DNA of 64,000 bases, from NCBI GenBank assembly GCA_021323635.1, contig JAJPKQ010000004.1, positions 62,001 to 126,000 of the forward strand, given 5' to 3'. Of this stretch, positions 1-64,000 are shown one piece after another. Source of the stretch: a bacterium. GTDB lineage: Bacteria; Actinomycetota; Thermoleophilia; Solirubrobacterales; Solirubrobacteraceae. Below the pieces are notes generated by a model that saw nothing but the letters and a program-made list of their open reading frames with translations, was not told the DNA's origin and searched no databases. The position numbers and the translations under genes are program-made. Every line of letters begins with the position of its first letter. The stretch's first letter is position 1.

Positions 1-7
1 CCGCCGC

Positions 8-466
8 TCAGCGATCGAGCGCAGCCAGCGCGCTTGCAAGCTCATCCACGCCCTGGTAGCGCAAGCCGAGCGTGTGATCGTGGCGATGACGGACGACTCC
101 CTGCTCGTCGACGATCACAACGGCGCGGCGCGTACCGAAGGGGGGCGCGTAGGCCGAGTAGGCGCGCGCGACCTTGCCGTCAATATCGGCCAGCAGCGGC
201 ACGTTCAACCCGTGCCGCTCGTGAAAGCGAAGGTGCGAGTCAAGCGACTGCGATGAGATCCCGACCACGGTCGCCTGCAGCGCTGCAAAATCCTCGGCGC
301 GGTCGCGATACGAGCAGAACTGGCGTGTGCAGACCGGCGTCTCATCGCCCGGGTAGAAAAGCAGCACCACAAGCTCGCCACGGTGCGCCGAGAGGCGAAA
401 GGTCCCCTCGGTGCCCGGGAGCTCGAAATCCGGTGCCGCTTCCCCTACTGCCGGGCGTTTGGCCAT
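8..466 (-). CDS. Peroxiredoxin, PrxQ/BCP type
   Basis: This is a thiol peroxidase of the AhpC/TSA superfamily (152 aa) that would reduce hydroperoxides in the cytosol. The N-terminus carries the 'APDFELP' strand typical of the family. The motif PVCTRQFC places the peroxidatic cysteine at about residue 46 and a second cysteine at 51. A five-residue gap between the two cysteines is the signature of atypical 2-Cys BCP/PrxQ enzymes. The ATG at 466 was chosen because a TATGCT hexamer ends 7 nt upstream and a GGGGGAG stretch abuts it. An in-frame ATG at 478 is possible but would lie inside that hexamer. The gene is divergent from the PQQ-repeat lipoprotein. The family call is secure; the exact electron donor is not visible. 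Confidence 0.9.
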   Translation of the reverse strand: MAKRPAVGEAAPDFELPGTEGTFRLSAHRGELVVLLFYPGDETPVCTRQFCSYRDRAEDFAALQATVVGISSQSLDSHLRFHERHGLNVPLLADIDGKVARAYSAYAPPFGTRRAVVIVDEQGVVRHRHDHTLGLRYQGVDELASALAALDR

Positions 467-473
467 CTCCCCC

Positions 474-479
474 AGCATA
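474..479 (-). promoter_or_regulatory. Candidate -10 element (TATGCT) for the peroxiredoxin
   Basis: The hexamer lies 7 nt upstream of the ATG at 466, consistent with a leaderless or nearly leaderless transcript. It fits the TAnnnT pattern seen before many starts in this window. Confidence 0.4.
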
Positions 480-561
480 GGGATGGCGCTGCTTCGGCGC
501 CCGGCGCCACTGTCTGGGCTTGTTCGCCGGCCACCGCACCGCCGCCGCGCGCGCTGCGAGA

Positions 562-2085
562 ATGTCTGCGATGCGCAGGTTGCGATATCTCCTGCTCGCG
601 TGCGTCCTTGCCATGGGCGCCTGCGGGGCAAGCGGCGGCGCAGGCGCCAGCGGCGCGGCCGCCTCGCGCGGCCGCTCGCTCCAGCGCCTGAGCGCGATCG
701 GCGGCCCCGCCCGCGCCCAGGCAGCGCTGCTCGACTGGAGGGAGTTCGGCCTCAACCCGCAGCGCAGCGACGCCACGGGCGCCTCCCCGGGCATCGATGC
801 AGCTCTGCTCGGCCACCTGCGCGAGCGCACGATCGCGCTGCCCGGGACGGTCGACTCCTCGCCGTTGCTGCTGCACGACGCGGTGGTCGCAGGCAGATCG
901 CTCGCTGCCATATTTGTCACCACCACCTACGGCAAGACGGTTGCCGTCGACGCCGAAAGCGGGCGCATCCTCTGGACCTTCACCCCGGCCGACTACGCCC
1001 GCTACGCCGGCTCCGCGCAGATCACCACGGCAACGCCGCTGATCGGGCCAAGCGGCAGCTACATCTACACCGCCTCGCCGGACGGGCGCATCCACAAGCT
1101 GCGGATATCCGACGGCAGCGAAGTGCGCTCCGGGTCCTGGCCGGTCGCGGTCACGCTCGATCCCACCCACGAGAAGATCGCCTCCGCGCTGGGCGCCGCA
1201 GGCCCCTACCTGATAGTCACCACCGGCGGCTACTACGGCGACGCCCCGCCCTACCAGGGCCACGTCGTCCTGATCGAACGTGCAAGCGGCCGCATCCGCG
1301 CCGTCTTCAACACGCTCTGCTCAAGCCGCCGCCGCCTGATCGCGCCGGCAAGCTGCAGCGCGAGCGACTCCGCGATCTGGTCGCGCGCCGGCGCCGTCGT
1401 CGAGGAAGGCGGCACGCGCCTTCTGGTCGCCACCGGCAACGGGCCCTGGAACGGGCGCAGCGACTTCGGCGACTCCGCGCTCGAGCTCTCCCTGCCGACG
1501 CTCTCGCTGCGCCAGGCCTTCACCCCCGTCGATCAGGCGGCGCTCGACAGCGGCGATCTCGACCTGGGCTCGGGTGGACCGGCGCTGCTCGGCCACGGAG
1601 AGGCGCTGATCGGCGGCAAGGACGGCAAGCTGCGCGTGCTCTCCCTGGCGGCGCTCGACGGTCACCCGCCCGGGGCGCCCGAGCGGCTCGGCGGGGAAGT
1701 CCAGCAGCTGCAGACGCCGGGCGGCGACCAGCTGATCACGGAGCCCTGCGTCTGGCGCCACGGCGCACAGACGACCGTCTTCGTCGCGGATGCCTCCGCC
1801 ACCGCGGCCTATGCCCTGCGCGCCGGGCGCCTGCACAGGCTGTGGGAGAACGCCGCTCCCGGCAGCTCGCCGATCTTCGCGGGCGGCCTGCTCTACGTCT
1901 ATGACCCGGCGGGGGGCGACATCAACGTCTACGCTCCAAGCTCTCCTCGCCCGCTGCGCAAGCTGGCCGGCGAGCCGGGCCACTGGAACAGCCCGATCGT
2001 CGCCGACGGCTACCTCGTGGAGCCGACCGGCGACGCCAACGACCACCGGCTGCACGGAGCGCTCGAGATCTACTCGCTGCGCTAG
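562..2085 (+). CDS. PQQ-repeat (beta-propeller) lipoprotein
   Basis: The product (about 507 aa) starts with a basic n-region, a hydrophobic stretch and a possible lipobox ending in MGAC at about residue 21, so it is probably a lipoprotein on the outer face of the membrane. The mature part shows propeller repeats such as 'VAVDAESGRILWTF' and 'DGRIHKLRISDGSE', typical of PQQ/Pyrrolo-quinoline-like eight-bladed propellers (quinoprotein dehydrogenase or BamB-like folds). No dehydrogenase cofactor site or catalytic Asp could be assigned, so a binding or scaffold role is as likely as an enzyme. The ATG at 562 puts the signal peptide at the very N-terminus; a second ATG at 571 is also possible. It is divergent from the peroxiredoxin. 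Confidence 0.75.
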   Translation: MSAMRRLRYLLLACVLAMGACGASGGAGASGAAASRGRSLQRLSAIGGPARAQAALLDWREFGLNPQRSDATGASPGIDAALLGHLRERTIALPGTVDSSPLLLHDAVVAGRSLAAIFVTTTYGKTVAVDAESGRILWTFTPADYARYAGSAQITTATPLIGPSGSYIYTASPDGRIHKLRISDGSEVRSGSWPVAVTLDPTHEKIASALGAAGPYLIVTTGGYYGDAPPYQGHVVLIERASGRIRAVFNTLCSSRRRLIAPASCSASDSAIWSRAGAVVEEGGTRLLVATGNGPWNGRSDFGDSALELSLPTLSLRQAFTPVDQAALDSGDLDLGSGGPALLGHGEALIGGKDGKLRVLSLAALDGHPPGAPERLGGEVQQLQTPGGDQLITEPCVWRHGAQTTVFVADASATAAYALRAGRLHRLWENAAPGSSPIFAGGLLYVYDPAGGDINVYAPSSPRPLRKLAGEPGHWNSPIVADGYLVEPTGDANDHRLHGALEIYSLR

Positions 2086-2155
2086 CGACAGGCCGCGCAC
2101 CCAGCCACTTGTCCGCTCGCTGAGGGGACGCTAAGGCCCCGTTAACCGAGCGCCG

Positions 2156-2161
2156 TAGGCT
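2156..2161 (+). promoter_or_regulatory. Candidate -10 element (TAGGCT) for the MMPL transporter
   Basis: TAGGCT ends 7 nt before the ATG at 2169, so transcription would begin at or next to the start codon. Confidence 0.45.
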
Positions 2162-2168
2162 CTGCAAG

Positions 2169-4583
2169 ATGCGCCGCTTGGCTGCCTTCACCACTGGCCA
2201 CCCGTTTGTGACCATCGCTGCGTGGCTTGCCTGCGTGGCCATGCTGGTAGCGCTGGCACGCACGCTCGGCGCCAGCTACTCGGACAACTTCGCGCTGCCT
2301 GGGACCGGCGCCCAGCGTGCCACCGACATTCTGGAACGCGAGTTTCCCGAACGCGGCGGCGAACGCAGCCAGATCGTCCTGCACGCCGTGCATGGGAAGC
2401 TGACCGCACCGCGGACGCGCGCGCGCATCGAAGCGATGCTGGCGCGCCTCGCGCATGTCAAAGACGTTGAAGCTGTGGTCAGCCCCTTCCCGCCCGCCGG
2501 CCACGGTGCTGCGGGGCCCGGCGTCGGGGGCCAGGCGATCGGCGCCGGAGGCCGCTCGGCGATCGCCGAGGTGATCTTCGCTCGCACGCCGTCGGCGCCG
2601 CCGCGAGCGGCCGTGACGAAGGTGATGGCGATCGCCGAATCGATCGCGCAGCGTGGAGCGCTGCAGGTCGCACTCGCCGGGCATGTGATCGAAAGCGCCC
2701 AGGGCTCCGGCGTCGACCTGGCGACCGCGATCGGCCTGCTCGCCGCGATCGTCGTGCTGCTGCTGACATTCGGCTCGCTGCTCGCGATGGGGATGCCTGT
2801 GATGACAGCGCTGCTCGGCCTGGGCGCCGGCATCGGGCTGATCGCGCTCGCATCCAGACTGCTGGAAGTCCCCGCCTTTGCCACCGAGCTTGCCGCGATG
2901 GTCGGACTGGGCGTCGGGATCGACTATGCGCTCTTCATCGTCACCCGCTACCGAAGCGCGCTCACCGACCCGGGCCCTGCCCGCGGCATTCCGAGCGCAG
3001 CCGTGATCGCGGCGATGAACAGCGCCGGTCGCGCGGTGCTGTTTGCAGGCACCACCGTCGTGATCACGCTCCTGGGCATGCTCCTGCTCGGCGTGGGCCT
3101 TCTCTCGGGCGCCGCGATCGCCGCTGCGATCGGCGTTCTGACGGTGATGGTCAGCTCCGTCACGCTGCTGCCCGCGCTGCTCTCGCTTGCCGGCGATCGC
3201 ATCGCCCACGTCGGTGCGGCCAGGCGCAGCTTCGAGCGCCTCCGCGGCCGCCTGGCCCACGAGCGTCCGCGACGCGCGGTCCTCTGGGTGCGCTGGAGCG
3301 CCTTCGTCAAGGCGCATGCTCGGGCTATCGCGATCATCGGGACGCTGGTGATGCTGCTGCTTGCGCTGCCGGCGACCGACCTGCAGCTTGGCTCCACAGA
3401 CGGCGCCGAAAGTCGACCGGGCTCGAGCACCTACCGCGCCTACCAGATGATCGCCCGTGGCTTTGGCGCTGGCAGCAACGGCCCACTCGTGATCGTCGCA
3501 AGCGATCCAGCTGGGGATCGCTTCAGCTCCAAGCACGGCCAGGGGGCTGCCAACGTGGCGCTTGCGCACATTCGCGCCGCGATCTTGCGCACCCCCGACG
3601 TCGCAAGCCTCGGCGCGACGCGCATCAGCGCAGACGGTGCGGATGCGGCGATCACGGTGCTGCCGCGCTCTGACCCGCAGGCGGCAAGCACCGCCGCGCT
3701 TGTCGCCAACCTGCGCGCGCATGTGATCCCGCCGCTGGCGCGCAAGGCGTCGCTGCACGTCTACATCGGTGGCATGACCGCGACAACCATCGACTTTGCG
3801 CAGACGCTCTCCGAAAAGCTGCCGCTGTTCATCGGCGTAGTGATGCTGCTCTCGGCCCTGCTGCTGCTGCTCGTCTTCCGCTCCTGGCTGATCGCCCTGC
3901 AGGCGGCGTTCATGAACGTGCTCTCGATCGGCGCCGCCCTGGGAATCGTCGTCGCGGTGTTTCAGTGGGGCTGGCTGCACCAGATCACAGGGCTTGGCAG
4001 CGGGCCGATCGAGTCCTTCCTGCCCGTGATGCTATTTGCGATCGTCTTTGGCCTCTCGATGGACTACGAGGTGTTCCTGATCTCGCGAATCCACGAGCGC
4101 TGGCGCCACGGCGCCGATGCCGGGCACGCTACCGGCGAGGGCCTGGCGCTGACCGGGCCCGTGATCAGCGCGGCCGCAGCGATCATGATCTGCGTCTTCT
4201 GCTCCTTCATCGCCGGCGATGAACGGGTGATCGCGGAGTTCGGCCTGAGCCTCGCAAGCGCGATCTTTCTCGATGCCGTGGTCGTGCGCTGCCTGCTGCT
4301 GCCCTCGCTGCTGCACCTGCTCGGCGAGCGCACCTGGCATGTGCCGCGCCTGCTGGAGCGCTTCCTGCCGCATCTGGACATCGATGGGACAGCGCCGCCG
4401 CGCCGCCACGGCGAGCGGCCGGCGCTGCGTGAGCGCCTGCCCGGCCTGGGCGGGGCACCGCGCCTGGGGGTCATCCACGTGGCGCCTGCACGCGCTGCAG
4501 CGCGTGCTGCGGCAAGCGCTCTGGGCACCCCACCGCTGGCGGCAAAGGCGCCCCGCGTCGCTGCCGAGCGCGCCGGCGACTAG
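2169..4583 (+). CDS. MMPL-family RND transporter
   Basis: This 804-aa integral membrane protein has the two-fold repeat of the MMPL/RND superfamily. It starts with a TM helix, has an extracytoplasmic loop to about residue 170, a block of five TM helices containing GLGVGIDYALFIVTRYR, a second TM helix near 380, a second loop, and a second TM block containing FGLSMDYEVFLISR. These Asp-Tyr motifs in TM4 and TM10 are the proton-relay signature of MMPL proteins. Such proteins export lipids or hydrophobic compounds using the proton gradient; the substrate cannot be read here. The C-terminal tail is short and rich in Ala and Arg. No MMPL partner or lipid-synthesis gene is adjacent. The start is supported by a TAGGCT element 7 nt upstream. 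Confidence 0.92.
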   Translation: MRRLAAFTTGHPFVTIAAWLACVAMLVALARTLGASYSDNFALPGTGAQRATDILEREFPERGGERSQIVLHAVHGKLTAPRTRARIEAMLARLAHVKDVEAVVSPFPPAGHGAAGPGVGGQAIGAGGRSAIAEVIFARTPSAPPRAAVTKVMAIAESIAQRGALQVALAGHVIESAQGSGVDLATAIGLLAAIVVLLLTFGSLLAMGMPVMTALLGLGAGIGLIALASRLLEVPAFATELAAMVGLGVGIDYALFIVTRYRSALTDPGPARGIPSAAVIAAMNSAGRAVLFAGTTVVITLLGMLLLGVGLLSGAAIAAAIGVLTVMVSSVTLLPALLSLAGDRIAHVGAARRSFERLRGRLAHERPRRAVLWVRWSAFVKAHARAIAIIGTLVMLLLALPATDLQLGSTDGAESRPGSSTYRAYQMIARGFGAGSNGPLVIVASDPAGDRFSSKHGQGAANVALAHIRAAILRTPDVASLGATRISADGADAAITVLPRSDPQAASTAALVANLRAHVIPPLARKASLHVYIGGMTATTIDFAQTLSEKLPLFIGVVMLLSALLLLLVFRSWLIALQAAFMNVLSIGAALGIVVAVFQWGWLHQITGLGSGPIESFLPVMLFAIVFGLSMDYEVFLISRIHERWRHGADAGHATGEGLALTGPVISAAAAIMICVFCSFIAGDERVIAEFGLSLASAIFLDAVVVRCLLLPSLLHLLGERTWHVPRLLERFLPHLDIDGTAPPRRHGERPALRERLPGLGGAPRLGVIHVAPARAAARAAASALGTPPLAAKAPRVAAERAGD

Positions 4584-4588
4584 CCGGG

Positions 4589-5143
4589 TCAGCCGGCCTG
4601 CTGGGAGGCGCCGGCCGCGCGGCGGCGATTGGGGGGGCTGCAGCGCATGCAGGTTCCCCAAAGCTGGATCTCATGGCCGGAGACCGTGTAGGGAAGGCGC
4701 TCGGACAGCGCGCTGATCGCCCGCTCCAGCGCCATGTCCGCAAACGGTCGCACGGCGCCACATTGCTCGCAGAAGAGATGGTGATGGTGCGCTGAGCCCT
4801 CCCGCGCGCGCTCGTAGCGAGCCGTCGTGCCGGCGGTCGCGACCCGCACCACCAGACCAAGCTCGATCAGCTGATCGAGGATGCGATAGATGCTCGCCCT
4901 GCTAACCGCACGGCCGCTTCGGCTGAGGGCGCCTTCAATCTCGGGAACGGTCAGGGCGCAGCTTTCCCTGGCCAGCAGCGCCAGCAGCGCGCTGCGCGCG
5001 CCGCCGCCGCGGAAGCCCGCGGAGCGCAACAGCGCCGCCGCGCGCTCCGCCCACCCGCCCGCGGCCTGGCTGGCACGGGCGGTCGTGCGCCCGCACAGCG
5101 CCCGTCCCTGCCTCAGGTCTGAGCTGGTGGCATCCGTGCTCAT
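4589..5143 (-). CDS. Fur-family metalloregulator
   Basis: This 184-aa DNA-binding repressor belongs to the Fur/Zur/PerR family. A winged helix covers about residues 35-110, with the recognition segment around 'SRASIYRILDQL'. A His-rich stretch (HHHH at 119-122) is followed by CEQC (C125, C128), and a second pair, CMRC (C165, C168), lies near the C-terminus. The two CxxC pairs form the structural zinc site. It sits directly beside a four-gene TroA/ZnuA-type metal importer and its start overlaps the last codons of the importer permease, so it most likely controls that importer. Zinc sensing (Zur) is the simplest guess, but the importer's binding protein has ligands closer to the Mn type. The N-terminus is about 30 residues longer than usual. 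Confidence 0.88.
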   Translation of the reverse strand: MSTDATSSDLRQGRALCGRTTARASQAAGGWAERAAALLRSAGFRGGGARSALLALLARESCALTVPEIEGALSRSGRAVSRASIYRILDQLIELGLVVRVATAGTTARYERAREGSAHHHHLFCEQCGAVRPFADMALERAISALSERLPYTVSGHEIQLWGTCMRCSPPNRRRAAGASQQAG

Positions 5144-5934
5144 GCCATCAGGCTACCGAGGTGCGCGAGCGCCACGATCGCGATGATCGCGGTGGCGGGC
5201 GGAATCGAGGGAACGCCGTAGCTGATGGCAACCCCGCCCCACAGCGCTGCCAGCGCAATCGTGCAGGCAAGCGCCATGCCAACAAAGGGCCGTGCGGTAA
5301 GGCGCGCAGCGGCGCCGCCCGGCCCGGCAAGCAGCCCCAGCAGCAGCAGCGCGCCGACCGCCTGCGCTGCCTCGGCGACATCGGCGCCGAGCAGGGCCAT
5401 GAAGGAGGCACCGATCAGGCCGACCGGCAGCCCCTGCGCTCTCGCAACCTCCCCCTGCAGGGAGGCAAACAGGAGCGGGCGCGCGAGCAAGGCTGCCGCG
5501 ATCACGATCGCGGCGCCGATCGCCGCGCCCAGCAGCGCCTGCGAGCGCGAGAGGGAGTAGAGCGAGCCAAACAACGTCTGGGCCGCGATCGTCCCGTTGC
5601 CACCCAGTCCGCCACTTGCGAGGAGGTGCAGGCTGAGCACGCCGAGGCCGAGAATGCCGGTCAGGACGATGCCGATCGCCACATCGTCGGCGCGTCCGCG
5701 CACCCCTGCCAGGGCGATCAGCAGCGCGGCGCCGATGCAGGCCGCAAACAGCCCCACGCGCAGATCGATCGCGATCGCAGCAGCAGCGACAGCCCCGGTG
5801 AAGGCCACGTGGCTCAGCGCGTCGCCCGCAAAGACCTCGCTGCGAACGACCACGAACCAGCCGATCAGGCCGCTTGCCAGGGCTATCGGCGTGCCTGCGA
5901 TCAGCGCGTTGCGCACCGCTTCGTGGGCGAACAT
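5140..5934 (-). CDS. Metal ABC transporter permease (ABC-3 family), second copy
   Basis: This 264-aa permease of the ZnuB/TroC/MntB (ABC-3) family has about eight hydrophobic segments and the family's 'GDALSHVAFTGA' motif near the N-terminus. It would form the membrane channel of the importer together with the permease encoded just upstream. The ATG at 5934 shares one base with the upstream stop codon (TGATG), which indicates translational coupling. The two permeases differ in sequence, so the transporter may be a heterodimer rather than the usual homodimer. The 3' end overlaps the start of the Fur-family gene by 4 bp. Confidence 0.9.
   Translation of the reverse strand: MFAHEAVRNALIAGTPIALASGLIGWFVVVRSEVFAGDALSHVAFTGAVAAAAIAIDLRVGLFAACIGAALLIALAGVRGRADDVAIGIVLTGILGLGVLSLHLLASGGLGGNGTIAAQTLFGSLYSLSRSQALLGAAIGAAIVIAAALLARPLLFASLQGEVARAQGLPVGLIGASFMALLGADVAEAAQAVGALLLLGLLAGPGGAAARLTARPFVGMALACTIALAALWGGVAISYGVPSIPPATAIIAIVALAHLGSLMA
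5150..5155 (-). promoter_or_regulatory. Candidate -10 element (TAGCCT) for the Fur-family gene
   Basis: The hexamer sits 6 nt before the ATG at 5143, inside the 3' end of the upstream permease gene. The regulator may therefore have its own leaderless promoter in addition to read-through from the importer operon. Confidence 0.45.
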
Positions 5935-6755
5935 CAGGCGCGCGCCAATCTCGCGAGCAGATACACGAAGAGCGCCACCGCCGGGACGACGAAGCCGGGC
6001 GGATAGTTGGTGTAGTAGGAGATCAGCAGGCCCAGCCAGGTGAACAGCAGCGCCAGGACGATGCTGATCGCCGCGCTTGCCGCCGGGCGCGGGCTGAGCA
6101 GATGCGCAGCTGCCGGCGGCGCGATCAGCAGCGCGAACACGAGCAGCGCGCCGGTGATCTGCGCGGCTGCGGCGACCGCCACGGCAACGAGGACCAGGAA
6201 GAGCGCTGAGAGCGCACCGGTGGGCACGCCCGCCGCTCGCGCAAGCTCGCGATCGACGCTCGCAAACCACAGTGGCCGTCCGGCTGCGAGGAGCACCACC
6301 AGGATCGCTGCCGTCAGGCCGAAGAGCACAAGGACCTGTGAGCCGGTGATGCCCAGAGGCGAGCCGAAGAGCAGCCCCTCGAGGTTCTCGAGGATGCCGC
6401 CATAGAGGGAGAGCGCGAGGAACCCGAGCGCGAGCGCCATCGCCTGCACCGTTCCGATCACCGCGCTCTGCTGCGGTCCCGAGCGCACGCCCGCCCTCAG
6501 GCCGAAGAGCGCGATCAGCCCTCCCGCAAGCAGGCAGGCGATGTAGAAGCCGAGCGCGATCGGCAGCGAGGCGAGCGCCGCAAGCGCGCCGCCCGGAAAG
6601 GCCATCACGGAGAGGGTGTGCGCGGCGAACGCTTCGCGGCGCACGACGACGTACCAGCCGATCGATCCCGCAAGCAGCGCCGCCGCGCTGCCCGCAGCCA
6701 GCGCGTTGTCCATGAAGCTGTAGGCGAACGGGCTTGCCAGCGCCGGCATCGTCAA
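5934..6755 (-). CDS. Metal ABC transporter permease (ABC-3 family), first copy
   Basis: This 273-aa polytopic membrane protein belongs to the ABC-3 family of zinc/manganese permeases. The N-terminal segment 'PFAYSFMDNALAAG' and the following 'REAFAAHTLSVMAFPGGA' match the conserved beginning of ZnuB-type proteins. It lies 16 bp downstream of the ATPase gene and overlaps the second permease by one base, so the order in this operon is binding protein, ATPase, permease, permease, Fur regulator. The metal is uncertain. Confidence 0.9.
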   Translation of the reverse strand: MTMPALASPFAYSFMDNALAAGSAAALLAGSIGWYVVVRREAFAAHTLSVMAFPGGALAALASLPIALGFYIACLLAGGLIALFGLRAGVRSGPQQSAVIGTVQAMALALGFLALSLYGGILENLEGLLFGSPLGITGSQVLVLFGLTAAILVVLLAAGRPLWFASVDRELARAAGVPTGALSALFLVLVAVAVAAAAQITGALLVFALLIAPPAAAHLLSPRPAASAAISIVLALLFTWLGLLISYYTNYPPGFVVPAVALFVYLLARLARA

Positions 6756-6771
6756 GCCGCCCTTGACGCGC

Positions 6772-7653
6772 TCATCGAAGGAGCTCCGGGTGGTGGGCGG
6801 GAGCCTCCGGTCCCCCCAGCACCACCAGCCGACCGTCGGTGGTTCTCAGCACGTCGATCGGTGCTCCGTAGAGCTCGGAGAGCCTCGCGCCGGTGATGAT
6901 CTGCTCCGGCGGGCCGATCGCGCCCTGGCCGCCGGCAAGATAGAGCACGCGGTCCAGATGGGGCAGCAGCGGATTGACGTCGTGCGCCACCAGCAGCGTC
7001 GCCAGCGAGCGCTCCTTGCAGAGACGCCCCACGAGCGCGCTCACCGCGGCCTGACTGGAGAGGTCCAGGCCGTTCAGAGGCTCGTCGAGCAGCAGCAGCG
7101 CGGGGTCGTGCGCAAGCGCCTGCGCGATCAGCAGCCGCTGCTGCTCCCCTCCCGAGCACTCACCGATCGGGCGCTCCGCAAACTCCCCGGCCTCGACCGC
7201 TGCCACCAGCTGCTGAACCTGCGCGCGGCGCTCGTGGGCGCGCGCGAAGGGCCCGGCACGCATGAAGGAGAGCGCGGGCAGCGGCAGCCCGGGTCGACGC
7301 CCATCGATGCCCAGGGCAATCAGATCCACCCCTCGCACGCGCGCGCTGCGGTCAAAGGCGCGCCGCTGCGGCAGATAGCCGATCCGCTGGCGCAGCGCAC
7401 GCAGATTGCGCGCCGAATGGGCTCGGCCTCGCTCGGGAGCCCGCAGGCTGCTCCCGAGCACGCGCGCGCTGCCCGCGCACAGCGGCTGCAGACCGAGCAT
7501 GACCTGCAGCAGCGTCGACTTTCCGGCGCCGTTGGGACCCAGCACCACGACCAGCTCGCCTGCGCTCAGAGTGAAGTCCAGGTTGCGCCAGATCGTCCGC
7601 TCGCCAAGCCGGACCGCAGCCCCCGAGAGCTCAGCCACAGGCTCGGAGCTCAT
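6772..7653 (-). CDS. Metal ABC transporter ATP-binding protein
   Basis: This 293-aa ABC ATPase drives the adjacent importer. It has Walker A GPNGAGKST (about residues 39-47), the signature CSGGEQQRL, and Walker B LLLLDEPLNGLD followed by the switch His in 'VAHDVN'. It groups by motif with the ZnuC/MntA/TroB type. The ATG at 7653 overlaps the stop of the binding-protein gene (ATGA), so translation is coupled. An upstream extension of the open frame is antisense-like and was not used. The C-terminal tail ('GGPEAPAHHPELLR') is slightly His-rich. Confidence 0.92.
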   Translation of the reverse strand: MSSEPVAELSGAAVRLGERTIWRNLDFTLSAGELVVVLGPNGAGKSTLLQVMLGLQPLCAGSARVLGSSLRAPERGRAHSARNLRALRQRIGYLPQRRAFDRSARVRGVDLIALGIDGRRPGLPLPALSFMRAGPFARAHERRAQVQQLVAAVEAGEFAERPIGECSGGEQQRLLIAQALAHDPALLLLDEPLNGLDLSSQAAVSALVGRLCKERSLATLLVAHDVNPLLPHLDRVLYLAGGQGAIGPPEQIITGARLSELYGAPIDVLRTTDGRLVVLGGPEAPAHHPELLR

Positions 7654-8615
7654 CGACCGCTCGTCGTGCGCAGGGCTCCGATCAGCCTTTCCAGCTCCAA
7701 CACCTGCCACTGCTCGAAGGTGTCTGACGCAGGCGCGAGCGTCTCTGTGATCGTGACGATCGGTATGTGCGCGGCGCTCGCGATCGCATTTATGCGCTGC
7801 ACGCTCGGCGTCGCGTTCTGGCTGTTGTACACCCAGACCTTGATCTCGCCAGCGCGCGCCTGCGCTTCGACCGCCTGCTGGTCTGAGGCGCTCACTTCCG
7901 TTCCCTCCGAGACCGCCTTCGCATAGCTGTAGGGGGTCATCAAGCGCAGGTGCAGGTATTCGCCAAGCGGCGTGAAGATGGACTCGCTGTAGCCGACCGG
8001 GGTGCCGGCGAAGCTGGAGCGGATCTGCCCCACAAGCGCGTGGTAGCGCGCAAGGTCGACCGTCTCGAAGTGGCGCTCCTGCCCTTCGAAGTAGGAGCGA
8101 TAACGAGGGTCCAACCGCTCGTATTCGGCGCTGATGGCGCCGATGACACGCTGCACCGAGTCGGGTGAGTACCACTGGTGAGGGTCGGCGCCCACCTTCA
8201 GCCGAAGCAGCTTGCCCACGTCAAGCACGCTGCGCGTCGAGGCTTCGCTCGCGCTGAGCACGTGCTGCGCCCATTCGTCATAGCCGATCCCGTTCACGAT
8301 CACCATCTGCGCACCGGCGACCGCTCGCGCATCTTCGGGCGTCGGTTCGTAGTCATGGGGGTCGGTGTCCGGGTTGGTGATGATCGAGCGCACGTGCACG
8401 TGCGCGCCGCCGAGCTGCGCAGCGATCGAGCCCCAGAAGTTCTCCGCCGCAACCACCTGCAGCCGCCCCGCCACAGCGGAGGGCGCCACGCTTCCGCAGC
8501 CTGCGAGCAGCACGCACGCGCACAGCAGCGCAAGGCCGCCGCCGAGGCGCCGCGGTGGTGTGACTGGCCGTGAGATGTCAGCCGCCCGCCTGAATTTCAT
8601 GAGACCGAATCTCAT
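7650..8615 (-). CDS. ZnuA/TroA-type metal-binding lipoprotein
   Basis: This 321-aa solute-binding protein (cluster A-I) captures a divalent metal outside the cell for the downstream importer. A lipobox LLAGC places the lipidated cysteine at residue 40. The probable ligands are H86 (DPHDYEP), H145 (DPHQWYSP), E210 (YSESIFTPLGEYL) and E290 (ITETLAP). A Glu in third position resembles the Mn/Fe-type PsaA/MntC proteins; zinc-specific ZnuA has a third His. The His-rich loop of ZnuA is also missing. Two starts are possible: ATG 8615, which lies inside a palindrome, and ATG 8600, which would leave the palindrome in the leader. The call as a metal-binding protein is firm, but the metal is not. Confidence 0.88.
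   Translation of the reverse strand: MRFGLMKFRRAADISRPVTPPRRLGGGLALLCACVLLAGCGSVAPSAVAGRLQVVAAENFWGSIAAQLGGAHVHVRSIITNPDTDPHDYEPTPEDARAVAGAQMVIVNGIGYDEWAQHVLSASEASTRSVLDVGKLLRLKVGADPHQWYSPDSVQRVIGAISAEYERLDPRYRSYFEGQERHFETVDLARYHALVGQIRSSFAGTPVGYSESIFTPLGEYLHLRLMTPYSYAKAVSEGTEVSASDQQAVEAQARAGEIKVWVYNSQNATPSVQRINAIASAAHIPIVTITETLAPASDTFEQWQVLELERLIGALRTTSGR
8599..8615. promoter_or_regulatory. Candidate Fur/Zur-type operator at the metal importer start
   Basis: A perfect 6-bp inverted repeat with a 5-bp spacer (ATGAGA-CCGAA-TCTCAT) covers the 5' end of the binding-protein gene, next to an AT-rich TATAAA-like stretch. Its core TGAnAnCGAnTnTCA resembles actinobacterial Zur boxes as I recall them. 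A Fur-family regulator is encoded at the end of the same operon, so autoregulation is plausible. Binding is inferred. Confidence 0.45.
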
Positions 8616-8736
8616 TTATATCAGGCGGCAGCCCATCGATCGATCGGCGATCATCATGGCAACCGTTGCACCGCTGCAGCCTGCGAGCATCCAAGCAGCG
8701 CCGAGCGCGCTGCAAGCAACCTAGAGAGGAGCACCG

Positions 8737-10104
8737 ATGCACCATCTGAGGATCGATTCCGAAGACGTCCACTCGCCGACCTTCGCCGGGCGCTCGTTCG
8801 AGGTCGACGTGCCCAAGTTCCGCATCCCCGCCGCGGGCATGAGCCCGCGCTCCGCCTATGAGCTGGTCCATGACGAGCTGAACCTCGACGGCAATCCAGC
8901 GCTCAACCTCGCCTCCTTCGTCACGACCTGGATGGAGCCGGAGGCCGATGCGCTTGCCGCAGAGACGATCGCAAAGAACCTGATCGACCAGGACGAGTAC
9001 CCGCAGACCGAGGCCATCCACGAGCGCGTGGTGTCGATGATCGCGCGCCTCTTCCATGCGCCCGCGCACGCCAATCCCGTGGGCACGGCGACGATCGGCT
9101 CCTCGGAGGCGATATTGCTCGCGATGCTCGCGCACAAGCGCAGCTGGCAGCAGCGCCGGCGGGCAGCCGGCGCCGACGCGAGCCGACCGAACATGGTGAT
9201 CGGCGCGGACGTCCACACCTGCTGGGAGAAGTTCGCGCGCTACTTCGAGGTCGAGGCGCGCATCGCGCCGATGAGCGAGCAGCGCTACACGATCGGCGCC
9301 GATCAGGTGCAGGAGCTGATCGACGAGAGCACGATCGCCGTGGCGGGCCTGCTGGGAACGACCTTCACCGGGCAGATGGATGACCTTGCCGGCATCAACG
9401 AGCTGCTCGCGCGGGTCGAGCGCGAGCAGGGATGGCGCATCCCGCTTCACATCGACGCCGCCTCCGGCGGCTTCATCCTTCCCTTCTCGCGGCCCGACCT
9501 GGAATGGGACTTCCGGCTCTCGCAGGTACGCTCGATCAACGTCTCAAACCACAAGTACGGCCTCGTCTACCCGGGGATGGGCACGGTGGTCTTCCGCAGC
9601 GCCGAGGACCTGCCCGAGGAGCTCGTCTTCCACATCAACTACCTCGGCGGCGACATGCCCAACTACTCCCTGAACTTCTCGCGCCCGAGCAGCGCGGTCA
9701 TCCTGCAGTACTACAACTTCCTGCGACTCGGCAGGGAGGGATATGAGCGCATCGTCAGCACCGTCCTTGCGAACGCAGCCGCACTGGCGACGGCCGCGGC
9801 GAAGATCGATGGGCTGGAGCCCGTCACCGACGGCACGCTGCTTCCCGTCATCGCGCTGCGCGCCAGCGACCCTGCCGAGCTCGACCTCGCGCTGCTCTCA
9901 CGTCGGCTGCGCGAGCGCGGCTGGATCGTTCCTGCCTACACCCTGCCGCCCGACGCCGAGCACATCGAAGTGCTGCGGATGGTCGTCAAGGAGAGCTTCT
10001 CACGCGACATGGTCGATCTGCTGGTCGCTGACCTGCGCGCGGCCGTGCGCGAGCTTCGAGGTGCCAAGCACACGGTGAGGAGACGCGCCCGCCCGCACTG
10101 CTAG
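8737..10104 (+). CDS. gadB: Glutamate decarboxylase
   Basis: This 455-aa PLP-dependent enzyme converts glutamate to GABA and CO2, a cytosolic reaction that consumes protons. It matches group II decarboxylases along its whole length: 'NLIDQDEYPQT' near residue 81, HIDAASGG with the PLP-contacting Asp at 240, and 'SNHKYGLVYPG' with the Schiff-base lysine at 273. The ATG follows a good ribosome binding site (AGAGGAG, 7 nt). No GadC-type antiporter is adjacent, so a role in acid resistance cannot be assumed; a GABA shunt or redox role is equally possible. The stop codon overlaps that of the convergent gene in a CTAG. Confidence 0.95.
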   Translation: MHHLRIDSEDVHSPTFAGRSFEVDVPKFRIPAAGMSPRSAYELVHDELNLDGNPALNLASFVTTWMEPEADALAAETIAKNLIDQDEYPQTEAIHERVVSMIARLFHAPAHANPVGTATIGSSEAILLAMLAHKRSWQQRRRAAGADASRPNMVIGADVHTCWEKFARYFEVEARIAPMSEQRYTIGADQVQELIDESTIAVAGLLGTTFTGQMDDLAGINELLARVEREQGWRIPLHIDAASGGFILPFSRPDLEWDFRLSQVRSINVSNHKYGLVYPGMGTVVFRSAEDLPEELVFHINYLGGDMPNYSLNFSRPSSAVILQYYNFLRLGREGYERIVSTVLANAAALATAAAKIDGLEPVTDGTLLPVIALRASDPAELDLALLSRRLRERGWIVPAYTLPPDAEHIEVLRMVVKESFSRDMVDLLVADLRAAVRELRGAKHTVRRRARPHC

Positions 10105-10697
10105 CGCTGCGCGGGCATGTCCCCCGCTGCTGCGCCATCTGCCTGCGCAGCCGCTGCAAGCCGGCGGCGGCGCCACACGAGCAGTGCGATCAGAGCCAGC
10201 ACGACCACGATCAGCGCTGCACCGGCGATGTAGCGGAGGGTGTGATGGACCTTCGCCTTCACCGGCGTGTACTCGATCGTCACGGGCACGCCGGCGGCAA
10301 GCAGCATCGCCTGCAGCTTCGGCTCTTCGTGACCCGGATAGGCGACAAGCATGTGCTTGCCACCCCACAGAAGCAGATGCAGGTGCTGGGCAACCTTGTT
10401 GAATTCCGCTTCCTTGATCTGGCCTGACCTAAGCTGCGATTCAAAGGTCGCGCGGCTCTCTTCGATGTAGACCGGGATCACCTTCGGCGGCGCCGTCGCA
10501 GTGGTCACGGTCGCTGTGCGCGGCCAGGCCGCGCCTGCGGCGGCGAGCCACGCTGCTGCAAGCGCCAAGCCGACGGCGGGGAGGCGCAGGCGCGCTCCTG
10601 CCAAGGCGCGAGCGCAAAGGGCCAGGCCGCGAGGGCGGCGGCGCCGGCGCTGCGAGGTACGCGTGCGCTGGGCGCCGCCTGGCGGGAGAGCTCTCAT
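10101..10697 (-). CDS. Small membrane protein of unknown function
   Basis: The 198-aa product is unrecognised. It has an Arg-rich N-terminus, a hydrophobic segment at about 35-60, an external-type domain of about 90 residues, and a second hydrophobic helix near 160-180 followed by an Arg-rich cytoplasmic tail. The middle domain contains 'HLHLLLWGGKHMLVAYPGHEEPK', which has no motif I can assign. The ATG at 10697 was preferred because a TAAGCT hexamer ends 7 nt before it; an ATG two codons upstream is the alternative. It is convergent with glutamate decarboxylase. Confidence 0.6.
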   Translation of the reverse strand: MRALPPGGAQRTRTSQRRRRRPRGLALCARALAGARLRLPAVGLALAAAWLAAAGAAWPRTATVTTATAPPKVIPVYIEESRATFESQLRSGQIKEAEFNKVAQHLHLLLWGGKHMLVAYPGHEEPKLQAMLLAAGVPVTIEYTPVKAKVHHTLRYIAGAALIVVVLALIALLVWRRRRLAAAAQADGAAAGDMPAQR

Positions 10698-10704
10698 CGC
10701 CATC

Positions 10705-10710
10705 AGCTTA
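10705..10710 (-). promoter_or_regulatory. Candidate -10 element (TAAGCT) for the small membrane protein
   Basis: The hexamer lies 7 nt upstream of the ATG at 10697, matching the leaderless spacing seen elsewhere in the window. Confidence 0.35.
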
Positions 10711-10827
10711 CCCGCGTGGGCAGTTGCGGCGCGCGGCGGCGGCAGATCGCCAGCGCGCCTCCAGGCCAGGGCGTCGAGGCTGGGCTGCCGTGCGTGCAAT
10801 CCTACGGCTCGACGCCGCGCCTGCCGA

Positions 10828-10833
10828 TACCTT
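10828..10833 (+). promoter_or_regulatory. Candidate -10 element (TACCTT) for the patatin-like gene
   Basis: The hexamer ends 8 nt before the ATG at 10842 and supports that start over the GTG at 10836. Confidence 0.3.
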
Positions 10834-10841
10834 GAGTGGCG

Positions 10842-12203
10842 ATGGCTGTCGGAGCTAAGAACAAACGCAACGACCCCCACGGCAAGGGCAAAGGCACGGT
10901 TGCCGTGGTGCTCTCTGGCGGCGGCGCCCGCGGCGCCTATGAGGCCGGCGCGCTCTCTGTGATCGTGCCCACGCTCGTCGAGCGCGGAGAGACGCCGACG
11001 CTGTTCATCGGCTCATCGGTGGGCGCGCTCAACGCCGCCGGTCTTGGCGGGCTCTGGCACCTTGGCGCCGACGCCGCTGTCGAGGCGGGCCTCGAGATCT
11101 GGCGTGCGGTTGAGAAGAGTGCGGTGATCAAGCCGATCCTGGCCTGGCAGGTTCCTGTGACTGCGCTGCGCTACGCGGGCGGCATCCTCTCGCTGCCGAG
11201 GGTGCGCGTGCCCAGCCTCCTCGATCCTGAGCCGCTGCGCGAGAACCTCTCGCGCTGGATCGACTGGTCCGGGCTGCACCGCAACGTCAGGTCGGGGGTG
11301 ATCGACGGCGTGGCGGTGGTCGCAACCGCTGCCGCCAGTGGGCGCACGGTGGTCTTTGCCGAGGGCGCGCAGGAGGGCCTCTCAGCGCTGGCCCGGCGGC
11401 GCTCGCACGTCATCTCCTACTATCAGACGCGGCTTGCGCCCGAGCACGTGCGGGCGTCGGCTGCGATCCCGATCTTCTTCCCGCCGGTCTGCGTTCACTC
11501 GCCGCGCGGCGCAGCCGGTTGGTACATCGACGGCGGCACGCGCCTGAACACGCCGCTCAAGCCGGCGCTCGACCTGGGCGCCGAGCGCCTGGTCATAGTC
11601 GGTATGGACTCGGTGAGCGCGCCGCTTGACCCGGGCGAGCGGCTGAACGGAGACGGCGGGCCCCCAGACTTTGGCGACGGGGCGCTCCACGTCCTGCAGG
11701 GTCGCCTGGTTGACCCGATGATCGAGGACGTGCGCATGCTCGGCAACGCGAACCTGTTCTTTGCCGACGGCGACACCGCCGCAAACGACTACCGCGCCGC
11801 GCGCGGCAAGCCCCCATACCGAGTGGTCCCCTACATCTTCGTGGCGCCCAAGGAGCACGGCGCGATCGGCAGGCTTGCATCGCAGATCTTCAAGGAGAAC
11901 TACGGCGGCCTGGGGTCGATCAAGGGCCTCAAGCGGCTGCGCCGACTGATCGGCCTGCAGGACACCGACTTCCGGCTGCTCAACCGCCTGCTCGGCGCCG
12001 AGTCGCCGACCCACGGCGAGCTGCTCAGCTACCTCTTCTTCGACCATGACTTCATCGAAGGCATGATCGAGATGGGCAAGGCGGACGCCAGGCGCTGGCT
12101 GGAGGAACCGCCCGGCCTGGCCGACCCCTGGCAGATCGGCCCGCTCGACCGCTTCATCAACGAAGGTCGCCGAGGGACAGCCAAGCGCGAGCGGGTCGCC
12201 TGA
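10842..12203 (+). CDS. Patatin-like phospholipase
   Basis: This 453-aa protein has the full patatin catalytic set. The oxyanion loop is GGGARGAYEAG near residue 25, the nucleophile elbow is GSSVG (the Ser of the Ser-Asp dyad), and the catalytic Asp lies in YIDGGTRLNTP. Such enzymes hydrolyse acyl ester bonds of phospholipids or neutral lipids, usually at the membrane face. There is no signal peptide. The C-terminal 150 residues are not part of the patatin core and I cannot assign them. The ATG at 10842 sits 8 nt after a TACCTT hexamer; a GTG at 10836 is also in frame. Confidence 0.9.
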   Translation: MAVGAKNKRNDPHGKGKGTVAVVLSGGGARGAYEAGALSVIVPTLVERGETPTLFIGSSVGALNAAGLGGLWHLGADAAVEAGLEIWRAVEKSAVIKPILAWQVPVTALRYAGGILSLPRVRVPSLLDPEPLRENLSRWIDWSGLHRNVRSGVIDGVAVVATAAASGRTVVFAEGAQEGLSALARRRSHVISYYQTRLAPEHVRASAAIPIFFPPVCVHSPRGAAGWYIDGGTRLNTPLKPALDLGAERLVIVGMDSVSAPLDPGERLNGDGGPPDFGDGALHVLQGRLVDPMIEDVRMLGNANLFFADGDTAANDYRAARGKPPYRVVPYIFVAPKEHGAIGRLASQIFKENYGGLGSIKGLKRLRRLIGLQDTDFRLLNRLLGAESPTHGELLSYLFFDHDFIEGMIEMGKADARRWLEEPPGLADPWQIGPLDRFINEGRRGTAKRERVA

Positions 12204-12248
12204 GCGCTCGCCTGCCAGCCGGGCGCGCTGAGCGCCTGCTGCGCGCTC

Positions 12249-13124
12249 TCAGTCCTGCTTGGACAGCGCCTGCATCGTGCGCCGGCTGAGCCAAAGGCCG
12301 ACCGCGCTCCAGGTCAGCAGCACCAGGACATCAGAGCCGACCAGCCCGCCACCGCGGCTGAAGGGCTCAAACGCCGGCTGCAGCCCGCGCGAGACGTGAA
12401 AGAGAGGAAAGAGCTCGCCAATTTCACGCAGCACGTGCGCACCCTTTTCAAGCGGGAAGAAAACATCGGAGATGAAGGAGAGCGGCAGCGTGACGAACAT
12501 AAGCACCGGCATGCCGCTGTCCGGTCGTGGGATCAGTCGCGCCACCGCGATCCCCAGGCTGGTGAAGCATGCGCTTGCAAGCATCAGCGTCAGCACGAAC
12601 CCCGGCAGCTCGCCGGCCTCCAGGTGGGCGCCGTAGAGGGCCACGCCGACGACCAGCAGCAGAACGGTCGCGGCGACGATGGTGAGCACGTTTGACAGCA
12701 CAACCGCAAGCAGATAGAGGGTGGGCGGCATCGGCGTCACGCGCAGGCGCTTGAGGATCCCGTCGTAGCGCAGGTAGGCGATCGCCATCGCAATGTTCGT
12801 GAAGCCGATGACCATCACCGCGTAGGCGATGATCCCGGGGACGTAGAAGTTGATGTAGGGGATGTTGTGCAGCGAGGCGACCCTGCCATGAATGATCGCG
12901 CCGAAGATGAGCAGGAACATCAGCGGAAAGGCAAAGGAGGTGAGAGCCCGGCGGCGATTGCGCCAGAAGGCGCGCTGCTCGTAGATCACCTGCCGCCCGA
13001 GCAGGGCGAGGTCGCGGGCCGGCGAGCCTCGCGTGCCCCCGGTGGGCAGGATCGGCGCGGCGGCACCAGCACCCTCCGACTCGCTCTGCCCTCTTGAGAC
13101 CGAGAGCTCGCCCGCAGAGCTCAT
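12249..13124 (-). CDS. ABC-2 type transporter permease
   Basis: This 291-aa membrane subunit of an ABC exporter has a cytoplasmic N-terminus of about 60 residues, six predicted TM helices, and the ABC-2 features 'FYVPGIIAYAVMVIGF' and 'PLSFISDVFFPLE'. It pairs with the ATPase encoded immediately upstream: its ATG overlaps the ATPase stop (ATGA). The family covers drug, lipid and polysaccharide exporters of the DrrAB type. No substrate clue is present nearby. Confidence 0.9.
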   Translation of the reverse strand: MSSAGELSVSRGQSESEGAGAAAPILPTGGTRGSPARDLALLGRQVIYEQRAFWRNRRRALTSFAFPLMFLLIFGAIIHGRVASLHNIPYINFYVPGIIAYAVMVIGFTNIAMAIAYLRYDGILKRLRVTPMPPTLYLLAVVLSNVLTIVAATVLLLVVGVALYGAHLEAGELPGFVLTLMLASACFTSLGIAVARLIPRPDSGMPVLMFVTLPLSFISDVFFPLEKGAHVLREIGELFPLFHVSRGLQPAFEPFSRGGGLVGSDVLVLLTWSAVGLWLSRRTMQALSKQD

Positions 13125-14080
13125 CTTCCACGCGCTCCCTCTCGCTCGTGCAGGCTCAAGCCGGCCGGCGCCTCTGCTGCTTCGGTCAAACGCAGATAGA
13201 CGTCCTCGAGCGTGGGCTGGGCGACCGAGAAGGCGCGCAGCTCAAGCGAGCGCTCAAGCGCCCAGCCACAGATGGCGTGCGCCGCGCGCAGGCCCTCGCT
13301 ACAGCGGATCAGCACGCTCTCCCCGTCGCGCTCGAGCGCCGCATCTGGGGGCAGCTGCGGCAGGTCATCCGGGCGGAAGCCCTCAGGGGCGATGAAGCGG
13401 ATCTCGGTCGGCAGGCGCTCGCGACCGCCGAGGTCCTCCGGCGTGCCCTCTGCGACGATCTCCCCGGCTCGCATCACGACGATGCGGTCGGCCAGGTGCT
13501 GCGCCTCGTCCATGAAGTGCGTGGTCAAGAAGACCGTCTTGCCGAGCGAGCAGAGCGAGCGGATGGTGCTCCACGCCGCACGGCGCGCGTGCGGGTCAAA
13601 GCCCGTCGTCGGCTCATCGAGGAAGAGCACGTCCGGGTCGCCCACGAGCGCGAGCGCGAGGTCAAGTCGCCGCCGCTGGCCGCCGGAGAGCGCCTCAGCG
13701 CGAGTGCCGGCCTTGGCGTCCAGCTCGACCAGCTCGATCAGCTCGCCCACCGAGCGCCGGCGTGGGTAGTAGCTGCCATACATCGTGATCAGCTCGCCCA
13801 CCGTCAGATCGTGCTGGATCCCGCAGGACTGCAGCACGACGCCGATCCGCTCGTGCAGCGCCCGCTCGCCGCGCGCCGGGTCAAGTCCCAGCACGCGCAC
13901 CACGCCCGAGCTGGGCACGCGGTGACCCTCGAGGATCTCCGTGCAGGTCGTCTTGCCGGCTCCGTTTGGCCCAAGCATGCAGAAGACCTCGCCCGGTGCG
14001 ACCGTGAAGGAGACGCCGCGCAGAGCGTGCAGGTCGCCGTAGCGCTTGTGCAGCTCCCTCACCTCGATCGCTGCAGCCAT
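13121..14080 (-). CDS. ABC transporter ATP-binding protein, DrrA-like
   Basis: This 319-aa ATPase has Walker A GPNGAGKTT, Q-loop 'GVVLQSCGI', signature LSGGQRRRLDLALAL, Walker B 'VLFLDEPTTGFD' and switch 'TTHFMDEA'. The C-terminal 90 residues form the extension usual in DrrA-type exporters. It is translationally coupled to the ABC-2 permease by a 4-bp overlap. The ATG at 14080 lies 8 nt after a TATGCT hexamer and gives the normal N-terminus 'IEVRELHKRYG'. Confidence 0.93.
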   Translation of the reverse strand: MAAAIEVRELHKRYGDLHALRGVSFTVAPGEVFCMLGPNGAGKTTCTEILEGHRVPSSGVVRVLGLDPARGERALHERIGVVLQSCGIQHDLTVGELITMYGSYYPRRRSVGELIELVELDAKAGTRAEALSGGQRRRLDLALALVGDPDVLFLDEPTTGFDPHARRAAWSTIRSLCSLGKTVFLTTHFMDEAQHLADRIVVMRAGEIVAEGTPEDLGGRERLPTEIRFIAPEGFRPDDLPQLPPDAALERDGESVLIRCSEGLRAAHAICGWALERSLELRAFSVAQPTLEDVYLRLTEAAEAPAGLSLHEREGARGR

Positions 14081-14088
14081 CGCCACAG

Positions 14089-14094
14089 AGCATA
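14089..14094 (-). promoter_or_regulatory. Candidate -10 element (TATGCT) for the ABC exporter operon
   Basis: The hexamer lies 8 nt upstream of the ATPase ATG at 14080. Confidence 0.35.
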
Positions 14095-14105
14095 GATCGA
14101 CCGAG

Positions 14106-14135
14106 CGCGGCGCCCGCGGAGGGCTCAGCGCCGCG
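14106..14135. terminator. Candidate hairpin at the typA 3' end
   Basis: An 8-bp inverted repeat (CGCGGCGC and GCGCCGCG, 14-nt loop) spans the typA stop codon. There is no T-tract, so it is at best a GC-rich terminator without a U-run. Confidence 0.3.
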
Positions 14136-15978
14136 CCGCCAGCTTCTGGCGCGCCGCCTTCTGGCGCTTGTTCTTGTCCAGCTCGACCTTGCGCAGGCGA
14201 ACGCTTAGCGGCGTCACCTCGACGCACTCGTCGAAGTTGATGAACTCGAGCGCCTCGTCGAGCGTCAGCCGCCGAAACGGCACCGGCCGCTCGAGCACCT
14301 CGGCGGTGGAGGAGCGCATGTTGGTCAGGTGCTTCTCACGGCAGGGATTGACATCGAGATCACCGGCGCGGGCGCTCTCGCCGACGATCATGCCTTCATA
14401 GACCTCCTCACCGGGACCGACGAAAAGCGTCCCGCGATCCTGGAGGCCGATCAGCGCATACTGCGCCGTGCTGCCGCGACGGTCGGCGACGAGCGCGCCG
14501 CTGGGCCGCGTCTTGAGCTCGCCGGCATAGGGCTCAAAGCCCTCGAAGACATGGTTTGGTATCGCCGTGCCACGGGTTTCGGTGAGCAGCTCGCGACGCA
14601 GCCCGATCAGGCCCCGGGTAGGGATCAGGTAGTCCATCCGCACCCATCCCGAGCCATGGTTTGCCATGTGCTCCAGGCGCCCCTTGCGCTGCGCCACCAG
14701 CTGCGTCACGGTGCCCACGTGCTCCTCAGGCACGTCGATCGTCAGCCGCTCCACCGGCTCGTGGCGCCTGCCGTCGATCTCATGCTCAACCACCCGCGGC
14801 TGCCCGACCGTCAGCTCGAAGCCCTCACGCCGCATCACCTCGACCAGCACCGCAAGCTGCAGCTCGCCGCGACCCTGAACCTCCCATGTGCCCGGGACTC
14901 CCTCCTGATCCAGGTCGCGCACTCGCAGCGACACGTTCCCGACCAGCTCCGAGTCCAAGCGTGCACGCAGCTGGCGCGCGGTCAGCTTGTCGCCCTCGCC
15001 GCCTGCGAGCGGCGAGGTGTTTACGCCGATCGTCACGGAGAGCGCGGGCTCCTCGACGGCGATCGGCGGCAGCGGCAGCGGCTGGGCAGGATCGGCGATC
15101 GTCTCGCCGATCGTGACCTCCGCGATGCCCGCCAGCGCGACGATCTCACCGGCGGCCGCCTCCTGCACGCCCACGCGCTCCAGGCCCTCGGTGAGGAACA
15201 GCTCGCTGATCGAGGCCCGCTCGATGCGCCCGTCGCGATGACACCAGGCGACCTGGCTGCCGGCGCGGATGACACCCGAGCGCACGCGACAGATCGCAAG
15301 CCGCCCCAGGTAGGGCGATGCGTCGAGGTTCGTCACGAGCGCCTGCAGCGGCAGCTGTGGATCGTAGATCGGCGGCGGGATGTGCTCAAGGATCGCGTCA
15401 AAGAGCGGGCGCAGGTCCTCGCCTTCGCTGCCCGTTGCGTCATAGTCGCTGCAGGCACGACCGGCGCGAGCGTTGCAGTAGATGATCGGGAACTCGATCT
15501 GGGAATCGTCGGCCTCCAGATCGAGGAAGAGCTCGTAGACCTCGTCGACCACCGCCGCCACGCGCGCGTCGTCGCGATCGATCTTGTTGATGACGAGGAT
15601 GATCGGCAGGCGCGCTTCAAGCGTTTTACGCAGCACGAAGCGTGTCTGCGGCAGCGGGCCCTCGGAGGCGTCGACGAGCAGCAACGCCCCATCCACCATC
15701 GTCAGCGCCCGCTCGACTTCACCGCCGAAGTCCGCGTGGCCGGGGGTGTCGACGATGTTGATCTTCACGCCCTCGTAGTGGACTGCGGTGTTCTTGGCAA
15801 GGATCGTGATGCCGCGCTCGCGCTCGATCTCGCCCGAGTCCATCACCAGCTCTGCGACCTCCTGACCGGCGCGAAAGGCGCCCGATTGGTGCAGCATCGC
15901 GTCGACCAGCGTCGTCTTGCCGTGGTCGACGTGGGCGATTATCGCGATGTTGCGGATGTCCGAGCGCGTGGCTGTCAA
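14125..15978 (-). CDS. typA: Ribosome-associated GTPase TypA/BipA
   Basis: This 617-aa translational GTPase has the G1 loop AHVDHGKTT at the extreme N-terminus, G2/G3 'RERGITI' and [17 protein letters not shown]4 NKIDR, then EF-G-like domains and the BipA-specific C-terminal domain with '[17 protein letters not shown]' and 'RGSTAQYAL'. The family binds 70S ribosomes and helps 50S assembly under stress or cold. The start is taken as a TTG at 15978, which gives the usual '[19 protein letters not shown]' beginning. It is supported by a TACCCT hexamer 9 nt upstream; no ATG or GTG fits. The length matches the family. Confidence 0.95.
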
Positions 15979-15987
15979 AACGAGCTG

Positions 15988-15993
15988 AGGGTA
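15988..15993 (-). promoter_or_regulatory. Candidate -10 element (TACCCT) for typA
   Basis: The hexamer lies 9 nt before the inferred TTG start and helps choose that non-ATG start. Confidence 0.3.
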
Positions 15994-16019
15994 GCGGTCA
16001 GGCGACCTGGCGCCCGCAT

Positions 16020-17507
16020 CTAGCCCGATCTGCCGCCCACGGCGACGCGCCGCGCGACCGCCAACCCAAAGCGTCCGAGCGCCAGCGCCGCCGGCGCACG
16101 CTCGGCCTGGGCGATCACTTCCTCCAGCGCCGCAGCGAAGCGGCGGATCTCCGCCTCCTCGATCATCAGCGCCGGCAGCGCCTTGATCACGTTCATGCGG
16201 TGGCCTGCAACCTGGCAGAATATGCGATGGCGGTGGAAGAGCGGCACGATCACCGTCTGCGCGAAGAGGCCCGGCTGAGCGTGCTCGACACGACGCCACA
16301 GCCCGCCGCGCGCGAGGCCCGCCGGTGGCGCCAGCTCGATCGCCCACATCAGCCCCAGCCCGCGCACCGCGCGGACGACCTCGTAGCGGTCTGCGAGCGG
16401 CCTGGTGAGAGCAAGCAGGAGCTCGCCCATGCGCTGCGCGCGCTCGATCAGTCGCTCATGCTCGAGCACGCGCAATGTCGCCAGAGCGGCTGCCGCGGCA
16501 AGGTCGTTGCCGCCGAAGGTGGATCCGTGGCGGACCGCGCGCTCCATGCCGTCGAAGACCGCATCGAATGCAGATCGCGAGACGAGCACGGCGCCGACCG
16601 GGACCAGGCCCCCGGAGAGCGCCTTGGAGAGGCAGATCAGGTCCGGCTCAAGACCCCAGTGCTCGAGCGCCAGGAAGCGGCCGGTGCGCCCCAGCCCAGT
16701 CTGCACCTCGTCGCAGATCAGCAGCGCGCCGCTCGCATGGCAGAGCTGCTGGGCGGCCTGCAGGTAGCCGTCCGGAGGCAGGTTCACGCCCTTGCCCTGG
16801 ACCGGCTCGACGATGAACGCCGCAACGTCGCCCGCTGCAAGCTCGCGCTCGAGCGCATCACGATCGCCGAAGGGCACGGCGCTGCAGGCTGGGAGCAGCG
16901 GACCGAAGCCCGTGCGAAACTCCTCGTTGCCGTTGACCGAGAGCGAGCCCAGCGTGAGGCCGTGAAATGCATGCTCGGCATAGAGGATCCGCGGCCGGCC
17001 GGTTGCCGCGCGAGCAATCTTGATCGCCGCCTCCACCGCCTCGGTTCCGGAGTTGGCGGGGACCATCGCCGCCACCGAGCGCGGCGCCCGGGTGATCAGC
17101 GCCTCGGCAAGCGCGCCTGAGAGCAGCGTGACGCCCAGCTGGGGCAGGTTGCCGGTGCGCGCTGCAAGCACCGCCTCCACGGCCGCAGCGGCCTCGGGGT
17201 GGTTGCGTCCGATCGCAAAGACGCCATAGCCGCCGAAGAGGTCGAGGTAGCGCTCGCCGCGGTCATCGATCAGATGCGCGCCCTCCCCGCGCACCCAGCG
17301 GCGGTGGAAGCCGAGCGTGCGCAGAATGCGCCCCACCTGGGGGTTGAGGAAACGGTCGTTGAGCTCAAGCTCCTCGCCCGCCCGCTGCGCAAGGATCTCC
17401 GCGATGGCCGGCACAGGCGCCGGAGCGCGCCCGCGCGCGCCGCTGCGCTCGGTCGCGCGCGCTCTCCCCCGCCCGTTTGCGCTTCCAGATCTCATCGCCT
17501 CTCGCAC
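16020..17507 (-). CDS. Class III PLP-dependent aminotransferase
   Basis: This 495-aa enzyme belongs to aminotransferase class III (acetylornithine, ornithine, putrescine or 4-aminobutyrate aminotransferases). '[15 protein letters not shown]' binds the PLP phosphate, '[15 protein letters not shown]' carries the pyridine-contacting Asp, and '[14 protein letters not shown]' holds the Schiff-base lysine. The N-terminal region '[31 protein letters not shown]' is also found in putrescine/ornithine-type members with an unusual N-terminus. The substrate is not resolvable. A GTG at 17507 lies 7 nt after a TAGGCT element; an ATG at 17495 has a GAGAGG ribosome binding site, so both starts are plausible. 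Confidence 0.88.
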
Positions 17508-17514
17508 CCTCCAC

Positions 17515-17520
17515 AGCCTA
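17515..17520 (-). promoter_or_regulatory. Candidate -10 element (TAGGCT) for the aminotransferase
   Basis: TAGGCT ends 7 nt before the GTG at 17507. The leaderless reading favours that GTG over the ATG at 17495. Confidence 0.4.
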
Positions 17521-17603
17521 CGCCGCAGCTTGCCGCCACCGCAGCGCTGCAGCGCCTGGCACAGATCCCGCCGCCCGCGCCCCGCAACACGCCTCCAGAG
17601 CGG

Positions 17604-18599
17604 CTACGCGGCGTCGGCTGAGCCCACAAGCTCCTTCGCCCGTCTGCGCTCGGGCGAGACGACCACCACGTTCCAGGCCAGGCCGAGCCTGCCCATCAGC
17701 GCGATCAGAACTGCTGAGAGGTCGGGCTGGCGCCAGCCGAAGCCGTGCGCTGCCGATGTCGGGAAGGCGTGGTGGTTGTTGTGCCAGGCCTCGCCGAAGG
17801 TCGGAAGCGCAAGCCAGAGCAGGTTGCGCGACTCGTCGTCGGTCGCGTAGGGCCGACTACCGAAGAAGTGGCAGAGCGAGTTGATCGAGTAGGTGACGTG
17901 GTGCACCAGCAGCATGCGGATTGCCCCGCCCCAGAGCAGGCCCGTCAGCCCGGCTCGCAGCGAGCCGCCGATCGCGTAGCCCATCGCGAAGGCCGCCGCG
18001 AGGCCGCCGATCGCCCATACCAGGAAGGTGCGGTCGACGAAGGAGATGACCGGGTCCGCCAGCAGGTCCGGGGCGTAGCGTTCATGGGACCCGCGCTCGC
18101 TGTGAACGAAGAGCCAGCCCAGATGGGCGTGCAGGAGGCCGCGCAGCACGCCCCTGAGACCGTCGCCGTGGCCGACGTGGGGACTGTGCGGGTCGCCCGG
18201 CAGATCCGAGAAGGCGTGGTGCTTGCGGTGGTCGGCGACCCACGAGATCACCGGGCCCTCGATCGCCGCGGAGCCGAGGACCGCAAAGAGCCCCCGCACC
18301 ACCGGGTAGGTGCAGAAGGAGCGGTGGGTCAGCAGCCGATGAAAGCCGACCGTCACGCCAAGTCCGGTCAGCGCGTACATGACGGCGAGCACGACGAGGT
18401 CTGAGGGCTGCAGCAGCCCGTCCCACATCTGCCAGGCCGCCACTGCGAGCGCAAGCATCGGCACGACCGTCACGATCGCAGTCAGCGTCCGCTGGCGATT
18501 CTCGTTGTAGACCGGCTGGACATCGTCGCGGGAGCAGCGACGATCTGGCGAATCGGCGTGCAGCGCCGCATTCTGTGCGTTGTGCCCAGCTTCCATCAT
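17604..18599 (-). CDS. Membrane fatty-acid (acyl-CoA) desaturase
   Basis: This 331-aa di-iron membrane desaturase has the three histidine boxes of delta-9 acyl-CoA/acyl-lipid desaturases: HRLLTH, HRKHH and HNNHH, between four hydrophobic segments. It would introduce a cis double bond into acyl chains at the membrane using O2 and an electron donor not encoded nearby. It lies back-to-back with a cyclopropane fatty acid synthase (start codons about 75 bp apart), whose substrate is an unsaturated acyl chain, so the two form a lipid-modification pair. The ATG at 18599 has an AGAAG stretch just upstream; a TTG at 18626 is an alternative. Confidence 0.93.
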   Translation of the reverse strand: MMEAGHNAQNAALHADSPDRRCSRDDVQPVYNENRQRTLTAIVTVVPMLALAVAAWQMWDGLLQPSDLVVLAVMYALTGLGVTVGFHRLLTHRSFCTYPVVRGLFAVLGSAAIEGPVISWVADHRKHHAFSDLPGDPHSPHVGHGDGLRGVLRGLLHAHLGWLFVHSERGSHERYAPDLLADPVISFVDRTFLVWAIGGLAAAFAMGYAIGGSLRAGLTGLLWGGAIRMLLVHHVTYSINSLCHFFGSRPYATDDESRNLLWLALPTFGEAWHNNHHAFPTSAAHGFGWRQPDLSAVLIALMGRLGLAWNVVVVSPERRRAKELVGSADAA

Positions 18600-18660
18600 C
18601 TTCTGCGATCGGACTCCAAGGGCCAAGAACTTTAGCCCGCCGCCTCGAGCCTCGAGCCGC

Positions 18661-18666
18661 TAGCGT
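18661..18666 (+). promoter_or_regulatory. Candidate -10 element (TAGCGT) for the cfa-like gene
   Basis: The hexamer ends 7 nt before the GTG at 18674 and supports that start. Confidence 0.4.
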
Positions 18667-18673
18667 CTCGCCC

Positions 18674-19939
18674 GTGACGCTCCTTTCCTCCACTGCGCCG
18701 CTGCGCTCAGCCCTCGCGCAGGCGCTTTCCGAGCGTCCCTTCGCGCTGCGCTTCTGGGACGGCAGCGAGATCGCTGCGACCGAGCCGGGCGGCCCGACGA
18801 TAACGGTGCGCTCGCCCACCGCGATTGCCCACCTGCTGCGCGCGCCCGGGCAGCTCGGGCTCGGACGGGCATACGTGAGCGGCGCGCTTGAGGTCGACGA
18901 CCTTGATGGCCTGCTCGGCCTGCTTGAGGGCTTCAGCGCCCCAAAGCTGGATCGCGCGCAACGCGCGCGCCTGGCGCTGGCGGCCGTGCGCGCGTGTGGT
19001 CTCTGCCTTCCGCCACGCGTGCCGGAAAGCGAGCTGCGACCGCGCGGTCGCCGCCACTCGCGTGAGCGGGACCTGCGCGCGGTCCGCCACCACTACGACA
19101 TCTCAAACGAGCTCTTTGCGCTGTTCCTGGACCGCTCGATGACCTACTCCTGCGCGATCTTCTCGCGCGGGGCGCGCACGCTGGAGGAGGCACAGGAGGC
19201 CAAGCTCGATCTGATCTGCAGGAAGCTTGACCTGCGCGAGGGCGAGCGCATGCTCGACGTGGGCTGCGGCTGGGGCAGCATGCTGCTGCACGCCGCGCGC
19301 AACTACGGCGTGCGGGCGCTTGGCATCACCGCCTCACCCGCGCAGGCGCGACTCGCAGCCGAGCGCGTGCGCGCGGCCGGCCTCGCCGAGCAGATCGAGG
19401 TTCGCCTCGCCGACTACCGCGATCTTGCCGGCGAGCGCTTCGACGCGATCTCCTCGATCGGCATGGTCGAGCATGTCGGCGCCGTCCAGATCGACGACTA
19501 CGCAGCGCGGCTGCAGGCACTGCTTCGCCCCGGCGGGAGGCTGCTCAACCACGGCATCGCGCGCCTGCGCCACGGCGATCCCGAGGCAGGCCCCTTCTCC
19601 GAGCGCTACGTGTTCCCGGATGCCGCGCCGCTGCATCTCTCGAGGATCCTCTCCGCACTCGAGCGCGCTGGCCTGATCGTTCGCCACGTGGAGGGCTTCG
19701 CGGAGGACTATGCGACGACGCTCGCGCACTGGGCCGAGCGCCTGGAGCAGAGCCGCGAGCGAGCCGTTGCCATCGCGGGCGCGGAGCGCATCCGCGTGCT
19801 GCGTCTCTATCTCCGCGTCGCACGCGCCGGCTTTCGCTCCGGCTTCCTCTCCGTCTACCAGGTGCTCTGCGCAGCACCGCCGAGCGCGCAAGCGTCCGTG
19901 GACTTCGACCATCCGCCCATCCCGCTGCCGCTCTCCTAA
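18674..19939 (+). CDS. cfa: Cyclopropane-fatty-acyl-phospholipid synthase family methyltransferase
   Basis: This 421-aa SAM-dependent enzyme adds a methylene bridge or methyl group to double bonds of phospholipid acyl chains. It carries the family stretch 'HHYDISNELFALFLDRSMTYSCAIF', the SAM-binding loop 'LDVGCGWGSM', the 'GITASPAQARLA' motif and 'SIGMVEHVG'. The N-terminal 130 residues form the lipid-binding domain seen in CfaA. The GTG at 18674 was chosen because longer frames run into the divergent desaturase gene. Whether the product makes cyclopropane or methyl-branched chains cannot be told. Confidence 0.92.
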   Translation: MTLLSSTAPLRSALAQALSERPFALRFWDGSEIAATEPGGPTITVRSPTAIAHLLRAPGQLGLGRAYVSGALEVDDLDGLLGLLEGFSAPKLDRAQRARLALAAVRACGLCLPPRVPESELRPRGRRHSRERDLRAVRHHYDISNELFALFLDRSMTYSCAIFSRGARTLEEAQEAKLDLICRKLDLREGERMLDVGCGWGSMLLHAARNYGVRALGITASPAQARLAAERVRAAGLAEQIEVRLADYRDLAGERFDAISSIGMVEHVGAVQIDDYAARLQALLRPGGRLLNHGIARLRHGDPEAGPFSERYVFPDAAPLHLSRILSALERAGLIVRHVEGFAEDYATTLAHWAERLEQSRERAVAIAGAERIRVLRLYLRVARAGFRSGFLSVYQVLCAAPPSAQASVDFDHPPIPLPLS

Positions 19940-20043
19940 GCAAGCGGCGCCCACGAGACGATCACTGCGGCTGAGGGCGCAAGCAGCCCGCGGCAGCGCC
20001 TCCCCACTGTCTCTCCCCCTACCTCAACCCCCACCTCAGATCC

Positions 20044-20733
20044 ATGAAGCACCAACTCGCGCGGCTGCTCGCATCGCTATCGGCATCTGCGCTCGCGCTC
20101 GCGGTGGCCTCCTCGGCGGGCGCTCAGGAGCTCAGCAGCCAAGCCGGCGGCAGCGCTTGGGCTGCCGTTGGCGCACCGCCGCGCGCCCTTGCCAGCGCCG
20201 CCGCCCAGGCACCCGAAGAAGCGCCTTCGGAAGCGCAGGAAGCGGGTCTGCCGGCAGGAGAAGGCGCCGGCGAAGAAGCCTCTGGCGAAGAAGCCAGCGC
20301 TGGCGGCGCCGGCGAAGAAGCGCTGGAAGGCGAAGCGCCTGCCGCTGAAGAAGCCGCCGAAGAAGGCGAAGAAGGGGCACCATCGCCGCCGAGGGGCGGC
20401 GCGAGGCGCTCTCAGCGCATCAAGCTGAGCAGCCTTCAGCTGAGCCCAGGCACCCGCACACGCCTGCACAGCGGCCGCCTGCGGATCGGGCAGATAGCCC
20501 TCAGCTTCAGAGCCTCTCAGGGCGAGCAAGTGACCGTGCAGATCCGGCGCAGCAGCGCGCGCTCCCGCACCACGCTGTGGCGACCGCTGGAGCCCTCGCT
20601 GCGCCTGCGCGCGCATCGCGGTCTCAATCGCGTCAGGCTGAGAGGCAGCTTGCAGCTGCCACCCGGCGCCTACAGGATCGAGCTTGCGGCATCCGACGGC
20701 GTCAGGCGCACGCTCCTGCTGCGCCTGCGCTGA
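20044..20733 (+). CDS. Secreted Glu/Ala-rich protein with a C-terminal beta module
   Basis: The 229-aa product is of unknown function. A signal peptide covers about residues 1-27. Residues 55-115 are a low-complexity Glu/Ala/Gly tract in which the glutamates are encoded almost only by GAA. The last 100 residues are basic and rich in beta strands, ending in 'LQLPPGAYRIELAASDG'. That ending resembles the ends of the two S53 peptidases further on. An overlapping +1 frame (20168-20428) encodes a Lys-rich peptide, but the signal peptide and C-terminal module support this frame. It could be a cell-surface or spore-coat type protein. Confidence 0.65.
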   Translation: MKHQLARLLASLSASALALAVASSAGAQELSSQAGGSAWAAVGAPPRALASAAAQAPEEAPSEAQEAGLPAGEGAGEEASGEEASAGGAGEEALEGEAPAAEEAAEEGEEGAPSPPRGGARRSQRIKLSSLQLSPGTRTRLHSGRLRIGQIALSFRASQGEQVTVQIRRSSARSRTTLWRPLEPSLRLRAHRGLNRVRLRGSLQLPPGAYRIELAASDGVRRTLLLRLR

Positions 20734-20885
20734 GCGCGCACTAGCATCCGCCCAAGGCCTGCGCTGCCTGCATGCGCTGCGGCAAGCTGCCGCTGTGGCG
20801 CGGTCGCTCGCCCTGCGCCCGGTCGCAGGGCGCGATCTCCTCTGCAGGAGCGGCCAGGGCGACGAGGAACACAAGCGCTCAGGAG

Positions 20886-22670
20886 ATGGCAAGCGGCAAC
20901 ACCACGCAGAGAGCAACTGCGCCGGCACCGGCGGCGGCGCCGAGCGGGCTGCAGGTCACCCACGAGGCCTCCGCTCACGCGCCCCCCGCAGCAGCCCACA
21001 GGCGTCCTCCGACGCCGCCACGCAGCGCGCGTGGGCGCAGGCTCGCGATGCTCTCGCTGGCCTTCCTCGCGGTCGGCTACGCGACCCTCTTCCAGAGCTA
21101 CTCCTGGAACCAAACCGCGTCCTTTGACCTGATCCGCTCGCTCGCGGAAGGGCACACGAGCATCGACCGCTACCAGTCCAACACCGGCGACAAGGCCTAC
21201 TACAGGGGCCACTGGTACTCGGCGCGCGCGCCCGGCCTGGCGATGCTCTCGCTGCCCTTCTACAAGCTGCTCAAGGCGCTCGACGCAGAAGCGTGGGCAC
21301 GCGAAACCGAGGTCGAGCCGCACGGCAACGCAACGATCGCGCTCGTCGGGCTCTTTGGCAACGTGCTGCCTGCGCTCATCATGCTGGGCCTGCTGCTGCG
21401 CATCGGCGAAGAGCTTGAGCCAGGCTTCGGCCTGGCCGGCGCGGTCACCACCGGCCTGGGGACGATCGCAGCCTTTCTTGCGACGCTGCTCTTCACGCAC
21501 ATGCTTGCGGCGTCACTGGGATTCGGCGCCTTCGCCCTGCTCTACACCGAGCGCCACGGCCCCGAGCAACACCGGCGGCTGCTTGGAGCCGGGATCCTGG
21601 CGGGCTATGCGATCACAACCGAATATCCGCTCTTCCTGGTCGCCGTCCTGCTCGGTCTCTATGCCACCTTCGGGGCGCATCGGCGGCGCCCGGCGACGCG
21701 CGCGCTGCGCGCCCTGGCCTACGGCAGCGGCTGCCTGCTCGGCGTGCTGCCGCTGGCGCTCTTCAACCACTTCGCCTTCGGCTCGCCCTTCCACGTCGCC
21801 TACGACAACATCCCCCGCCAGCAGCAGGGCTTCTTCGGGATCGACGCGCCGAGCCTGCGCGTGCTGGCAACGCTCCTCTTCTCCTCGCGTGGTCTCTTGA
21901 CGATCTCGCCTGTGCTTGGGGCCGCAGCGGTCGGGATCTTCCTCCTGTACCGCGCCGGCGATCGCGCGGAGGCGCTCCTGGTGGGCGGCGTGTGCGCGCT
22001 CTATCTGACCTACAACTCGGGCTATTACCTCCCCTTCGGCGGCGCAAGCGCCGGTCCACGCTTGCTGATGCCGATCATCCCCTTCCTCGCGCTCGGGCTG
22101 CCGCTTGCCTTCCGCCGCTTCCCGGCGGCAACGCTCGCGCTGGCGGGCGCCTCGGCGACAATGACACTGGTCGCGCTGATCACCCACCCCCTCGTCGGTT
22201 ATGAAACGGAGACGATCAAGTGGGCTCGCTACCTGCTGCGCGGTGACTTCCAGCGCACGATCGCAAGCGCCTATGGCCTCGGCCATGGCTGGGGGGGCAT
22301 CTGGCCCATGCTCGCCTGCGTGGCGCTCGCGCTCGTGCTTGCGCTGCGCAGCGAAGGCGCCCTGCTGCGCGCGCTGCGCGTGCCGGGGCGCCGGGCGCTC
22401 GTGGGCGCGATTGCGATACTTGCGCTGTGGGCCGCGTTTGCAGCGCTTGGGCCGACCGCTCTGGGCATCGACCACCAGGGCCTGCTCGACATCGCTTCCG
22501 CCGAAGGAGCACCGGGCCTGGTCGCGCGCGCCGAGCGTTACGGCAGCGATCCCCTGGGAGTCCTTGCAGGCATCGCGGCCGGCGTCGCTGCGCTGGCGCT
22601 GATCGCAGCCCACGTGGGGGCGACCGCACGTGCGTCCAGTCGCAATGCCGCAGCTCAAGGTGCAACGTGA
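20886..22670 (+). CDS. Polytopic membrane protein, possible glycosyltransferase-like
   Basis: This protein of about 594 aa has 10-13 hydrophobic segments. The first external loop contains 'FDLIRSLAEGHTSIDRYQSNTGDKAYYRGHWYSARAPGLA', resembling the Asp-containing first loop of GT39/GT-C type or DUF2079-like integral membrane proteins. A later segment reads 'NHFAFGSPFHVAYDNI'. I did not find a clear catalytic motif, so 'glycosyltransferase-like' is a guess. The ATG at 20886 has an AGGAG directly against it (poor spacing); an ATG at 20772 is an alternative and follows a TAGCAT hexamer. It lies between secreted-protein genes in the same direction. Confidence 0.65.
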   Translation: MASGNTTQRATAPAPAAAPSGLQVTHEASAHAPPAAAHRRPPTPPRSARGRRLAMLSLAFLAVGYATLFQSYSWNQTASFDLIRSLAEGHTSIDRYQSNTGDKAYYRGHWYSARAPGLAMLSLPFYKLLKALDAEAWARETEVEPHGNATIALVGLFGNVLPALIMLGLLLRIGEELEPGFGLAGAVTTGLGTIAAFLATLLFTHMLAASLGFGAFALLYTERHGPEQHRRLLGAGILAGYAITTEYPLFLVAVLLGLYATFGAHRRRPATRALRALAYGSGCLLGVLPLALFNHFAFGSPFHVAYDNIPRQQQGFFGIDAPSLRVLATLLFSSRGLLTISPVLGAAAVGIFLLYRAGDRAEALLVGGVCALYLTYNSGYYLPFGGASAGPRLLMPIIPFLALGLPLAFRRFPAATLALAGASATMTLVALITHPLVGYETETIKWARYLLRGDFQRTIASAYGLGHGWGGIWPMLACVALALVLALRSEGALLRALRVPGRRALVGAIAILALWAAFAALGPTALGIDHQGLLDIASAEGAPGLVARAERYGSDPLGVLAGIAAGVAALALIAAHVGATARASSRNAAAQGAT

Positions 22671-22742
22671 TCAAACCGATTCAAGCCTCAGCCAGGTCCA
22701 CTGGTCGACAGCTGCTGCTGCTCACACGGGCGCGGCCATAAG

Positions 22743-24878
22743 ATGTCCCGAGCCTCCCCCCACTCGAAATCCAGGGCAAGCGTTGTCTCTGCGACCGCGC
22801 GCAGGGCCGCAGCGCTTGCTACAGCGCTTGCGCTGACATCGACAGCCACCGCGGCGGCAGGTGCAAGGGCGGCGCTTGCAGCGAGCGACGAACGACCGCT
22901 GCCCGCCGCCGACTACGCGGTGCGCCCGGTCTGCTCCCCGGCTGGGCCCTCGGCGGCGGAGCGCGCCCGCTGCCTGGCGCTTGCGCTGGTGCCGATCACC
23001 CCGGCGGCGCGCGCCCGCAGCACCCCGCTCGGCGTGCTCTACACCACGCCCACCATCCGTGCCCGCGAGCTGGCCGCCGCGCGCGCGGCGGCACATGCCA
23101 GGACGCCCACGGAGGCTCGGCGCACTGCGGCGCCAGGCACGGCAGCGAGCTCGGGCCTTGCGGCTGAAGGCAGGTATGGCCTCACGCCGCTTGACCTCCA
23201 CCACGCCTATGCGCTGCCCGAAACGACGCCTCAAGCTGAATCGCAGCTGGTGGCCCTCGTCGATGCCTACGCCGACCCTAAGATCGAATCCGACCTGGCG
23301 ACCTTCGCCAGCGAATTCGGGCTGCCTCAATGCAGCGCCGAAAGCCACTGCCTGAGCGTGCTTGATCTGCGCTCGCCCTCCGAACCGCTGAGCCGCAAAG
23401 AAAAGGAAGAACAGGCGGAATGGGACCAGGAGATCTCGCTTGACGTGGAGACCGTCCACGCGATCTGCACGAGCTGCCGAATCCTGCTTGTCGAGGCTGC
23501 CTCCAGCTACGTCTCAGCGCTCGATGAAGCCGAGAGCGTCGCGGTGGGCCACGGCGCTACCGAGATCTCCAACTCGTGGGGCTCCAGCGAGCCGAGCTCC
23601 GAAGTCGAAGCCTTCGACCACCCAGGGGTCGCCATCACCGCCGCCGCCGGCGACAACGGCTACCGCAACTGGATGCTCGGGCCCGAAAATGAACACGTCG
23701 ACTACCCTGCCGCCTCGCCGCATGTCCTGGCGGTCGGCGGCACGCGCCTGGAGCTCGGCCCCAGCGGCGAATGGCTGGGCGAGCGCGTCTGGAACGGCAA
23801 AGGCGCGACCGCCGGCGGCTGCGCCGAAGCGCTCACAGCAGGCGGCGCGCCGCTGTTTGCCGCCCCGGCCTGGCAGCTTGCGCTCCCTGATTGGCCGCAG
23901 GTGGGCTGCGGCGCTCAACGTGCCGTATCCGATGTGGCCGCCGACGCGGATCCCTACACAGGTATCGCGATCTACGACTCGGTCTCCGCGGGCGGGGTAT
24001 CCGGCTGGCAGACGATCGGCGGCACGAGCCTTGCCTCGCCGATCATCGCAGCGACCATCGCCCTGGCGGGAGGCGTTGCGCCCGAATACAAGTACGTCGC
24101 CGAACCGCTCTATGAAAACGCAAAGCTTCATCCGAGCGCCCTGCATGGTGTCAGCGAAGGCTCAAACGGCGAATGCAAGCGCGGCTACAACGCCGAAGAC
24201 GGCCTCTCGCTCTGCACCACTGCCGAAGAGGGCGAAAGCTGCGCACAGCACCTGATCTGCGTGGCCGGATCAGGCTTCTCGGGACCGGTCGGGCTCGGCA
24301 CCCCCCACGGCTACTCCGCCTTTGCCAAGCCTGGCAGCATCCCGGCGCCGAGCGAAGAACCCGGCACCGGCTCGGGTGCAGGATCGGGCGCGAGCACGAC
24401 AACCACAACCACCGCCTCGACCAGCAGCGGCACGGCGGCGACGCTCAGCGAATCCACCAGCGCCCAGACGACCACGACCGCGCTTGCGACCAGCACAACC
24501 ACCGCGAGCACCACCACGGCAAGCGCCGGGCGCAACGGCTCAGAAGCACGCGCGGCGCAGGTGGCGCGGCTGTGGCTTGCGCCGCGCACACGCCGTGCGC
24601 TGCGATCCAAGGCTCGCAGGCCGCGCCTGCGCCAGATTGCCTTCCGCGCGCTGCTCAGCCGACCACAACAGGCGCGCGCGCTCCTCTATCGCCTCCTGCG
24701 CAGCGCGCACGGGCGGCTGCGCCTGCGGGCGCTCGGCTCACCGCTCCTCCTTGCAGCAGGGCGCGTCCGCATCGCCGGCCACCTGCGCGGCAGGCTGCTG
24801 CTTGCCCCCGGCCGCTACCGGCTGGTGCTGGTGCTCGCGTCAGGCAGCCGTCGCGCGCTGGCCTTCAGCGTCGGCTGA
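22743..24878 (+). CDS. Secreted S53 (sedolisin/kumamolisin-type) peptidase
   Basis: This 711-aa extracellular serine-carboxyl peptidase shows the S53 catalytic residues. The Glu and Asp are in 'QEISLDVETVHAI' (E-x3-D), the oxyanion Asp in AAGDNGY, and the nucleophile Ser in GGTSLASP. A long Arg/Ala-rich N-terminus contains a probable signal peptide (about 20-48) and a Cys-x-Cys-like element 'VCSPAGPSAAERARCLALAL'. I could not see a normal pro-kumamolisin domain of about 150 residues. A Thr/Ser-rich linker (about 555-595) leads to a basic C-terminal beta module ending in 'LLLAPGRYRLVLVLASG'. Glutamate is coded mostly by GAA. The next gene is a paralogue. The substrate is unknown. Confidence 0.9.
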   Translation: MSRASPHSKSRASVVSATARRAAALATALALTSTATAAAGARAALAASDERPLPAADYAVRPVCSPAGPSAAERARCLALALVPITPAARARSTPLGVLYTTPTIRARELAAARAAAHARTPTEARRTAAPGTAASSGLAAEGRYGLTPLDLHHAYALPETTPQAESQLVALVDAYADPKIESDLATFASEFGLPQCSAESHCLSVLDLRSPSEPLSRKEKEEQAEWDQEISLDVETVHAICTSCRILLVEAASSYVSALDEAESVAVGHGATEISNSWGSSEPSSEVEAFDHPGVAITAAAGDNGYRNWMLGPENEHVDYPAASPHVLAVGGTRLELGPSGEWLGERVWNGKGATAGGCAEALTAGGAPLFAAPAWQLALPDWPQVGCGAQRAVSDVAADADPYTGIAIYDSVSAGGVSGWQTIGGTSLASPIIAATIALAGGVAPEYKYVAEPLYENAKLHPSALHGVSEGSNGECKRGYNAEDGLSLCTTAEEGESCAQHLICVAGSGFSGPVGLGTPHGYSAFAKPGSIPAPSEEPGTGSGAGSGASTTTTTTASTSSGTAATLSESTSAQTTTTALATSTTTASTTTASAGRNGSEARAAQVARLWLAPRTRRALRSKARRPRLRQIAFRALLSRPQQARALLYRLLRSAHGRLRLRALGSPLLLAAGRVRIAGHLRGRLLLAPGRYRLVLVLASGSRRALAFSVG

Positions 24879-25202
24879 GGGCGCTGACTGCGTCCGGCGC
24901 AAGCGCTCATACGTTCGCTGAGAGCGCTGCCGCCGGCGCATTGGGCGGCAAGCGCCGAGGAAGGGCAGATGCCGGCCGTGGAGCGGGCTTGGCGGGCGGT
25001 GCTAGAACAGACGTCCAGCGGCGGAGGCCGGCGTGCAGCGCAGGTCGCTCATATGCACGTCCGCTTGCAGCGCTAAAAATTCAGTGCCGCCGCCGAGGCA
25101 GCCGATCCTTGCCGGGAGCCGTCCCGTCCGCTTATGGAAGACCGCGCGGTCGGCTCATGTCCCCCCCTAGCAGTCGAATCAATCAAGGCAAGGAAGCCGA
25201 GC
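24879..25202. other. Gene-free stretch between the two S53 peptidases
   Basis: No coding frame with matching codon use was found here. It contains a short AT-rich patch (GCTAAAAATTCAG near 25070) that could belong to a promoter for the second peptidase. Nothing else was recognised. Confidence 0.4.
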
Positions 25203-27080
25203 ATGGCAGCGATCAGTGGTCTGCGCACGCGCACAGCGATGCTTACAGCAGCAACGGGCGCGCTGCTCCTGCTCGGCTCAGCCAGCGGCGTGACGGTCGC
25301 CTGGGCGACCGTCACGCCGCTCTCGTCCGCCAACTACACCAGCCGCGCGGTCTGCGCGCCGCCGGCGCCCGGGCACGCCGCTTGCCTCGCCTTTGCGCTG
25401 CTGCCGCTGAGCGCGACCGCGCGCGCCCACGTTCGTCCGCTCGCGACCGGCAGCGCGCGGGCGATACCCGCAGCGAGCGCCGCCGCAGGCGCCTACGGCC
25501 TGCGCCCGGCCGACCTGCACTCCGCCTACAGCCTCCCCACCGAAGCGCCTCCTGGACAGACGGTTGCTGTCGTCGACGCCTTCGACGATCCCAACATCGA
25601 AGCGGATCTTGCCGTCTATGACCGTGAATTCGGGCTTCCCGAATGCACCGGGGCAAACGGCTGCCTGACGAAGGTCAACGCTGCGGGCGCCGCCTCGCCG
25701 CTGCCGCCGGCCAGCGGCGAATGGTCCTTCGAGATCGCCCTTGACGTCGAGAGCGTGCACGCGATCTGCGAGAACTGCCACATCCTGCTTGTCGAGGCCT
25801 CCTCGAGCTCAGATCAGGCGCTCGCGGAAGCTGAGCAGCGCGCCTACCTTGCCGGCGCGACCGAGATCACCAACTCCTTTGGCGGACCCGAGCCGGCGAC
25901 TGAAAATGAAGCCTACAACCACCCCGGCGTCGTGATCACGGCCGCAGCCGGCGACAACGGCTACCTCGGCTGGGCTGCGCCGCAAGCCAGGGAACGCGGC
26001 TACGCCGACTACCCGGCCTCCTCGCCGCACGTGATCGCGGTCGGCGCCACCCACCTGAGCCTCTCCGAAAGCGGCCAATGGCTCTCTGAAGCGGTCTGGA
26101 ACAACGGGCAGGGCGCAAGCGACAGCGGCTGCGCCGCCAGCTTTGCCGCGCCACCGTGGCAGCTCGCGCTGCCCAACTGGGCGTCCGTCGGCTGTGGCTC
26201 ACAGCGCGCGGTCACCGACATCGCAGCCGTCGGCGACCCCTACACGGGCGCCGCGATCTATGACTCGGCGCCCTGGGGCGGCTACACGCTGGGATGGGTG
26301 ACGGCGGGCGGCACCAGCCTTGCCGCTCCGATCATCGCCGCAGCGTACGCGCTTGCGGGCGGCGTGCGGGGGCACGCCTACGCGGCGCAGGCCCTCTACG
26401 AAAACGCGCGCAGCGACCCCGGAGCCTTCCACGACATCACAAGCGGCGCAAACGGCGAATGCCACCGGCCGAGCAGCACAGAAGGGCTCTCGGGCTGCAG
26501 CAGCGCTGAAGCGGGCGCCGACTGCGCGCTGGCTGCGATCTGCGTCGCCGGCGCAGGCTACGACGGCCCAAGCGGCCTCGGCTCGCCTGACGGCCTGGGC
26601 GCCTTTGCGCCAACCGGCGCGCGGGCGCTGGGCCTCAGCGAAGGTGGCGCCGGCCGGGCGCAGAGCGCGCCGATCAGCAAGCAGCCCGCGGGGCCGCTTC
26701 CGCCCACGCGCTCAGTCAACCGCCGCCGCAGGGCACCCTCGCCGGTGCTCTCGCGCCTGCGCCTCAGCGCAGCCACGCAAGGCGCGCTGAGGCGCCACCG
26801 GCTGCTGCGTGCGCTTGCCTTCTCGTTCCGGATCACCGCCGCTGCGCCGGTCGAAGCGCGCCTGTTGTGGATCGACGCTGCCCGCAGCGCGCGATCGGCG
26901 CGCCGCGGTGCCGCTCGCGGTGGTGCGCGCTCGAGCGTCGTCGCGAAGCTCACACGCAGGGCCCATCGCGGCAGGAACGAGCTTGCGCTGCACCCCAGGC
27001 GGCTGGCCGCGGGCAGCTACCGCCTAGTGCTGATCCTTCCCGGCGAGCCCGCGCGCACGATCAGCTTCTCCGTCTCCTGA
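25203..27080 (+). CDS. Secreted S53 (sedolisin/kumamolisin-type) peptidase, paralogue
   Basis: This 625-aa paralogue of the preceding gene keeps all S53 residues: '[13 protein letters not shown]' (E-x3-D), AAGDNGY, and GGTSLAAP. A signal peptide covers about residues 1-35, followed by the short element '[19 protein letters not shown]', also present in the first paralogue, and then the catalytic domain from about residue 95. The prodomain is absent or very short. The Thr-rich linker is replaced by a Pro/Arg-rich one, and the C-terminal beta module ends in '[15 protein letters not shown]'. The ATG at 25203 has AGGAAG about 7 nt upstream. The last 57 bp overlap the 3' end of ftsH on the other strand. 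Confidence 0.9.
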
Positions 27081-29159
27081 GACCTCGGGGGCAAGTGCGG
27101 CGGCCGGCCTGCTCGGCTCCGGCCGCCGCGCCTGCGGAGCCACCGCAGGCCTCGCGGCCGGGCCGCTCCCGTTGCCGTGCGGTATGCCCGCAGCGGCGTA
27201 GGCGTCGGCCTCATCAAGCGTCTCATGCTCGAGCAGCGCCTTTGCCAGCGCATCGAGCTGGTCACGGTGCTCGCGCAGCCGCGCGAGCGCTCGCTCGTAG
27301 CATTCGTCGACGATCTTGCGCACCTCCTCGTCAACGAGCTCGCGAGTGCGCTCAGAGGCGGGGCCCGAGCCGGGAAAGTACATCGCCTCTTCACCTGCGG
27401 CCGGCAGCACGCTGATCATCCCGACCTTGCGCGAGAATCCCCAGCGCCCGACCATCTCGCGCGCCAGGCGCGTCGCCTGCTCCAGATCGGACTCCGCGCC
27501 GGTCGTGATGTCCCCGAGCACGATCTCCTCCGCCGCGCGCCCGCCGAGCATGCCGGTCAGGCGTCCGCGCAGATAGCTCTCTGAGTAGCCGTAGCGGTCG
27601 CGCTCAGGCGCCTGAAAGGTGACCCCGAGCGCGCGACCGCGCGGGATGATCGAGATCTTGCGCACCGGGTCTGCGCCCGGCTCGAGCATCCCGAGCAGCG
27701 CGTGACCGGCCTCGTGGTAGGCGGTCCGCTCGCGTTCCTCAGGCGCGATCAGGATCTTGCGCTCGGCCCCAAGCATGATCTTCTCCAGCGCGTCAGAGAA
27801 GTCCGCGGCGCTGACGCGCGTGTGCTGCCGCCGCGCCGCCAGCAGCGCCGCCTCGTTGACGAGGTTGCGCAGGTCCGCGCCGACCATCCCGGGCGTGCTT
27901 GCCGCCACCGCTTCCAGGTCGACATCCTGGTCCAGCGGCACGCCGCGCGTGTGGACTTCAAGAATCTGCCTGCGACCGCGCTGATCGGGCGGGTTGACGG
28001 CAACGCGCCGGTCGAAGCGCCCGGGGCGCAGCAGCGCGGCATCGAGGATCTCCGGGCGATTTGTGGCAGCCAGAACGATCACGCCCTCAGAGCCGTCAAA
28101 GCCGTCCATCTCCGTGAGGATCTGGTTGAGCGTCTGCTCGCGCTCATCATGGCCACCACCGGGGATCGCCCCCACCCCACGTGCGCGCCCGATCGCGTCG
28201 AGCTCATCGATGAAGATGATCGCGGGAGCCTCGCGCTTGGCCTGCTCGAACAGATCGCGCACGCGGCTTGCGCCCACGCCGACGATCATCTCGATGAACT
28301 CGGACGCCGAGACGGAGAAGAAGGGCACGTTCGCCTCCCCCGCCACCGCTCGCGCAAGCAGCGTCTTGCCAGTCCCGGGGGGCCCCATCAGCAGCACGCC
28401 CTTCGGCACCATCCCGCCCAGCCGCCGATAGCGGTCAGGATGCTTGAGGTAGTCGACGACTTCAGAGAGCTCTTCCTTGACCTCGTCGATGCCTGCGACA
28501 TCGGCAAACGTGGTCCTGTCGGTCCCGCCGGCCTCATAGCGGCGTGCGCGCGAGCGCCCGATGCCGGTGAGCGCTCCGCCCATGCCCGCCGCCCCACGTC
28601 GCGCGATCGCAACAAACAGCCCGACGATCAGCAGCGTGGGGCCGAAGTACAGCAGCAGCGCCTCCCAGAAGGGCGTCGAGGAGCCGGTTGGCTTCGCCTG
28701 GACCTTCGCGCCCTGGTCGATCAGCGTCGCGACAATGTTTTCCTGCGCAAAGGAGGGCCGCTCGGTCTTGAAGTAGTCGCTTTCTTGCGCTTCCTTGCCT
28801 GGCGGGTAGCGCACCGGGCTTCTGAAGCGCCCTTCGATCGTCCCGCCGGTCGAGGTGATCCCAAGCACGTTGTGCGCCTGCACCTGCTTGGTGAACTGGC
28901 TGTAGGGGATCGAGATCGGCCGGGGGCTGCTCGGCGAGGTCAGGAAGGCGCCAACGACCCAGTTGAGGATCAGCAAGACAATAAAGAACAGCCAGAAGCC
29001 CGACATGCGCCTTTGCGGCGAGGCTCCGGGTGGCCCTCCGGAGCCCTGCGAGCCCCCTGAGGCGTCCTGCCCGTGGCGCGAGCCTTCGATGCGCCAGGGC
29101 CGATGATGTGCGCGCGGAGAGTCCTGGCCGCTGCGGCGCGAGCGTGTTGTGCGTGCCAT
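27024..29159 (-). CDS. ftsH: ATP-dependent zinc metalloprotease FtsH
   Basis: This 711-aa membrane AAA protease degrades misfolded membrane and regulatory proteins. An N-terminal basic region is followed by TM1 ('[19 protein letters not shown]'), a periplasmic-type domain and TM2 near 175. Then come AAA motifs: Walker A GPPGTGKT, Walker B '[11 protein letters not shown]', SRH '[18 protein letters not shown]', and the zinc site HEAGH with a downstream Asp. The tail is rich in Ala, Pro and Arg, like actinobacterial FtsH. The ATG at 29159 sits 6 nt after a TAGGCT element. The 3' end overlaps the convergent peptidase gene by 57 bp. Confidence 0.96.
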
Positions 29160-29165
29160 CTGCAA

Positions 29166-29171
29166 AGCCTA
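29166..29171 (-). promoter_or_regulatory. Candidate -10 element (TAGGCT) for ftsH
   Basis: TAGGCT lies 6 nt upstream of the ATG at 29159. This is one of the clearest leaderless-type promoters in the window. Confidence 0.5.
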
Positions 29172-29277
29172 GTTCAATTGCGCTCGCGCGCTGCCTGCAG
29201 GCGGTCGGCCAAAAGCAGCGCTCGCCGCGATTGCCGACCCGCGGGCGCCCACGCCTCCACGCGGCGCCGGCCCTAGG

Positions 29278-31656
29278 ATGGTTGCTGGAGCGCCACGTGC
29301 ACCGATCTTGATGAGCAGCAGCGACGAACAGCAGCAGGAGCTTCTGGAGCGGGCCGCCTTCCAGCTGGGCTCCGCACAGGCGCCCGGTCGCGCCCCGGAG
29401 ATCGAAGGTGCGCCGTTCGTGCCCGCGGAGGCGCGCGCGGAGCTGCTTGCGCTTGGCTGTGCAGGCGCCTTCCTCTGCGCCCAGCCGGATGGCGACATCA
29501 TCGCCGCGGAGGCCTCCGGGGCGGGCTTCTACGCCCAGGACACGCGCCACCTCTCGGAGCTGCGGCTGCGCATCGGCGGCCACGCGCCGGTGCTCCTGGC
29601 GAGCGTCATCGAATCGGGGCAGCAGGCGCTGATCAACGCGACCAACCCCTGGCTGCGCGACGAAGCCGCACGTCCGGCGCCGCAGGAGACGATCAACATT
29701 CGCCGCTCGATCCTGATCGCCGAGCGCCTCCACTACCGGATCCGCCTGCACTCGTTTGCGCGCACAGAGCTGCACACGACGCTCGCGCTGACGCTCAGCG
29801 CGGACTTCGCCGACGTCTTCGAGGTGCGTGGATCGGGGCGGCGCGCGCGCGGGCAGCTGCTGCCGGCGCAGCGCATCGGCGCCGGCCTGCGCTTTGCTTT
29901 CCGCGGCGTCGACGGCGCATCGCGCGAGACCCTGGTCGTGTTCGATCCGGCGCCCGCGCGGATCGAGCTGGAGGGGCAGCGCGCGCTTGTCAGCTGGGAC
30001 CTCAAGCTGATGCCCGCCGAGGCGATCACGCTCGAAGCGCAGGTTGCCGCCCACGGACCTGATCCGATCGCCGAGCGCTCGAGCTCCGACTCCAGCGAAC
30101 AGAGCACCAGCGGGCATCAGGGCAACGGAGCCGTCTCTGCCCGACCCTCGGGCCGCCGTGTAATCGGCATCAGGCCGATGGCGCTCGAGCGCGTCCGCGC
30201 TAGCATCGAGCGCCGCGAACGCGCATGGCGGGAGCGCTGCACGCAGATCGAGTCTGACAGCCGCCTCTTTGACCGGCTGATCGACGCCTCGCTGCGAGAC
30301 ATCTATGCGCTGCTGATGCCCACCGCGGGCGACGAGCTGCCCGTTGCAGGCATTCCCTGGTATGTCGCGCCCTTCGGCCGCGACTCGATCATCACCGCCC
30401 TTCAGACGCTGATCATCAACCCTGACATCGCGCGCGGCACGCTGCGTGTGCTGGCACGGCTGCAGTCGAGCGTCGACGACCCCTTCCGTGACGCCGAGCC
30501 CGGGAAGATCCTTCATGAGCTGCGCACCGGCGAGCTTGCAAGGCTGCGCCAGATACCACACACCCCCTACTACGGAACCGTTGACGCAACGCCACTGTTT
30601 CTGATCCTTGCGGCCTCCTACTACACCTGGACGCGCGATCGGCAGCTGATCGAGGAGCTGCGCCCGGCGCTGGACGGCGCCCTGAATTGGATCGACGTCT
30701 GGGGCGACCGCGACGGCGACGGCTTCGTCGAGTACGAGCGCCGGTCGCCCGCAGGTCTTCTCAATCAGGGCTGGAAGGACTCCGAGGACTCGGTCATCCA
30801 CCCTGACGGCACCCCGGCACAGGGACCGATCGCGCTCGTCGAGGTCCAGGGCTACGTCTACGCCGCCAAGGTCAGGATCGCCGACATCTACGCGCTGCTC
30901 GGCGAGGAGGAGCGCGCGCTCGCGCTGCGCCGGCAGGCGGCTGCGCTGCGCGAGCACTTCAACGAGGCCTTCTGGAACGAGCAGGATGGCTACTACGCGC
31001 TTGCGCTTGACGGTGCCAAGCGCCAGGTGCGGACGATCACCTCGAACCCGGCCCACTGCCTGTGGAGCGGGATCGCAGAGGAGCGCCACGCCAAGCAGGT
31101 CGCGGAGCGCCTGATGGCCGATGACATGTTCTCCGGCTGGGGAATCAGAACGCTGGCGGCAAGCGAAGCGGTGTACAACCCGATGAGCTACCACAACGGC
31201 TCGGTCTGGCCGCACGACAATGCGATCGCCGCGGCCGGGCTCAAGCGCTATGGCCACAGCGCCGCCGCACAGCGGGTCGCCGCCTCGCTCTTCGACATCG
31301 GCGCGACCGCCCGCGACTACCGACTGCCGGAGCTGCTGTGCGGATTCGATCGCGACGGCTCGCGCCAGATCGTCTCCTACCCCGTCGCCTGCACGCCGCA
31401 GGCCTGGGCGGCGGCGGCGCCACTGCTGCTGCTGGAGGCGCTGCTTGGGATCTACGCCCAGGGCGACCGCTCGAGCCTGGAGATCAACGAGCCCGTGCTT
31501 CCGTCGGGGCTGCAGAGGCTGAGACTGCAGGAGTTGCGGATCGGCGAGGCGCGGGTCAGCCTTGCATTTCGGCGCACCGGCAAGGGCAACACAAGCTTCG
31601 AGCTGCTCGGTCAGGAGGGCGGCGTGCGCGTGACGATGGCCGCCGGTGCACCCTGA
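29278..31656 (+). CDS. Glycogen-debranching-type (amylo-alpha-1,6-glucosidase) protein
   Basis: This 792-aa cytosolic protein has an N-terminal glycogen-debranching domain (about 40-270, with 'GFYAQDTRHLSELRLRIGG') and a C-terminal (alpha/alpha)6 barrel of the amylo-alpha-1,6-glucosidase/GH-like family, with 'PWYVAPFGRDSIITALQTL', 'YYGTVDATPLF', 'NQGWKDSEDSV' and 'YHNGSVWPHDNAIAAAG'. It would hydrolyse alpha-glucosidic branches or a related disaccharide; several members act on glucosylglycerate or mannosylglycerate. The start is uncertain: ATG 29278 overlaps a TAGGAT hexamer and ATG 29311 is the next choice. The 3' end overlaps the convergent ATPase gene by 46 bp. Confidence 0.88.
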   Translation: MVAGAPRAPILMSSSDEQQQELLERAAFQLGSAQAPGRAPEIEGAPFVPAEARAELLALGCAGAFLCAQPDGDIIAAEASGAGFYAQDTRHLSELRLRIGGHAPVLLASVIESGQQALINATNPWLRDEAARPAPQETINIRRSILIAERLHYRIRLHSFARTELHTTLALTLSADFADVFEVRGSGRRARGQLLPAQRIGAGLRFAFRGVDGASRETLVVFDPAPARIELEGQRALVSWDLKLMPAEAITLEAQVAAHGPDPIAERSSSDSSEQSTSGHQGNGAVSARPSGRRVIGIRPMALERVRASIERRERAWRERCTQIESDSRLFDRLIDASLRDIYALLMPTAGDELPVAGIPWYVAPFGRDSIITALQTLIINPDIARGTLRVLARLQSSVDDPFRDAEPGKILHELRTGELARLRQIPHTPYYGTVDATPLFLILAASYYTWTRDRQLIEELRPALDGALNWIDVWGDRDGDGFVEYERRSPAGLLNQGWKDSEDSVIHPDGTPAQGPIALVEVQGYVYAAKVRIADIYALLGEEERALALRRQAAALREHFNEAFWNEQDGYYALALDGAKRQVRTITSNPAHCLWSGIAEERHAKQVAERLMADDMFSGWGIRTLAASEAVYNPMSYHNGSVWPHDNAIAAAGLKRYGHSAAAQRVAASLFDIGATARDYRLPELLCGFDRDGSRQIVSYPVACTPQAWAAAAPLLLLEALLGIYAQGDRSSLEINEPVLPSGLQRLRLQELRIGEARVSLAFRRTGKGNTSFELLGQEGGVRVTMAAGAP

Positions 31657-32351
31657 GCGCCGCTCTGCAGCGGTCCTTCCAGGCGACCATCGAGCATGCG
31701 GTAGATGCGATCCGCGCGCTTCTCAACGAGCGGGTCGTAGCTGACCATCACCATCGTCGTGCGATGGCGCTCGCGGATCGAGAAGAGCAGGTCGAGCAGT
31801 CGTTCGGACGTCGCCGTGTCGAGCGCGCCGGTGGGCTCGTCCGCCAGCAGCAGCCGCGGCTCGTTGACGAGCGCTCGCGCAACCGCCACGCGCTGGCGCT
31901 CGCCCCCTGAGAGCTCCTCAGGCCGATGCTCAGCGCGGTCTGTGAGGCCGACCTCCGCAAGCAGGTCAAGCGCGCGCCTGGCCCGCTCCCGACGGTGGAC
32001 GCCGGCGCCGATCAGCGGCACTTCGACGTTTGCGCGGGCGGAGAGCATCGGCAGCAGCAGGTGGTGCTGGAAGACGAAGCCCACGAGCTTGCGGCGGTGC
32101 TCGGAGATGTTGCCCTCCCGCCAGACCGGATGCGAGTCGATCAGCACCTCGCCCTCATCCGGCGTCTCCAGGCCGCCGATCAGGTTCAGCAGGGTGCTCT
32201 TGCCCGACCCCGAGCGCCCGGTGATCCAGACGAACTCGCCGGGCCCGATCTGCAGATCGACGGCGAGGACCGCAGAGATCCGTCCGTAGCGCTTGCTCAC
32301 GCCGCTCAAGCGCACCTCCGCCCCGCTCCGAGTGGCAGCTGCATCGCTCAT
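31611..32351 (-). CDS. ABC transporter ATP-binding protein, MacB/LolD type
   Basis: This 246-aa ATPase has Walker A GRSGSGKST, Q-loop 'FVFQHHLLLPMLSA', signature LSGGERQRVAVARAL, Walker B 'LLLADEPTGALD', and a switch region where the usual His is replaced ('MVSYDPLVEKRAD': Tyr in place of His). The 'SANV/RANV' segment after the Q-loop is typical of the FtsE/LolD/MacB family, which uses mechanotransmission rather than transport. It lies 33 bp from a divergent FtsX-like permease, which is probably its partner. The missing switch His could slow hydrolysis. Confidence 0.9.
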   Translation of the reverse strand: MSDAAATRSGAEVRLSGVSKRYGRISAVLAVDLQIGPGEFVWITGRSGSGKSTLLNLIGGLETPDEGEVLIDSHPVWREGNISEHRRKLVGFVFQHHLLLPMLSARANVEVPLIGAGVHRRERARRALDLLAEVGLTDRAEHRPEELSGGERQRVAVARALVNEPRLLLADEPTGALDTATSERLLDLLFSIRERHRTTMVMVSYDPLVEKRADRIYRMLDGRLEGPLQSGAQGAPAAIVTRTPPS

Positions 32352-32357
32352 GAGGGC

Positions 32358-32363
32358 ATTATC
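32358..32363 (-). promoter_or_regulatory. Candidate -10 element (GATAAT) for the MacB/LolD-like ATPase
   Basis: GATAAT lies 6 nt upstream of the ATG at 32351. The partner permease has TATGCT (32373-32378) 6 nt before its own ATG on the other strand, so the 33-bp gap holds two back-to-back elements. Confidence 0.45.
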
Positions 32364-32372
32364 GCCGGAGAC

Positions 32373-32378
32373 TATGCT
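32373..32378 (+). promoter_or_regulatory. Candidate -10 element (TATGCT) for the FtsX-like permease
   Basis: The hexamer ends 6 nt before the ATG at 32385. Confidence 0.4.
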
Positions 32379-32384
32379 CCGCCG

Positions 32385-33485
32385 ATGCTTGCCTTAGCGC
32401 GGGTCAATGTCATTCGCCGCCTGGGGCGCAGCGCGCTGAGCGCGCTGGGTGTCGCCTGCGGCGTGACGACAGTCGTCGCGCTGCTTGCCCTGACCACCGG
32501 CCTCAGCCGCTCCGCGGGCGACCTTGCGCACCTCGGGCGCGCGGACTTCGGCGTATTCCAGGGCGGTCTCTCGGACCTGACCGCCTCGACGCTGCCGAAT
32601 GCTGCCGTCGCGCGCGTCGCGCAGGTGGCGGGCGTCGCAGCCGCGACACCGATCGAGATCCTCGCCGGGGCGATCGCCGGCGAACCGGAAACGCTCGTCT
32701 TCGGCGCAGAAGCGCAGAGCTTCCTGGCCCAGCGTCTGGTGATCGTCTCCGGGCATCGCTTTGGCGGCGCAGAGGCGATGGTCGGCAGGGGCGCCGCAGC
32801 GCTCCTCCACATCCGCGCAGGAGAGCGGATCACGGTCGATGGCGATCAGCTGCCGGTCGCTGCGATCTACAGCTCCGGCATCCCCCTTGAGGACTCCGGC
32901 GTCGTCATCCCGCTGGCGCTCGCCCGACGCCTGTCCGGGCGCAGCGAAACGATCTCGATGATCGCTGTCGCGATCGCCCCGGGCTACAGGGAAGCGCAGG
33001 TCCGCGCGCAGATCCAGCGCTCGATACCCGGGACGGTCGCGATCGGCGCGCCGGGAGAGCTGGAGCGGGTGGACACCAACAGCCGCATCATCCACGAGGC
33101 GGCGATCATCGTCGCCCTGCTCGCGCTCGCCCTGGGCGCTGCCGTCGTCCTCAACACGGCAGCGCTGGCCGTGATCGAACGCCGCAGCGAGCTGGCGGTG
33201 CTGCAGGCGCTCGGCTGGAGCCGTGCGCGCATCTGCTCGCTGCTTGCCTCTGAGAGCCTGATCACGAGCACGGTCGGCGTCCTGCTCGGCCTGGGGCTAG
33301 GCGTCGCGGCGGCCGAGCTTGCCGTGCAGGCGCTTGCGATCGCCGTCTTCGTCGCGCCCGCGCTCAGCGCCCTGATCTTCATCGAAGGCATCATCGTGGG
33401 CTTTGCGCTCGGCCTGCTCGGCGCGCTCTTTGCGGCCTGGCGCGTGCTGCGAGCGCCGCTGCGCCCATCGCTCGGGCGCGCCTGA
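32385..33485 (+). CDS. FtsX-like/MacB-type ABC permease
   Basis: This 366-aa membrane protein has an N-terminal TM helix ('[27 protein letters not shown]'), an extracytoplasmic MacB-like periplasmic domain of about 200 residues, and three C-terminal TM helices starting with '[39 protein letters not shown]'. The segment '[16 protein letters not shown]' is the coupling motif of FtsX/LolE permeases. It should work with the divergently encoded ATPase. An outer-membrane partner would not exist in an actinobacterium, so a role in extracting or releasing surface proteins or lipids is the general expectation. Confidence 0.87.
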
Positions 33486-33519
33486 GCGCCTGCGCGACCG
33501 ATCGCATAGGCTCCAGGCG

Positions 33520-33582
33520 ATGTCCGGCTACCAACTTCCAGGCGCGCGACGATCCCTCGGCGGAGGGCGGCGCGGTGGGTGA
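33520..33582 (+). CDS. Possible short leader ORF upstream of phosphoglycerate mutase
   Basis: An ATG at 33520 follows a TAGGCT hexamer by 7 nt, the leaderless spacing seen before other genes here. It opens a 20-codon frame ending in TGA at 33580-33582, which overlaps the GTG start of the mutase in another frame. It may be a leader whose translation feeds ribosomes to the mutase start, or an accidental ATG after the real promoter. Confidence 0.3.
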
Positions 33583-34372
33583 GCGTGACGCTGCGCCGCT
33601 GATCCTGCTGCGCCACGGCGAGAGCGAGTGGAACGAGCTTGGCCTCTTCACCGGCTGGGTCGACGTCGACCTCTCACGCCGCGGAGAAGAGGAGGCGCGA
33701 CGCGCCGGCGAGCTGATCGCCGGCGCCGGCCTTGAGCCTGCGCTGCTCCACACATCGGTGCTGACACGCGCCATCCGCACCGCCGAGATCGCGCTCGCCG
33801 CCGCCGGGCGCAGCTGGATCCCGGTGCGACGCTCCTGGCGACTCAACGAGCGCCACTACGGCGCCCTGCAGGGCAAGAGCAAGGAGCAGGTGCGTGCCGA
33901 GCATGGCGCGCAGCAGTTCATGCTCTGGCGACGCTCCTACGACGTGCCGCCGCCGCCGCTGCCCGAGGACTCCGAGCTCGCAGCACGTCGTGACGTGCGC
34001 TACCGCGAGCTGCCCGCGGACGCGCTGCCCGCGACCGAGTGTCTCAAGGACGTGCTGGCGCGCGTGCTGCCCTACTGGTATGACGCGATAGCCCGGGACC
34101 TGCGCGCGGGCGCACCGGTGCTCGTCTGCGCCCACGGCAACTCGCTGCGGGCGCTGGTCAAGCACATCGATCGCATCGACGACGAGGAGATCGTCGCGCT
34201 CAACATCCCCACCGGCATCCCGCTCGTCTACGAGCTCGACCACGAGCTGCGCAGCCGCGGCGAGCGCGATCGCCGCTTCGCAGTGAGCGGGCGCTATCTC
34301 GACGCCAAGGCGGCGGCAGAGTCGATCGCAGCCGTTGCCGCGCAGGGCTCGGGGGGGCCTACTCGGCGCTGA
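33575..34372 (+). CDS. gpmA: Phosphoglycerate mutase, 2,3-bisphosphoglycerate-dependent
   Basis: This 265-aa cytosolic glycolytic enzyme interconverts 3- and 2-phosphoglycerate. '[24 protein letters not shown]' contains the phosphorylated His, '[12 protein letters not shown]' and 'YDVPPPPL' are family hallmarks, and '[14 protein letters not shown]' carries the second active-site His. The GTG at 33575 follows GGAGG by about 8-12 nt. A TAGGCT element lies further upstream, with a 20-codon open frame in between. The 3' end overlaps the convergent response regulator by 14 bp. Confidence 0.95.
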
Positions 34373-35018
34373 TCAGGCGCTGGTCGAGGGCGTAGCGCAC
34401 GAGCTCCGAGCGTGTCGAGAGCCGCAGCTTCTGCTGGATGTGGGCGCGGTGGGTCTCGACGGTGCGCACCGAGAGAAAGAGCTTTGCGGCGATCTCCGAG
34501 TTGGTGTGGCCGAGCGCGATCAGGCGCAGCACCTCCACCTCGCGCTCGCTCAGGCCGCCGGGCAGCCCTGAGGCCGGCTCGGAGGCCAGCCGCGCGCCGA
34601 GACGAGGGTTGAGGTAGCGCTCGTTCGCCGCCGCCCTGCGCACGGCATCGATCAGCTCTTCGTCGGCGGCCTCCTTGAGGACATAGCCCAATGCGCCTGC
34701 CGCAAGCGCGCTGCGGGCAAAGGCCGGCTCCTCGTGCATGGTCAGCACCACGATCCGGGTCTGCGGGGAGCGCTCGCGCAGCTGCGGGATCAGATCGATG
34801 CTCGTTCCGTCGGGCATCGTCAGATCGAGGATCAGCACGTCGGGCTGGCGCATCAGCACGTAGCGCCTGGTCTCATCGAGATCGCCGGCCTCGCCGACCA
34901 CCTCGAAGTCGGGCTCGGACTCCAGCAGCATGCGCAGGCCGTGGCGGACGACCACGTGGTCGTCCGCGAGAAGGATCCTGATCGGACCATGCCGCTCTTG
35001 CCGATCGGCAGCTGCCAC
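34359..35018 (-). CDS. NarL/FixJ-family response regulator
   Basis: This 219-aa regulator has an intact receiver domain (acidic pair in 'LLADDH', phospho-acceptor Asp in '[10 protein letters not shown]', Thr in 'VLTMHEE', Lys in 'GYVLKEAA') and a C-terminal LuxR-type HTH ('[35 protein letters not shown]'). It should bind DNA as a phosphorylated dimer. The nearest kinase-like gene, at 37430-38815, has lost its catalytic residues. It is divergent from phosphoketolase, only 20 bp apart, and shares a promoter element with it. The GTG at 35018 lies 9 nt after the shared TAGGCT. Confidence 0.92.
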
Positions 35019-35026
35019 AGCTGCGA

Positions 35027-35033
35027 TAGCCTA
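35027..35033. promoter_or_regulatory. Symmetric bidirectional -10 element between the regulator and phosphoketolase
   Basis: The 7-bp sequence TAGCCTA reads TAGCCT on the + strand (6 nt before the phosphoketolase ATG) and TAGGCT on the - strand (9 nt before the regulator GTG). One element may therefore drive both genes in opposite directions. Confidence 0.5.
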
Positions 35034-35038
35034 CGCCG

Positions 35039-37429
35039 ATGGCAGGCGCCACGTCCTCGCGAGCGTCCCCAGACGCGCCCCTGGGCGCAGCCGAGCTGGG
35101 GCAGCTGCACGCCTGGTGGAGGGCCGCCAACTACCTCTCGGCCGGCCAGATCTACCTGCTTGCAAACGCGCTCCTGCGCGAGCCGCTGGCACCCGAGCAC
35201 ATCAAGCCGCGCTTGCTCGGTCACTGGGGAACGACGCCCGGGCTGAGCTTCATCTATGCGCACCTCACGCGCCTGATCAAGCGCGATCGCTTTGCCGCCA
35301 TCTTTGTGACCGGCCCCGGCCACGGCGGCCCGGCGCTTGTCTCCTGCGCCTACCTGGAGGGCACCTACAGCGAGCGCTACCCGCACATCGGACTGGACGA
35401 GCAGGGCCTGGAGCGCCTGATGCGCCAGTTCTCCTTCCCGGGCGGCATCCCAAGCCACGTGGCGCCGGAGACGCCGGGATCGATTCACGAGGGCGGCGAG
35501 CTCGGCTACTCGCTGGCCCATGCCTACGGCGCAGCGTTCGACAACCCCGAGCTGCTGGTGCTCTGCGTGGTCGGCGACGGCGAGGCGGAAACGGGCCCGC
35601 TCGCGGCCAGCTGGCACTCGAACAAGTTCCTCAACCCGGCGCGCGACGGAGCCGTGCTGCCGGTGCTGCATCTCAACGGCTACAAGATCGCCGCCCCGAC
35701 CGTGCTGGCGCGCATCCCGCCCGCTGAGCTGCGCTCGCTGCTCGAAGGCTACGGCTATGCCCCGCGCTTGCTCTCAGGCTCCGATCCGGCGCGCATGCAC
35801 CAAGAAATGGCGGCCAGCATGGAATGGGCGCTGCGCGAGATCCGCTCCATCCAGGCGCGCGCCCGCGGCGGGCGCCGCGAGCGTCCGCGCTGGCCGCTGA
35901 TCGTGCTCAGCACGCCCAAGGGCTGGACCGGACCCAAGGAAAGCCATGGCCTGCCGATCGAGGGCAGCTTCCGGGCCCACCAGGTCCCGCTAGCAGACCC
36001 GCGCAGCGATCCGGAGGACCTGGCGGCGCTGGAGGCCTGGCTGCGCTCCTACAAGCCTGAGGAGCTCTTCGACCAGGCGGGCTCCCCGCGGGCGGAGATC
36101 AGGGACTTCGCACCCGACGGCGACCTGCGCATGAGCGCAAGCCCGCACGCCAACGGCGGCCTGCTGCTGCGCGACCTCGATCTGCCCGATCCGCGCTCCT
36201 ACGCGGTCGCCGTGCGAAAGCCGGGGTCGACGACCAGCGAAGCGACGCGCGTGCTCGGCTCCTATCTGCGCGACGTGCTCGCCGGCAACCGCGACCGCTT
36301 CCGGGTGATGGGGCCCGACGAGACGGAGTCAAACCGCCTGGGCGCCCTCTTCGAGGCCTCCGGACGCACCTGGGAGGCGGAGCGCCGACCGGGGGACTCC
36401 CATCTTGCGGCGGACGGCCGCGTGATGGAGGTGTTGAGCGAGCATCTCTGCCAGGGCTGGCTGGAGGGCTATCTGCTGACCGGGCGCCACGGCCTCTTCA
36501 ACTGCTACGAGGCCTTCGTGCACATCGTCGACTCGATGTTCAACCAGCACGCCAAGTGGCTGAAGGTCTGCGCAGAGATCCCCTGGCGGGTGGGGATCGC
36601 CTCGCTCAACTACCTGCTCTCCTCGCACGTCTGGCGCCAGGACCACAACGGCTTCTCCCACCAGGACCCGGGCTTCATCGATCATGTCGTCAACAAGAAG
36701 GCGAGCGTCGTGCGCGTCTATCTGCCGCCGGACGCAAACTGCCTGCTTGCCGTGGCAGATCACTGCCTGCGCTCGCGCAACCGCGTGAACGTGATCATCG
36801 CCGGCAAGCAGCCTGCGCTCGACTACCTGGACTTCGAGGCGGCCCAGGCGCACTGCGCGCGCGGCATCGGCGTCTGGGAGTGGGCATGCAGCGATCAGGG
36901 CAGCGAGCCGGACGTCGTGCTCGCCTGCGCGGGTGATGTGCCGACGCTCGAGACGCTTGCGGCAGGCGCGATCCTGCGCCGAGAGCTGCCCGAGCTGCGC
37001 GTGCGCGTGGTCAACGTGGTCGATCTGATGCGCCTGCAGCCGCCTGGCGAGCACCCCCACGGCCTCTCCGATCTGGAGTTCGACGAGCTCTTCACCGCGT
37101 CAAGGCCGGTGATCTTCGCCTACCACGGCTACCCGTGGCTGATCCATCGCCTGACCTACCGGCGCACGAACCACGACAACATCCATGTGCGCGGCTACAA
37201 GGAGGAGGGCACAACCACGACGCCCTTCGACATGGTCATGCTCAACGACCTCGATCGCTTCCACCTGGTGATGGACGTGATCGACCGCGTCCCGGGACTG
37301 GCGCAGCGCGCGCTGCACATCCGCGAGCGGATGGCCGATCAGCGCCTGCGGGCGCGCTCCTACACCCGCGAGCACGGCTGCGACCCGCCCGAGATAGTAG
37401 ACCCGCCGATCGGCGCCGGCGTGAGCTGA
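35039..37429 (+). CDS. xfp: Xylulose-5-phosphate/fructose-6-phosphate phosphoketolase
   Basis: This 796-aa TPP enzyme cleaves xylulose 5-phosphate (and often fructose 6-phosphate) with phosphate to acetyl phosphate plus an aldose phosphate. It shows the family signatures '[17 protein letters not shown]', '[22 protein letters not shown]', the TPP/Mg motif '[11 protein letters not shown]', and '[23 protein letters not shown]'. The length is normal. Its product is the substrate of the acetate kinase encoded 1.5 kb downstream, so the two form a carbon-conserving acetate route with ATP yield. The leaderless-type promoter is shared with the divergent response regulator. Confidence 0.96.
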
Positions 37430-38815
37430 TCAGCGCTGCGCAGGCGCGCTCAGTGCCCACCACGCAAGCGGCAGCTGCAGGCGCAGATCGGCGCCGTCGC
37501 CCTCAAGCCGCCCGCCGAGCAGCTCGATGTTGCCCGACAGGACAGCCAAGCGCTGCGCATCGGGCAGCGCCGGGGCGCCCTCGATGCGCATCTCCACCGC
37601 GCTGCGATCGGGCGTCAGCCCCACCGTGAGCGCCGTGGCGCCCGCTGCAGCTTCGAGCGCCTCCTGGGCGACACGGAAGATCGTCGTCTCGGTCTCGCTG
37701 CCCAGCTCGCCCAGCTCGCCAACGCTCACCGCAAGCGGATGCCCCGGTGCCGTCCCCAGCTGCTCGAGCGCCGGCCGCAGGCCGAGCGCCAGCGAGGCCG
37801 GGCGCAGGCTCGTCGCCAGCGCGCGCAGCGCGTGGATCGTCTCACCGATGTGCTCACGAATCCTCGCCAGGTTCTCAGAGCCGTGCTCGCCGGCGCGGTG
37901 GTCGCCCGCCAGCTCCTGCTCGAAGGAGGCGATCCCGAGCAGCACGGCTGCCAGCATCTGGCTGATGTCCTCGCGCAGCGCTGTTGCGATCTGTGCGCGT
38001 TCTGCCTCACGGCTTGCAACGAGCTCGTGCACGCGCTCGGCGCTGCTTGCAAGGCGGCTGCGCGCCTCGTGCAGCTCGCTGCTCAGATGCGTCCGCTCCG
38101 CCTCCTGCGCAGCGATGCGCGCGCCCTCCAGGCCGTTTGCCGCCTGCAGCGCAAGCAGCTCGAGCGCAAGCGCCGCTTCCGGTCCCGGCGCGCGCGCGAA
38201 GTGCGCTGAGATCAGGCCCACGCGCTCCCCGCGCAGCACGATCGGCGCGCTGATCGACCTGCCGGCGGCGATGCCGGAGGACTCGACACGGCCAAATAGC
38301 TCCACGCGCGCTCCACGCGCGCCGCTCAGCCGACTAGCAGCCCGCGCAAGCTCAGCCAGCGGCGGCCGATCGGGATCGACCCACTTGAGCGCCATGGCGC
38401 TCTCCAGGAGCCCCTGCTGAAGCCGATGCACCGCGCGCATGCGCTCGGCGAAGCGACCCGCGATGAGCCCGACCGCCGCAAATGCGACGCCGCGCGTGAG
38501 GAAGCCGAGCGGCCCGATCTCAACGGCGTGCACGGCAGCCGCGACCGCGATCAGGGCCAGCGCTGCGGCGGCCAGGCCGATCCCGGCGTAGATGCCCAGC
38601 TCCAGCGCCCCAAGGGCGATCGGCACCGTATAGAGCAGCCCGATCGTATCGTCGGTGTCGGTGCTGATGAAGCGCCACGCTGTGATCGCGGCAAAGGCAG
38701 CCAGGGCGCTGGCGACCACGACGCCCCGGCGCTCGAAGAGTCGGCGCGGAAGACCGTCGTCTGATTCGTCCATCCGTGGCACGCGCAACCGCGCGGGATC
38801 GCCCATAGCGATCAT
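37430..38815 (-). CDS. Degenerate sensor histidine kinase (pseudokinase-like)
   Basis: This 461-aa protein has the layout of a NarX/DegS-type sensor: four N-terminal TM helices (about 32-122), a GAF-like region (about 140-230), a coiled coil, a HisKA_3-like helix and an HATPase-like end. The H-box should read like 'RIARELHD', but here it is 'QIATALRED', with Arg 281 (codon CGC) where the phospho-accepting His belongs. The N-box Asn is replaced ('ALEAAAGATA') and no DxGxG loop is visible. A His at 249 ('ELHEAR') lies in the coiled coil and is unlikely to replace it. It is intact in length with no stops, so it may act as a sensor or phosphatase rather than a kinase. Its stop abuts that of phosphoketolase (TGATCA). 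Confidence 0.8.
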   Translation of the reverse strand: MIAMGDPARLRVPRMDESDDGLPRRLFERRGVVVASALAAFAAITAWRFISTDTDDTIGLLYTVPIALGALELGIYAGIGLAAAALALIAVAAAVHAVEIGPLGFLTRGVAFAAVGLIAGRFAERMRAVHRLQQGLLESAMALKWVDPDRPPLAELARAASRLSGARGARVELFGRVESSGIAAGRSISAPIVLRGERVGLISAHFARAPGPEAALALELLALQAANGLEGARIAAQEAERTHLSSELHEARSRLASSAERVHELVASREAERAQIATALREDISQMLAAVLLGIASFEQELAGDHRAGEHGSENLARIREHIGETIHALRALATSLRPASLALGLRPALEQLGTAPGHPLAVSVGELGELGSETETTIFRVAQEALEAAAGATALTVGLTPDRSAVEMRIEGAPALPDAQRLAVLSGNIELLGGRLEGDGADLRLQLPLAWWALSAPAQR

Positions 38816-38844
38816 TTAATCGCCCCGCGAGGTCAAGACTGTTC

Positions 38845-38866
38845 ACGACAGCTCCGCAGATGTCGT
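38845..38866. promoter_or_regulatory. Inverted repeat upstream of ackA and the degenerate kinase
   Basis: A 6-bp inverted repeat with a 10-bp spacer (ACGACA and TGTCGT) lies in the 124-bp gap between the divergent genes. It is a candidate regulator site, with no known consensus matched. Confidence 0.25.
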
Positions 38867-38867
38867 C

Positions 38868-38880
38868 CGTAGGAACTACG
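38868..38880. promoter_or_regulatory. Short palindrome upstream of ackA
   Basis: CGTAG-GAA-CTACG is a perfect 5-bp palindrome. A related sequence (CGTAGGCTATCG on the - strand) overlaps the regulator/phosphoketolase promoter at 35024-35035, so both might be sites for the NarL-type regulator. The similarity is partly explained by the shared TAGGCT hexamer. Confidence 0.25.
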
Positions 38881-38921
38881 TGCAAGGGGCAGAGCGCATG
38901 CGGCACGGAGTCAGGATGCAA

Positions 38922-38927
38922 TAGCCT
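38922..38927 (+). promoter_or_regulatory. Candidate -10 element (TAGCCT) for ackA
   Basis: The hexamer sits 12 nt before the ATG at 38940 (3 nt before an in-frame GTG) and its flank (ATAGCCT) matches that before phosphoketolase. Confidence 0.4.
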
Positions 38928-38939
38928 GCGGTGCCCGCC

Positions 38940-40094
38940 ATGCGCGTACTGGTCGCAAACGCAGGCTCCAGCTCGCTCAAGCTGGCGCTGCTCGACGGCC
39001 GGCGGACGCTCGCGAGCTGCACGCTTGCGCAGCCGCAGGCGCCCGTCGTCGATGGTTGCCTGCGACAGCGCGCCGCTGCGGCGGTGGCGGAGATGCTGAC
39101 CCACCAGCCCTCGCCCGAGGCGGTGGGCCATCGCATCGTGCACGGCGGCGGGCGCTTCAGCGAGGCGCTGCTGATCGATCAGAGCTCCCGGCGCAAGCTG
39201 GAGGCGTTGGTTGAGCTGGCGCCGCTGCATCTGCGCCCGGCGCTCGCGGTTGTGGACGCGCTCCGCGAGGCGCTACCGAGTCTGCCCGCGGTGGCCTGCT
39301 TTGACACCGCCTTTCACCGCACGCTGCCCGCGGCAGCAGCCACCTACGCGCTCCCGGAGGGCTGGCGCAAGCTCTACGGCGTTCGCCGCTTTGGCTTCCA
39401 CGGCCTCTCCCACGCCTGGGTTGCGCGCAGCGTGGCGCGGGAGCTGCGTCGCGATGGCGGGCCGGCGGCGCGCATCATCAGCGCCCATCTTGGGGCGGGC
39501 GCCTCGCTCTGCGCGATCGCGCGCGGGCGCTCGCTGGACACGACGATGGGCTTCACGCCGCTGGAGGGGCTCGTGATGGCAACCCGGCCGGGGTCGGTGG
39601 ATCCGGGCGCCATCACCTGGCTGGCGCGCAAGCTGCAGCGCACAGAAGGCCCGCGGCGTGCGCTTGAGACCCTGGAGGGCGCGCTCGAGCACCAATCGGG
39701 GCTGCAGGCGCTCGCCGGCAGCGCGGAGATGTCTACGATCCTCGAGCGCGCCGCCGGCGGCGAGGAGCGCGCGCAGCTTGCCCGCGACGTCTACATCCAC
39801 CGCCTCACCGGAGCGATCGCGCAGATGGCGGCCTCGCTCGGCGGCGTGGACGCGATCGCCTTCACCGGCGGGGTCGGCGAGAACGCGCCGGAGATCCGCG
39901 AGCTGGCGCTGCGGCCGCTCGCCTTCATCGGCGCCGCCCTTGACGAGCGCGCCAACCGGGCGCCGGCGGCCGCGGCTGTGCGCGAGATCGGCGCCCCCGG
40001 TGCCGCCGTGCGGATCTTCGTGGTGCGCGCCCGCGAGGATCTGGAGATCGCCCGGCAGGTGCGAGCGCTGCTTGGCGCCGGAAGACATGGGTAG
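38940..40094 (+). CDS. ackA: Acetate kinase
   Basis: This 384-aa cytosolic enzyme transfers the phosphoryl group between acetyl phosphate and ADP. It carries the family motifs NAGSSSLK, 'VGHRIVHGG', 'ACFDTAFH', 'GFHGLSH', 'HLGAGASLCAI', 'DTTMGFTPLEGLVMATRPGSVDPG' and 'FTGGVGENAPEIR'. The ATG at 38940 gives the usual 'MRVLVANAGSSSLK' beginning. With the phosphoketolase it completes conversion of sugar phosphate to acetate and ATP. No phosphotransacetylase is adjacent. An insertion-sequence relic begins within 20 bp of its stop. Confidence 0.96.
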   Translation: MRVLVANAGSSSLKLALLDGRRTLASCTLAQPQAPVVDGCLRQRAAAAVAEMLTHQPSPEAVGHRIVHGGGRFSEALLIDQSSRRKLEALVELAPLHLRPALAVVDALREALPSLPAVACFDTAFHRTLPAAAATYALPEGWRKLYGVRRFGFHGLSHAWVARSVARELRRDGGPAARIISAHLGAGASLCAIARGRSLDTTMGFTPLEGLVMATRPGSVDPGAITWLARKLQRTEGPRRALETLEGALEHQSGLQALAGSAEMSTILERAAGGEERAQLARDVYIHRLTGAIAQMAASLGGVDAIAFTGGVGENAPEIRELALRPLAFIGAALDERANRAPAAAAVREIGAPGAAVRIFVVRAREDLEIARQVRALLGAGRHG

Positions 40095-40109
40095 GCGCGA
40101 GTGCGCCGG

Positions 40110-40319
40110 CGCTGCGGCGCTTGCCCGCACCATCGCCGGGCAGAAGGCAGGCGTGCTCGCCGCGATCGAGCTTGGAATCTCGAACGGCAGGCTGGAGGGC
40201 GCAAGCGGCAAGATCCGGGTGCTCTCCGACCGCGCCCATGGTGTCGACCCCGCCAAGCCATCATCGCCAGGATCAACATCTGCTGCTCAGCCATCCAAAT
40301 CGCGCCCCTTCACCATTAA
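40110..40319 (+). pseudogene. Relic of an ISL3-family transposase C-terminus
   Basis: The sequence after ackA encodes 'AAIELGISNGRLEG' followed by 'KIRVLSDRAHG' in one frame and, after a +1 shift near 40260, 'AIIARINICCSAIQIAPLHH' to a TAA at 40317. This pattern (SNxRxEGLNxKxRLxxRRAxGFHSAxAxIAL) is the C-terminal end of ISL3-type DDE transposases. The rest of the transposase and any terminal repeats are missing, so this is a decayed fragment. Confidence 0.7.
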
Positions 40320-40481
40320 CTGTTGCCAAGACGGAGAGCAGCGCTGCAGCTCCTCGCGCCGCACCTCTGCATGATTGCGGGCAGGGCAGCGATACCCTGC
40401 CGCTCCCTAGGACACCCCTGAATTCGTACGTGCACCGGCGCCGAGCATTGGCGCCCGTGTTGAGCTTCGGAAGCCCCGCCG

Positions 40482-41102
40482 CTACCCCACGCGTCGGGTG
40501 ACCTGTGCACCAGCTGCATCCTTTAGGGTGACGGTGCTGGGCCTCCCCGCCGTGACCTCATATACGTTGTTTGCAACCGGCACCTCCTCGCGAGCACCGT
40601 CAGCGTTGGTCACAGTAACCGACGTGTTGCCATTCGGAGCAAGGCCAACCACGATCGGGGAACCGCCGGCCGCGGCGGTGGCGGTAAGGGCAAGACCGCG
40701 TTCTTCGGCCTCAGTGATCGTGCCACACACTGCACTCGGGAGGTCAAGCCGTCCGCTGGCTCCGACGACAAGGCAGACACCTTCGGAGCCGGGAACGACC
40801 CACGCCGGATAGCTGCCTCCGGCGAATCTTGCAGCAGATGCGATTGTACCGCGTGACGCCGAGACGCTCACGGCTTCGGAGGTCGCCGCTGGCAGCGGGG
40901 GCGCGTCCGCGGTGGCAGACGCACCAAGCACATTGAAGATCTGGCCGAGACGCGGAGATATCGCGCGCTCAGGAGACGTGGGCGTAGCTTCACCGGAGCG
41001 ACCCGAAGACGCCCCGGCTGTCGTGACCGCAAAGGCGGTTGCGCCAACAACGATGAGCGCCGAGACAACAGCCAAGCTGCGACGTCGCAATTGCTCAAGC
41101 AT
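40482..41102 (-). CDS. Secreted protein of unknown function
   Basis: The 206-aa product has a short basic start, a hydrophobic segment (about 9-30) ending in 'TTAGASS', and a mature part with Ala, Gly and Ser-rich strands, two Cys ('GVCLVVG' and 'SAVCGTI') and no known motif. The ATG at 41102 has AGAGG 5 nt upstream. Base composition is lower in GC than the surroundings, and a transposase relic lies 160 bp away, so transfer is likely. It is not recognised. The nearest gene on the other side is more than 500 bp away. Confidence 0.6.
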   Translation of the reverse strand: MLEQLRRRSLAVVSALIVVGATAFAVTTAGASSGRSGEATPTSPERAISPRLGQIFNVLGASATADAPPLPAATSEAVSVSASRGTIASAARFAGGSYPAWVVPGSEGVCLVVGASGRLDLPSAVCGTITEAEERGLALTATAAAGGSPIVVGLAPNGNTSVTVTNADGAREEVPVANNVYEVTAGRPSTVTLKDAAGAQVTRRVG

Positions 41103-41667
41103 TGTGACCTCTGAGGGGTGCGGATGGCTGGGCTGGATTGCGGAATGGCATCAGCTATCTCGCTCCGCGGCTTTGACCCGATGTGAGATCTTGCCGGCGT
41201 TGGGTGACAAGGTTGGGCATGACGCGGCCGACGCTGCGCTCTGCGTGTATGCCCCTGCACAATAGCTTGCCGGCACTCAGCTAGCTTGCCGCGCAGTCCT
41301 GCTTCTGTAAGGCATCAGGCAACAGGGCTGTCCGCGCAGAAGGCCTGAGATGCCTCGACTTCGCCGGCGCTCAGATCCATGTATTCCTATGTGCCACGTT
41401 GTCGTGAGCGCGGCTGTCATGATTTGAAGTCGAGCCCAGTGGTGTAGCCGTGCTCACCGCGTAGCACCGCCGCGACCGGCCTGGAGCGCCACCACCTCCT
41501 CGGCCCCGCCGCAAGCGTGCGCCGTCGCACCCCGCTCCTCGGCCGGCTGCCTCCGCCGGCCCGGTGCCGTCACGCTTTCACCTCAAGAGAGACCTCGACG
41601 TTCACATCACCGACATGCAGCTCACCCGCCGGCGCAAGCTGGCCGAGATCGGCGCACGCGGCGGCGC
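41103..41667. other. Gene-poor stretch with possible coding remnants
   Basis: No intact gene was found. On the - strand, a short frame near 41570-41660 reads 'GELHVGDVNVEVSLEVKA' before a stop and could be the end of a broken gene (possibly YceI-like, weak). Another near 41425-41470 reads 'RGEHGYTTGLDFKS' before a stop. TAGCTTGCCG occurs twice near 41264 and 41282. The left part is lower in GC, as expected for a decayed insertion. Confidence 0.35.
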
Positions 41668-42819
41668 TCAGCCCTCCAGTGCCAGCGCCGACTCGGCCAA
41701 CTCGGCACGCGGCGGCTCGGATGCAAGCGCCGCAGGGGTCTCCGAGCGCCGGCGCGGTCTCCAGACTCGGATGTACTGCGCAGCGAGGTATGAGCCGATC
41801 ACGATCACCAGCGCGATCCCCTGACCGATGAAGGTCTGCCAGTTGGGGTACAGCGAGAACCACGTTCCCATCCAGCCGGGGATGTGCAGCCCTGCAACAG
41901 GCGTCGTCGCGACCCAGCCGGCAAGCTGCATCTCGTAGACCTCCTCGCCGACCGAGACCAGCAGCACGAACAGCAGCATCAGCCCGGTGATGATCAGCAG
42001 CCGCCTGTAGGGGAGGCGCTGGTGCAGCATGAAGGTGAGCGTCCCCGCCGCCGCGGTGAAGAGCAGCCCGATCACCACGCCCTCGGCGACGACCGAGGAG
42101 CCGTAGAGCTCGCGCAGGTTCTGCAGGAAGATCACAACCTCGAAGCTCTCGCGGTAGACGGAGGTGAAGCCCAGCAGCAGGAAGCCCGCCAGCAGTCGCC
42201 GCCTGTTGGCGTTCGCCCCGCCGGACAGCAGCGAGCGCCGACGCCGGTGGTGATGGGAGATCCAGCCGGTCCAGTAGACCCTGTGGAAGAACCAGTTCAT
42301 CACCGCCAGCAGCACGATCAGCGAAGGCAGGCCTGTCGCCGCCTGGACCTGCAGCTCCGAGGCGTGGAAGCGCCCGATCAGCCACACCACGAAGAACCAG
42401 GTGGCCACGCCCGCCCCCAGCGCAAGGCCGCCGCCGGCGGCCACCGGGCGCCGGTAGATGCGGTTGGCGCCCAGGAAGGAGGCGGTGACCGCGGCCAGCA
42501 CCAGGATCGTCTCGAGGCCCTCGCGGAAGACGAGGATCGCCGAGTCGATCACCACCACCGTGTGGCTCAGCCGATGGCCGGGCGGCAGCGCGGTCGGTTC
42601 AGGGACCCCGCCCTTGGAGTGCCAGCCCAGCACGACCGCCGTAACCGCCACCGCAAGCACGACCAGCACCCAGACGTAGGTTGCGATGCGCTCGTTGCGC
42701 GCCGGACGCCGCCCGGGCGCGCGCTCCTGCACGCTGCCCGCCGACCGCGAGACTCGCGCCGGCTGCGCAGGTCGCCCTCGTTGCCCCGCTTGCGTTGCTC
42801 TCGGCGTTCCCTTAGGCAT
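41668..42819 (-). CDS. FTR1-family iron permease (EfeU-like)
   Basis: This 383-aa membrane protein has about seven TM helices after a basic 45-residue N-terminus. Two iron-translocation motifs of the REXXE type are present: REGLE in 'ILVFREGLETILVLAA' and RESFE in 'SVYRESFEVVIFL'. A His-rich loop ('SHHHRRRR') lies between them. It should import iron across the cytoplasmic membrane. No EfeO or EfeB gene is adjacent, which is unusual for EfeUOB systems. A candidate palindromic operator lies upstream, and a divergent flavin oxidoreductase starts 140 bp away. Confidence 0.9.
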   Translation of the reverse strand: MPKGTPRATQAGQRGRPAQPARVSRSAGSVQERAPGRRPARNERIATYVWVLVVLAVAVTAVVLGWHSKGGVPEPTALPPGHRLSHTVVVIDSAILVFREGLETILVLAAVTASFLGANRIYRRPVAAGGGLALGAGVATWFFVVWLIGRFHASELQVQAATGLPSLIVLLAVMNWFFHRVYWTGWISHHHRRRRSLLSGGANANRRRLLAGFLLLGFTSVYRESFEVVIFLQNLRELYGSSVVAEGVVIGLLFTAAAGTLTFMLHQRLPYRRLLIITGLMLLFVLLVSVGEEVYEMQLAGWVATTPVAGLHIPGWMGTWFSLYPNWQTFIGQGIALVIVIGSYLAAQYIRVWRPRRRSETPAALASEPPRAELAESALALEG

Positions 42820-42868
42820 ACCGAACTTCTACCACAGCGGTCGGGATTGATGTCGTGCCGGCCGTGCT

Positions 42869-42885
42869 CCCGTACTAATTACGGG
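42869..42885. promoter_or_regulatory. Palindrome between the iron permease and the flavin oxidoreductase
   Basis: A 6-bp inverted repeat with a 5-bp AT-rich centre (CCCGTA-CTAAT-TACGGG) lies in the middle of the 140-bp divergent gap. It could be an operator for both genes. It does not match the IdeR/DtxR or Fur consensus. Confidence 0.35.
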
Positions 42886-42918
42886 CGCGCGCGTCACTCG
42901 ACGCTTTAGGGTGGGTGC

Positions 42919-42924
42919 TATGTT
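42919..42924 (+). promoter_or_regulatory. Candidate extended -10 (TGCTATGTT) for the flavin oxidoreductase
   Basis: TATGTT preceded by TG suits an extended -10 box. The transcript would carry a leader of about 29 nt with an AAGG before the ATG at 42960. Confidence 0.3.
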
Positions 42925-42959
42925 CAGCAGCGTCAGCGACCGGGGGAGCGAAGGCAAGC

Positions 42960-44120
42960 ATGAATGACCGCGACGAGAGCAATGGTGGGGATCGCAGGCG
43001 CACGCTGATTGCGGGCGGCGGCGTGGCGGCGGCGGAGGCTGCGCTCGCCCTCGATGACCTCGCGGGCGACCGGGTGGCGATCAGCCTGATCGCGCCCAAC
43101 GAGCACTTCGTCTACCGGCCGCTTGCCGTGCGCGAGCCCTTCGGATACCGGCCCGCCGCGCGCTTTCCGCTTGCCGAGCTGGCTGCCGCCGCACACGCTC
43201 GGCTGGTGCCCGCGACGCTCGCCGGCGTCGATCCCCAGCGGGGCGTCGCCTACACCGGCGATGGTGCGCAGCTGCCCTACGACGACCTGCTGATCGCGGT
43301 CGGCGCCGCCGCACGGCCACGCTACGAGCATGCGCTCACGATCGACGACCGCCGCCTGGACGAGATCCTGCACGGGCTGATCCAGGACGTCGAAGAGGGC
43401 TATGTCAAGCGGATTGCGTTCCTGGCAGCCGGCCAGGCCGCCTGGCCGCTGCCGCTCTATGAGCTTGCGCTGCTGACCGCCGGGCGCGCATTCGACGCCG
43501 ACGTGAAGGTCGAGTTCACGCTCGTCACGCCTGAGGATGCGCCGCTGGCGATCTTCGGCAGCGAGGTGAGCGCTCGCCTCGGCGAGATCCTCGACGCCGC
43601 CGGGATCTCGGTGATCACCTCGGCATGGGCCGAGGTTCCCCACCAGGGCGAGATCCGCGTCAGCCCGGGGGGCACGACGCTGCGCGTGGATCGGATCGTC
43701 GCGCTGCCGGAGCTCTTCGGCCCGCCCCTGGCGGGGGTGCCGCGCGCCGAACACGGCTTCCTTCGCACCGATCAGCACGGCAGGCTGATCGACAACCAGC
43801 ATCTCTTTGCGGCGGGAGACGTCACCGAGCTGCCGATCAAGCACGGCGGCCTGGCCGCCCAGCAGGCCGATGCCGCAGCCGAAGCGATTGCGGCGGAGGC
43901 TGGAGCGCCGCTAGAGCCGCGACCGTTCACGCCGCTGATCGAGGCGATCCTCCTGACCGACTCAGCGCCGCTGTTCATCTCCGCCCACATCAGCGGCGGC
44001 CACGGGTTCAGCGGGCGGATCAGCGAACAGCCGCCCGTGCGCGAGCCGATGAAGATCGCCGCCCGCTATCTGAGCCCCTATCTGCGCCAGCACGCCGCAG
44101 ATATGGAGGAGCGACCCTAG
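42960..44120 (+). CDS. NAD(P)/FAD-dependent oxidoreductase, sulfide:quinone-reductase-like
   Basis: This 386-aa flavoprotein has an N-terminal FAD-binding fold ('LIAGGGVAAAEAALAL'), 'NEHFVYRPLAVREPF', and a C-terminal FAD motif 'LFAAGDVTELPIKHGGLAAQQAD'. These features match pyridine-nucleotide disulfide oxidoreductases of the sulfide:quinone reductase/NDH-2 type. The redox Cys pairs of sulfide reductases are not evident (the protein is nearly Cys-free), so sulfide is not a safe substrate. The ATG at 42960 has AAGG 6 nt upstream. Its stop overlaps that of the convergent sensor kinase in a CTAG. Confidence 0.82.
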   Translation: MNDRDESNGGDRRRTLIAGGGVAAAEAALALDDLAGDRVAISLIAPNEHFVYRPLAVREPFGYRPAARFPLAELAAAAHARLVPATLAGVDPQRGVAYTGDGAQLPYDDLLIAVGAAARPRYEHALTIDDRRLDEILHGLIQDVEEGYVKRIAFLAAGQAAWPLPLYELALLTAGRAFDADVKVEFTLVTPEDAPLAIFGSEVSARLGEILDAAGISVITSAWAEVPHQGEIRVSPGGTTLRVDRIVALPELFGPPLAGVPRAEHGFLRTDQHGRLIDNQHLFAAGDVTELPIKHGGLAAQQADAAAEAIAAEAGAPLEPRPFTPLIEAILLTDSAPLFISAHISGGHGFSGRISEQPPVREPMKIAARYLSPYLRQHAADMEERP

Positions 44121-45709
44121 GCGACCTCAGAGAGCCGCTGCCGATCCGGCGCCTCCCGCTGGGCGCTGAAGCAGGGCAGCTCAAGCACGATCCGCGCCCC
44201 GCCGGCCGGGCTGGCCGCCGCGCGCACTCCTCCGCCATGGGCACGCGCGATCGCGCGCACTATCGCCAGACCGAGCCCGGCGCCGCCGGCGCGTCGCCCG
44301 CGCGCGCTGTCGGTGCGGTGGAAGCGGTCGAATATGCGCTCGCGCTCTGACTCCGGGATGCCGGGCCCGTCATCGTCGACTGTGAAACACACGCGGCCGT
44401 CCGCGGCGGCCACGCTCAACCGCACCAGACCCTCGCCCTCGGCGGTGTGCTCGATCGCATTGCTGATCAGGTTGCGCAGCGCCTGCGCGAGCCGATCGGG
44501 ATCGGCCTCCAGGATGCCGGCGGGAACGCTCGCCAGCTCAAAGCGGCGGTGCGCGGTTGCGGTGATCCCCTCCCAGATGTCCAGCACAAAGCGCTCGAGG
44601 TCGAGCTCCTGACGGCGCAGCAGCTCCCTGCGTTCGCTCTTGGCAAGCGCCAGCAGATCGTCGATCAGCCGGCGGATGCGCCCGATCTCCGCCTCCATCA
44701 GCGCGCCCACGCGCGCCAGCTCTCGAGCCGAGGGCTCGCCCTGGGAGAGCAGCAGCTCAAGCTGCCCCTGCAGCACGGTCAGCGGCGTGCGCAGCTCGTG
44801 CGATGCGTCGGCGACGAACGTGCGCTGACGGGAGAAGGCATCGGTCAGCCGATCGAGCATGTGGTTGAACGCGTCGCCGAGCACGCGAACCTCCTGCGCG
44901 GGGTTTGCGGCTGGCGCGATGCGTGGCGCGAGGTCGCCGGCATCCACGCGCATCGCCACACGCGCCATCCGACGCAACGGCAAAGAGAAGCGGCTGCCGA
45001 GCAGATAGGCGGCAAGCAGCGAGGCCACGAGCACGATCACGCCGGCGAGGATGAAGGCACGCGCAACGCCCGCCTGCGCGCTTGCTACGGGCGCGAGCGA
45101 CTCGCCAACCCCGATCGTCACGATCACCGGCCGCAGCGGCGGCCGGTCGCTGTCGACGTCGTCGCCTCGAACGGGAGCGCTCAGCGGCACGGCGAAGCGC
45201 TCACGCACCAGCCGCAGCTCGCCGATGTCTGCCACCGCGATCGTTGCGAAGCCTGACCGCTCTGCAAGCAGCCGCCGCGCTGCGGCGTCCTCGCGCAGCT
45301 GAGCCGATTTGCTCTCGCCGCGGTCGACGCTCGAGGCGGTGTTGAGCAGCTCGGGCTGATTGGTCGTGGGAGCGCTGCGCCCGACGATGGCGAAGAGCAG
45401 CGTCGAGCTGGCACGGAAGGGCTGGTCGTTGACGTAAGCGCCGGCCACCGCCCGCAGGGCCCGCGCGGAGGTTGAGTGTGCGCCCTGCAGCATCCGCTCG
45501 AATGCGCTTGCATCGGCGCCGATCTCACGTTCGATCTGCGCCCGGACGGCTGTGCCCGTGCCGCGATAGACGGCAAGAAAAGTGATGGCGAAGGAGAGCG
45601 CGACGAGTGCCGCCACGGAGGCCACCAGCCGAAAGCGCAGCGTCCGCGGCCAGACCCACTCCCGCAGGGCGCGCCGACTGCGCGGCGGCGTATAGCGTCT
45701 GCGGCGCAC
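44117..45709 (-). CDS. Sensor histidine kinase with HAMP domain
   Basis: This 530-aa membrane kinase has TM1 (about 27-48), an extracytoplasmic sensor domain of about 170 residues, TM2 near 225, a HAMP domain, the H-box 'FVADASHELRTPLTVLQG' with the phospho-accepting His, N-box 'NLISNAIEH', G1 'DDDGPGIP', F-box 'IFDRFHR' and G2 'GAGLGLAIV'. All catalytic motifs are intact. It lies 8 bp downstream of its OmpR-type regulator, in the same operon. The pair is divergent from the ApbE/ferric-reductase operon, which is the likely target. Confidence 0.93.
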   Translation of the reverse strand: MRRRRYTPPRSRRALREWVWPRTLRFRLVASVAALVALSFAITFLAVYRGTGTAVRAQIEREIGADASAFERMLQGAHSTSARALRAVAGAYVNDQPFRASSTLLFAIVGRSAPTTNQPELLNTASSVDRGESKSAQLREDAAARRLLAERSGFATIAVADIGELRLVRERFAVPLSAPVRGDDVDSDRPPLRPVIVTIGVGESLAPVASAQAGVARAFILAGVIVLVASLLAAYLLGSRFSLPLRRMARVAMRVDAGDLAPRIAPAANPAQEVRVLGDAFNHMLDRLTDAFSRQRTFVADASHELRTPLTVLQGQLELLLSQGEPSARELARVGALMEAEIGRIRRLIDDLLALAKSERRELLRRQELDLERFVLDIWEGITATAHRRFELASVPAGILEADPDRLAQALRNLISNAIEHTAEGEGLVRLSVAAADGRVCFTVDDDGPGIPESERERIFDRFHRTDSARGRRAGGAGLGLAIVRAIARAHGGGVRAAASPAGGARIVLELPCFSAQREAPDRQRLSEVA

Positions 45710-45717
45710 CGTGCGCC

Positions 45718-46515
45718 TCAGGCCACCGCACCGAGGCGATAGCCCACCGAGCGCACGGTCTGGATCGGCGCCGGACGCTCAGGCAGGGCGAGCTTGCGCC
45801 GCAGATAGCCGATGTAGACGTCGACGATGTTCGTTTCCGGGTCGTGCTCGTAGCCCCAAACCGCCGAGAGGATCTGCTCGCGCGAGAGCACCTGGCCGAC
45901 GTTGCGCATCATGAAGACCAGCAGCTCCAGCTCGGTCGCGGAGAGATGCAGCTGCTTGCCTGCCCGCTTCACGCGCCTGGTGATCAGGTCAACCTCGATG
46001 TCGGCCGCGCTGACGGTGGTCGTGCTCGCGAGCGTGTGCGCCGCCGCCCGCAGCTGAGCGCGCAGGCGAGCGATCAGCTCCGCAACTGAGAAGGGCTTGA
46101 CCATGTAGTCGACCGCGCCCGCCTCAAGACCGCTCAAGCGGTCGTCGAGCTCTCCAAGCGCGCTCAGGATGATCACCGGCATCAGCGGCCGCACCCGCCG
46201 GACCGCCTGCATGATCTCCAGGCCCGAGCGCCCAGGCAGGAGCAGATCGAGGACCATCGCGTCGAAGCTCTCCGTCGTTGCAAGCCGTTCGCCCTCGATG
46301 CCGTCCTGTGCGCACCTCACATCGAAGCCAGCCCCCGAGAGCCCGCGCTCCAGGAAGTCGATGATGCCGGGCTCATCCTCGACGACGAGGATGCGCGCGC
46401 CATCCGCGCGCGGGCCCGGCACGAGATCGCCCGAGGACCTCCTCTGCATCGCCGCCGGCCCCGGCGAGCGCGGCTCGCGAGCAGATCGATCGGGTGCCTG
46501 CGCTGCTTCGCTCAC
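45718..46515 (-). CDS. OmpR/PhoB-family response regulator
   Basis: This 265-aa regulator has a receiver domain (acidic pair in 'VVEDEPG', phospho-Asp in 'MVLDLLLPG', Lys in 'DYMVKPFS') and a winged-helix domain ending in 'NIVDVYIGYLRRKL' and 'IQTVRSVGYRLG'. It is the partner of the intact kinase just downstream. The GTG at 46515 lies 7 nt after a TATCCT hexamer; a GTG two codons upstream is only 1 nt from the hexamer. About 40 disordered residues precede the receiver, so a later ATG at 46449 is also possible. Confidence 0.93.
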   Translation of the reverse strand: MSEAAQAPDRSAREPRSPGPAAMQRRSSGDLVPGPRADGARILVVEDEPGIIDFLERGLSGAGFDVRCAQDGIEGERLATTESFDAMVLDLLLPGRSGLEIMQAVRRVRPLMPVIILSALGELDDRLSGLEAGAVDYMVKPFSVAELIARLRAQLRAAAHTLASTTTVSAADIEVDLITRRVKRAGKQLHLSATELELLVFMMRNVGQVLSREQILSAVWGYEHDPETNIVDVYIGYLRRKLALPERPAPIQTVRSVGYRLGAVA

Positions 46516-46522
46516 TGCCACC

Positions 46523-46528
46523 AGGATA
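46523..46528 (-). promoter_or_regulatory. Candidate -10 element (TATCCT) for the response regulator/kinase operon
   Basis: The hexamer lies 7 nt upstream of the GTG at 46515, matching the leaderless spacing. Confidence 0.35.
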
Positions 46529-46629
46529 GATCGCCCGCAGGCGCTTGCGGAGCACGCCGACGCGATGTGCAGAGCGCCGGCGCGCCCACTCTGACGGCCT
46601 GCGCCGATCTTAGAAAAAGCTCATACAGC

Positions 46630-46645
46630 GGTTAGAGGATGGTTA
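46630..46645 (+). promoter_or_regulatory. 11-bp-spaced direct repeat, candidate OmpR-type regulator site
   Basis: GGTTA occurs at 46630 and 46641, exactly one 11-bp helical turn apart, between the two-component operon and the redox operon. OmpR/PhoB-type dimers bind such head-to-tail repeats. The second copy is also part of a small inverted repeat (AGAGG and CCTCT). The actual consensus is unknown. Confidence 0.4.
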
Positions 46646-46706
46646 CCTCTCACTGTCAAAAAGGGTGCTGCACCAATGCTCGCCAGAAGGAAGAGATGAA
46701 AGCACC

Positions 46707-47189
46707 ATGAGCGCCCGTCAGACTCAACGCCCCAGGCGGGGCGGCTCGCATCAGGCGCGCGCGCACGCTCAGCTGCGGGTCGTGATTCGCAACCGTGCCC
46801 TCGAGCGATCGCGGCAGCTCAAGCGGGCGCTGCTTGCCGGCAGCGCCGCCCTCACCGCGATCTTCGGGGCGCTCGCGGCCGGCGCCTTCCCGGGCCGCAG
46901 CACCACGGCCTCCCACGCCGGCACAGCCGCAGGCGAAGGCACGGGCTCAGAAGCGCAGCGTGGCAGCTCCGCGCCGACGCCGCTGCGCGCCCCTGCCGAA
47001 GCGCCCACAAACGCCGAATCTCAGGGCGCCGGCGGCGGCGAACCGACTCAGGGCGGCGAAGCGCCCTCAGCGCAGAGCGGCAGCTCGGAAGCGCCCCCCT
47101 CAGGCGAAGGCTCCCGCGAAGCGCCTGCCGGCGAAGCCGGCACGCCGGCATCCGGCGGCGGCGAACCGGTGATCTCGGGAGGCTCCTGA
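46707..47189 (+). CDS. Membrane-anchored Glu/Gly-rich protein
   Basis: The 160-aa product is unrecognised. A basic cytoplasmic head of about 50 residues (many Arg and Gln) is followed by one hydrophobic helix (about 50-72, 'LLAGSAALTAIFGALAAGAF') and about 90 disordered residues rich in Gly, Ala, Ser and Glu outside the cell. Every Glu in the tail appears to be GAA. No FMN attachment motif (like D/S-G-A-T/S-T) was found, so it is probably not the ApbE substrate. It is the first gene of the redox operon and ends 2 bp before apbE. It may be an anchor or spacer. Confidence 0.6.
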   Translation: MSARQTQRPRRGGSHQARAHAQLRVVIRNRALERSRQLKRALLAGSAALTAIFGALAAGAFPGRSTTASHAGTAAGEGTGSEAQRGSSAPTPLRAPAEAPTNAESQGAGGGEPTQGGEAPSAQSGSSEAPPSGEGSREAPAGEAGTPASGGGEPVISGGS

Positions 47190-47191
47190 GC

Positions 47192-48193
47192 GTGCCCGCA
47201 GCCGCGGAGAGCCGCTGCGCGGCGCGCTGGCGGGCGCTTGGCACCAGCGCAGAGATCAGGGTGAGCGCACCGGAGGCGCTCGCGCGGGCGCGGGCCGAGG
47301 TCGAAGCTGTGATCGCTGCCGTCGACCTTGCCTGCTCACGCTTTCGGCCCGACTCGGAGCTCTCGCGGGTGAACGCCGCCGGGGGCCGGCGCACGCGTGT
47401 ATCCGCGCTCTTTCTGGCGGCGCTGCGCACGGCGCTGCGAGCCGCCGCGCTGACCGCCGGCGACCTGGACCCAACGATCGGCGGCGCACTGGTCCGCGCC
47501 GGCTATGACCGCGACTTTCAGCTGATCGATGCACGTATCGGCCACAGCGAGGAGGCGGCACGCGAGCTACGCCTGGCGCAGGCGCCGCGCCATCCGCGAG
47601 CGACGATTCCTCGCCCGGCGCGCTGGTCGGCGATCGAGATCGAGTGGCGCGAGGGCGTGGTGCGCCTCCCTCGCGGCGTCTCGCTGGATCTGGGCGCGAC
47701 CGCCAAGGCATTTGCCGCGGACCTTGCCGCCGCCCAAGCGCACAGGAGAACCGGCGCCGCGGTGCTTGTGAGCCTTGGCGGCGACATCGCGACGGCCGGC
47801 GGGGCGCCCGCCGCGGGCTGGCTCGTGCGCGTCACCGACAACCACCGTGCGGGCGCGCTGGCGCCCGGGCAGACCATCAGGCTGCGCGGCGGCGGGCTGG
47901 CAACCTCAAGCAAGGTTGTGCGCGCGTGGCGCTCTGGCGATGCGACGATGCACCACATAATCGACCCGCGCAGCGGGTGCCCGGCCCAGGGAGCGCTGCG
48001 CACCGCCTCAGTCGCCGCCGCCGACTGCACCGACGCCAACATCGCCGCCACCGCCGCCCTGATACGCGGGGAGGGCGCCGTGCGCTGGCTTGACCGGCTG
48101 CAGCTGCCCGCCCGGCTGGTCACCCTGGAGGGCAGGGCGATCGGCGTCGGCGGCTGGCCGGAGCAGAGGGGAGCAGCAAGCCGATGCCCGTGA
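47192..48193 (+). CDS. apbE: FAD:protein FMN transferase (ApbE family)
   Basis: This 333-aa enzyme transfers FMN from FAD to a Ser/Thr of a target flavoprotein. The family motifs are 'SLDLGATAKAFAADLAA', 'VLVSLGGDIATAGG' and 'MHHIIDPRSGCPA'. No lipobox or signal peptide is visible, although many family members act outside the membrane. The GTG at 47192 follows a GGGAGG site. The 3' end overlaps the ferric-reductase-like gene by 10 bp. No obvious target protein with the usual FMN site is encoded nearby. Confidence 0.9.
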   Translation: MPAAAESRCAARWRALGTSAEIRVSAPEALARARAEVEAVIAAVDLACSRFRPDSELSRVNAAGGRRTRVSALFLAALRTALRAAALTAGDLDPTIGGALVRAGYDRDFQLIDARIGHSEEAARELRLAQAPRHPRATIPRPARWSAIEIEWREGVVRLPRGVSLDLGATAKAFAADLAAAQAHRRTGAAVLVSLGGDIATAGGAPAAGWLVRVTDNHRAGALAPGQTIRLRGGGLATSSKVVRAWRSGDATMHHIIDPRSGCPAQGALRTASVAAADCTDANIAATAALIRGEGAVRWLDRLQLPARLVTLEGRAIGVGGWPEQRGAASRCP

Positions 48194-48879
48194 CGATCGC
48201 GCTCGGCGGCTCGCCCAGCATCTACTGGTACCTGACGCGGGCGACCGGGGCGGTCGCGCTGCTGCTGTTGAGCGTCACGTTGGCGCTTGGGGTGATCAAC
48301 GTCAGGCGGCTGAAGGGGCGGTCGCTGCCACGCTTTCTGCTCAGCGATATGCATCGCTACAGCTCCCTGCTGGCGGTTGTGTTCGTCGCGCTGCACGTGC
48401 TCACCACCGTGCTCGACGGCTTTGCTCCGGTGTCGCTGATTGCGGCGGTGGCGCCTTTCACAAGCTCCTACCGACCGCTATGGCTCTCGCTCGGCAGCGT
48501 CGCCTTCGATCTGCTGCTGGCGCTGATCATGACCAGCCTGCTCGCAGGTCGCCTCAGCCACCGCGCCTGGCGGGCCACGCACTGGCTCGCGTACGCATGC
48601 TGGCCGCTGGCGCTCGTCCATGCCCTTGGCACAGGCAGCGACGCGCGTCTCTCCTGGTTCCTGCTGATCGCCCTGCTCTGCGTGGCGCTCGTTGCGCTTG
48701 CGGTGCTGGCACGCGTGCTCAGCACCCCGCGCCTGCCCGCCTCCGCACGCGCCGGGGCGCTCGGCGCGCTGACCGCTTTCCTTCTCTTCCTCGTCATCTG
48801 GCTTCCAAGCGGCCCGCTCGCAAGCAACTGGGCGCGTCGCGCGGGCACACCCGCCGCGCTGCTGGGGCATCCAAAGTGA
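48184..48879 (+). CDS. Ferric-reductase-like transmembrane heme protein
   Basis: This 231-aa protein has six hydrophobic helices. TM2 carries H57 and H71 (14 apart) and TM4 carries H133 and H146 (13 apart), the spacing that binds two hemes b in ferric-reductase-like (FRD/NOX/YedZ) domains. No flavin or NAD domain is attached, so electrons would come from a separate protein, most likely the NuoF-like subunit and ferredoxin encoded next. It overlaps apbE (10 bp) and the next gene (4 bp, GTGA), which indicates tight coupling. The acceptor is unknown. Confidence 0.88.
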   Translation: MPVTIALGGSPSIYWYLTRATGAVALLLLSVTLALGVINVRRLKGRSLPRFLLSDMHRYSSLLAVVFVALHVLTTVLDGFAPVSLIAAVAPFTSSYRPLWLSLGSVAFDLLLALIMTSLLAGRLSHRAWRATHWLAYACWPLALVHALGTGSDARLSWFLLIALLCVALVALAVLARVLSTPRLPASARAGALGALTAFLLFLVIWLPSGPLASNWARRAGTPAALLGHPK

Positions 48880-50219
48880 GGGCGCCAGCCACAGCGGCGA
48901 CGCTGCCGCGACTGCTTGCCGGCATCAGCGACGAGGGACCGTGCGCGCTGGAGGCCCACCAGCGGCTGCATGGGCCGCTGCCGCCACCGCTGCGCTCCAA
49001 GCGCGAGCGCACGGCGCTGCTCGACGAGGTGGAGCGAGCGAGGCTTTGCGGGCGCGGAGGCGCGTACTTCCCGCTTGCCCAAAAGCTCCGTGCGGTGCTT
49101 GCCGCAGGTCACGTGCGTGCGCCCCGCTACGTTGTCGCCAACGGCGCCGAGGGTGACCCCAGCAGCGCCAAGGACCGCACGCTGATGCGCCTCCTTCCGC
49201 ACCTCGTGCTTGACGGGGTGGCGATCGCAGGCGATCTGATCGGCGCTCGCGGCGCCGTGCTGGCGATCGGCGCCGATGCGCACGACGCCCAGAGCGCGCT
49301 CGAGCGCGCTCTCCAGGAGCGCGCGAGGGCAGATGAGGGCCGACCGCGCACCGAGCTGGTGACGGTTCCGAATCGCTACATCAGCGGGCAGGAGACAGCG
49401 CTCCTGCGCTGCCTGGAGGGAGGCGCACCGTTGCCGCGCTTTGCCAGCCCCCCACATCAGCGCGGCCTGCGCGGGCAGCCGACGCTGGTCAGCAACGTCG
49501 AGACGCTGGCGCACCTTGCCCTGATCGCGCGCTACGGAGCGGATTGGTTCGCCCAGCTGGGCAGCGGGCACGAACCGGGCTCGGTGCTGGTCACGCTGTG
49601 GGGCGCCGCTTGCAACCCGGGTGTCTACGAGGTCGAGCAGGGGGCCCCGCTCGGCGCGCTGATCGATGCTGCGGGTGGCGCTGCCGCTCCGCTGCGGGCT
49701 GTGCTCTGCGGCGGCCTCGCCGGGGGCTGGGTGGACTCCTCAGAGGCGGCGATGATCACGCTTGACAATCGCGCGCTGTCCAAGCGCGGCCTCGGTCTTG
49801 GCGCCGGCACGCTGCTGCTGCTGCCCGAGCACGCCTGCGGGCTGGCCGAGACCGCGCGCATGCTGCGCTTCCTCGCCGCAGAAGCGGCAGGGCAGTGCGG
49901 GCCCTGTCGCCATGGCCTGCCCGCGATCGCAGACTGCTTCGAGGAGACGCTGCGCGGTCATCGTGGCGCGCGCGGGAGCAAGCGCCTGCTGGAGCTTGCA
50001 GCGCTGATCGATCGTCGCGGCGCCTGCTCGCATCCGGATGGGAGCGCACGGCTGCTGCGCAGCGCGCTGCGCGTGTTCGCACGCGAGCTGGAGTGGCACG
50101 CACGCAACGGCCTCTGCCCGGGGTGCGAGGCAGAGCCGATCCTGCAGCTCCGCCCGGCGCGCGCGCCACGCGCTCTTGCCATATCCGGCGCCAGGGAGGG
50201 CGCACGGAGCCTGCGATGA
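48876..50219 (+). CDS. NuoF-like (SLBB) NADH-binding flavoprotein
   Basis: This 447-aa protein resembles the NADH/FMN subunit of complex I: GRGGAYFP (59-66), 'GAEGDPSSAKDRTL' (90-103), 'YISGQETALLRCLEG' near 170, and 'PTLVSNVETLAHL' near 202, then an SLBB-like domain. At the C-terminus QCGPC gives C341 and C344, and C384 follows. The first Cys of the NuoF CxxCxxC ligand set is missing (Ala). An extra pair, C414 and C417 (LCPGC), is close by and may complete a cluster. It overlaps the heme protein and the ferredoxin genes by 4 bp each. It probably takes electrons from NADH and passes them to the heme protein. Confidence 0.87.
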   Translation: MRAPATAATLPRLLAGISDEGPCALEAHQRLHGPLPPPLRSKRERTALLDEVERARLCGRGGAYFPLAQKLRAVLAAGHVRAPRYVVANGAEGDPSSAKDRTLMRLLPHLVLDGVAIAGDLIGARGAVLAIGADAHDAQSALERALQERARADEGRPRTELVTVPNRYISGQETALLRCLEGGAPLPRFASPPHQRGLRGQPTLVSNVETLAHLALIARYGADWFAQLGSGHEPGSVLVTLWGAACNPGVYEVEQGAPLGALIDAAGGAAAPLRAVLCGGLAGGWVDSSEAAMITLDNRALSKRGLGLGAGTLLLLPEHACGLAETARMLRFLAAEAAGQCGPCRHGLPAIADCFEETLRGHRGARGSKRLLELAALIDRRGACSHPDGSARLLRSALRVFARELEWHARNGLCPGCEAEPILQLRPARAPRALAISGAREGARSLR

Positions 50220-50434
50220 GCAAGCAGCGCCTGATCGTCGACCCCATCTCCTGCGATGCGCATGGCATCTGCGCTGAGCTTTTGCCGGAGCTGATCGCAA
50301 CCGACGAGTGGGGCTATCCGCTGCTCTCCGAGCAGCATGTCCCGGCGGAGCTGCTTGCGCTCGCCAGGCAAGCGGTGCGCTCCTGCCCGCGACGCGCTCT
50401 GCTGCTTGCAGCGCAGCGGGAGAAGCGCGCCTGA
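50216..50434 (+). CDS. Small ferredoxin (3Fe-4S/4Fe-4S type)
   Basis: This 72-aa protein has 'SCDAHGICAELLPEL' and a downstream 'SCPRRAL'. The spacing C-x2-H-x2-C ... C-P matches single-cluster actinobacterial ferredoxins in which the second Cys is a His, giving a [3Fe-4S] cluster. Three Cys are present (about residues 20, 26 and 62). The ATG overlaps the stop of the NuoF-like gene (ATGA). It likely shuttles electrons within the operon's redox complex or to a soluble partner. Confidence 0.88.
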   Translation: MSKQRLIVDPISCDAHGICAELLPELIATDEWGYPLLSEQHVPAELLALARQAVRSCPRRALLLAAQREKRA

Positions 50435-50550
50435 GGGTGCGCGCAACTTTGGTGCGCGAGCCGTTTTTGCGCACTTGATTGCGGCGTGCGCAGCAGTCGT
50501 TGCCACCGCTGCGCCCCGATTGCGTCTCTGTTAGCGTCCGGTTAGAGCAA

Positions 50551-52245
50551 ATGCCGAGAGCAGCACGGTCTCCCGTGAACATACTCAGCCGAAGAGGCCG
50601 CCACATCTGGATGGCGGGGGCGCTGCTCGCCTGGGGCATTCTGGCGGCCACTCCGGCAAGCGCCCTTGCGGGCCTTGCAAAGAGCGGCGCTTGGTCGCTG
50701 CCCACCCAGCCGACGCTTGCCCCGCCCGGCGTTGACATCGCCGCCAGCGCCCCGCAGGGCAACCCGAAGGCGGGCGGCGGACTGGCGTCCAACGCCCCCA
50801 ACCAGCAGCCGGGCGACCTCTTCCTGGCGCCGATCAAGAACTATGCCGACTCGGCCGCCTTCGTCGGCAAGCCCGGGCCGGAGATCCTGGAAGCCGACGG
50901 CACGCCGATCTGGGAGGACCCGCTGGGCCAGTACATCAAGGCGGGCGGCTACGGCCGGCAGGTGGTGGCGATGGACTTCCACACCGACACCTATGAACAG
51001 CGGCCCGTGCTGGTCTGGTGGCAGGGGTACATCACGCCCAACGGCTTCGGCAACGGCGACTGGGAGATCGCCAACCAGCACTACCAGGTGATCGCGCAGA
51101 TCAAGCCGCCGCCGGGCTTTGAAATGGACTTCCACGAGATCCAGCTGACCGGCAACGGGATGGCATACATCATCGGCACGCGAACGGTCTCGATCAGCCT
51201 GACCTGCTGCGGCGGCCCCGCCAACGGCTCACTCTACGACGAGGTCGTCTTCGAGGTGAATGTCAAAACGGGCGCGATCGTCTGGGGCTGGGACCCCCTG
51301 CAGCACGTGCGCCTGAAGGAATCCTACTCGGGCATTCCCAAGAGCGGGCCATGGGACCCCTACCACCTCAACTCGATCAGCTTCGGCCCGGCCGGTGCGC
51401 CGATCATCAGCGCCCGCAACACCTGGGCCGCCTACTGGGTCGACCGCTCCAACGGCAGGATCATCGCAACGCTCGGCGGCAAGCACTCGAGCTTCCGGCT
51501 CGGGCCCGGCGCGCGCTTTGCCTGGCAGCACGATGTCCGCCAGCAGCCCAACGAGCAGATCTCGATCTTCGCCGACGAAGCCGCGCCGCCCGAGGGCAAA
51601 CAGTCGCGCGCGCTGCTGCTCCAGCTCAACTGGGCCAAGAGCAGCGCGACGGTCTTGCACGAATACTTCCTGCCGCACCCCGCGCTTGCGGGCAGCCAGG
51701 GCAACGTCGAGCGCGAGAGCAACAACAACCTCTTTGTCGGCTGGGGGCAGCTGCCCGACTTCTCCGAATATGCCCCCAACGGCCAGCTGCTCTACTACGG
51801 CTTCCTGCCGGGCGCCGATGAGTCATATCGGACCTACCGGGCTCCCTGGATCGGGCTGCCCGCCGGCAGTCCCTCCGTCCTGGCGCGCGCCAGCGCCCCG
51901 GGCACCGTGACGGTCTCGGCAAGCTGGAACGGCGCAACCCAGATCGTCTACTGGCAGCTGCTGGCGGGGACGAGCGCGAGCGCGCTTGCGCCGTTCGGAG
52001 GGCGCGTGGCGCGCAGCGGCTTTGAAACGGAGATCACAACTACCAGCCGCGGGCCCTACTACGCGGTCCAGGCGATCGACGCGGCCGGCAAGGTGCTGGG
52101 GACCTCGCCGGCGGTGAGCGCCAACGGCAAGCCGGCAAGCTCACCCGCTGTCTACGGCGCCACGATCATCACCAACGCACGCGACATCCTGCGCGCGCGC
52201 AGCGCGCGCAGGCGCCACGCGCTGCGCAGCCAAGGCCGCCGCTGA
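50551..52245 (+). CDS. Secreted arylsulfotransferase-like protein (first of two)
   Basis: This 564-aa secreted protein belongs to the ASST/Arylsulfotran_2-like propeller family. A signal peptide covers about residues 1-40. The motifs are 'PVLVWWQGYITP', 'DFHEIQLTGNG', 'ISARNTWAAYWVDR', 'FAWQHDVRQQPN' and 'NLFVGWGQLPDFSEYA'. The His in the DxHE and WQHD motifs are candidates for the sulfo-accepting residue. In actinobacteria the family is common but its substrate is mostly unknown. The ATG at 50551 has a TAGCGT hexamer 13 nt upstream. It lies 30 bp before a paralogue. GAA is used for about half of the Glu. Confidence 0.85.
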   Translation: MPRAARSPVNILSRRGRHIWMAGALLAWGILAATPASALAGLAKSGAWSLPTQPTLAPPGVDIAASAPQGNPKAGGGLASNAPNQQPGDLFLAPIKNYADSAAFVGKPGPEILEADGTPIWEDPLGQYIKAGGYGRQVVAMDFHTDTYEQRPVLVWWQGYITPNGFGNGDWEIANQHYQVIAQIKPPPGFEMDFHEIQLTGNGMAYIIGTRTVSISLTCCGGPANGSLYDEVVFEVNVKTGAIVWGWDPLQHVRLKESYSGIPKSGPWDPYHLNSISFGPAGAPIISARNTWAAYWVDRSNGRIIATLGGKHSSFRLGPGARFAWQHDVRQQPNEQISIFADEAAPPEGKQSRALLLQLNWAKSSATVLHEYFLPHPALAGSQGNVERESNNNLFVGWGQLPDFSEYAPNGQLLYYGFLPGADESYRTYRAPWIGLPAGSPSVLARASAPGTVTVSASWNGATQIVYWQLLAGTSASALAPFGGRVARSGFETEITTTSRGPYYAVQAIDAAGKVLGTSPAVSANGKPASSPAVYGATIITNARDILRARSARRRHALRSQGRR

Positions 52246-52275
52246 GCGGATGACGCCGATGATTGGAGGCAACTG

Positions 52276-54255
52276 ATGAGAAAGGGATCGATCCTGGCAG
52301 CAGCGCTCGCGATGCTTGCTGCCACGCTTGTGAGCGCGGGCGCAGCGGGGGCGGCCGGCCCCAGCGGCGCGCGCACGAGCACGCTCGGCGGTCGCAACTA
52401 CATTTCGGCGCCTGCGCTTCACCCCGCCCCCGTGCGGGCGCACATCCACGGTCCCAGGCGCTCCCCGGGCCTGATCTTCCTCGATCCCTTCGCAAGCTCC
52501 GCAAAGCCCCTGGTCGGAGAAGCTGGTGCCCTGATCATGGCTGAAGATGGATCGCCGGTCTGGTTTCATCCCGCGCCGGCGGGTGAAGAGATCGTTGACT
52601 TCCGCGCCCAGCGCTATCTGGGCAGGCCGGTGCTCACCTGGTGGCAGGGCACGATCGCGGTCCCGCCCAAGTACACCAACCTGCCCGCCGGGTCGCCGGA
52701 GCCCGGGGCGCGCTTCCTCATCTACAACGACCACTACCAGCAGATCGCCGTAGTCAAGGCCCCGGACGGCTGGACGCCGGACCTCCACGAGCTCCTGATC
52801 ACGCCGCGGGGAAGCGCGCTCTTCATCGCCTCGAAGGTGGTCACGATGAACCTGACCCCCTACGGCGGCCCCGCCGAAGGCAGGCTCGAGGACTTCGCGG
52901 TTCAGGAAGTCAACATCAGATCCGGGAAGCTGCTGTTCGAATGGAACATGCTCAAGCACGTCCCGCTCTCGGAGGCGCAGACTGCACCTCCGGCGGTGGG
53001 CGTCTGGGATCCCTATCACATGAACTCGGTCGCCGAATACGGCGCGCATGACCTGCTCATCTCCGCCCGCAACACCTGGGCGATCTACAAGGTCGCCCGC
53101 AGCGACGGCAGCGTTCTCTGGCAGCTGGGCGGAAGGGGCTCATCCATCAAGCTCCCGGCCGACGGGGCCTTCTACTGGCAGCACGACGCGCGCCCGCACG
53201 GAAAGACCCTTATCAGCCTCTTCGACGATGGCTGCTGCAACGTCCTCGCGCACGGCCTGGCCGCACCCGAGCAGAGCGCGCACGGGCTGCTGCTCAGGCT
53301 CAACCTCGCAAAGCACACCGCGGCCGTCGTGCACACCTACAGTCACACACCGCCGCTTGACGTGCCAAGCCAGGGCAACGTCCAGATGCTTGCAAACGGC
53401 AACGTCTTCATCGGCTGGGGCCAGCTCCCCTACCTCTCCGAATACACACGCTCGGGGAGGCTCCTCTACGAAGCGACGCTGCCGGAAGCAGACGAGTCTT
53501 ACCGCGCCTTTCGCGAGCACTGGGAAGGCCGGCCGCTGAGCAGGCCAAGCCTGGTCGCCGTTCGCAGCGGGAAGCAAGCCACCGCCTACGTCAGCTGGAA
53601 CGGCGCAACCGACGTCGCGCGCTGGGAGATCTTCGCAGGCTCCACGGCCAGGGCGCTGAGGCTTGCCGTCCGCGAGAGAAGACCCGCCGCCAAGGCCCCG
53701 GCGCGCGGCTTTCAGACAGCGCTGCCCATCGCGGCGGGAGGGTCGCTCTATGAGGCGCTGGCGCTGGGTCGACGCGGGCAGGTGATCGGCTCCTCCGGGC
53801 CGCAGCGGTTGGGCGCAAAGGCCGGTCGGGCGCTCGCGGCAATCCGGCACGCAAGCGAGCGCTTCGCCGGTGCGAGCGCCCCGGCGCAGAGCGTGATCGC
53901 ACACGGAGCCGATACCGCAATCAGGGTGATCTGCCCGGTCTCCGCCTTCAAGCGTTGCACGGTCAGGCTCACCCTCCAGAGCGCGCACCCGGTCAAGCTT
54001 GACGGGCGCACCAAGCTGCTGACCCTCGCCAGCGCCTCGGCGACGATAATGTCCGGCGCCAGCGCGCTCGTGCGCCTCACCCTCGGCTCCCAGGCACAGT
54101 CGCTGCTGCGATCCGCGCACGGCGGGCTCACGCCGATCGTGATCCTCGCCTCTGCCGACGGCCATGGCGCGCACGCGACGACGCGCCGTCAGATCACGCT
54201 GCGCTCTGCCGGCGCACAGTCCAAGCCGCGCGAAGAACCGTCCAATCTCTACTGA
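52276..54255 (+). CDS. Secreted arylsulfotransferase-like protein (second of two)
   Basis: This 659-aa paralogue of the preceding gene has a clear signal peptide (about 1-27), 'PVLTWWQGTIAVP', 'DLHELLITPRG', 'ISARNTWAIYKVAR', 'FYWQHDARPHG' and 'NVFIGWGQLPYLSEY'. After the propeller (to about residue 500) it carries an additional beta-rich domain with a Cys pair, absent from the first copy. The ATG follows GGAGG with ideal spacing. It was probably duplicated in tandem and then diverged. The sulfate donor or acceptor cannot be read. Confidence 0.85.
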   Translation: MRKGSILAAALAMLAATLVSAGAAGAAGPSGARTSTLGGRNYISAPALHPAPVRAHIHGPRRSPGLIFLDPFASSAKPLVGEAGALIMAEDGSPVWFHPAPAGEEIVDFRAQRYLGRPVLTWWQGTIAVPPKYTNLPAGSPEPGARFLIYNDHYQQIAVVKAPDGWTPDLHELLITPRGSALFIASKVVTMNLTPYGGPAEGRLEDFAVQEVNIRSGKLLFEWNMLKHVPLSEAQTAPPAVGVWDPYHMNSVAEYGAHDLLISARNTWAIYKVARSDGSVLWQLGGRGSSIKLPADGAFYWQHDARPHGKTLISLFDDGCCNVLAHGLAAPEQSAHGLLLRLNLAKHTAAVVHTYSHTPPLDVPSQGNVQMLANGNVFIGWGQLPYLSEYTRSGRLLYEATLPEADESYRAFREHWEGRPLSRPSLVAVRSGKQATAYVSWNGATDVARWEIFAGSTARALRLAVRERRPAAKAPARGFQTALPIAAGGSLYEALALGRRGQVIGSSGPQRLGAKAGRALAAIRHASERFAGASAPAQSVIAHGADTAIRVICPVSAFKRCTVRLTLQSAHPVKLDGRTKLLTLASASATIMSGASALVRLTLGSQAQSLLRSAHGGLTPIVILASADGHGAHATTRRQITLRSAGAQSKPREEPSNLY

Positions 54256-54278
54256 GCGGCGCACCGAGCCGGCGCCGC
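54256..54278. terminator. Candidate bidirectional terminator hairpin
   Basis: A 7-bp GC stem (GCGGCGC and GCGCCGC, 9-nt loop) fills most of the 37-bp gap between two convergent genes. No T-run follows on either side. Confidence 0.35.
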
Positions 54279-54292
54279 AGGCGCGCACGCGC

Positions 54293-55654
54293 TCAGGGGA
54301 TCCCCTCGGCGACCGGCTCGACTGCCTGCGCCGCGGGCGCCTTTGCGCTGTGCCCCTCGCCCAGGCGCGCGGAGTAGATCGAGGGCAGGCCGAGCCGGCG
54401 CACGACCACCGTCGCACCGGTGAGCGCAAGCAGGATCGGCACCATCAGCGTGTCGGAGAAGCGCGTGAGCTCGAGCATCATCACCGAGGCCGCAAGCGGC
54501 CCCTGCATCGAGGCCGCGAGCACCGCTGCGCCGCCGATCAGGGCATAGGCGCCTGCGGATGATCCCGGCCAGGCGTAGGACCACAAACGGCCGAGCAGGC
54601 CCCCGAACAGAACCCCATAGGTGAGCGTCGGGGTGAACAGACCGCCGGGCGCCCCGCTGCCCAGGCAGGCCGCGGTCACGAGCGGCTTCAGGATCGCCAG
54701 CGCAAGCAGCAGCGTGATGCCAAGCTGTGCGGTCACGGCCAGCTGAACGGTGTCCTTGCCGTTGCCAAGCAGCTGCGGATAGGCGATCGCGATCGCGCCA
54801 AGCGCGGCCAGCGCAAGCAGCGGTGCGAGCGCCCGGCCGAGCCGCCCGGGCGGGCGCGCCTCATGCGCTGCCGCGACCAGCTTCACCCACGCAGCGGCGG
54901 CAAGCCCGGCCAGCGGCCCGATGATCGCAGCCCAGATGATCTCCTGGGCATGGATCGGGTAGACGGGGAGGTGGTAGGTGGGCGCCAGCGGCAGGGCGAT
55001 CCAGGCGGTCGCGGTCGCAAGCAGGCAGCAGAGGATCGCCGGGATCACGAGCGGCAGGGCGACCGTCCCCAGCAGCACCTCGACCGCAAACAAAGCACCG
55101 CCGAGGGGGATGTTGTAGACGGCCGCCATGCCCGCGCCGGCGCCGCAGGCCACGAGCAGCTTGCGCTGCCAGGGCTTGATACCCGCGCGCTCGCAGATCA
55201 CGCTGGCAAAGGAGGCGCCCGCAAGCTGCGGGGCGGCCTCGCGCCCGATCGAGGCGCCGATCCCGACGATGATGATCGAGAGGATCCCCCGTGCGTTGGC
55301 CAGCCGAAAGGACATCCGCCCTTCCTCCAGCCAGACCGCCTCCGAGACCTCGCCGCCGCCGATGCCACGAATGCGCCGCAGGAGCAGCGCCCCGGCGCCG
55401 GCGATCACGCCCGCGATCGCCAGCGCGATCAGGCGCCTGGCTCCCGGCCGATGCTCCACCGCGGCAAGGTAGTTGCCGGAGCTGTAGCCGAAGGCGATGT
55501 GCTGGATGAGGTGGAGCAGCTCCATCAGCGCCGCCCCGGCGAGCCCGGAGAAGATGCCGATCGCAACCACGAGCGCCCAGAAGCTGGGGGTGTAGCTGGC
55601 GAGAATGCCCCGTCCCGGGATGTTCGGCTGGTAGGAGAAGAAGCGGTCGGTCAT
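54293..55654 (-). CDS. ClC-type chloride channel/transporter
   Basis: This 453-aa membrane protein has about ten hydrophobic helices and the ClC signatures: 'GIGGGEVSEAV' at the first selectivity loop (the usual GSGIP is changed to GGGE), 'GASIGREAAPQLAGA' with the gating Glu, and 'GSGAPGGLFTPTLTYG'. It should exchange or conduct chloride or a related anion. The altered first loop could change anion selectivity. No CBS domain is present. It is convergent with the second arylsulfotransferase-like gene and followed on the same strand by the large helicase gene upstream. Confidence 0.9.
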   Translation of the reverse strand: MTDRFFSYQPNIPGRGILASYTPSFWALVVAIGIFSGLAGAALMELLHLIQHIAFGYSSGNYLAAVEHRPGARRLIALAIAGVIAGAGALLLRRIRGIGGGEVSEAVWLEEGRMSFRLANARGILSIIIVGIGASIGREAAPQLAGASFASVICERAGIKPWQRKLLVACGAGAGMAAVYNIPLGGALFAVEVLLGTVALPLVIPAILCCLLATATAWIALPLAPTYHLPVYPIHAQEIIWAAIIGPLAGLAAAAWVKLVAAAHEARPPGRLGRALAPLLALAALGAIAIAYPQLLGNGKDTVQLAVTAQLGITLLLALAILKPLVTAACLGSGAPGGLFTPTLTYGVLFGGLLGRLWSYAWPGSSAGAYALIGGAAVLAASMQGPLAASVMMLELTRFSDTLMVPILLALTGATVVVRRLGLPSIYSARLGEGHSAKAPAAQAVEPVAEGIP

Positions 55655-55718
55655 GATCGACAGAGAAGATCATCGCTGCTCAGCACAGGGTCGCGCGCCG
55701 CAGCGCGCACGCTGCCGC

Positions 55719-58700
55719 TCACGTGAGCGCTGCTGAGCGGCGGCTCGCCGCAGCGCGCGAGCGTGGCAAGCTCGCATCGGGCAGGCCGTCGCGATAGGTC
55801 ACGAAGCGCCCCCGCAGGGCCGGCACCCGCTCCCCCGGCAGCAGCCGTCCAAGCAGGTTGAGGGGATCGGCCGCACCGATCCGCACCGGGCCCGACGCAT
55901 GCGCGCGGAGCTTCCCGCTGCGCGAGAGGGCGCGCAGCTCCTCATGCGCCTCAGCCAACGCATACTGCTCGCCGTGCAGACCCGCGACAAAGCGCCCGCC
56001 GATCGCCACGCCGCGCGCCTCCAGGCGCCGCAGCGCGGCGAGGACCTCGCGCCATGGCAGCACAAAGCTCTCACGCGCAAGCAGCTCGTAGCAGACGATG
56101 CCCCAGCGCACCAGCAGCTGGCCGGCGACCTGCTCTGCAAGCGTCTCGCCGTCGATCGCGCCGGCGCCCGGCTCACGCCCTGCGTCGGGGAGGGCCGCAA
56201 GCGGCGCGAGCAGCGACCAGCGCCCCGTCGGCGCGGAGACGCCACCGAGCAGCCTGCGGCCGCCAAGGCGCGCCTGGCTTGGTAGGGCAACCGTGCGCCG
56301 GCGGTCGTGGGAGCGGGCGCGCGAGCGAGCGCGTGCGCGGAAGAGCGCACGCAGGGCGCCGAATGAGTCGGCGCTGATGAGGCCGCGCGCAATCAGCTCA
56401 AAGAGCCCTTCCTCGACTTCGCCCTCCAGGCGCCCGGTGATCGCAGCAAGCTCGAACGCAAAGAGCGCGCCCTGCTCGCCGAGCGCCTGCGCGACCTCCG
56501 CGGCGGCACCGGCGGCGGGCGCATGGGGCGAGCGCTCGGGGCGAAGCGCAGCAAGCAGCCAGGGCAGATCTGCGCGCAGGGCAAATGTGATCGGCGTCGA
56601 CTGCGAGGGCGTGCGCGCGCCGCGGCGAGGCCGGCGCTCGCCGGCGCCGAGCGTGCTCGCAAAGCGACCCCAGACGACCTCGCCGGCGAGGCAGAGCTCA
56701 TCCAGCCAGCGCTCCTCGTAGCCGGCGAGGCGGGCAGGCAGAAGCGCCTCCTCCCATGCGCCCGCGGGCGCTTCAAAGCCCTGCAGGCGGTCGATGACCT
56801 CGCGCAGGCCGCGCTTGCCCGCAAAGCGATCACGCGGCGCCACACCCTGCCAGCGCAGCAGGAAGCAGAGCAGCTCTCGCCGCTGCAGCGGGCGCAGCGC
56901 CGCCGAGGAGCGGCGCAGCTCGCGGGTGTAGGCATGGATGCGCGCGAGCAGCCGCCGCGCGCACCACTGCTCCTGCTCGGCGCCGGGCGTGAAGCGCCCG
57001 CGCAGCGCAAAGCCCTCTCCCTCGAGCGTCGCCAGCGCGCTCTGCGCAGAGGCCTCGCTCACCGCCATCAGCTGCGCAAGCTCGGCGGCGCCCACCGGGC
57101 CGGAGCACTCAAGGTGGCCGCGCAGGGCGAGCGCCAGAGCGCTCTGTGCATCGGGCGCAGGGGGTGGGTGCGGATCGGCGCCCTCCTCCCCACGATCGAG
57201 CTCCGCGCCGGCAACGATCTCCGCCTGCGGCGCGATCGCGCGCGCCAGCGCAAGGCGCTCGCTTGCGCACCAGCGCAGGATCGCGCCAGCCTTGGCAGCC
57301 CCCGGCGCAGCTGCGAGGACTGCCGCACGCCCTTGCGCTACAAGCTCATCCATCCAGCTTCGCCACTGCGGCTGAGGCTCCACCAGCACGCATGAGAGCA
57401 GCAGGTCGTGAAGCTCCTCGCGCCCGCGCAGCGCGGGGGCGACCTCCGCCCTGACGCGCGCGATCGCGCGCGGATCGAGCTCGCCGAGCTCACCGGCGGC
57501 GACGGGCAGCCCCCGGCGCAGCGCCACCGCACGGCTGCGCCGCTCCTCCAGCGGAGCGTCATCGAGGAAGGTGAAGGGCTTGCCGCCGAGGATCTCGTGT
57601 GCAAGCAGCGAGGGCTCAGTGGAGTCGATGAAGCGCGCTCGCACCCGCCCGGCCGCAAGGTCGGCGAGCAGCGCCTCCAGTCCCGCCACATCCATCGCCT
57701 CCTCCATGCAGTCGCGCACCGTCTGCTCAACGAGCGGATGATCGGGCAGCGCGATCGGGCCGGGCGGCGCATTCTCCTGGCAGGCGGCAAGCGCAGGAAA
57801 GACCGCTGCGAGCAGGTCTTCGGCCTCCATCCGCTGCAGCGCCACCGGGCTCTTCTTGCCGCCGCGGAAGCGCAGCACCGCCAGCGCGCGATTGAGGTTC
57901 CAGCGCCAGCGCGAGGCGAACATCGGCGAGGGCAGCAGCGCCTGCTCAAGCGCCGCGCGCGCGCGGCCGGCGGGCAGCAGCGCCGGGACGTCAGAGAGCG
58001 GGAAGGAGTGCTGCGGGCCCAGCGACAGCAGCAGCGCGTCGTCGCTTGCCGCCGCCTGCAGCTCGAAGTCGAAGGTGACGCAGAAGCGCTTGCGCAGCGC
58101 AAGTGCGAAGGCACGGTTCACGCGCGCGCCGAAGGGAGCATGCACGACAAGCTGCATTCCGCCCGCCTCGTCAAAGAAGCGCTCGAAGACGACCTCCTCC
58201 GCCGTCGGCAGCGCCCCGAGCTGGGCTTTGGCTGCCGCAAGGTAGAAGACAAGCTGCTCAGCGACAGGCCGAGCGATCCCGCAGCGCTCCTGCGCAAGCG
58301 CGATCGCCCGCCCGGCGCCTGCGCTCAGCTCCGCTGCGATCGCTGCTCGCAGCGCCGAGATCTCTGCGGAGAGCTCGACGCTGCGCGCCGGCGCCTCGCC
58401 GATCCAGAATGGGATCGTCGGGCTGGCGCCCTGGGCGTCGATCACGCGGACCTCGCCGGCGGCCACGCGCTGCACGCGCCAAGCGTGGCTGCCGAGCAGG
58501 AAGACGTCGCCCACCATCGACTCCAGCGCAAAATCCTCGTTGACTGCGCCGACAACGACTCCCTCGGGCTCCAGCAGCACGCGAAAGTCGCCAAGCTCGG
58601 CGATCGCGCCGCCGCTTGTCAGCGCCGCCAGTCGAGCGCCACGGCGCGGCCTCAGCACGCCGCCGACGCGGTCGCGGTGCAGGTGCGCCATGCGCCGGCC

Positions 58701-60125
58701 GGTGCCCGTGCGAATGCCCTCGCTGAGCAGCTCGAGCAGCCGATCAAAGCGCTCGCGATCGAGCGCCGCATATGGGCCGGCCCGCGTGCAGAGCTCGTAG
58801 AGGTCGCCCTCCGCAAGCTCGCCGGCCGCCGCCACCTCCGCGACGATCTGCTGGGCGAGAATGTCGATCGCAAGCGGCACCGGCGGCGAGCTGTCAAGCC
58901 GACCGGCGCGGATCGCGCCAAGCAGCGCCGCCGATTCGACCAGCTCGTCGCGGCTCAAGGGGTAGAGGATGCCCTCGGGGCGACCGTGGCGGCTGTGGTT
59001 GGCACGCCCCACGCGCTGCAGGAAGGTCGCGATCGAGCGCGGCGAGCCGACCTGGCAGACCAGCTCGACGGGCCCGACGTCGATGCCCAGCTCAAGCGAG
59101 GCCGTCGCAACCAGCGCCCGCAGCTGCCCCGCGCGCAGGCGCTCCTCGGTGCGTCTGCGACGCTCCACCGAGAGCGAGCCGTGGTGAGCGCAGACCGAGT
59201 CCGCCGGCAGGTGCTCGGCAAGCAGGTGCGCGAGGCGCTCGGCGAGCCTGCGGGTGTTGACGAAGACCAGCGTCGTGCGTCGCCGGCGCACGTGTGCGGC
59301 AATCTGCGCGACGACTTCGGCCATCGCCTCAGTCGACATCACCGCTTCGAGCTCGCGCTCGGGAAGCTCGATCGAGAGCGCAAGCGGCCGGCTGTGGCCG
59401 CAGTCGACCACCGCCAGCGGCCGCGTGCCGGCGAGCAGGCTCGCGGTCGCCTCGATCGGGCGCTGCGTCGCCGAGAGGCCGATGCGCTGCACGCCGCCAT
59501 CGCGCTGCAGCGCATCCAGGCGCTCGAGCGAGAGCGCCAGATGGGCGCCACGCTTGTCGCGCGCAAGCGCATGGATCTCATCGACGATCACCGTCTGCAC
59601 CTCGGTCAGGGTTGCGCGCGCCCGCCCCGCGGTGAGCATCAGATAGAGGCTCTCAGGGGTGCTGATGAGGAAGGTCGGGGGGTTGCGCACCAGCGCCGCG
59701 CGCTGTGCGGCGGTGGAGTCGCCGGTGCGCAGGCCGACAGTCAGCTCCGGCGGCTGCAGGCCGAGCTCGCGCGCGCATTCGGCGATCTGCGCAAGCGGCG
59801 CAAGCAGGTTCTGCTCGATGTCAAGCGCAAGCGCACGCAGCGGCGAGATGTAGAGCAGGCGCGTGGTGGGCGCAAGCGCGCCGCGCTCGTGGGCGCGGTA
59901 GGCGGCATCGATCGCGACCAGGAAGCCGGCCAGGGTCTTGCCCGATCCGGTCGGGGCGGCGATCAGCGTGTGGGCGCCCGCGCGCAGCGATCGCCAGCCG
60001 CGCTCCTGGGGCTCGGTCGGCCCCTCGGGAAAGCGCCGCGCAAACCAGCGCGCAATCGCCGGATGAAAGCCCTCCGCGCCAAGCGCGCCACCGTCACTAT
60101 GCGGACCTGAGCCTCCCGACGACAT
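55719..60125 (-). CDS. lhr: Lhr-family ATP-dependent DNA helicase
   Basis: This 1468-aa superfamily 2 helicase has a Q-motif 'PTEPQ', Walker A APTGSGKT (57-64), 'VDEIHAL' (motif II), 'GLSATQRP' (motif III), and 'SLELGIDVGPVELVCQVGSPRSIATFLQRVGRANH' (motifs V-VI). A winged-helix and the Lhr-specific C-terminal region follow. The length agrees with actinobacterial Lhr (about 1500 aa). It translocates on ssDNA and unwinds DNA or RNA:DNA hybrids in repair. The ATG at 60125 lies 6 nt after a TAACCT element. Confidence 0.95.
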   Translation of the reverse strand: MSSGGSGPHSDGGALGAEGFHPAIARWFARRFPEGPTEPQERGWRSLRAGAHTLIAAPTGSGKTLAGFLVAIDAAYRAHERGALAPTTRLLYISPLRALALDIEQNLLAPLAQIAECARELGLQPPELTVGLRTGDSTAAQRAALVRNPPTFLISTPESLYLMLTAGRARATLTEVQTVIVDEIHALARDKRGAHLALSLERLDALQRDGGVQRIGLSATQRPIEATASLLAGTRPLAVVDCGHSRPLALSIELPERELEAVMSTEAMAEVVAQIAAHVRRRRTTLVFVNTRRLAERLAHLLAEHLPADSVCAHHGSLSVERRRRTEERLRAGQLRALVATASLELGIDVGPVELVCQVGSPRSIATFLQRVGRANHSRHGRPEGILYPLSRDELVESAALLGAIRAGRLDSSPPVPLAIDILAQQIVAEVAAAGELAEGDLYELCTRAGPYAALDRERFDRLLELLSEGIRTGTGRRMAHLHRDRVGGVLRPRRGARLAALTSGGAIAELGDFRVLLEPEGVVVGAVNEDFALESMVGDVFLLGSHAWRVQRVAAGEVRVIDAQGASPTIPFWIGEAPARSVELSAEISALRAAIAAELSAGAGRAIALAQERCGIARPVAEQLVFYLAAAKAQLGALPTAEEVVFERFFDEAGGMQLVVHAPFGARVNRAFALALRKRFCVTFDFELQAAASDDALLLSLGPQHSFPLSDVPALLPAGRARAALEQALLPSPMFASRWRWNLNRALAVLRFRGGKKSPVALQRMEAEDLLAAVFPALAACQENAPPGPIALPDHPLVEQTVRDCMEEAMDVAGLEALLADLAAGRVRARFIDSTEPSLLAHEILGGKPFTFLDDAPLEERRSRAVALRRGLPVAAGELGELDPRAIARVRAEVAPALRGREELHDLLLSCVLVEPQPQWRSWMDELVAQGRAAVLAAAPGAAKAGAILRWCASERLALARAIAPQAEIVAGAELDRGEEGADPHPPPAPDAQSALALALRGHLECSGPVGAAELAQLMAVSEASAQSALATLEGEGFALRGRFTPGAEQEQWCARRLLARIHAYTRELRRSSAALRPLQRRELLCFLLRWQGVAPRDRFAGKRGLREVIDRLQGFEAPAGAWEEALLPARLAGYEERWLDELCLAGEVVWGRFASTLGAGERRPRRGARTPSQSTPITFALRADLPWLLAALRPERSPHAPAAGAAAEVAQALGEQGALFAFELAAITGRLEGEVEEGLFELIARGLISADSFGALRALFRARARSRARSHDRRRTVALPSQARLGGRRLLGGVSAPTGRWSLLAPLAALPDAGREPGAGAIDGETLAEQVAGQLLVRWGIVCYELLARESFVLPWREVLAALRRLEARGVAIGGRFVAGLHGEQYALAEAHEELRALSRSGKLRAHASGPVRIGAADPLNLLGRLLPGERVPALRGRFVTYRDGLPDASLPRSRAAASRRSAALT

Positions 60126-60131
60126 GGTGCA

Positions 60132-60137
60132 AGGTTA
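60132..60137 (-). promoter_or_regulatory. Candidate -10 element (TAACCT) for lhr
   Basis: The hexamer lies 6 nt upstream of the ATG at 60125. Confidence 0.4.
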
Positions 60138-60208
60138 GGCGCAAGCGCAGCGGCTGCAGCGGATCGCCCGCCGGGCGCGCTCGCGAGCCGCTCGGGTATC
60201 ACTCTCTC

Positions 60209-61600
60209 ATGGTGGCCGCTCGCCGCAACGCCTCTGCGCCGCGCCCTGCACTCCGAGCCGTGGTGGTCGGTGGGGGCTTCGGCGGGCTCTCTGCAGCCCG
60301 CGCGCTCGCCAGGGCAGGCGGCTCCGTGACGCTGATCGACCGCAACAACTTCCACCTCTTCCAGCCGCTCAGCTACCAGGTGGCCACGGGCGCGCTCTCG
60401 CCCGGGGAGATCGCCGTGCCGCTGCGCCGGGTCCTCGCCCCCTTCCCGCGCGCGCGGGTCCTGCTCGCGGAGGTCAGCGGCTTCGATCTGCACGAGCGCC
60501 TTGTGCACTGCCGGCCGATGGCGCCGGCGGCAGAGCCCTTCAGCGAGCCCTACGACGTCCTGGTCGTGGCGGGCGGCTCGAGCTACTCCTACTTCGGCCA
60601 CGAGCACTGGCGCCCCTATGCGCTGGAGGTGAAATCGCTGCAGAGCGCGCTGCGCGTGCGCTCGCGCCTGCTGGCCGCCTTCGAGGCTGCCGAGATCGCA
60701 CGCGAGCACGCCGAGCAGCGCCGCCTGCTGACCTTCGCTGTCATCGGGGCCGGCCCGACCGGCGTGGAGATGGCCGGCCAGATCGCCGAGCTTGCGCACG
60801 AGGTGCTCCCCGGCGAGCTGCGCCGGGCGCGCTCGCGCCAGGCCGATGTGGTGCTTGTCGAGAGCGCTGCACGCGTTTTGCCTGCGTTTCCACCACCGCT
60901 GTCGCTGCACGCCGAGCGCTCACTGCAAGCGCTCGGCGTGCGCCTGGCGACCCAGCACACGGTAGTCGAGATCGCGCGCGGGCTGCTGCGCCTGCGCCAG
61001 CGCGATGGCACCGAGCAGACGCTCGAGGCCGAAACGATCATCTGGGCGGCGGGGGTCAGCGCCTCACCGCTTGCCGGCGCGCTCGCAGCCGCCGCCGGCG
61101 GCGAGCTTGACCGCTCCGGGCGGCTGGCCGTCGAAGCGGACCTGACGCTGCCGGGCCACCCGGAGGTGTTCGCGATCGGGGACATGGTGCGGCTGCGGAG
61201 CACCAGCGGCGGGACGGCGACTCCACTGCCGGGACTCGCGCCCGTGGCGATGCAGGAGGGGCGCTATGTCGCAGCCCTGATCGCGGCACGGAGCAGCGGC
61301 CGCGGACAGCCCGCTACCTTCCGCTATCGCGACAAGGGCACGCTTGCGACGATCGGCCGGGCGCGCGCCGTCGCACAGCTCGGCCGCCTGCGCCTCTGGG
61401 GCTTCCCGGCGTGGGCGATCTGGCTGACAGTGCACATCTTCTACCTGATCGGCTTCGAGAACCGGCTGATCGTGCTCACCCGCTGGGCCCACAGCTTCTT
61501 CACGCGCGGGCGCGGCGCGCGGCTGATCACGGAGGAGGCGGGAGGACCGCGCGAGGGGCCCGTCGCACGGCCCCCTCATGACAGCGCCGATCGACGATAA
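60209..61600 (+). CDS. ndh: Type II NADH:quinone oxidoreductase (NDH-2)
   Basis: This 463-aa membrane-associated flavoprotein oxidises NADH and reduces quinone without pumping protons. FAD fold 'VVVGGGFGGLSAARAL', 'RNNFHLFQPLSYQVATGALSPGEIA', the NADH fold 'VIGAGPTGVEMAGQIAEL', and 'VFAIGDMVRL' with 'APVAMQEGRYVA' are all typical of NDH-2. The C-terminal region ('WLTVHIFYLIGFENRLIVL') is the amphipathic membrane anchor. The ATG at 60209 sits after a TATCAC hexamer with 6-nt spacing. Confidence 0.93.
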   Translation: MVAARRNASAPRPALRAVVVGGGFGGLSAARALARAGGSVTLIDRNNFHLFQPLSYQVATGALSPGEIAVPLRRVLAPFPRARVLLAEVSGFDLHERLVHCRPMAPAAEPFSEPYDVLVVAGGSSYSYFGHEHWRPYALEVKSLQSALRVRSRLLAAFEAAEIAREHAEQRRLLTFAVIGAGPTGVEMAGQIAELAHEVLPGELRRARSRQADVVLVESAARVLPAFPPPLSLHAERSLQALGVRLATQHTVVEIARGLLRLRQRDGTEQTLEAETIIWAAGVSASPLAGALAAAAGGELDRSGRLAVEADLTLPGHPEVFAIGDMVRLRSTSGGTATPLPGLAPVAMQEGRYVAALIAARSSGRGQPATFRYRDKGTLATIGRARAVAQLGRLRLWGFPAWAIWLTVHIFYLIGFENRLIVLTRWAHSFFTRGRGARLITEEAGGPREGPVARPPHDSADRR

Positions 61601-61655
61601 TCTGCGCCTGCGCAAGAGTTGCGCGGTCCCGCAATCAAGCGAAGGGAGCACGCAG

Positions 61656-62093
61656 ATGGCGAACGTGATCTACACGGCAAGGGCAACTGTCACGGGCGGC
61701 CGCGAGCACGGCCACGGCGTGACGAGCGACGGAGCGCTCGAGGTGCACCTGCGCCCGCCCGCCGAGGGCGGCGGCGAGAGCGGGGGCACCAATCCCGAGC
61801 AGCTCTTTGCGATCGGCTACGCCGCCTGCTTTGAGGGCGCGCTCGGCGTTGTCGCGCGCCGCGAGCGTCTTGATCTGGGCGAGGTGTCGATCGACTCCTC
61901 GGTGAGCCTCGTGACCGAGGAGGGCAACCGCTACAACGTTGCCGTCGAGCTCGATGTGACGCTGCCTGGGGTTTCCGACCCAGAGCAGGCCAAGCAGGTG
62001 GTTGCCGCCGCGCACGAGGTCTGCCCATACTCCAACGCCACGCGCGACAACATCAGCGTCAGCCTGCGCGCGAACGGGCAGCCGGTGGGCTGA
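61656..62093 (+). CDS. ohr: Organic hydroperoxide resistance protein (Ohr/OsmC family)
   Basis: This 145-aa thiol peroxidase reduces organic hydroperoxides. Both active-site cysteines are present in 'GYAACFEGAL' and 'EVCPYSNATR', with the N-terminal 'VIYTARATVTGGREHG' of Ohr. The ATG follows GGGAG by about 8 nt. No OhrR regulator is nearby. A GST-like gene starts 6 bp after its stop, suggesting a shared transcript. Confidence 0.94.
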   Translation: MANVIYTARATVTGGREHGHGVTSDGALEVHLRPPAEGGGESGGTNPEQLFAIGYAACFEGALGVVARRERLDLGEVSIDSSVSLVTEEGNRYNVAVELDVTLPGVSDPEQAKQVVAAAHEVCPYSNATRDNISVSLRANGQPVG

Positions 62094-62099
62094 GCGCCC

Positions 62100-62891
62100 G
62101 TGCACGCGCCCGCCGACGCCAGGCAGCCGCGCGTCGCCCTCTATTGGATGGCGATCTCCCATCCCTGCCAGGCGGTGCACAAGATGCTTGAGCTCAAGGG
62201 CGTCGAGCACGACCTTGTCGACGTCTTCCCGCTCAGCCAGCGGATCCACCTGCGCCTGGCCGGCTTCCGAAGCGGCACCGTGCCGGCGCTGAAGCTCGAC
62301 GGTCGCCGCATCTCCGGCTCGCGCGCGATCTCGCGTGCGCTCGAGGAGCGGTGGGGTGACCCGGCCCTCTTCCCGACCGACCCAGAGCTGCGCGCACGCG
62401 TCGAGCAGGCCGAGCGCTGGGGCGAGGAGCGCCTGCAGCCGGTGCCGCGGCGGCTGTTTCGCTACGGCGTCGCGCGCGACGCGGAGTTGCGCGAATGGGC
62501 GGTGCGCGACGTAGGGCTGCCCTTCCCGGCGCTGAGCGCGCAGGCGATCCGCCCCGCGCTCGCGTGGTACCTGCGCACGGTCGAGGCCGACGGTCGCCGT
62601 GCGGACACGGCTGCGGTGCGCGCCGACCTCGCCGAGCTGCCGGCGCATCTGGGCCGTGTAGATCAGCTGCTATCGGATGGCACGCTCGCGCTGGCGCCGC
62701 CGAACGCCGCCACCCTGCAGATAATGGCCAGCGTGAGGCTGCTCTGCCGCTTTGCCGACCTGGCCGAGCTGGTCGGGTCACACGCCTGCGCACAGCCGGC
62801 GCACGAGCTCTTCCCCGACTTCGGCGGCGCGATTCCGCCCTTCCTCGATCGATCCTGGCTCTCCGCGCCTCCCAGCGAATCGGCTGCATAG
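62100..62891 (+). CDS. Glutathione S-transferase-like (thioredoxin-fold) protein
   Basis: This 263-aa protein has an N-terminal thioredoxin-like GST domain ('ALYWMAISHPCQAVHKMLELKGVEHDLVDV', then 'GTVPALKLDGRRISGSRAISRALEE') and an all-helical C-terminal domain. The 'SHPC' may supply a catalytic Ser or Cys. Actinobacteria lack glutathione, so the thiol partner is unknown (mycothiol or none). It lies in the same operon as ohr. The GTG at 62100 has no clear ribosome binding site, as expected for coupling to the upstream stop. Confidence 0.75.
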   Translation: MHAPADARQPRVALYWMAISHPCQAVHKMLELKGVEHDLVDVFPLSQRIHLRLAGFRSGTVPALKLDGRRISGSRAISRALEERWGDPALFPTDPELRARVEQAERWGEERLQPVPRRLFRYGVARDAELREWAVRDVGLPFPALSAQAIRPALAWYLRTVEADGRRADTAAVRADLAELPAHLGRVDQLLSDGTLALAPPNAATLQIMASVRLLCRFADLAELVGSHACAQPAHELFPDFGGAIPPFLDRSWLSAPPSESAA

Positions 62892-62908
62892 GCGCGGGCG
62901 GCGTCGAG

Positions 62909-62926
62909 GCGAGCGCTGGCGCTCGC
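62909..62926 (+). terminator. Candidate hairpin after the ohr operon (first)
   Basis: GCGAGCG-CTGG-CGCTCGC is a perfect 7-bp stem with a 4-nt loop, 18 bp after the GST-like stop. A second hairpin follows. No T-run is present. Confidence 0.4.
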
Positions 62927-62929
62927 GCG

Positions 62930-62947
62930 CTGCACGAAGTCGTGCAG
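62930..62947 (+). terminator. Candidate hairpin after the ohr operon (second)
   Basis: CTGCACGA-AG-TCGTGCAG is an 18-nt near-perfect palindrome with 8-bp arms, 4 bp after the first hairpin. It is either a second GC-rich terminator stem or an operator site. Confidence 0.35.
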
Positions 62948-63135
62948 GGCTCCCAGCCGGGCCGATGAGGTTGCAGCGCCGCGCAACCTTGCCGCCAAAG
63001 CCGAGTTTCGACCTTCCGAGAGGGGCGGTTGCCGGGCTTGGCCCGGGTCGGGCATGGGTCAGCATCCGCCGACCTGAGCCTGCCGCCCGCGTGCAGCACA
63101 CGCCCAGAACCCACCTTGAAAGGAGGTCGTATCGC

Positions 63136-64000
63136 ATGCATCTTTCACGCAATGCCACCGCGCAGGCCCGCCACCACAGCAGGGCAAGGGGAATCCTTCC
63201 CGCCCTACGCGACCAGGCGTGCAAGCCGGGCCGACGCGCCGCGCTCTTCGGAGCCACTGCCGCAGCGCTGGCCGCCGCGCCGATCGCCCTCGCGGCAAGC
63301 GCCAGCGACACGCCGCCAGCTCCCGCCCGGGCCGCCGGCCTGCAGGCCGCAGGCGGCTATCCGATCCGCGGCGGCATCCACAACCCCCCTTACAGCGCCT
63401 ACTACCGCACCACCGGCATCTTCTCCAACAACGGCTCCTGGACGACAAGGACCGAGAACAACGGCAATGGCGGTGCGATCATCGCCGGCTGCCATGCGCC
63501 GAGCGGCGGGCTCCCCTGCCTTGACTCCGACAACCTCTCCGGCGGGCTTGCCTTCACCTTCAACACCTCCGGCAACGTCGGTGGCGAAATCCTGCTGACC
63601 AATCCCAACGGCGCGCCATTCACCACCAACGCGCACGGGCTGGCGAGAGGGCTGAACGCCAACTACCTGGAAGGCCACCATGCAAGCGAATTCATGGCCG
63701 CCAACGCGGTCCCCGCAAACGCCGCCAACGCCAGCTCCCTCGGTGGGCAGCCGGCAAGCAGCTACGTCACGACCGGCACGCTGCTCTTTGCGGCAGTGGG
63801 CGCGGGCAGGTCGCCGGGGATCGCCTCCACGCGCGGCGCAACGGCGGTCAACCGGTCAGAAGGCGCAAGCGGCGTCTCATACACCGTCACCTTCGGCTCA
63901 AGCGAAATCGCCTCCTGCTCCTACACCGCCTCCCCGCGTGGGGCGGCGCTTGCGGGCGGAGCGCTCGGCGCCGAACCGGACGCCGCCAGCAAGAGCTCGG
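63136..64000 (+). CDS. Secreted protein with an LxGxxAS motif pair (cut by the window end)
   Basis: The open frame runs off the window after about 288 codons. The ATG at 63136 follows AAAGGAGGT, the strongest ribosome binding site in the window. Arg-rich residues 1-35 precede a signal segment (about 36-55, 'ALFGATAAALAAAPIALAAS'). The mature part contains two Cys, Gly/Asn-rich strands, and a pair 'NANYLEGHHASEFM' and 'NASSLGGQPASSYV', the type of LDGKxAxxF-like motif found in repeated exported proteins and tail fibres. Glu is coded mostly by GAA. No function is recognised. Confidence 0.7.
   Translation, partial: MHLSRNATAQARHHSRARGILPALRDQACKPGRRAALFGATAAALAAAPIALAASASDTPPAPARAAGLQAAGGYPIRGGIHNPPYSAYYRTTGIFSNNGSWTTRTENNGNGGAIIAGCHAPSGGLPCLDSDNLSGGLAFTFNTSGNVGGEILLTNPNGAPFTTNAHGLARGLNANYLEGHHASEFMAANAVPANAANASSLGGQPASSYVTTGTLLFAAVGAGRSPGIASTRGATAVNRSEGASGVSYTVTFGSSEIASCSYTASPRGAALAGGALGAEPDAASKSS

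Follow-up and report, generated by a model that had tools for sequence, protein, structure and literature searches.

The window, meaning the whole 64,000-nucleotide stretch of DNA analysed here, contains two genes that lie back to back with only 20 bp (35019-35038) between their start codons. On the minus strand, a gene for a response regulator of the NarL/LuxR type (34359-35018, 219 amino acids; Response_reg 5.5e-25, GerE 1.8e-19) begins with a GTG at 35018. On the plus strand, a phosphoketolase gene (xfp, 35039-37429, 796 amino acids; XFP_N 4.1e-165, XFP_C 9e-93, XFP 4.1e-88) begins with an ATG at 35039. Inside the spacer stands TAGCCTA (35027-35033), a symmetric core of the form TAGNCTA and a candidate for a -10 region shared by both genes. 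Read on the plus strand, it gives TAGCCT (35027-35032), which ends 6 nt upstream of the phosphoketolase ATG and is the proposed -10 of that gene. Read on the minus strand, it gives TAGGCT (35033-35028), which ends 9 nt upstream of the regulator GTG and is the proposed -10 of the regulator. The two hexamers overlap on opposite strands. A preliminary description of this DNA had reported the element, both hexamers, the distances of 6 and 9 nt and the 20-bp spacer, and all of these are exact to the base when the sequence is read again.

Any claim for a two-way promoter rests on distances, of course, and this is why it matters that both start codons be well fixed. On either strand the element opens with TAG, which is a stop codon in frame with the gene that follows (TAG CCT ACG CCG ATG in one direction, TAG GCT ATC GCA GCT GTG in the other), because 12 and 15 are both multiples of three. 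The receiver domain of the regulator starts at residue 15, so that GTG 35018 is the only usable regulator start seen. For the phosphoketolase, several orthologues align from their first residues. Together, the in-frame stop, the position of the receiver domain and the orthologue alignments fix both starts well.

Neither start is preceded by a Shine-Dalgarno word (no GGAG, AGGA or GAGG lies 4-17 nt before either of them). Leaderless genes in Actinobacteria and Deinococcus-Thermus are described as carrying TANNNT about 12 nt before the start (PMC3160421, PMC12340547), and the genes discussed here resemble them in hexamer, in distance, in their avoidance of Shine-Dalgarno words and in belonging to a high-GC genome. 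At the present locus TANNNT is found on both sides, with its first T at -12 for xfp and at -15 for the regulator. From this geometry, the xfp transcript is predicted to be leaderless, starting at the A of its ATG (35039, plus strand) with the hexamer at -12 to -7, while the regulator transcript is predicted to start at 35021 on the minus strand (it could be anywhere from 35018 to 35022) with a leader of about 3 nt. The two predicted start sites would be 18 bp apart, a figure that comes from geometry only; the class of bidirectional promoters is delimited by divergent transcription start sites 7-25 bp apart. A scan with the sigma-70 consensus returned nothing, and so no -35 match, although such a scan demands a -35 of the TTGACA type and is unsuited to these promoters. 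An operator of the NarL type is a 7-2-7 palindrome; no palindrome of that kind was seen here, and this form of operator was set aside.

Leaderless -10 boxes are normal in this genome. The genome is 2.64 Mb in size (the window has a GC content of 68-73%), and 2,323,024 bases of it (88%) were read. Here, 2003 genes were called by a simple codon-usage script rather than taken from a curated annotation, and the 1993 with 60 nt of upstream sequence were used. The first T of TANNNT stands at -16, -15, -14, -13 and -12 before 38, 53, 66, 68 and 91 of these starts, respectively, against about 6 at other positions; the control words ATNNNT and TTNNNA are flat across the same upstream positions. TANNNT is found in 283 of the 1392 genes that lack a Shine-Dalgarno word, compared with 22 of the 568 that have one. 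Among 316 leaderless hexamers, the commonest are TAGGCT (26) and TAGCCT (24). It is the sharp peak, the avoidance of Shine-Dalgarno words and the rank of these two hexamers that make leaderless boxes the normal state of affairs here. An earlier subset of 143 boxes gave the consensus TAGNCT, whose palindromic completion is TAGNCTA.

The two sides of the element do not, however, score alike. Leaderless boxes in this genome prefer a G two bases before the box and rarely have an A directly after the hexamer (19 of 313). Among leaderless promoters, the 10-mer of the xfp side ranks at the 37th percentile and that of the regulator side, flanks included, only at the 3rd, because of these two preferences. 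This asymmetry bears on a simpler account, in which the promoter runs one way only, serving the phosphoketolase, with A35033 present by chance and the regulator drawing on a promoter that lies within the coding region of xfp. Once one -10 exists in the 18-bp geometry, the other needs only one A, which would arise about 6% of the time (the same 19 of 313), and the regulator-side 10-mer is weak. Against this, the regulator start lacks a Shine-Dalgarno word, and close divergent genes of that description carry TANNNT often: it precedes 41 of the 98 divergent genes whose spacing is under 60 bp, and 39 of the 84 without a Shine-Dalgarno word. Further, TAGGCT is the commonest leaderless hexamer, and the regulator's distance of 9 nt falls within the leaderless peak. 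We therefore regard a promoter serving the phosphoketolase alone as rather unlikely, though it deserves to be taken seriously. The converse, a promoter that serves only the regulator, with the phosphoketolase driven from elsewhere (for example, from inside the regulator gene), can likewise appeal to the rank of TAGGCT. It must then explain why the xfp side has both the better geometry (6 nt is the modal distance) and the better score, and it seems most improbable.

A rough estimate of the odds for the regulator side can be made from these counts. The prior is about 0.46 (39 of 84), and the likelihood is about 0.17 (53 of 316 at -15) against about 0.06, the latter being the chance of an A after the xfp box. 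Together they yield about 0.7, leaving the poor flanks out of account.

The word TAGNCTA is itself rare, with 18 sites in the 2.64-Mb genome, all of them inside the 2.32 Mb read. The preliminary description had proposed counting how often it lies between divergent starts. Seven of the 18 sites lie between divergent called genes, a context that makes up 3.4% of bases (binomial P 1e-6). Six control gapped palindromes (ATGNCAT, AAGNCTT, TTGNCAA, ATCNGAT, AACNGTT and TTCNGAA, with 35-351 sites each) are found there at 4.5-11%, and for scarcer palindromes the counts are 2 of 10 (TACNGTA), 1 of 2 (TAANTTA) and 0 of 3 (TATNATA). A leaderless distance on both sides, however, is found only at the window's own site; among the other 17, three have a called gene at leaderless distance on one side.

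Such a concentration between divergent genes might also be expected of an operator. Here, the short palindrome would bind a regulator acting as a dimer, perhaps the response regulator encoded next to it, instead of serving as a -10 or besides doing so, and the element does adjoin a regulator gene. But this word is also what the genome uses as its general -10 consensus, at a fixed distance from unrelated genes, and the shared cores described below flank mostly enzymes. An operator is accordingly given little credence.

If TAGCCTA is a shared -10, then other divergent pairs in the genome might share theirs. A search of the same 88% of the genome for divergent coding starts no more than 45 bp apart, each preceded by TANNNT at 5-10 nt, yields 17 start pairs at 16 loci, compared with 0-5 for seven control A/T words. 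Bases of the -10 are shared in 10 of the 17 pairs (controls, 0-4), which correspond to about nine distinct loci. Two of the ten have the form TANNNTA, namely the window's pair and one alternative start of a C29 locus, and by geometry their start sites are 18 bp apart. The other eight follow ANNNTANNNT, with TA as the only bases common to the two boxes, and by geometry their start sites are separated by 23 bp. When the box distances are shifted to 11-16 or to 17-22 nt, 5 pairs and 1 pair are found versus 26 at the proper distances (gap of up to 70). An earlier scan, confined to called starts, had given 11 pairs against 0-3 for six control words; the pair in the window was not among them. The proteins encoded at the remaining shared or close sites were scanned, three of them excepted. 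Of these 15, 12 have a Pfam match above cut-off, mostly as enzymes, with no common regulator theme.

One further site in the same genome has a symmetry of its own. The word AGGCTAGCCT, at L127:13718-13742 (C46:253718-253742), is a perfect palindrome that presents TAGCCT on both strands. It lies between two genes 25 bp apart, one for an FAD-linked oxidase and one of the NUDIX type, and TAGCCT stands 6 nt upstream of one start and 9 nt upstream of the other. In the part of the genome read, AGGCTAGCCT has just one other occurrence, and both copies fall between divergent genes.

The recurrence of shared cores was then counted in 101 genomes (the window's own, and others from its genus, family and order). 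Cores were counted between CAT and ATG, that is, with ATG on both sides and no gene required, so that the window's own GTG site is not among them. A start codon was called near at 5-10 nt and far at 15-20 nt. For ANNNTANNNT, both codons are near in 641 cases, one is near in 200 and 218, and both are far in 120. For TANNNTA, the corresponding numbers are 283, then 153 and 147 (mean 150), and 59. Under an additive model, which represents a one-way promoter with a random start codon on the other side and which we prefer by our own choice, the excess of the 23-bp form is 641-120-2x(209-120)=343, with a rough SD of 34. That of the 18-bp form is 283-59-2x(150-59)=42 (Poisson SD roughly 25). If a multiplicative null is used instead, the ratio of observed to expected is 1.76 for the 23-bp core and 0.74, below expectation, for the 18-bp core. 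From these excesses and ratios, a class of leaderless two-way promoters in the order is well supported in its 23-bp form. In the 18-bp form, which is the window's type, it is marginally enriched and only suggested. This marginal excess also speaks for the account in which only the phosphoketolase is served.

The start codons moved out to 15-20 nt, on one side or on both, replaced an earlier control in which the pattern was read backwards (157 versus 283 for TANNNTA; 122 versus 641 for ANNNTANNNT). That control was dropped as the sole comparison because CAT/ATG and GTA/TAC may differ in frequency. Cores that recur among the matches in other genomes were likewise dropped as evidence. The strings had been grouped by similar core, so that the invariance of the core among them is partly built in, and the grouping went by the core rather than by orthology of the flanking genes.

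The locus can also be compared with its counterparts in relatives, although the comparison is weak. The element is absent from the upstream regions of orthologous xfp genes in the genus, and no relative examined has the same 20-bp arrangement. In genus relatives L086, L087, L088, L100 and L107, about 1.1-1.2 kb separate xfp from the regulator upstream of it. In one of these (L086, genome G002), a universal stress protein gene (375-1424, minus strand) separates the same response regulator from the phosphoketolase; the window has no such gene at that place. In L108 (genome G023), the regulator is directly divergent from xfp, with starts about 110 bp apart, and has (read by eye) a TACCTT of its own 7 nt before its ATG. 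From these spacings and gene orders, the 20-bp arrangement seems specific to the window's lineage. In L100 (genome G014), the phosphoketolase gene holds one in-frame TGA, which makes it either a pseudogene or the product of a sequencing error.

Conservation thus lends the element no support, although in the papers on bidirectional promoters cited below retention by selection is a supporting feature and not a defining one. Its absence from relatives is what would be expected if TAGCCTA were a chance word and both genes were transcribed from distant promoters. Chance, however, would have had to place a rare word at two fitting distances, and to make of it two fitting hexamers, and we give it hardly any weight.

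Thus, TAGCCTA is best read as a bidirectional core promoter, a member of the known kind of bidirectional promoter in an unusually compact setting, with an architecture that recurs in this order, chiefly in the 23-bp form. From sequence alone we infer true two-way use with a probability of about 0.58. That TAGCCT is used as the -10 of the phosphoketolase is a good deal safer, and very probable; both gradings are judgements rather than measurements. The preliminary description had proposed one shared -10 working in both directions. In its favour stand the leaderless signature of the genome, the rank of the two hexamers and a real class of pairs that share -10 bases; against it, the marginal status of the 18-bp form, the poor regulator-side 10-mer and the orthologues without the element.

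In the mechanism proposed, RNA polymerase carrying the housekeeping sigma factor would bind TAGCCTA in either orientation. In one, TAGCCT would act as the -10 for the phosphoketolase, whose transcript would begin at or beside its ATG. In the other, TAGGCT would act for the response regulator, whose transcript would begin between 0 and 4 nt upstream of its GTG. Neither message would have more than a very short leader, and neither would need a Shine-Dalgarno sequence. Only one polymerase at a time could occupy the element.

Bidirectional promoters with a shared -10 were reported by Warman et al. (2021, Nat Microbiol), as described in PMC10268837 and PMC12825309. In E. coli, their start sites are most often 18 bp apart, with 10 and 23 bp also common (PMC12825309), and at 18 bp positions -7 and -11 coincide reciprocally (PMC10268837). 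The present locus resembles these in having one short, near-symmetric -10 region, and TAnnnTA is exactly the 18-bp geometry; most other shared sites in this genome, of the form ANNNTANNNT, match the published 23-bp arrangement. It differs from the published promoters in that the start codons stand at or beside the predicted start sites, which reduces the control region to 20 bp. The order also differs from the published E. coli set, where 18 bp is commonest, in that the 23-bp form dominates (641 versus 283). The papers on leaderless genes (PMC3160421, PMC12340547) treat one direction at a time, and the words "divergent" and "bidirectional" have no match in the main text of either. A literature search by titles and abstracts recognised no paper on leaderless bidirectional promoters in bacteria, which is not to claim their absence from print.

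The pairs acrR/acrA and soxR/soxS, like the present one, set a regulator and another gene back to back, on one -10 region that at the present locus is a proposed one (PMC12825309). Those regulators are known to control their pairs, whereas the response regulator here is known as a neighbour of xfp. The preliminary description had gone further, holding that the shared element would tie the dose of the regulator to the phosphoketolase. This finds no support. In E. coli, basal transcription is too low for interference, and when one direction is strongly activated, the opposite one tends to be repressed (PMC12825309). Published bidirectional promoters therefore predict independence or competition rather than a positive tie.

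A broader proposal, to which we would give even odds, is that the locus belongs to an order-wide class in which divergent pairs are run from one two-way leaderless promoter. Here, start codons would stand about 20-29 bp apart as a result of sigma-factor geometry. The two boxes would have TA in common, mostly in the form ANNNTANNNT with a 23-bp spacing of the start sites, and the phosphoketolase-regulator pair would be the rarer TANNNTA case. Mutual exclusion of polymerases at the 20-bp region would make enzyme and regulator compete. If this is true, the locus shows how little DNA can suffice to control two genes, 20 bp with no leader on either side, and annotators would gain a sequence rule for setting divergent start codons in genomes rich in leaderless genes. 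It would also place a regulator and an enzyme of central carbon metabolism on a promoter where, by analogy, activating one should repress the other. More interesting than the single locus is that the arrangement turns up repeatedly across the order, mostly with the 23-bp spacing.

Further along the window, a probable histidine kinase gene (37430-38815, minus strand; its HisKA_3 match is weak and below cut-off) lies between the phosphoketolase and an acetate kinase gene. TAGCCT stands just before the latter as well (within 38922-38942), 3 nt before GTG 38931, the start given in the list of open reading frames, and 12 nt before ATG 38940, the second methionine of the listed frame. In 19 of the 29 loci from relatives (L086-L114), by contrast, the gene that comes after xfp, on its strand, is that for acetate kinase.
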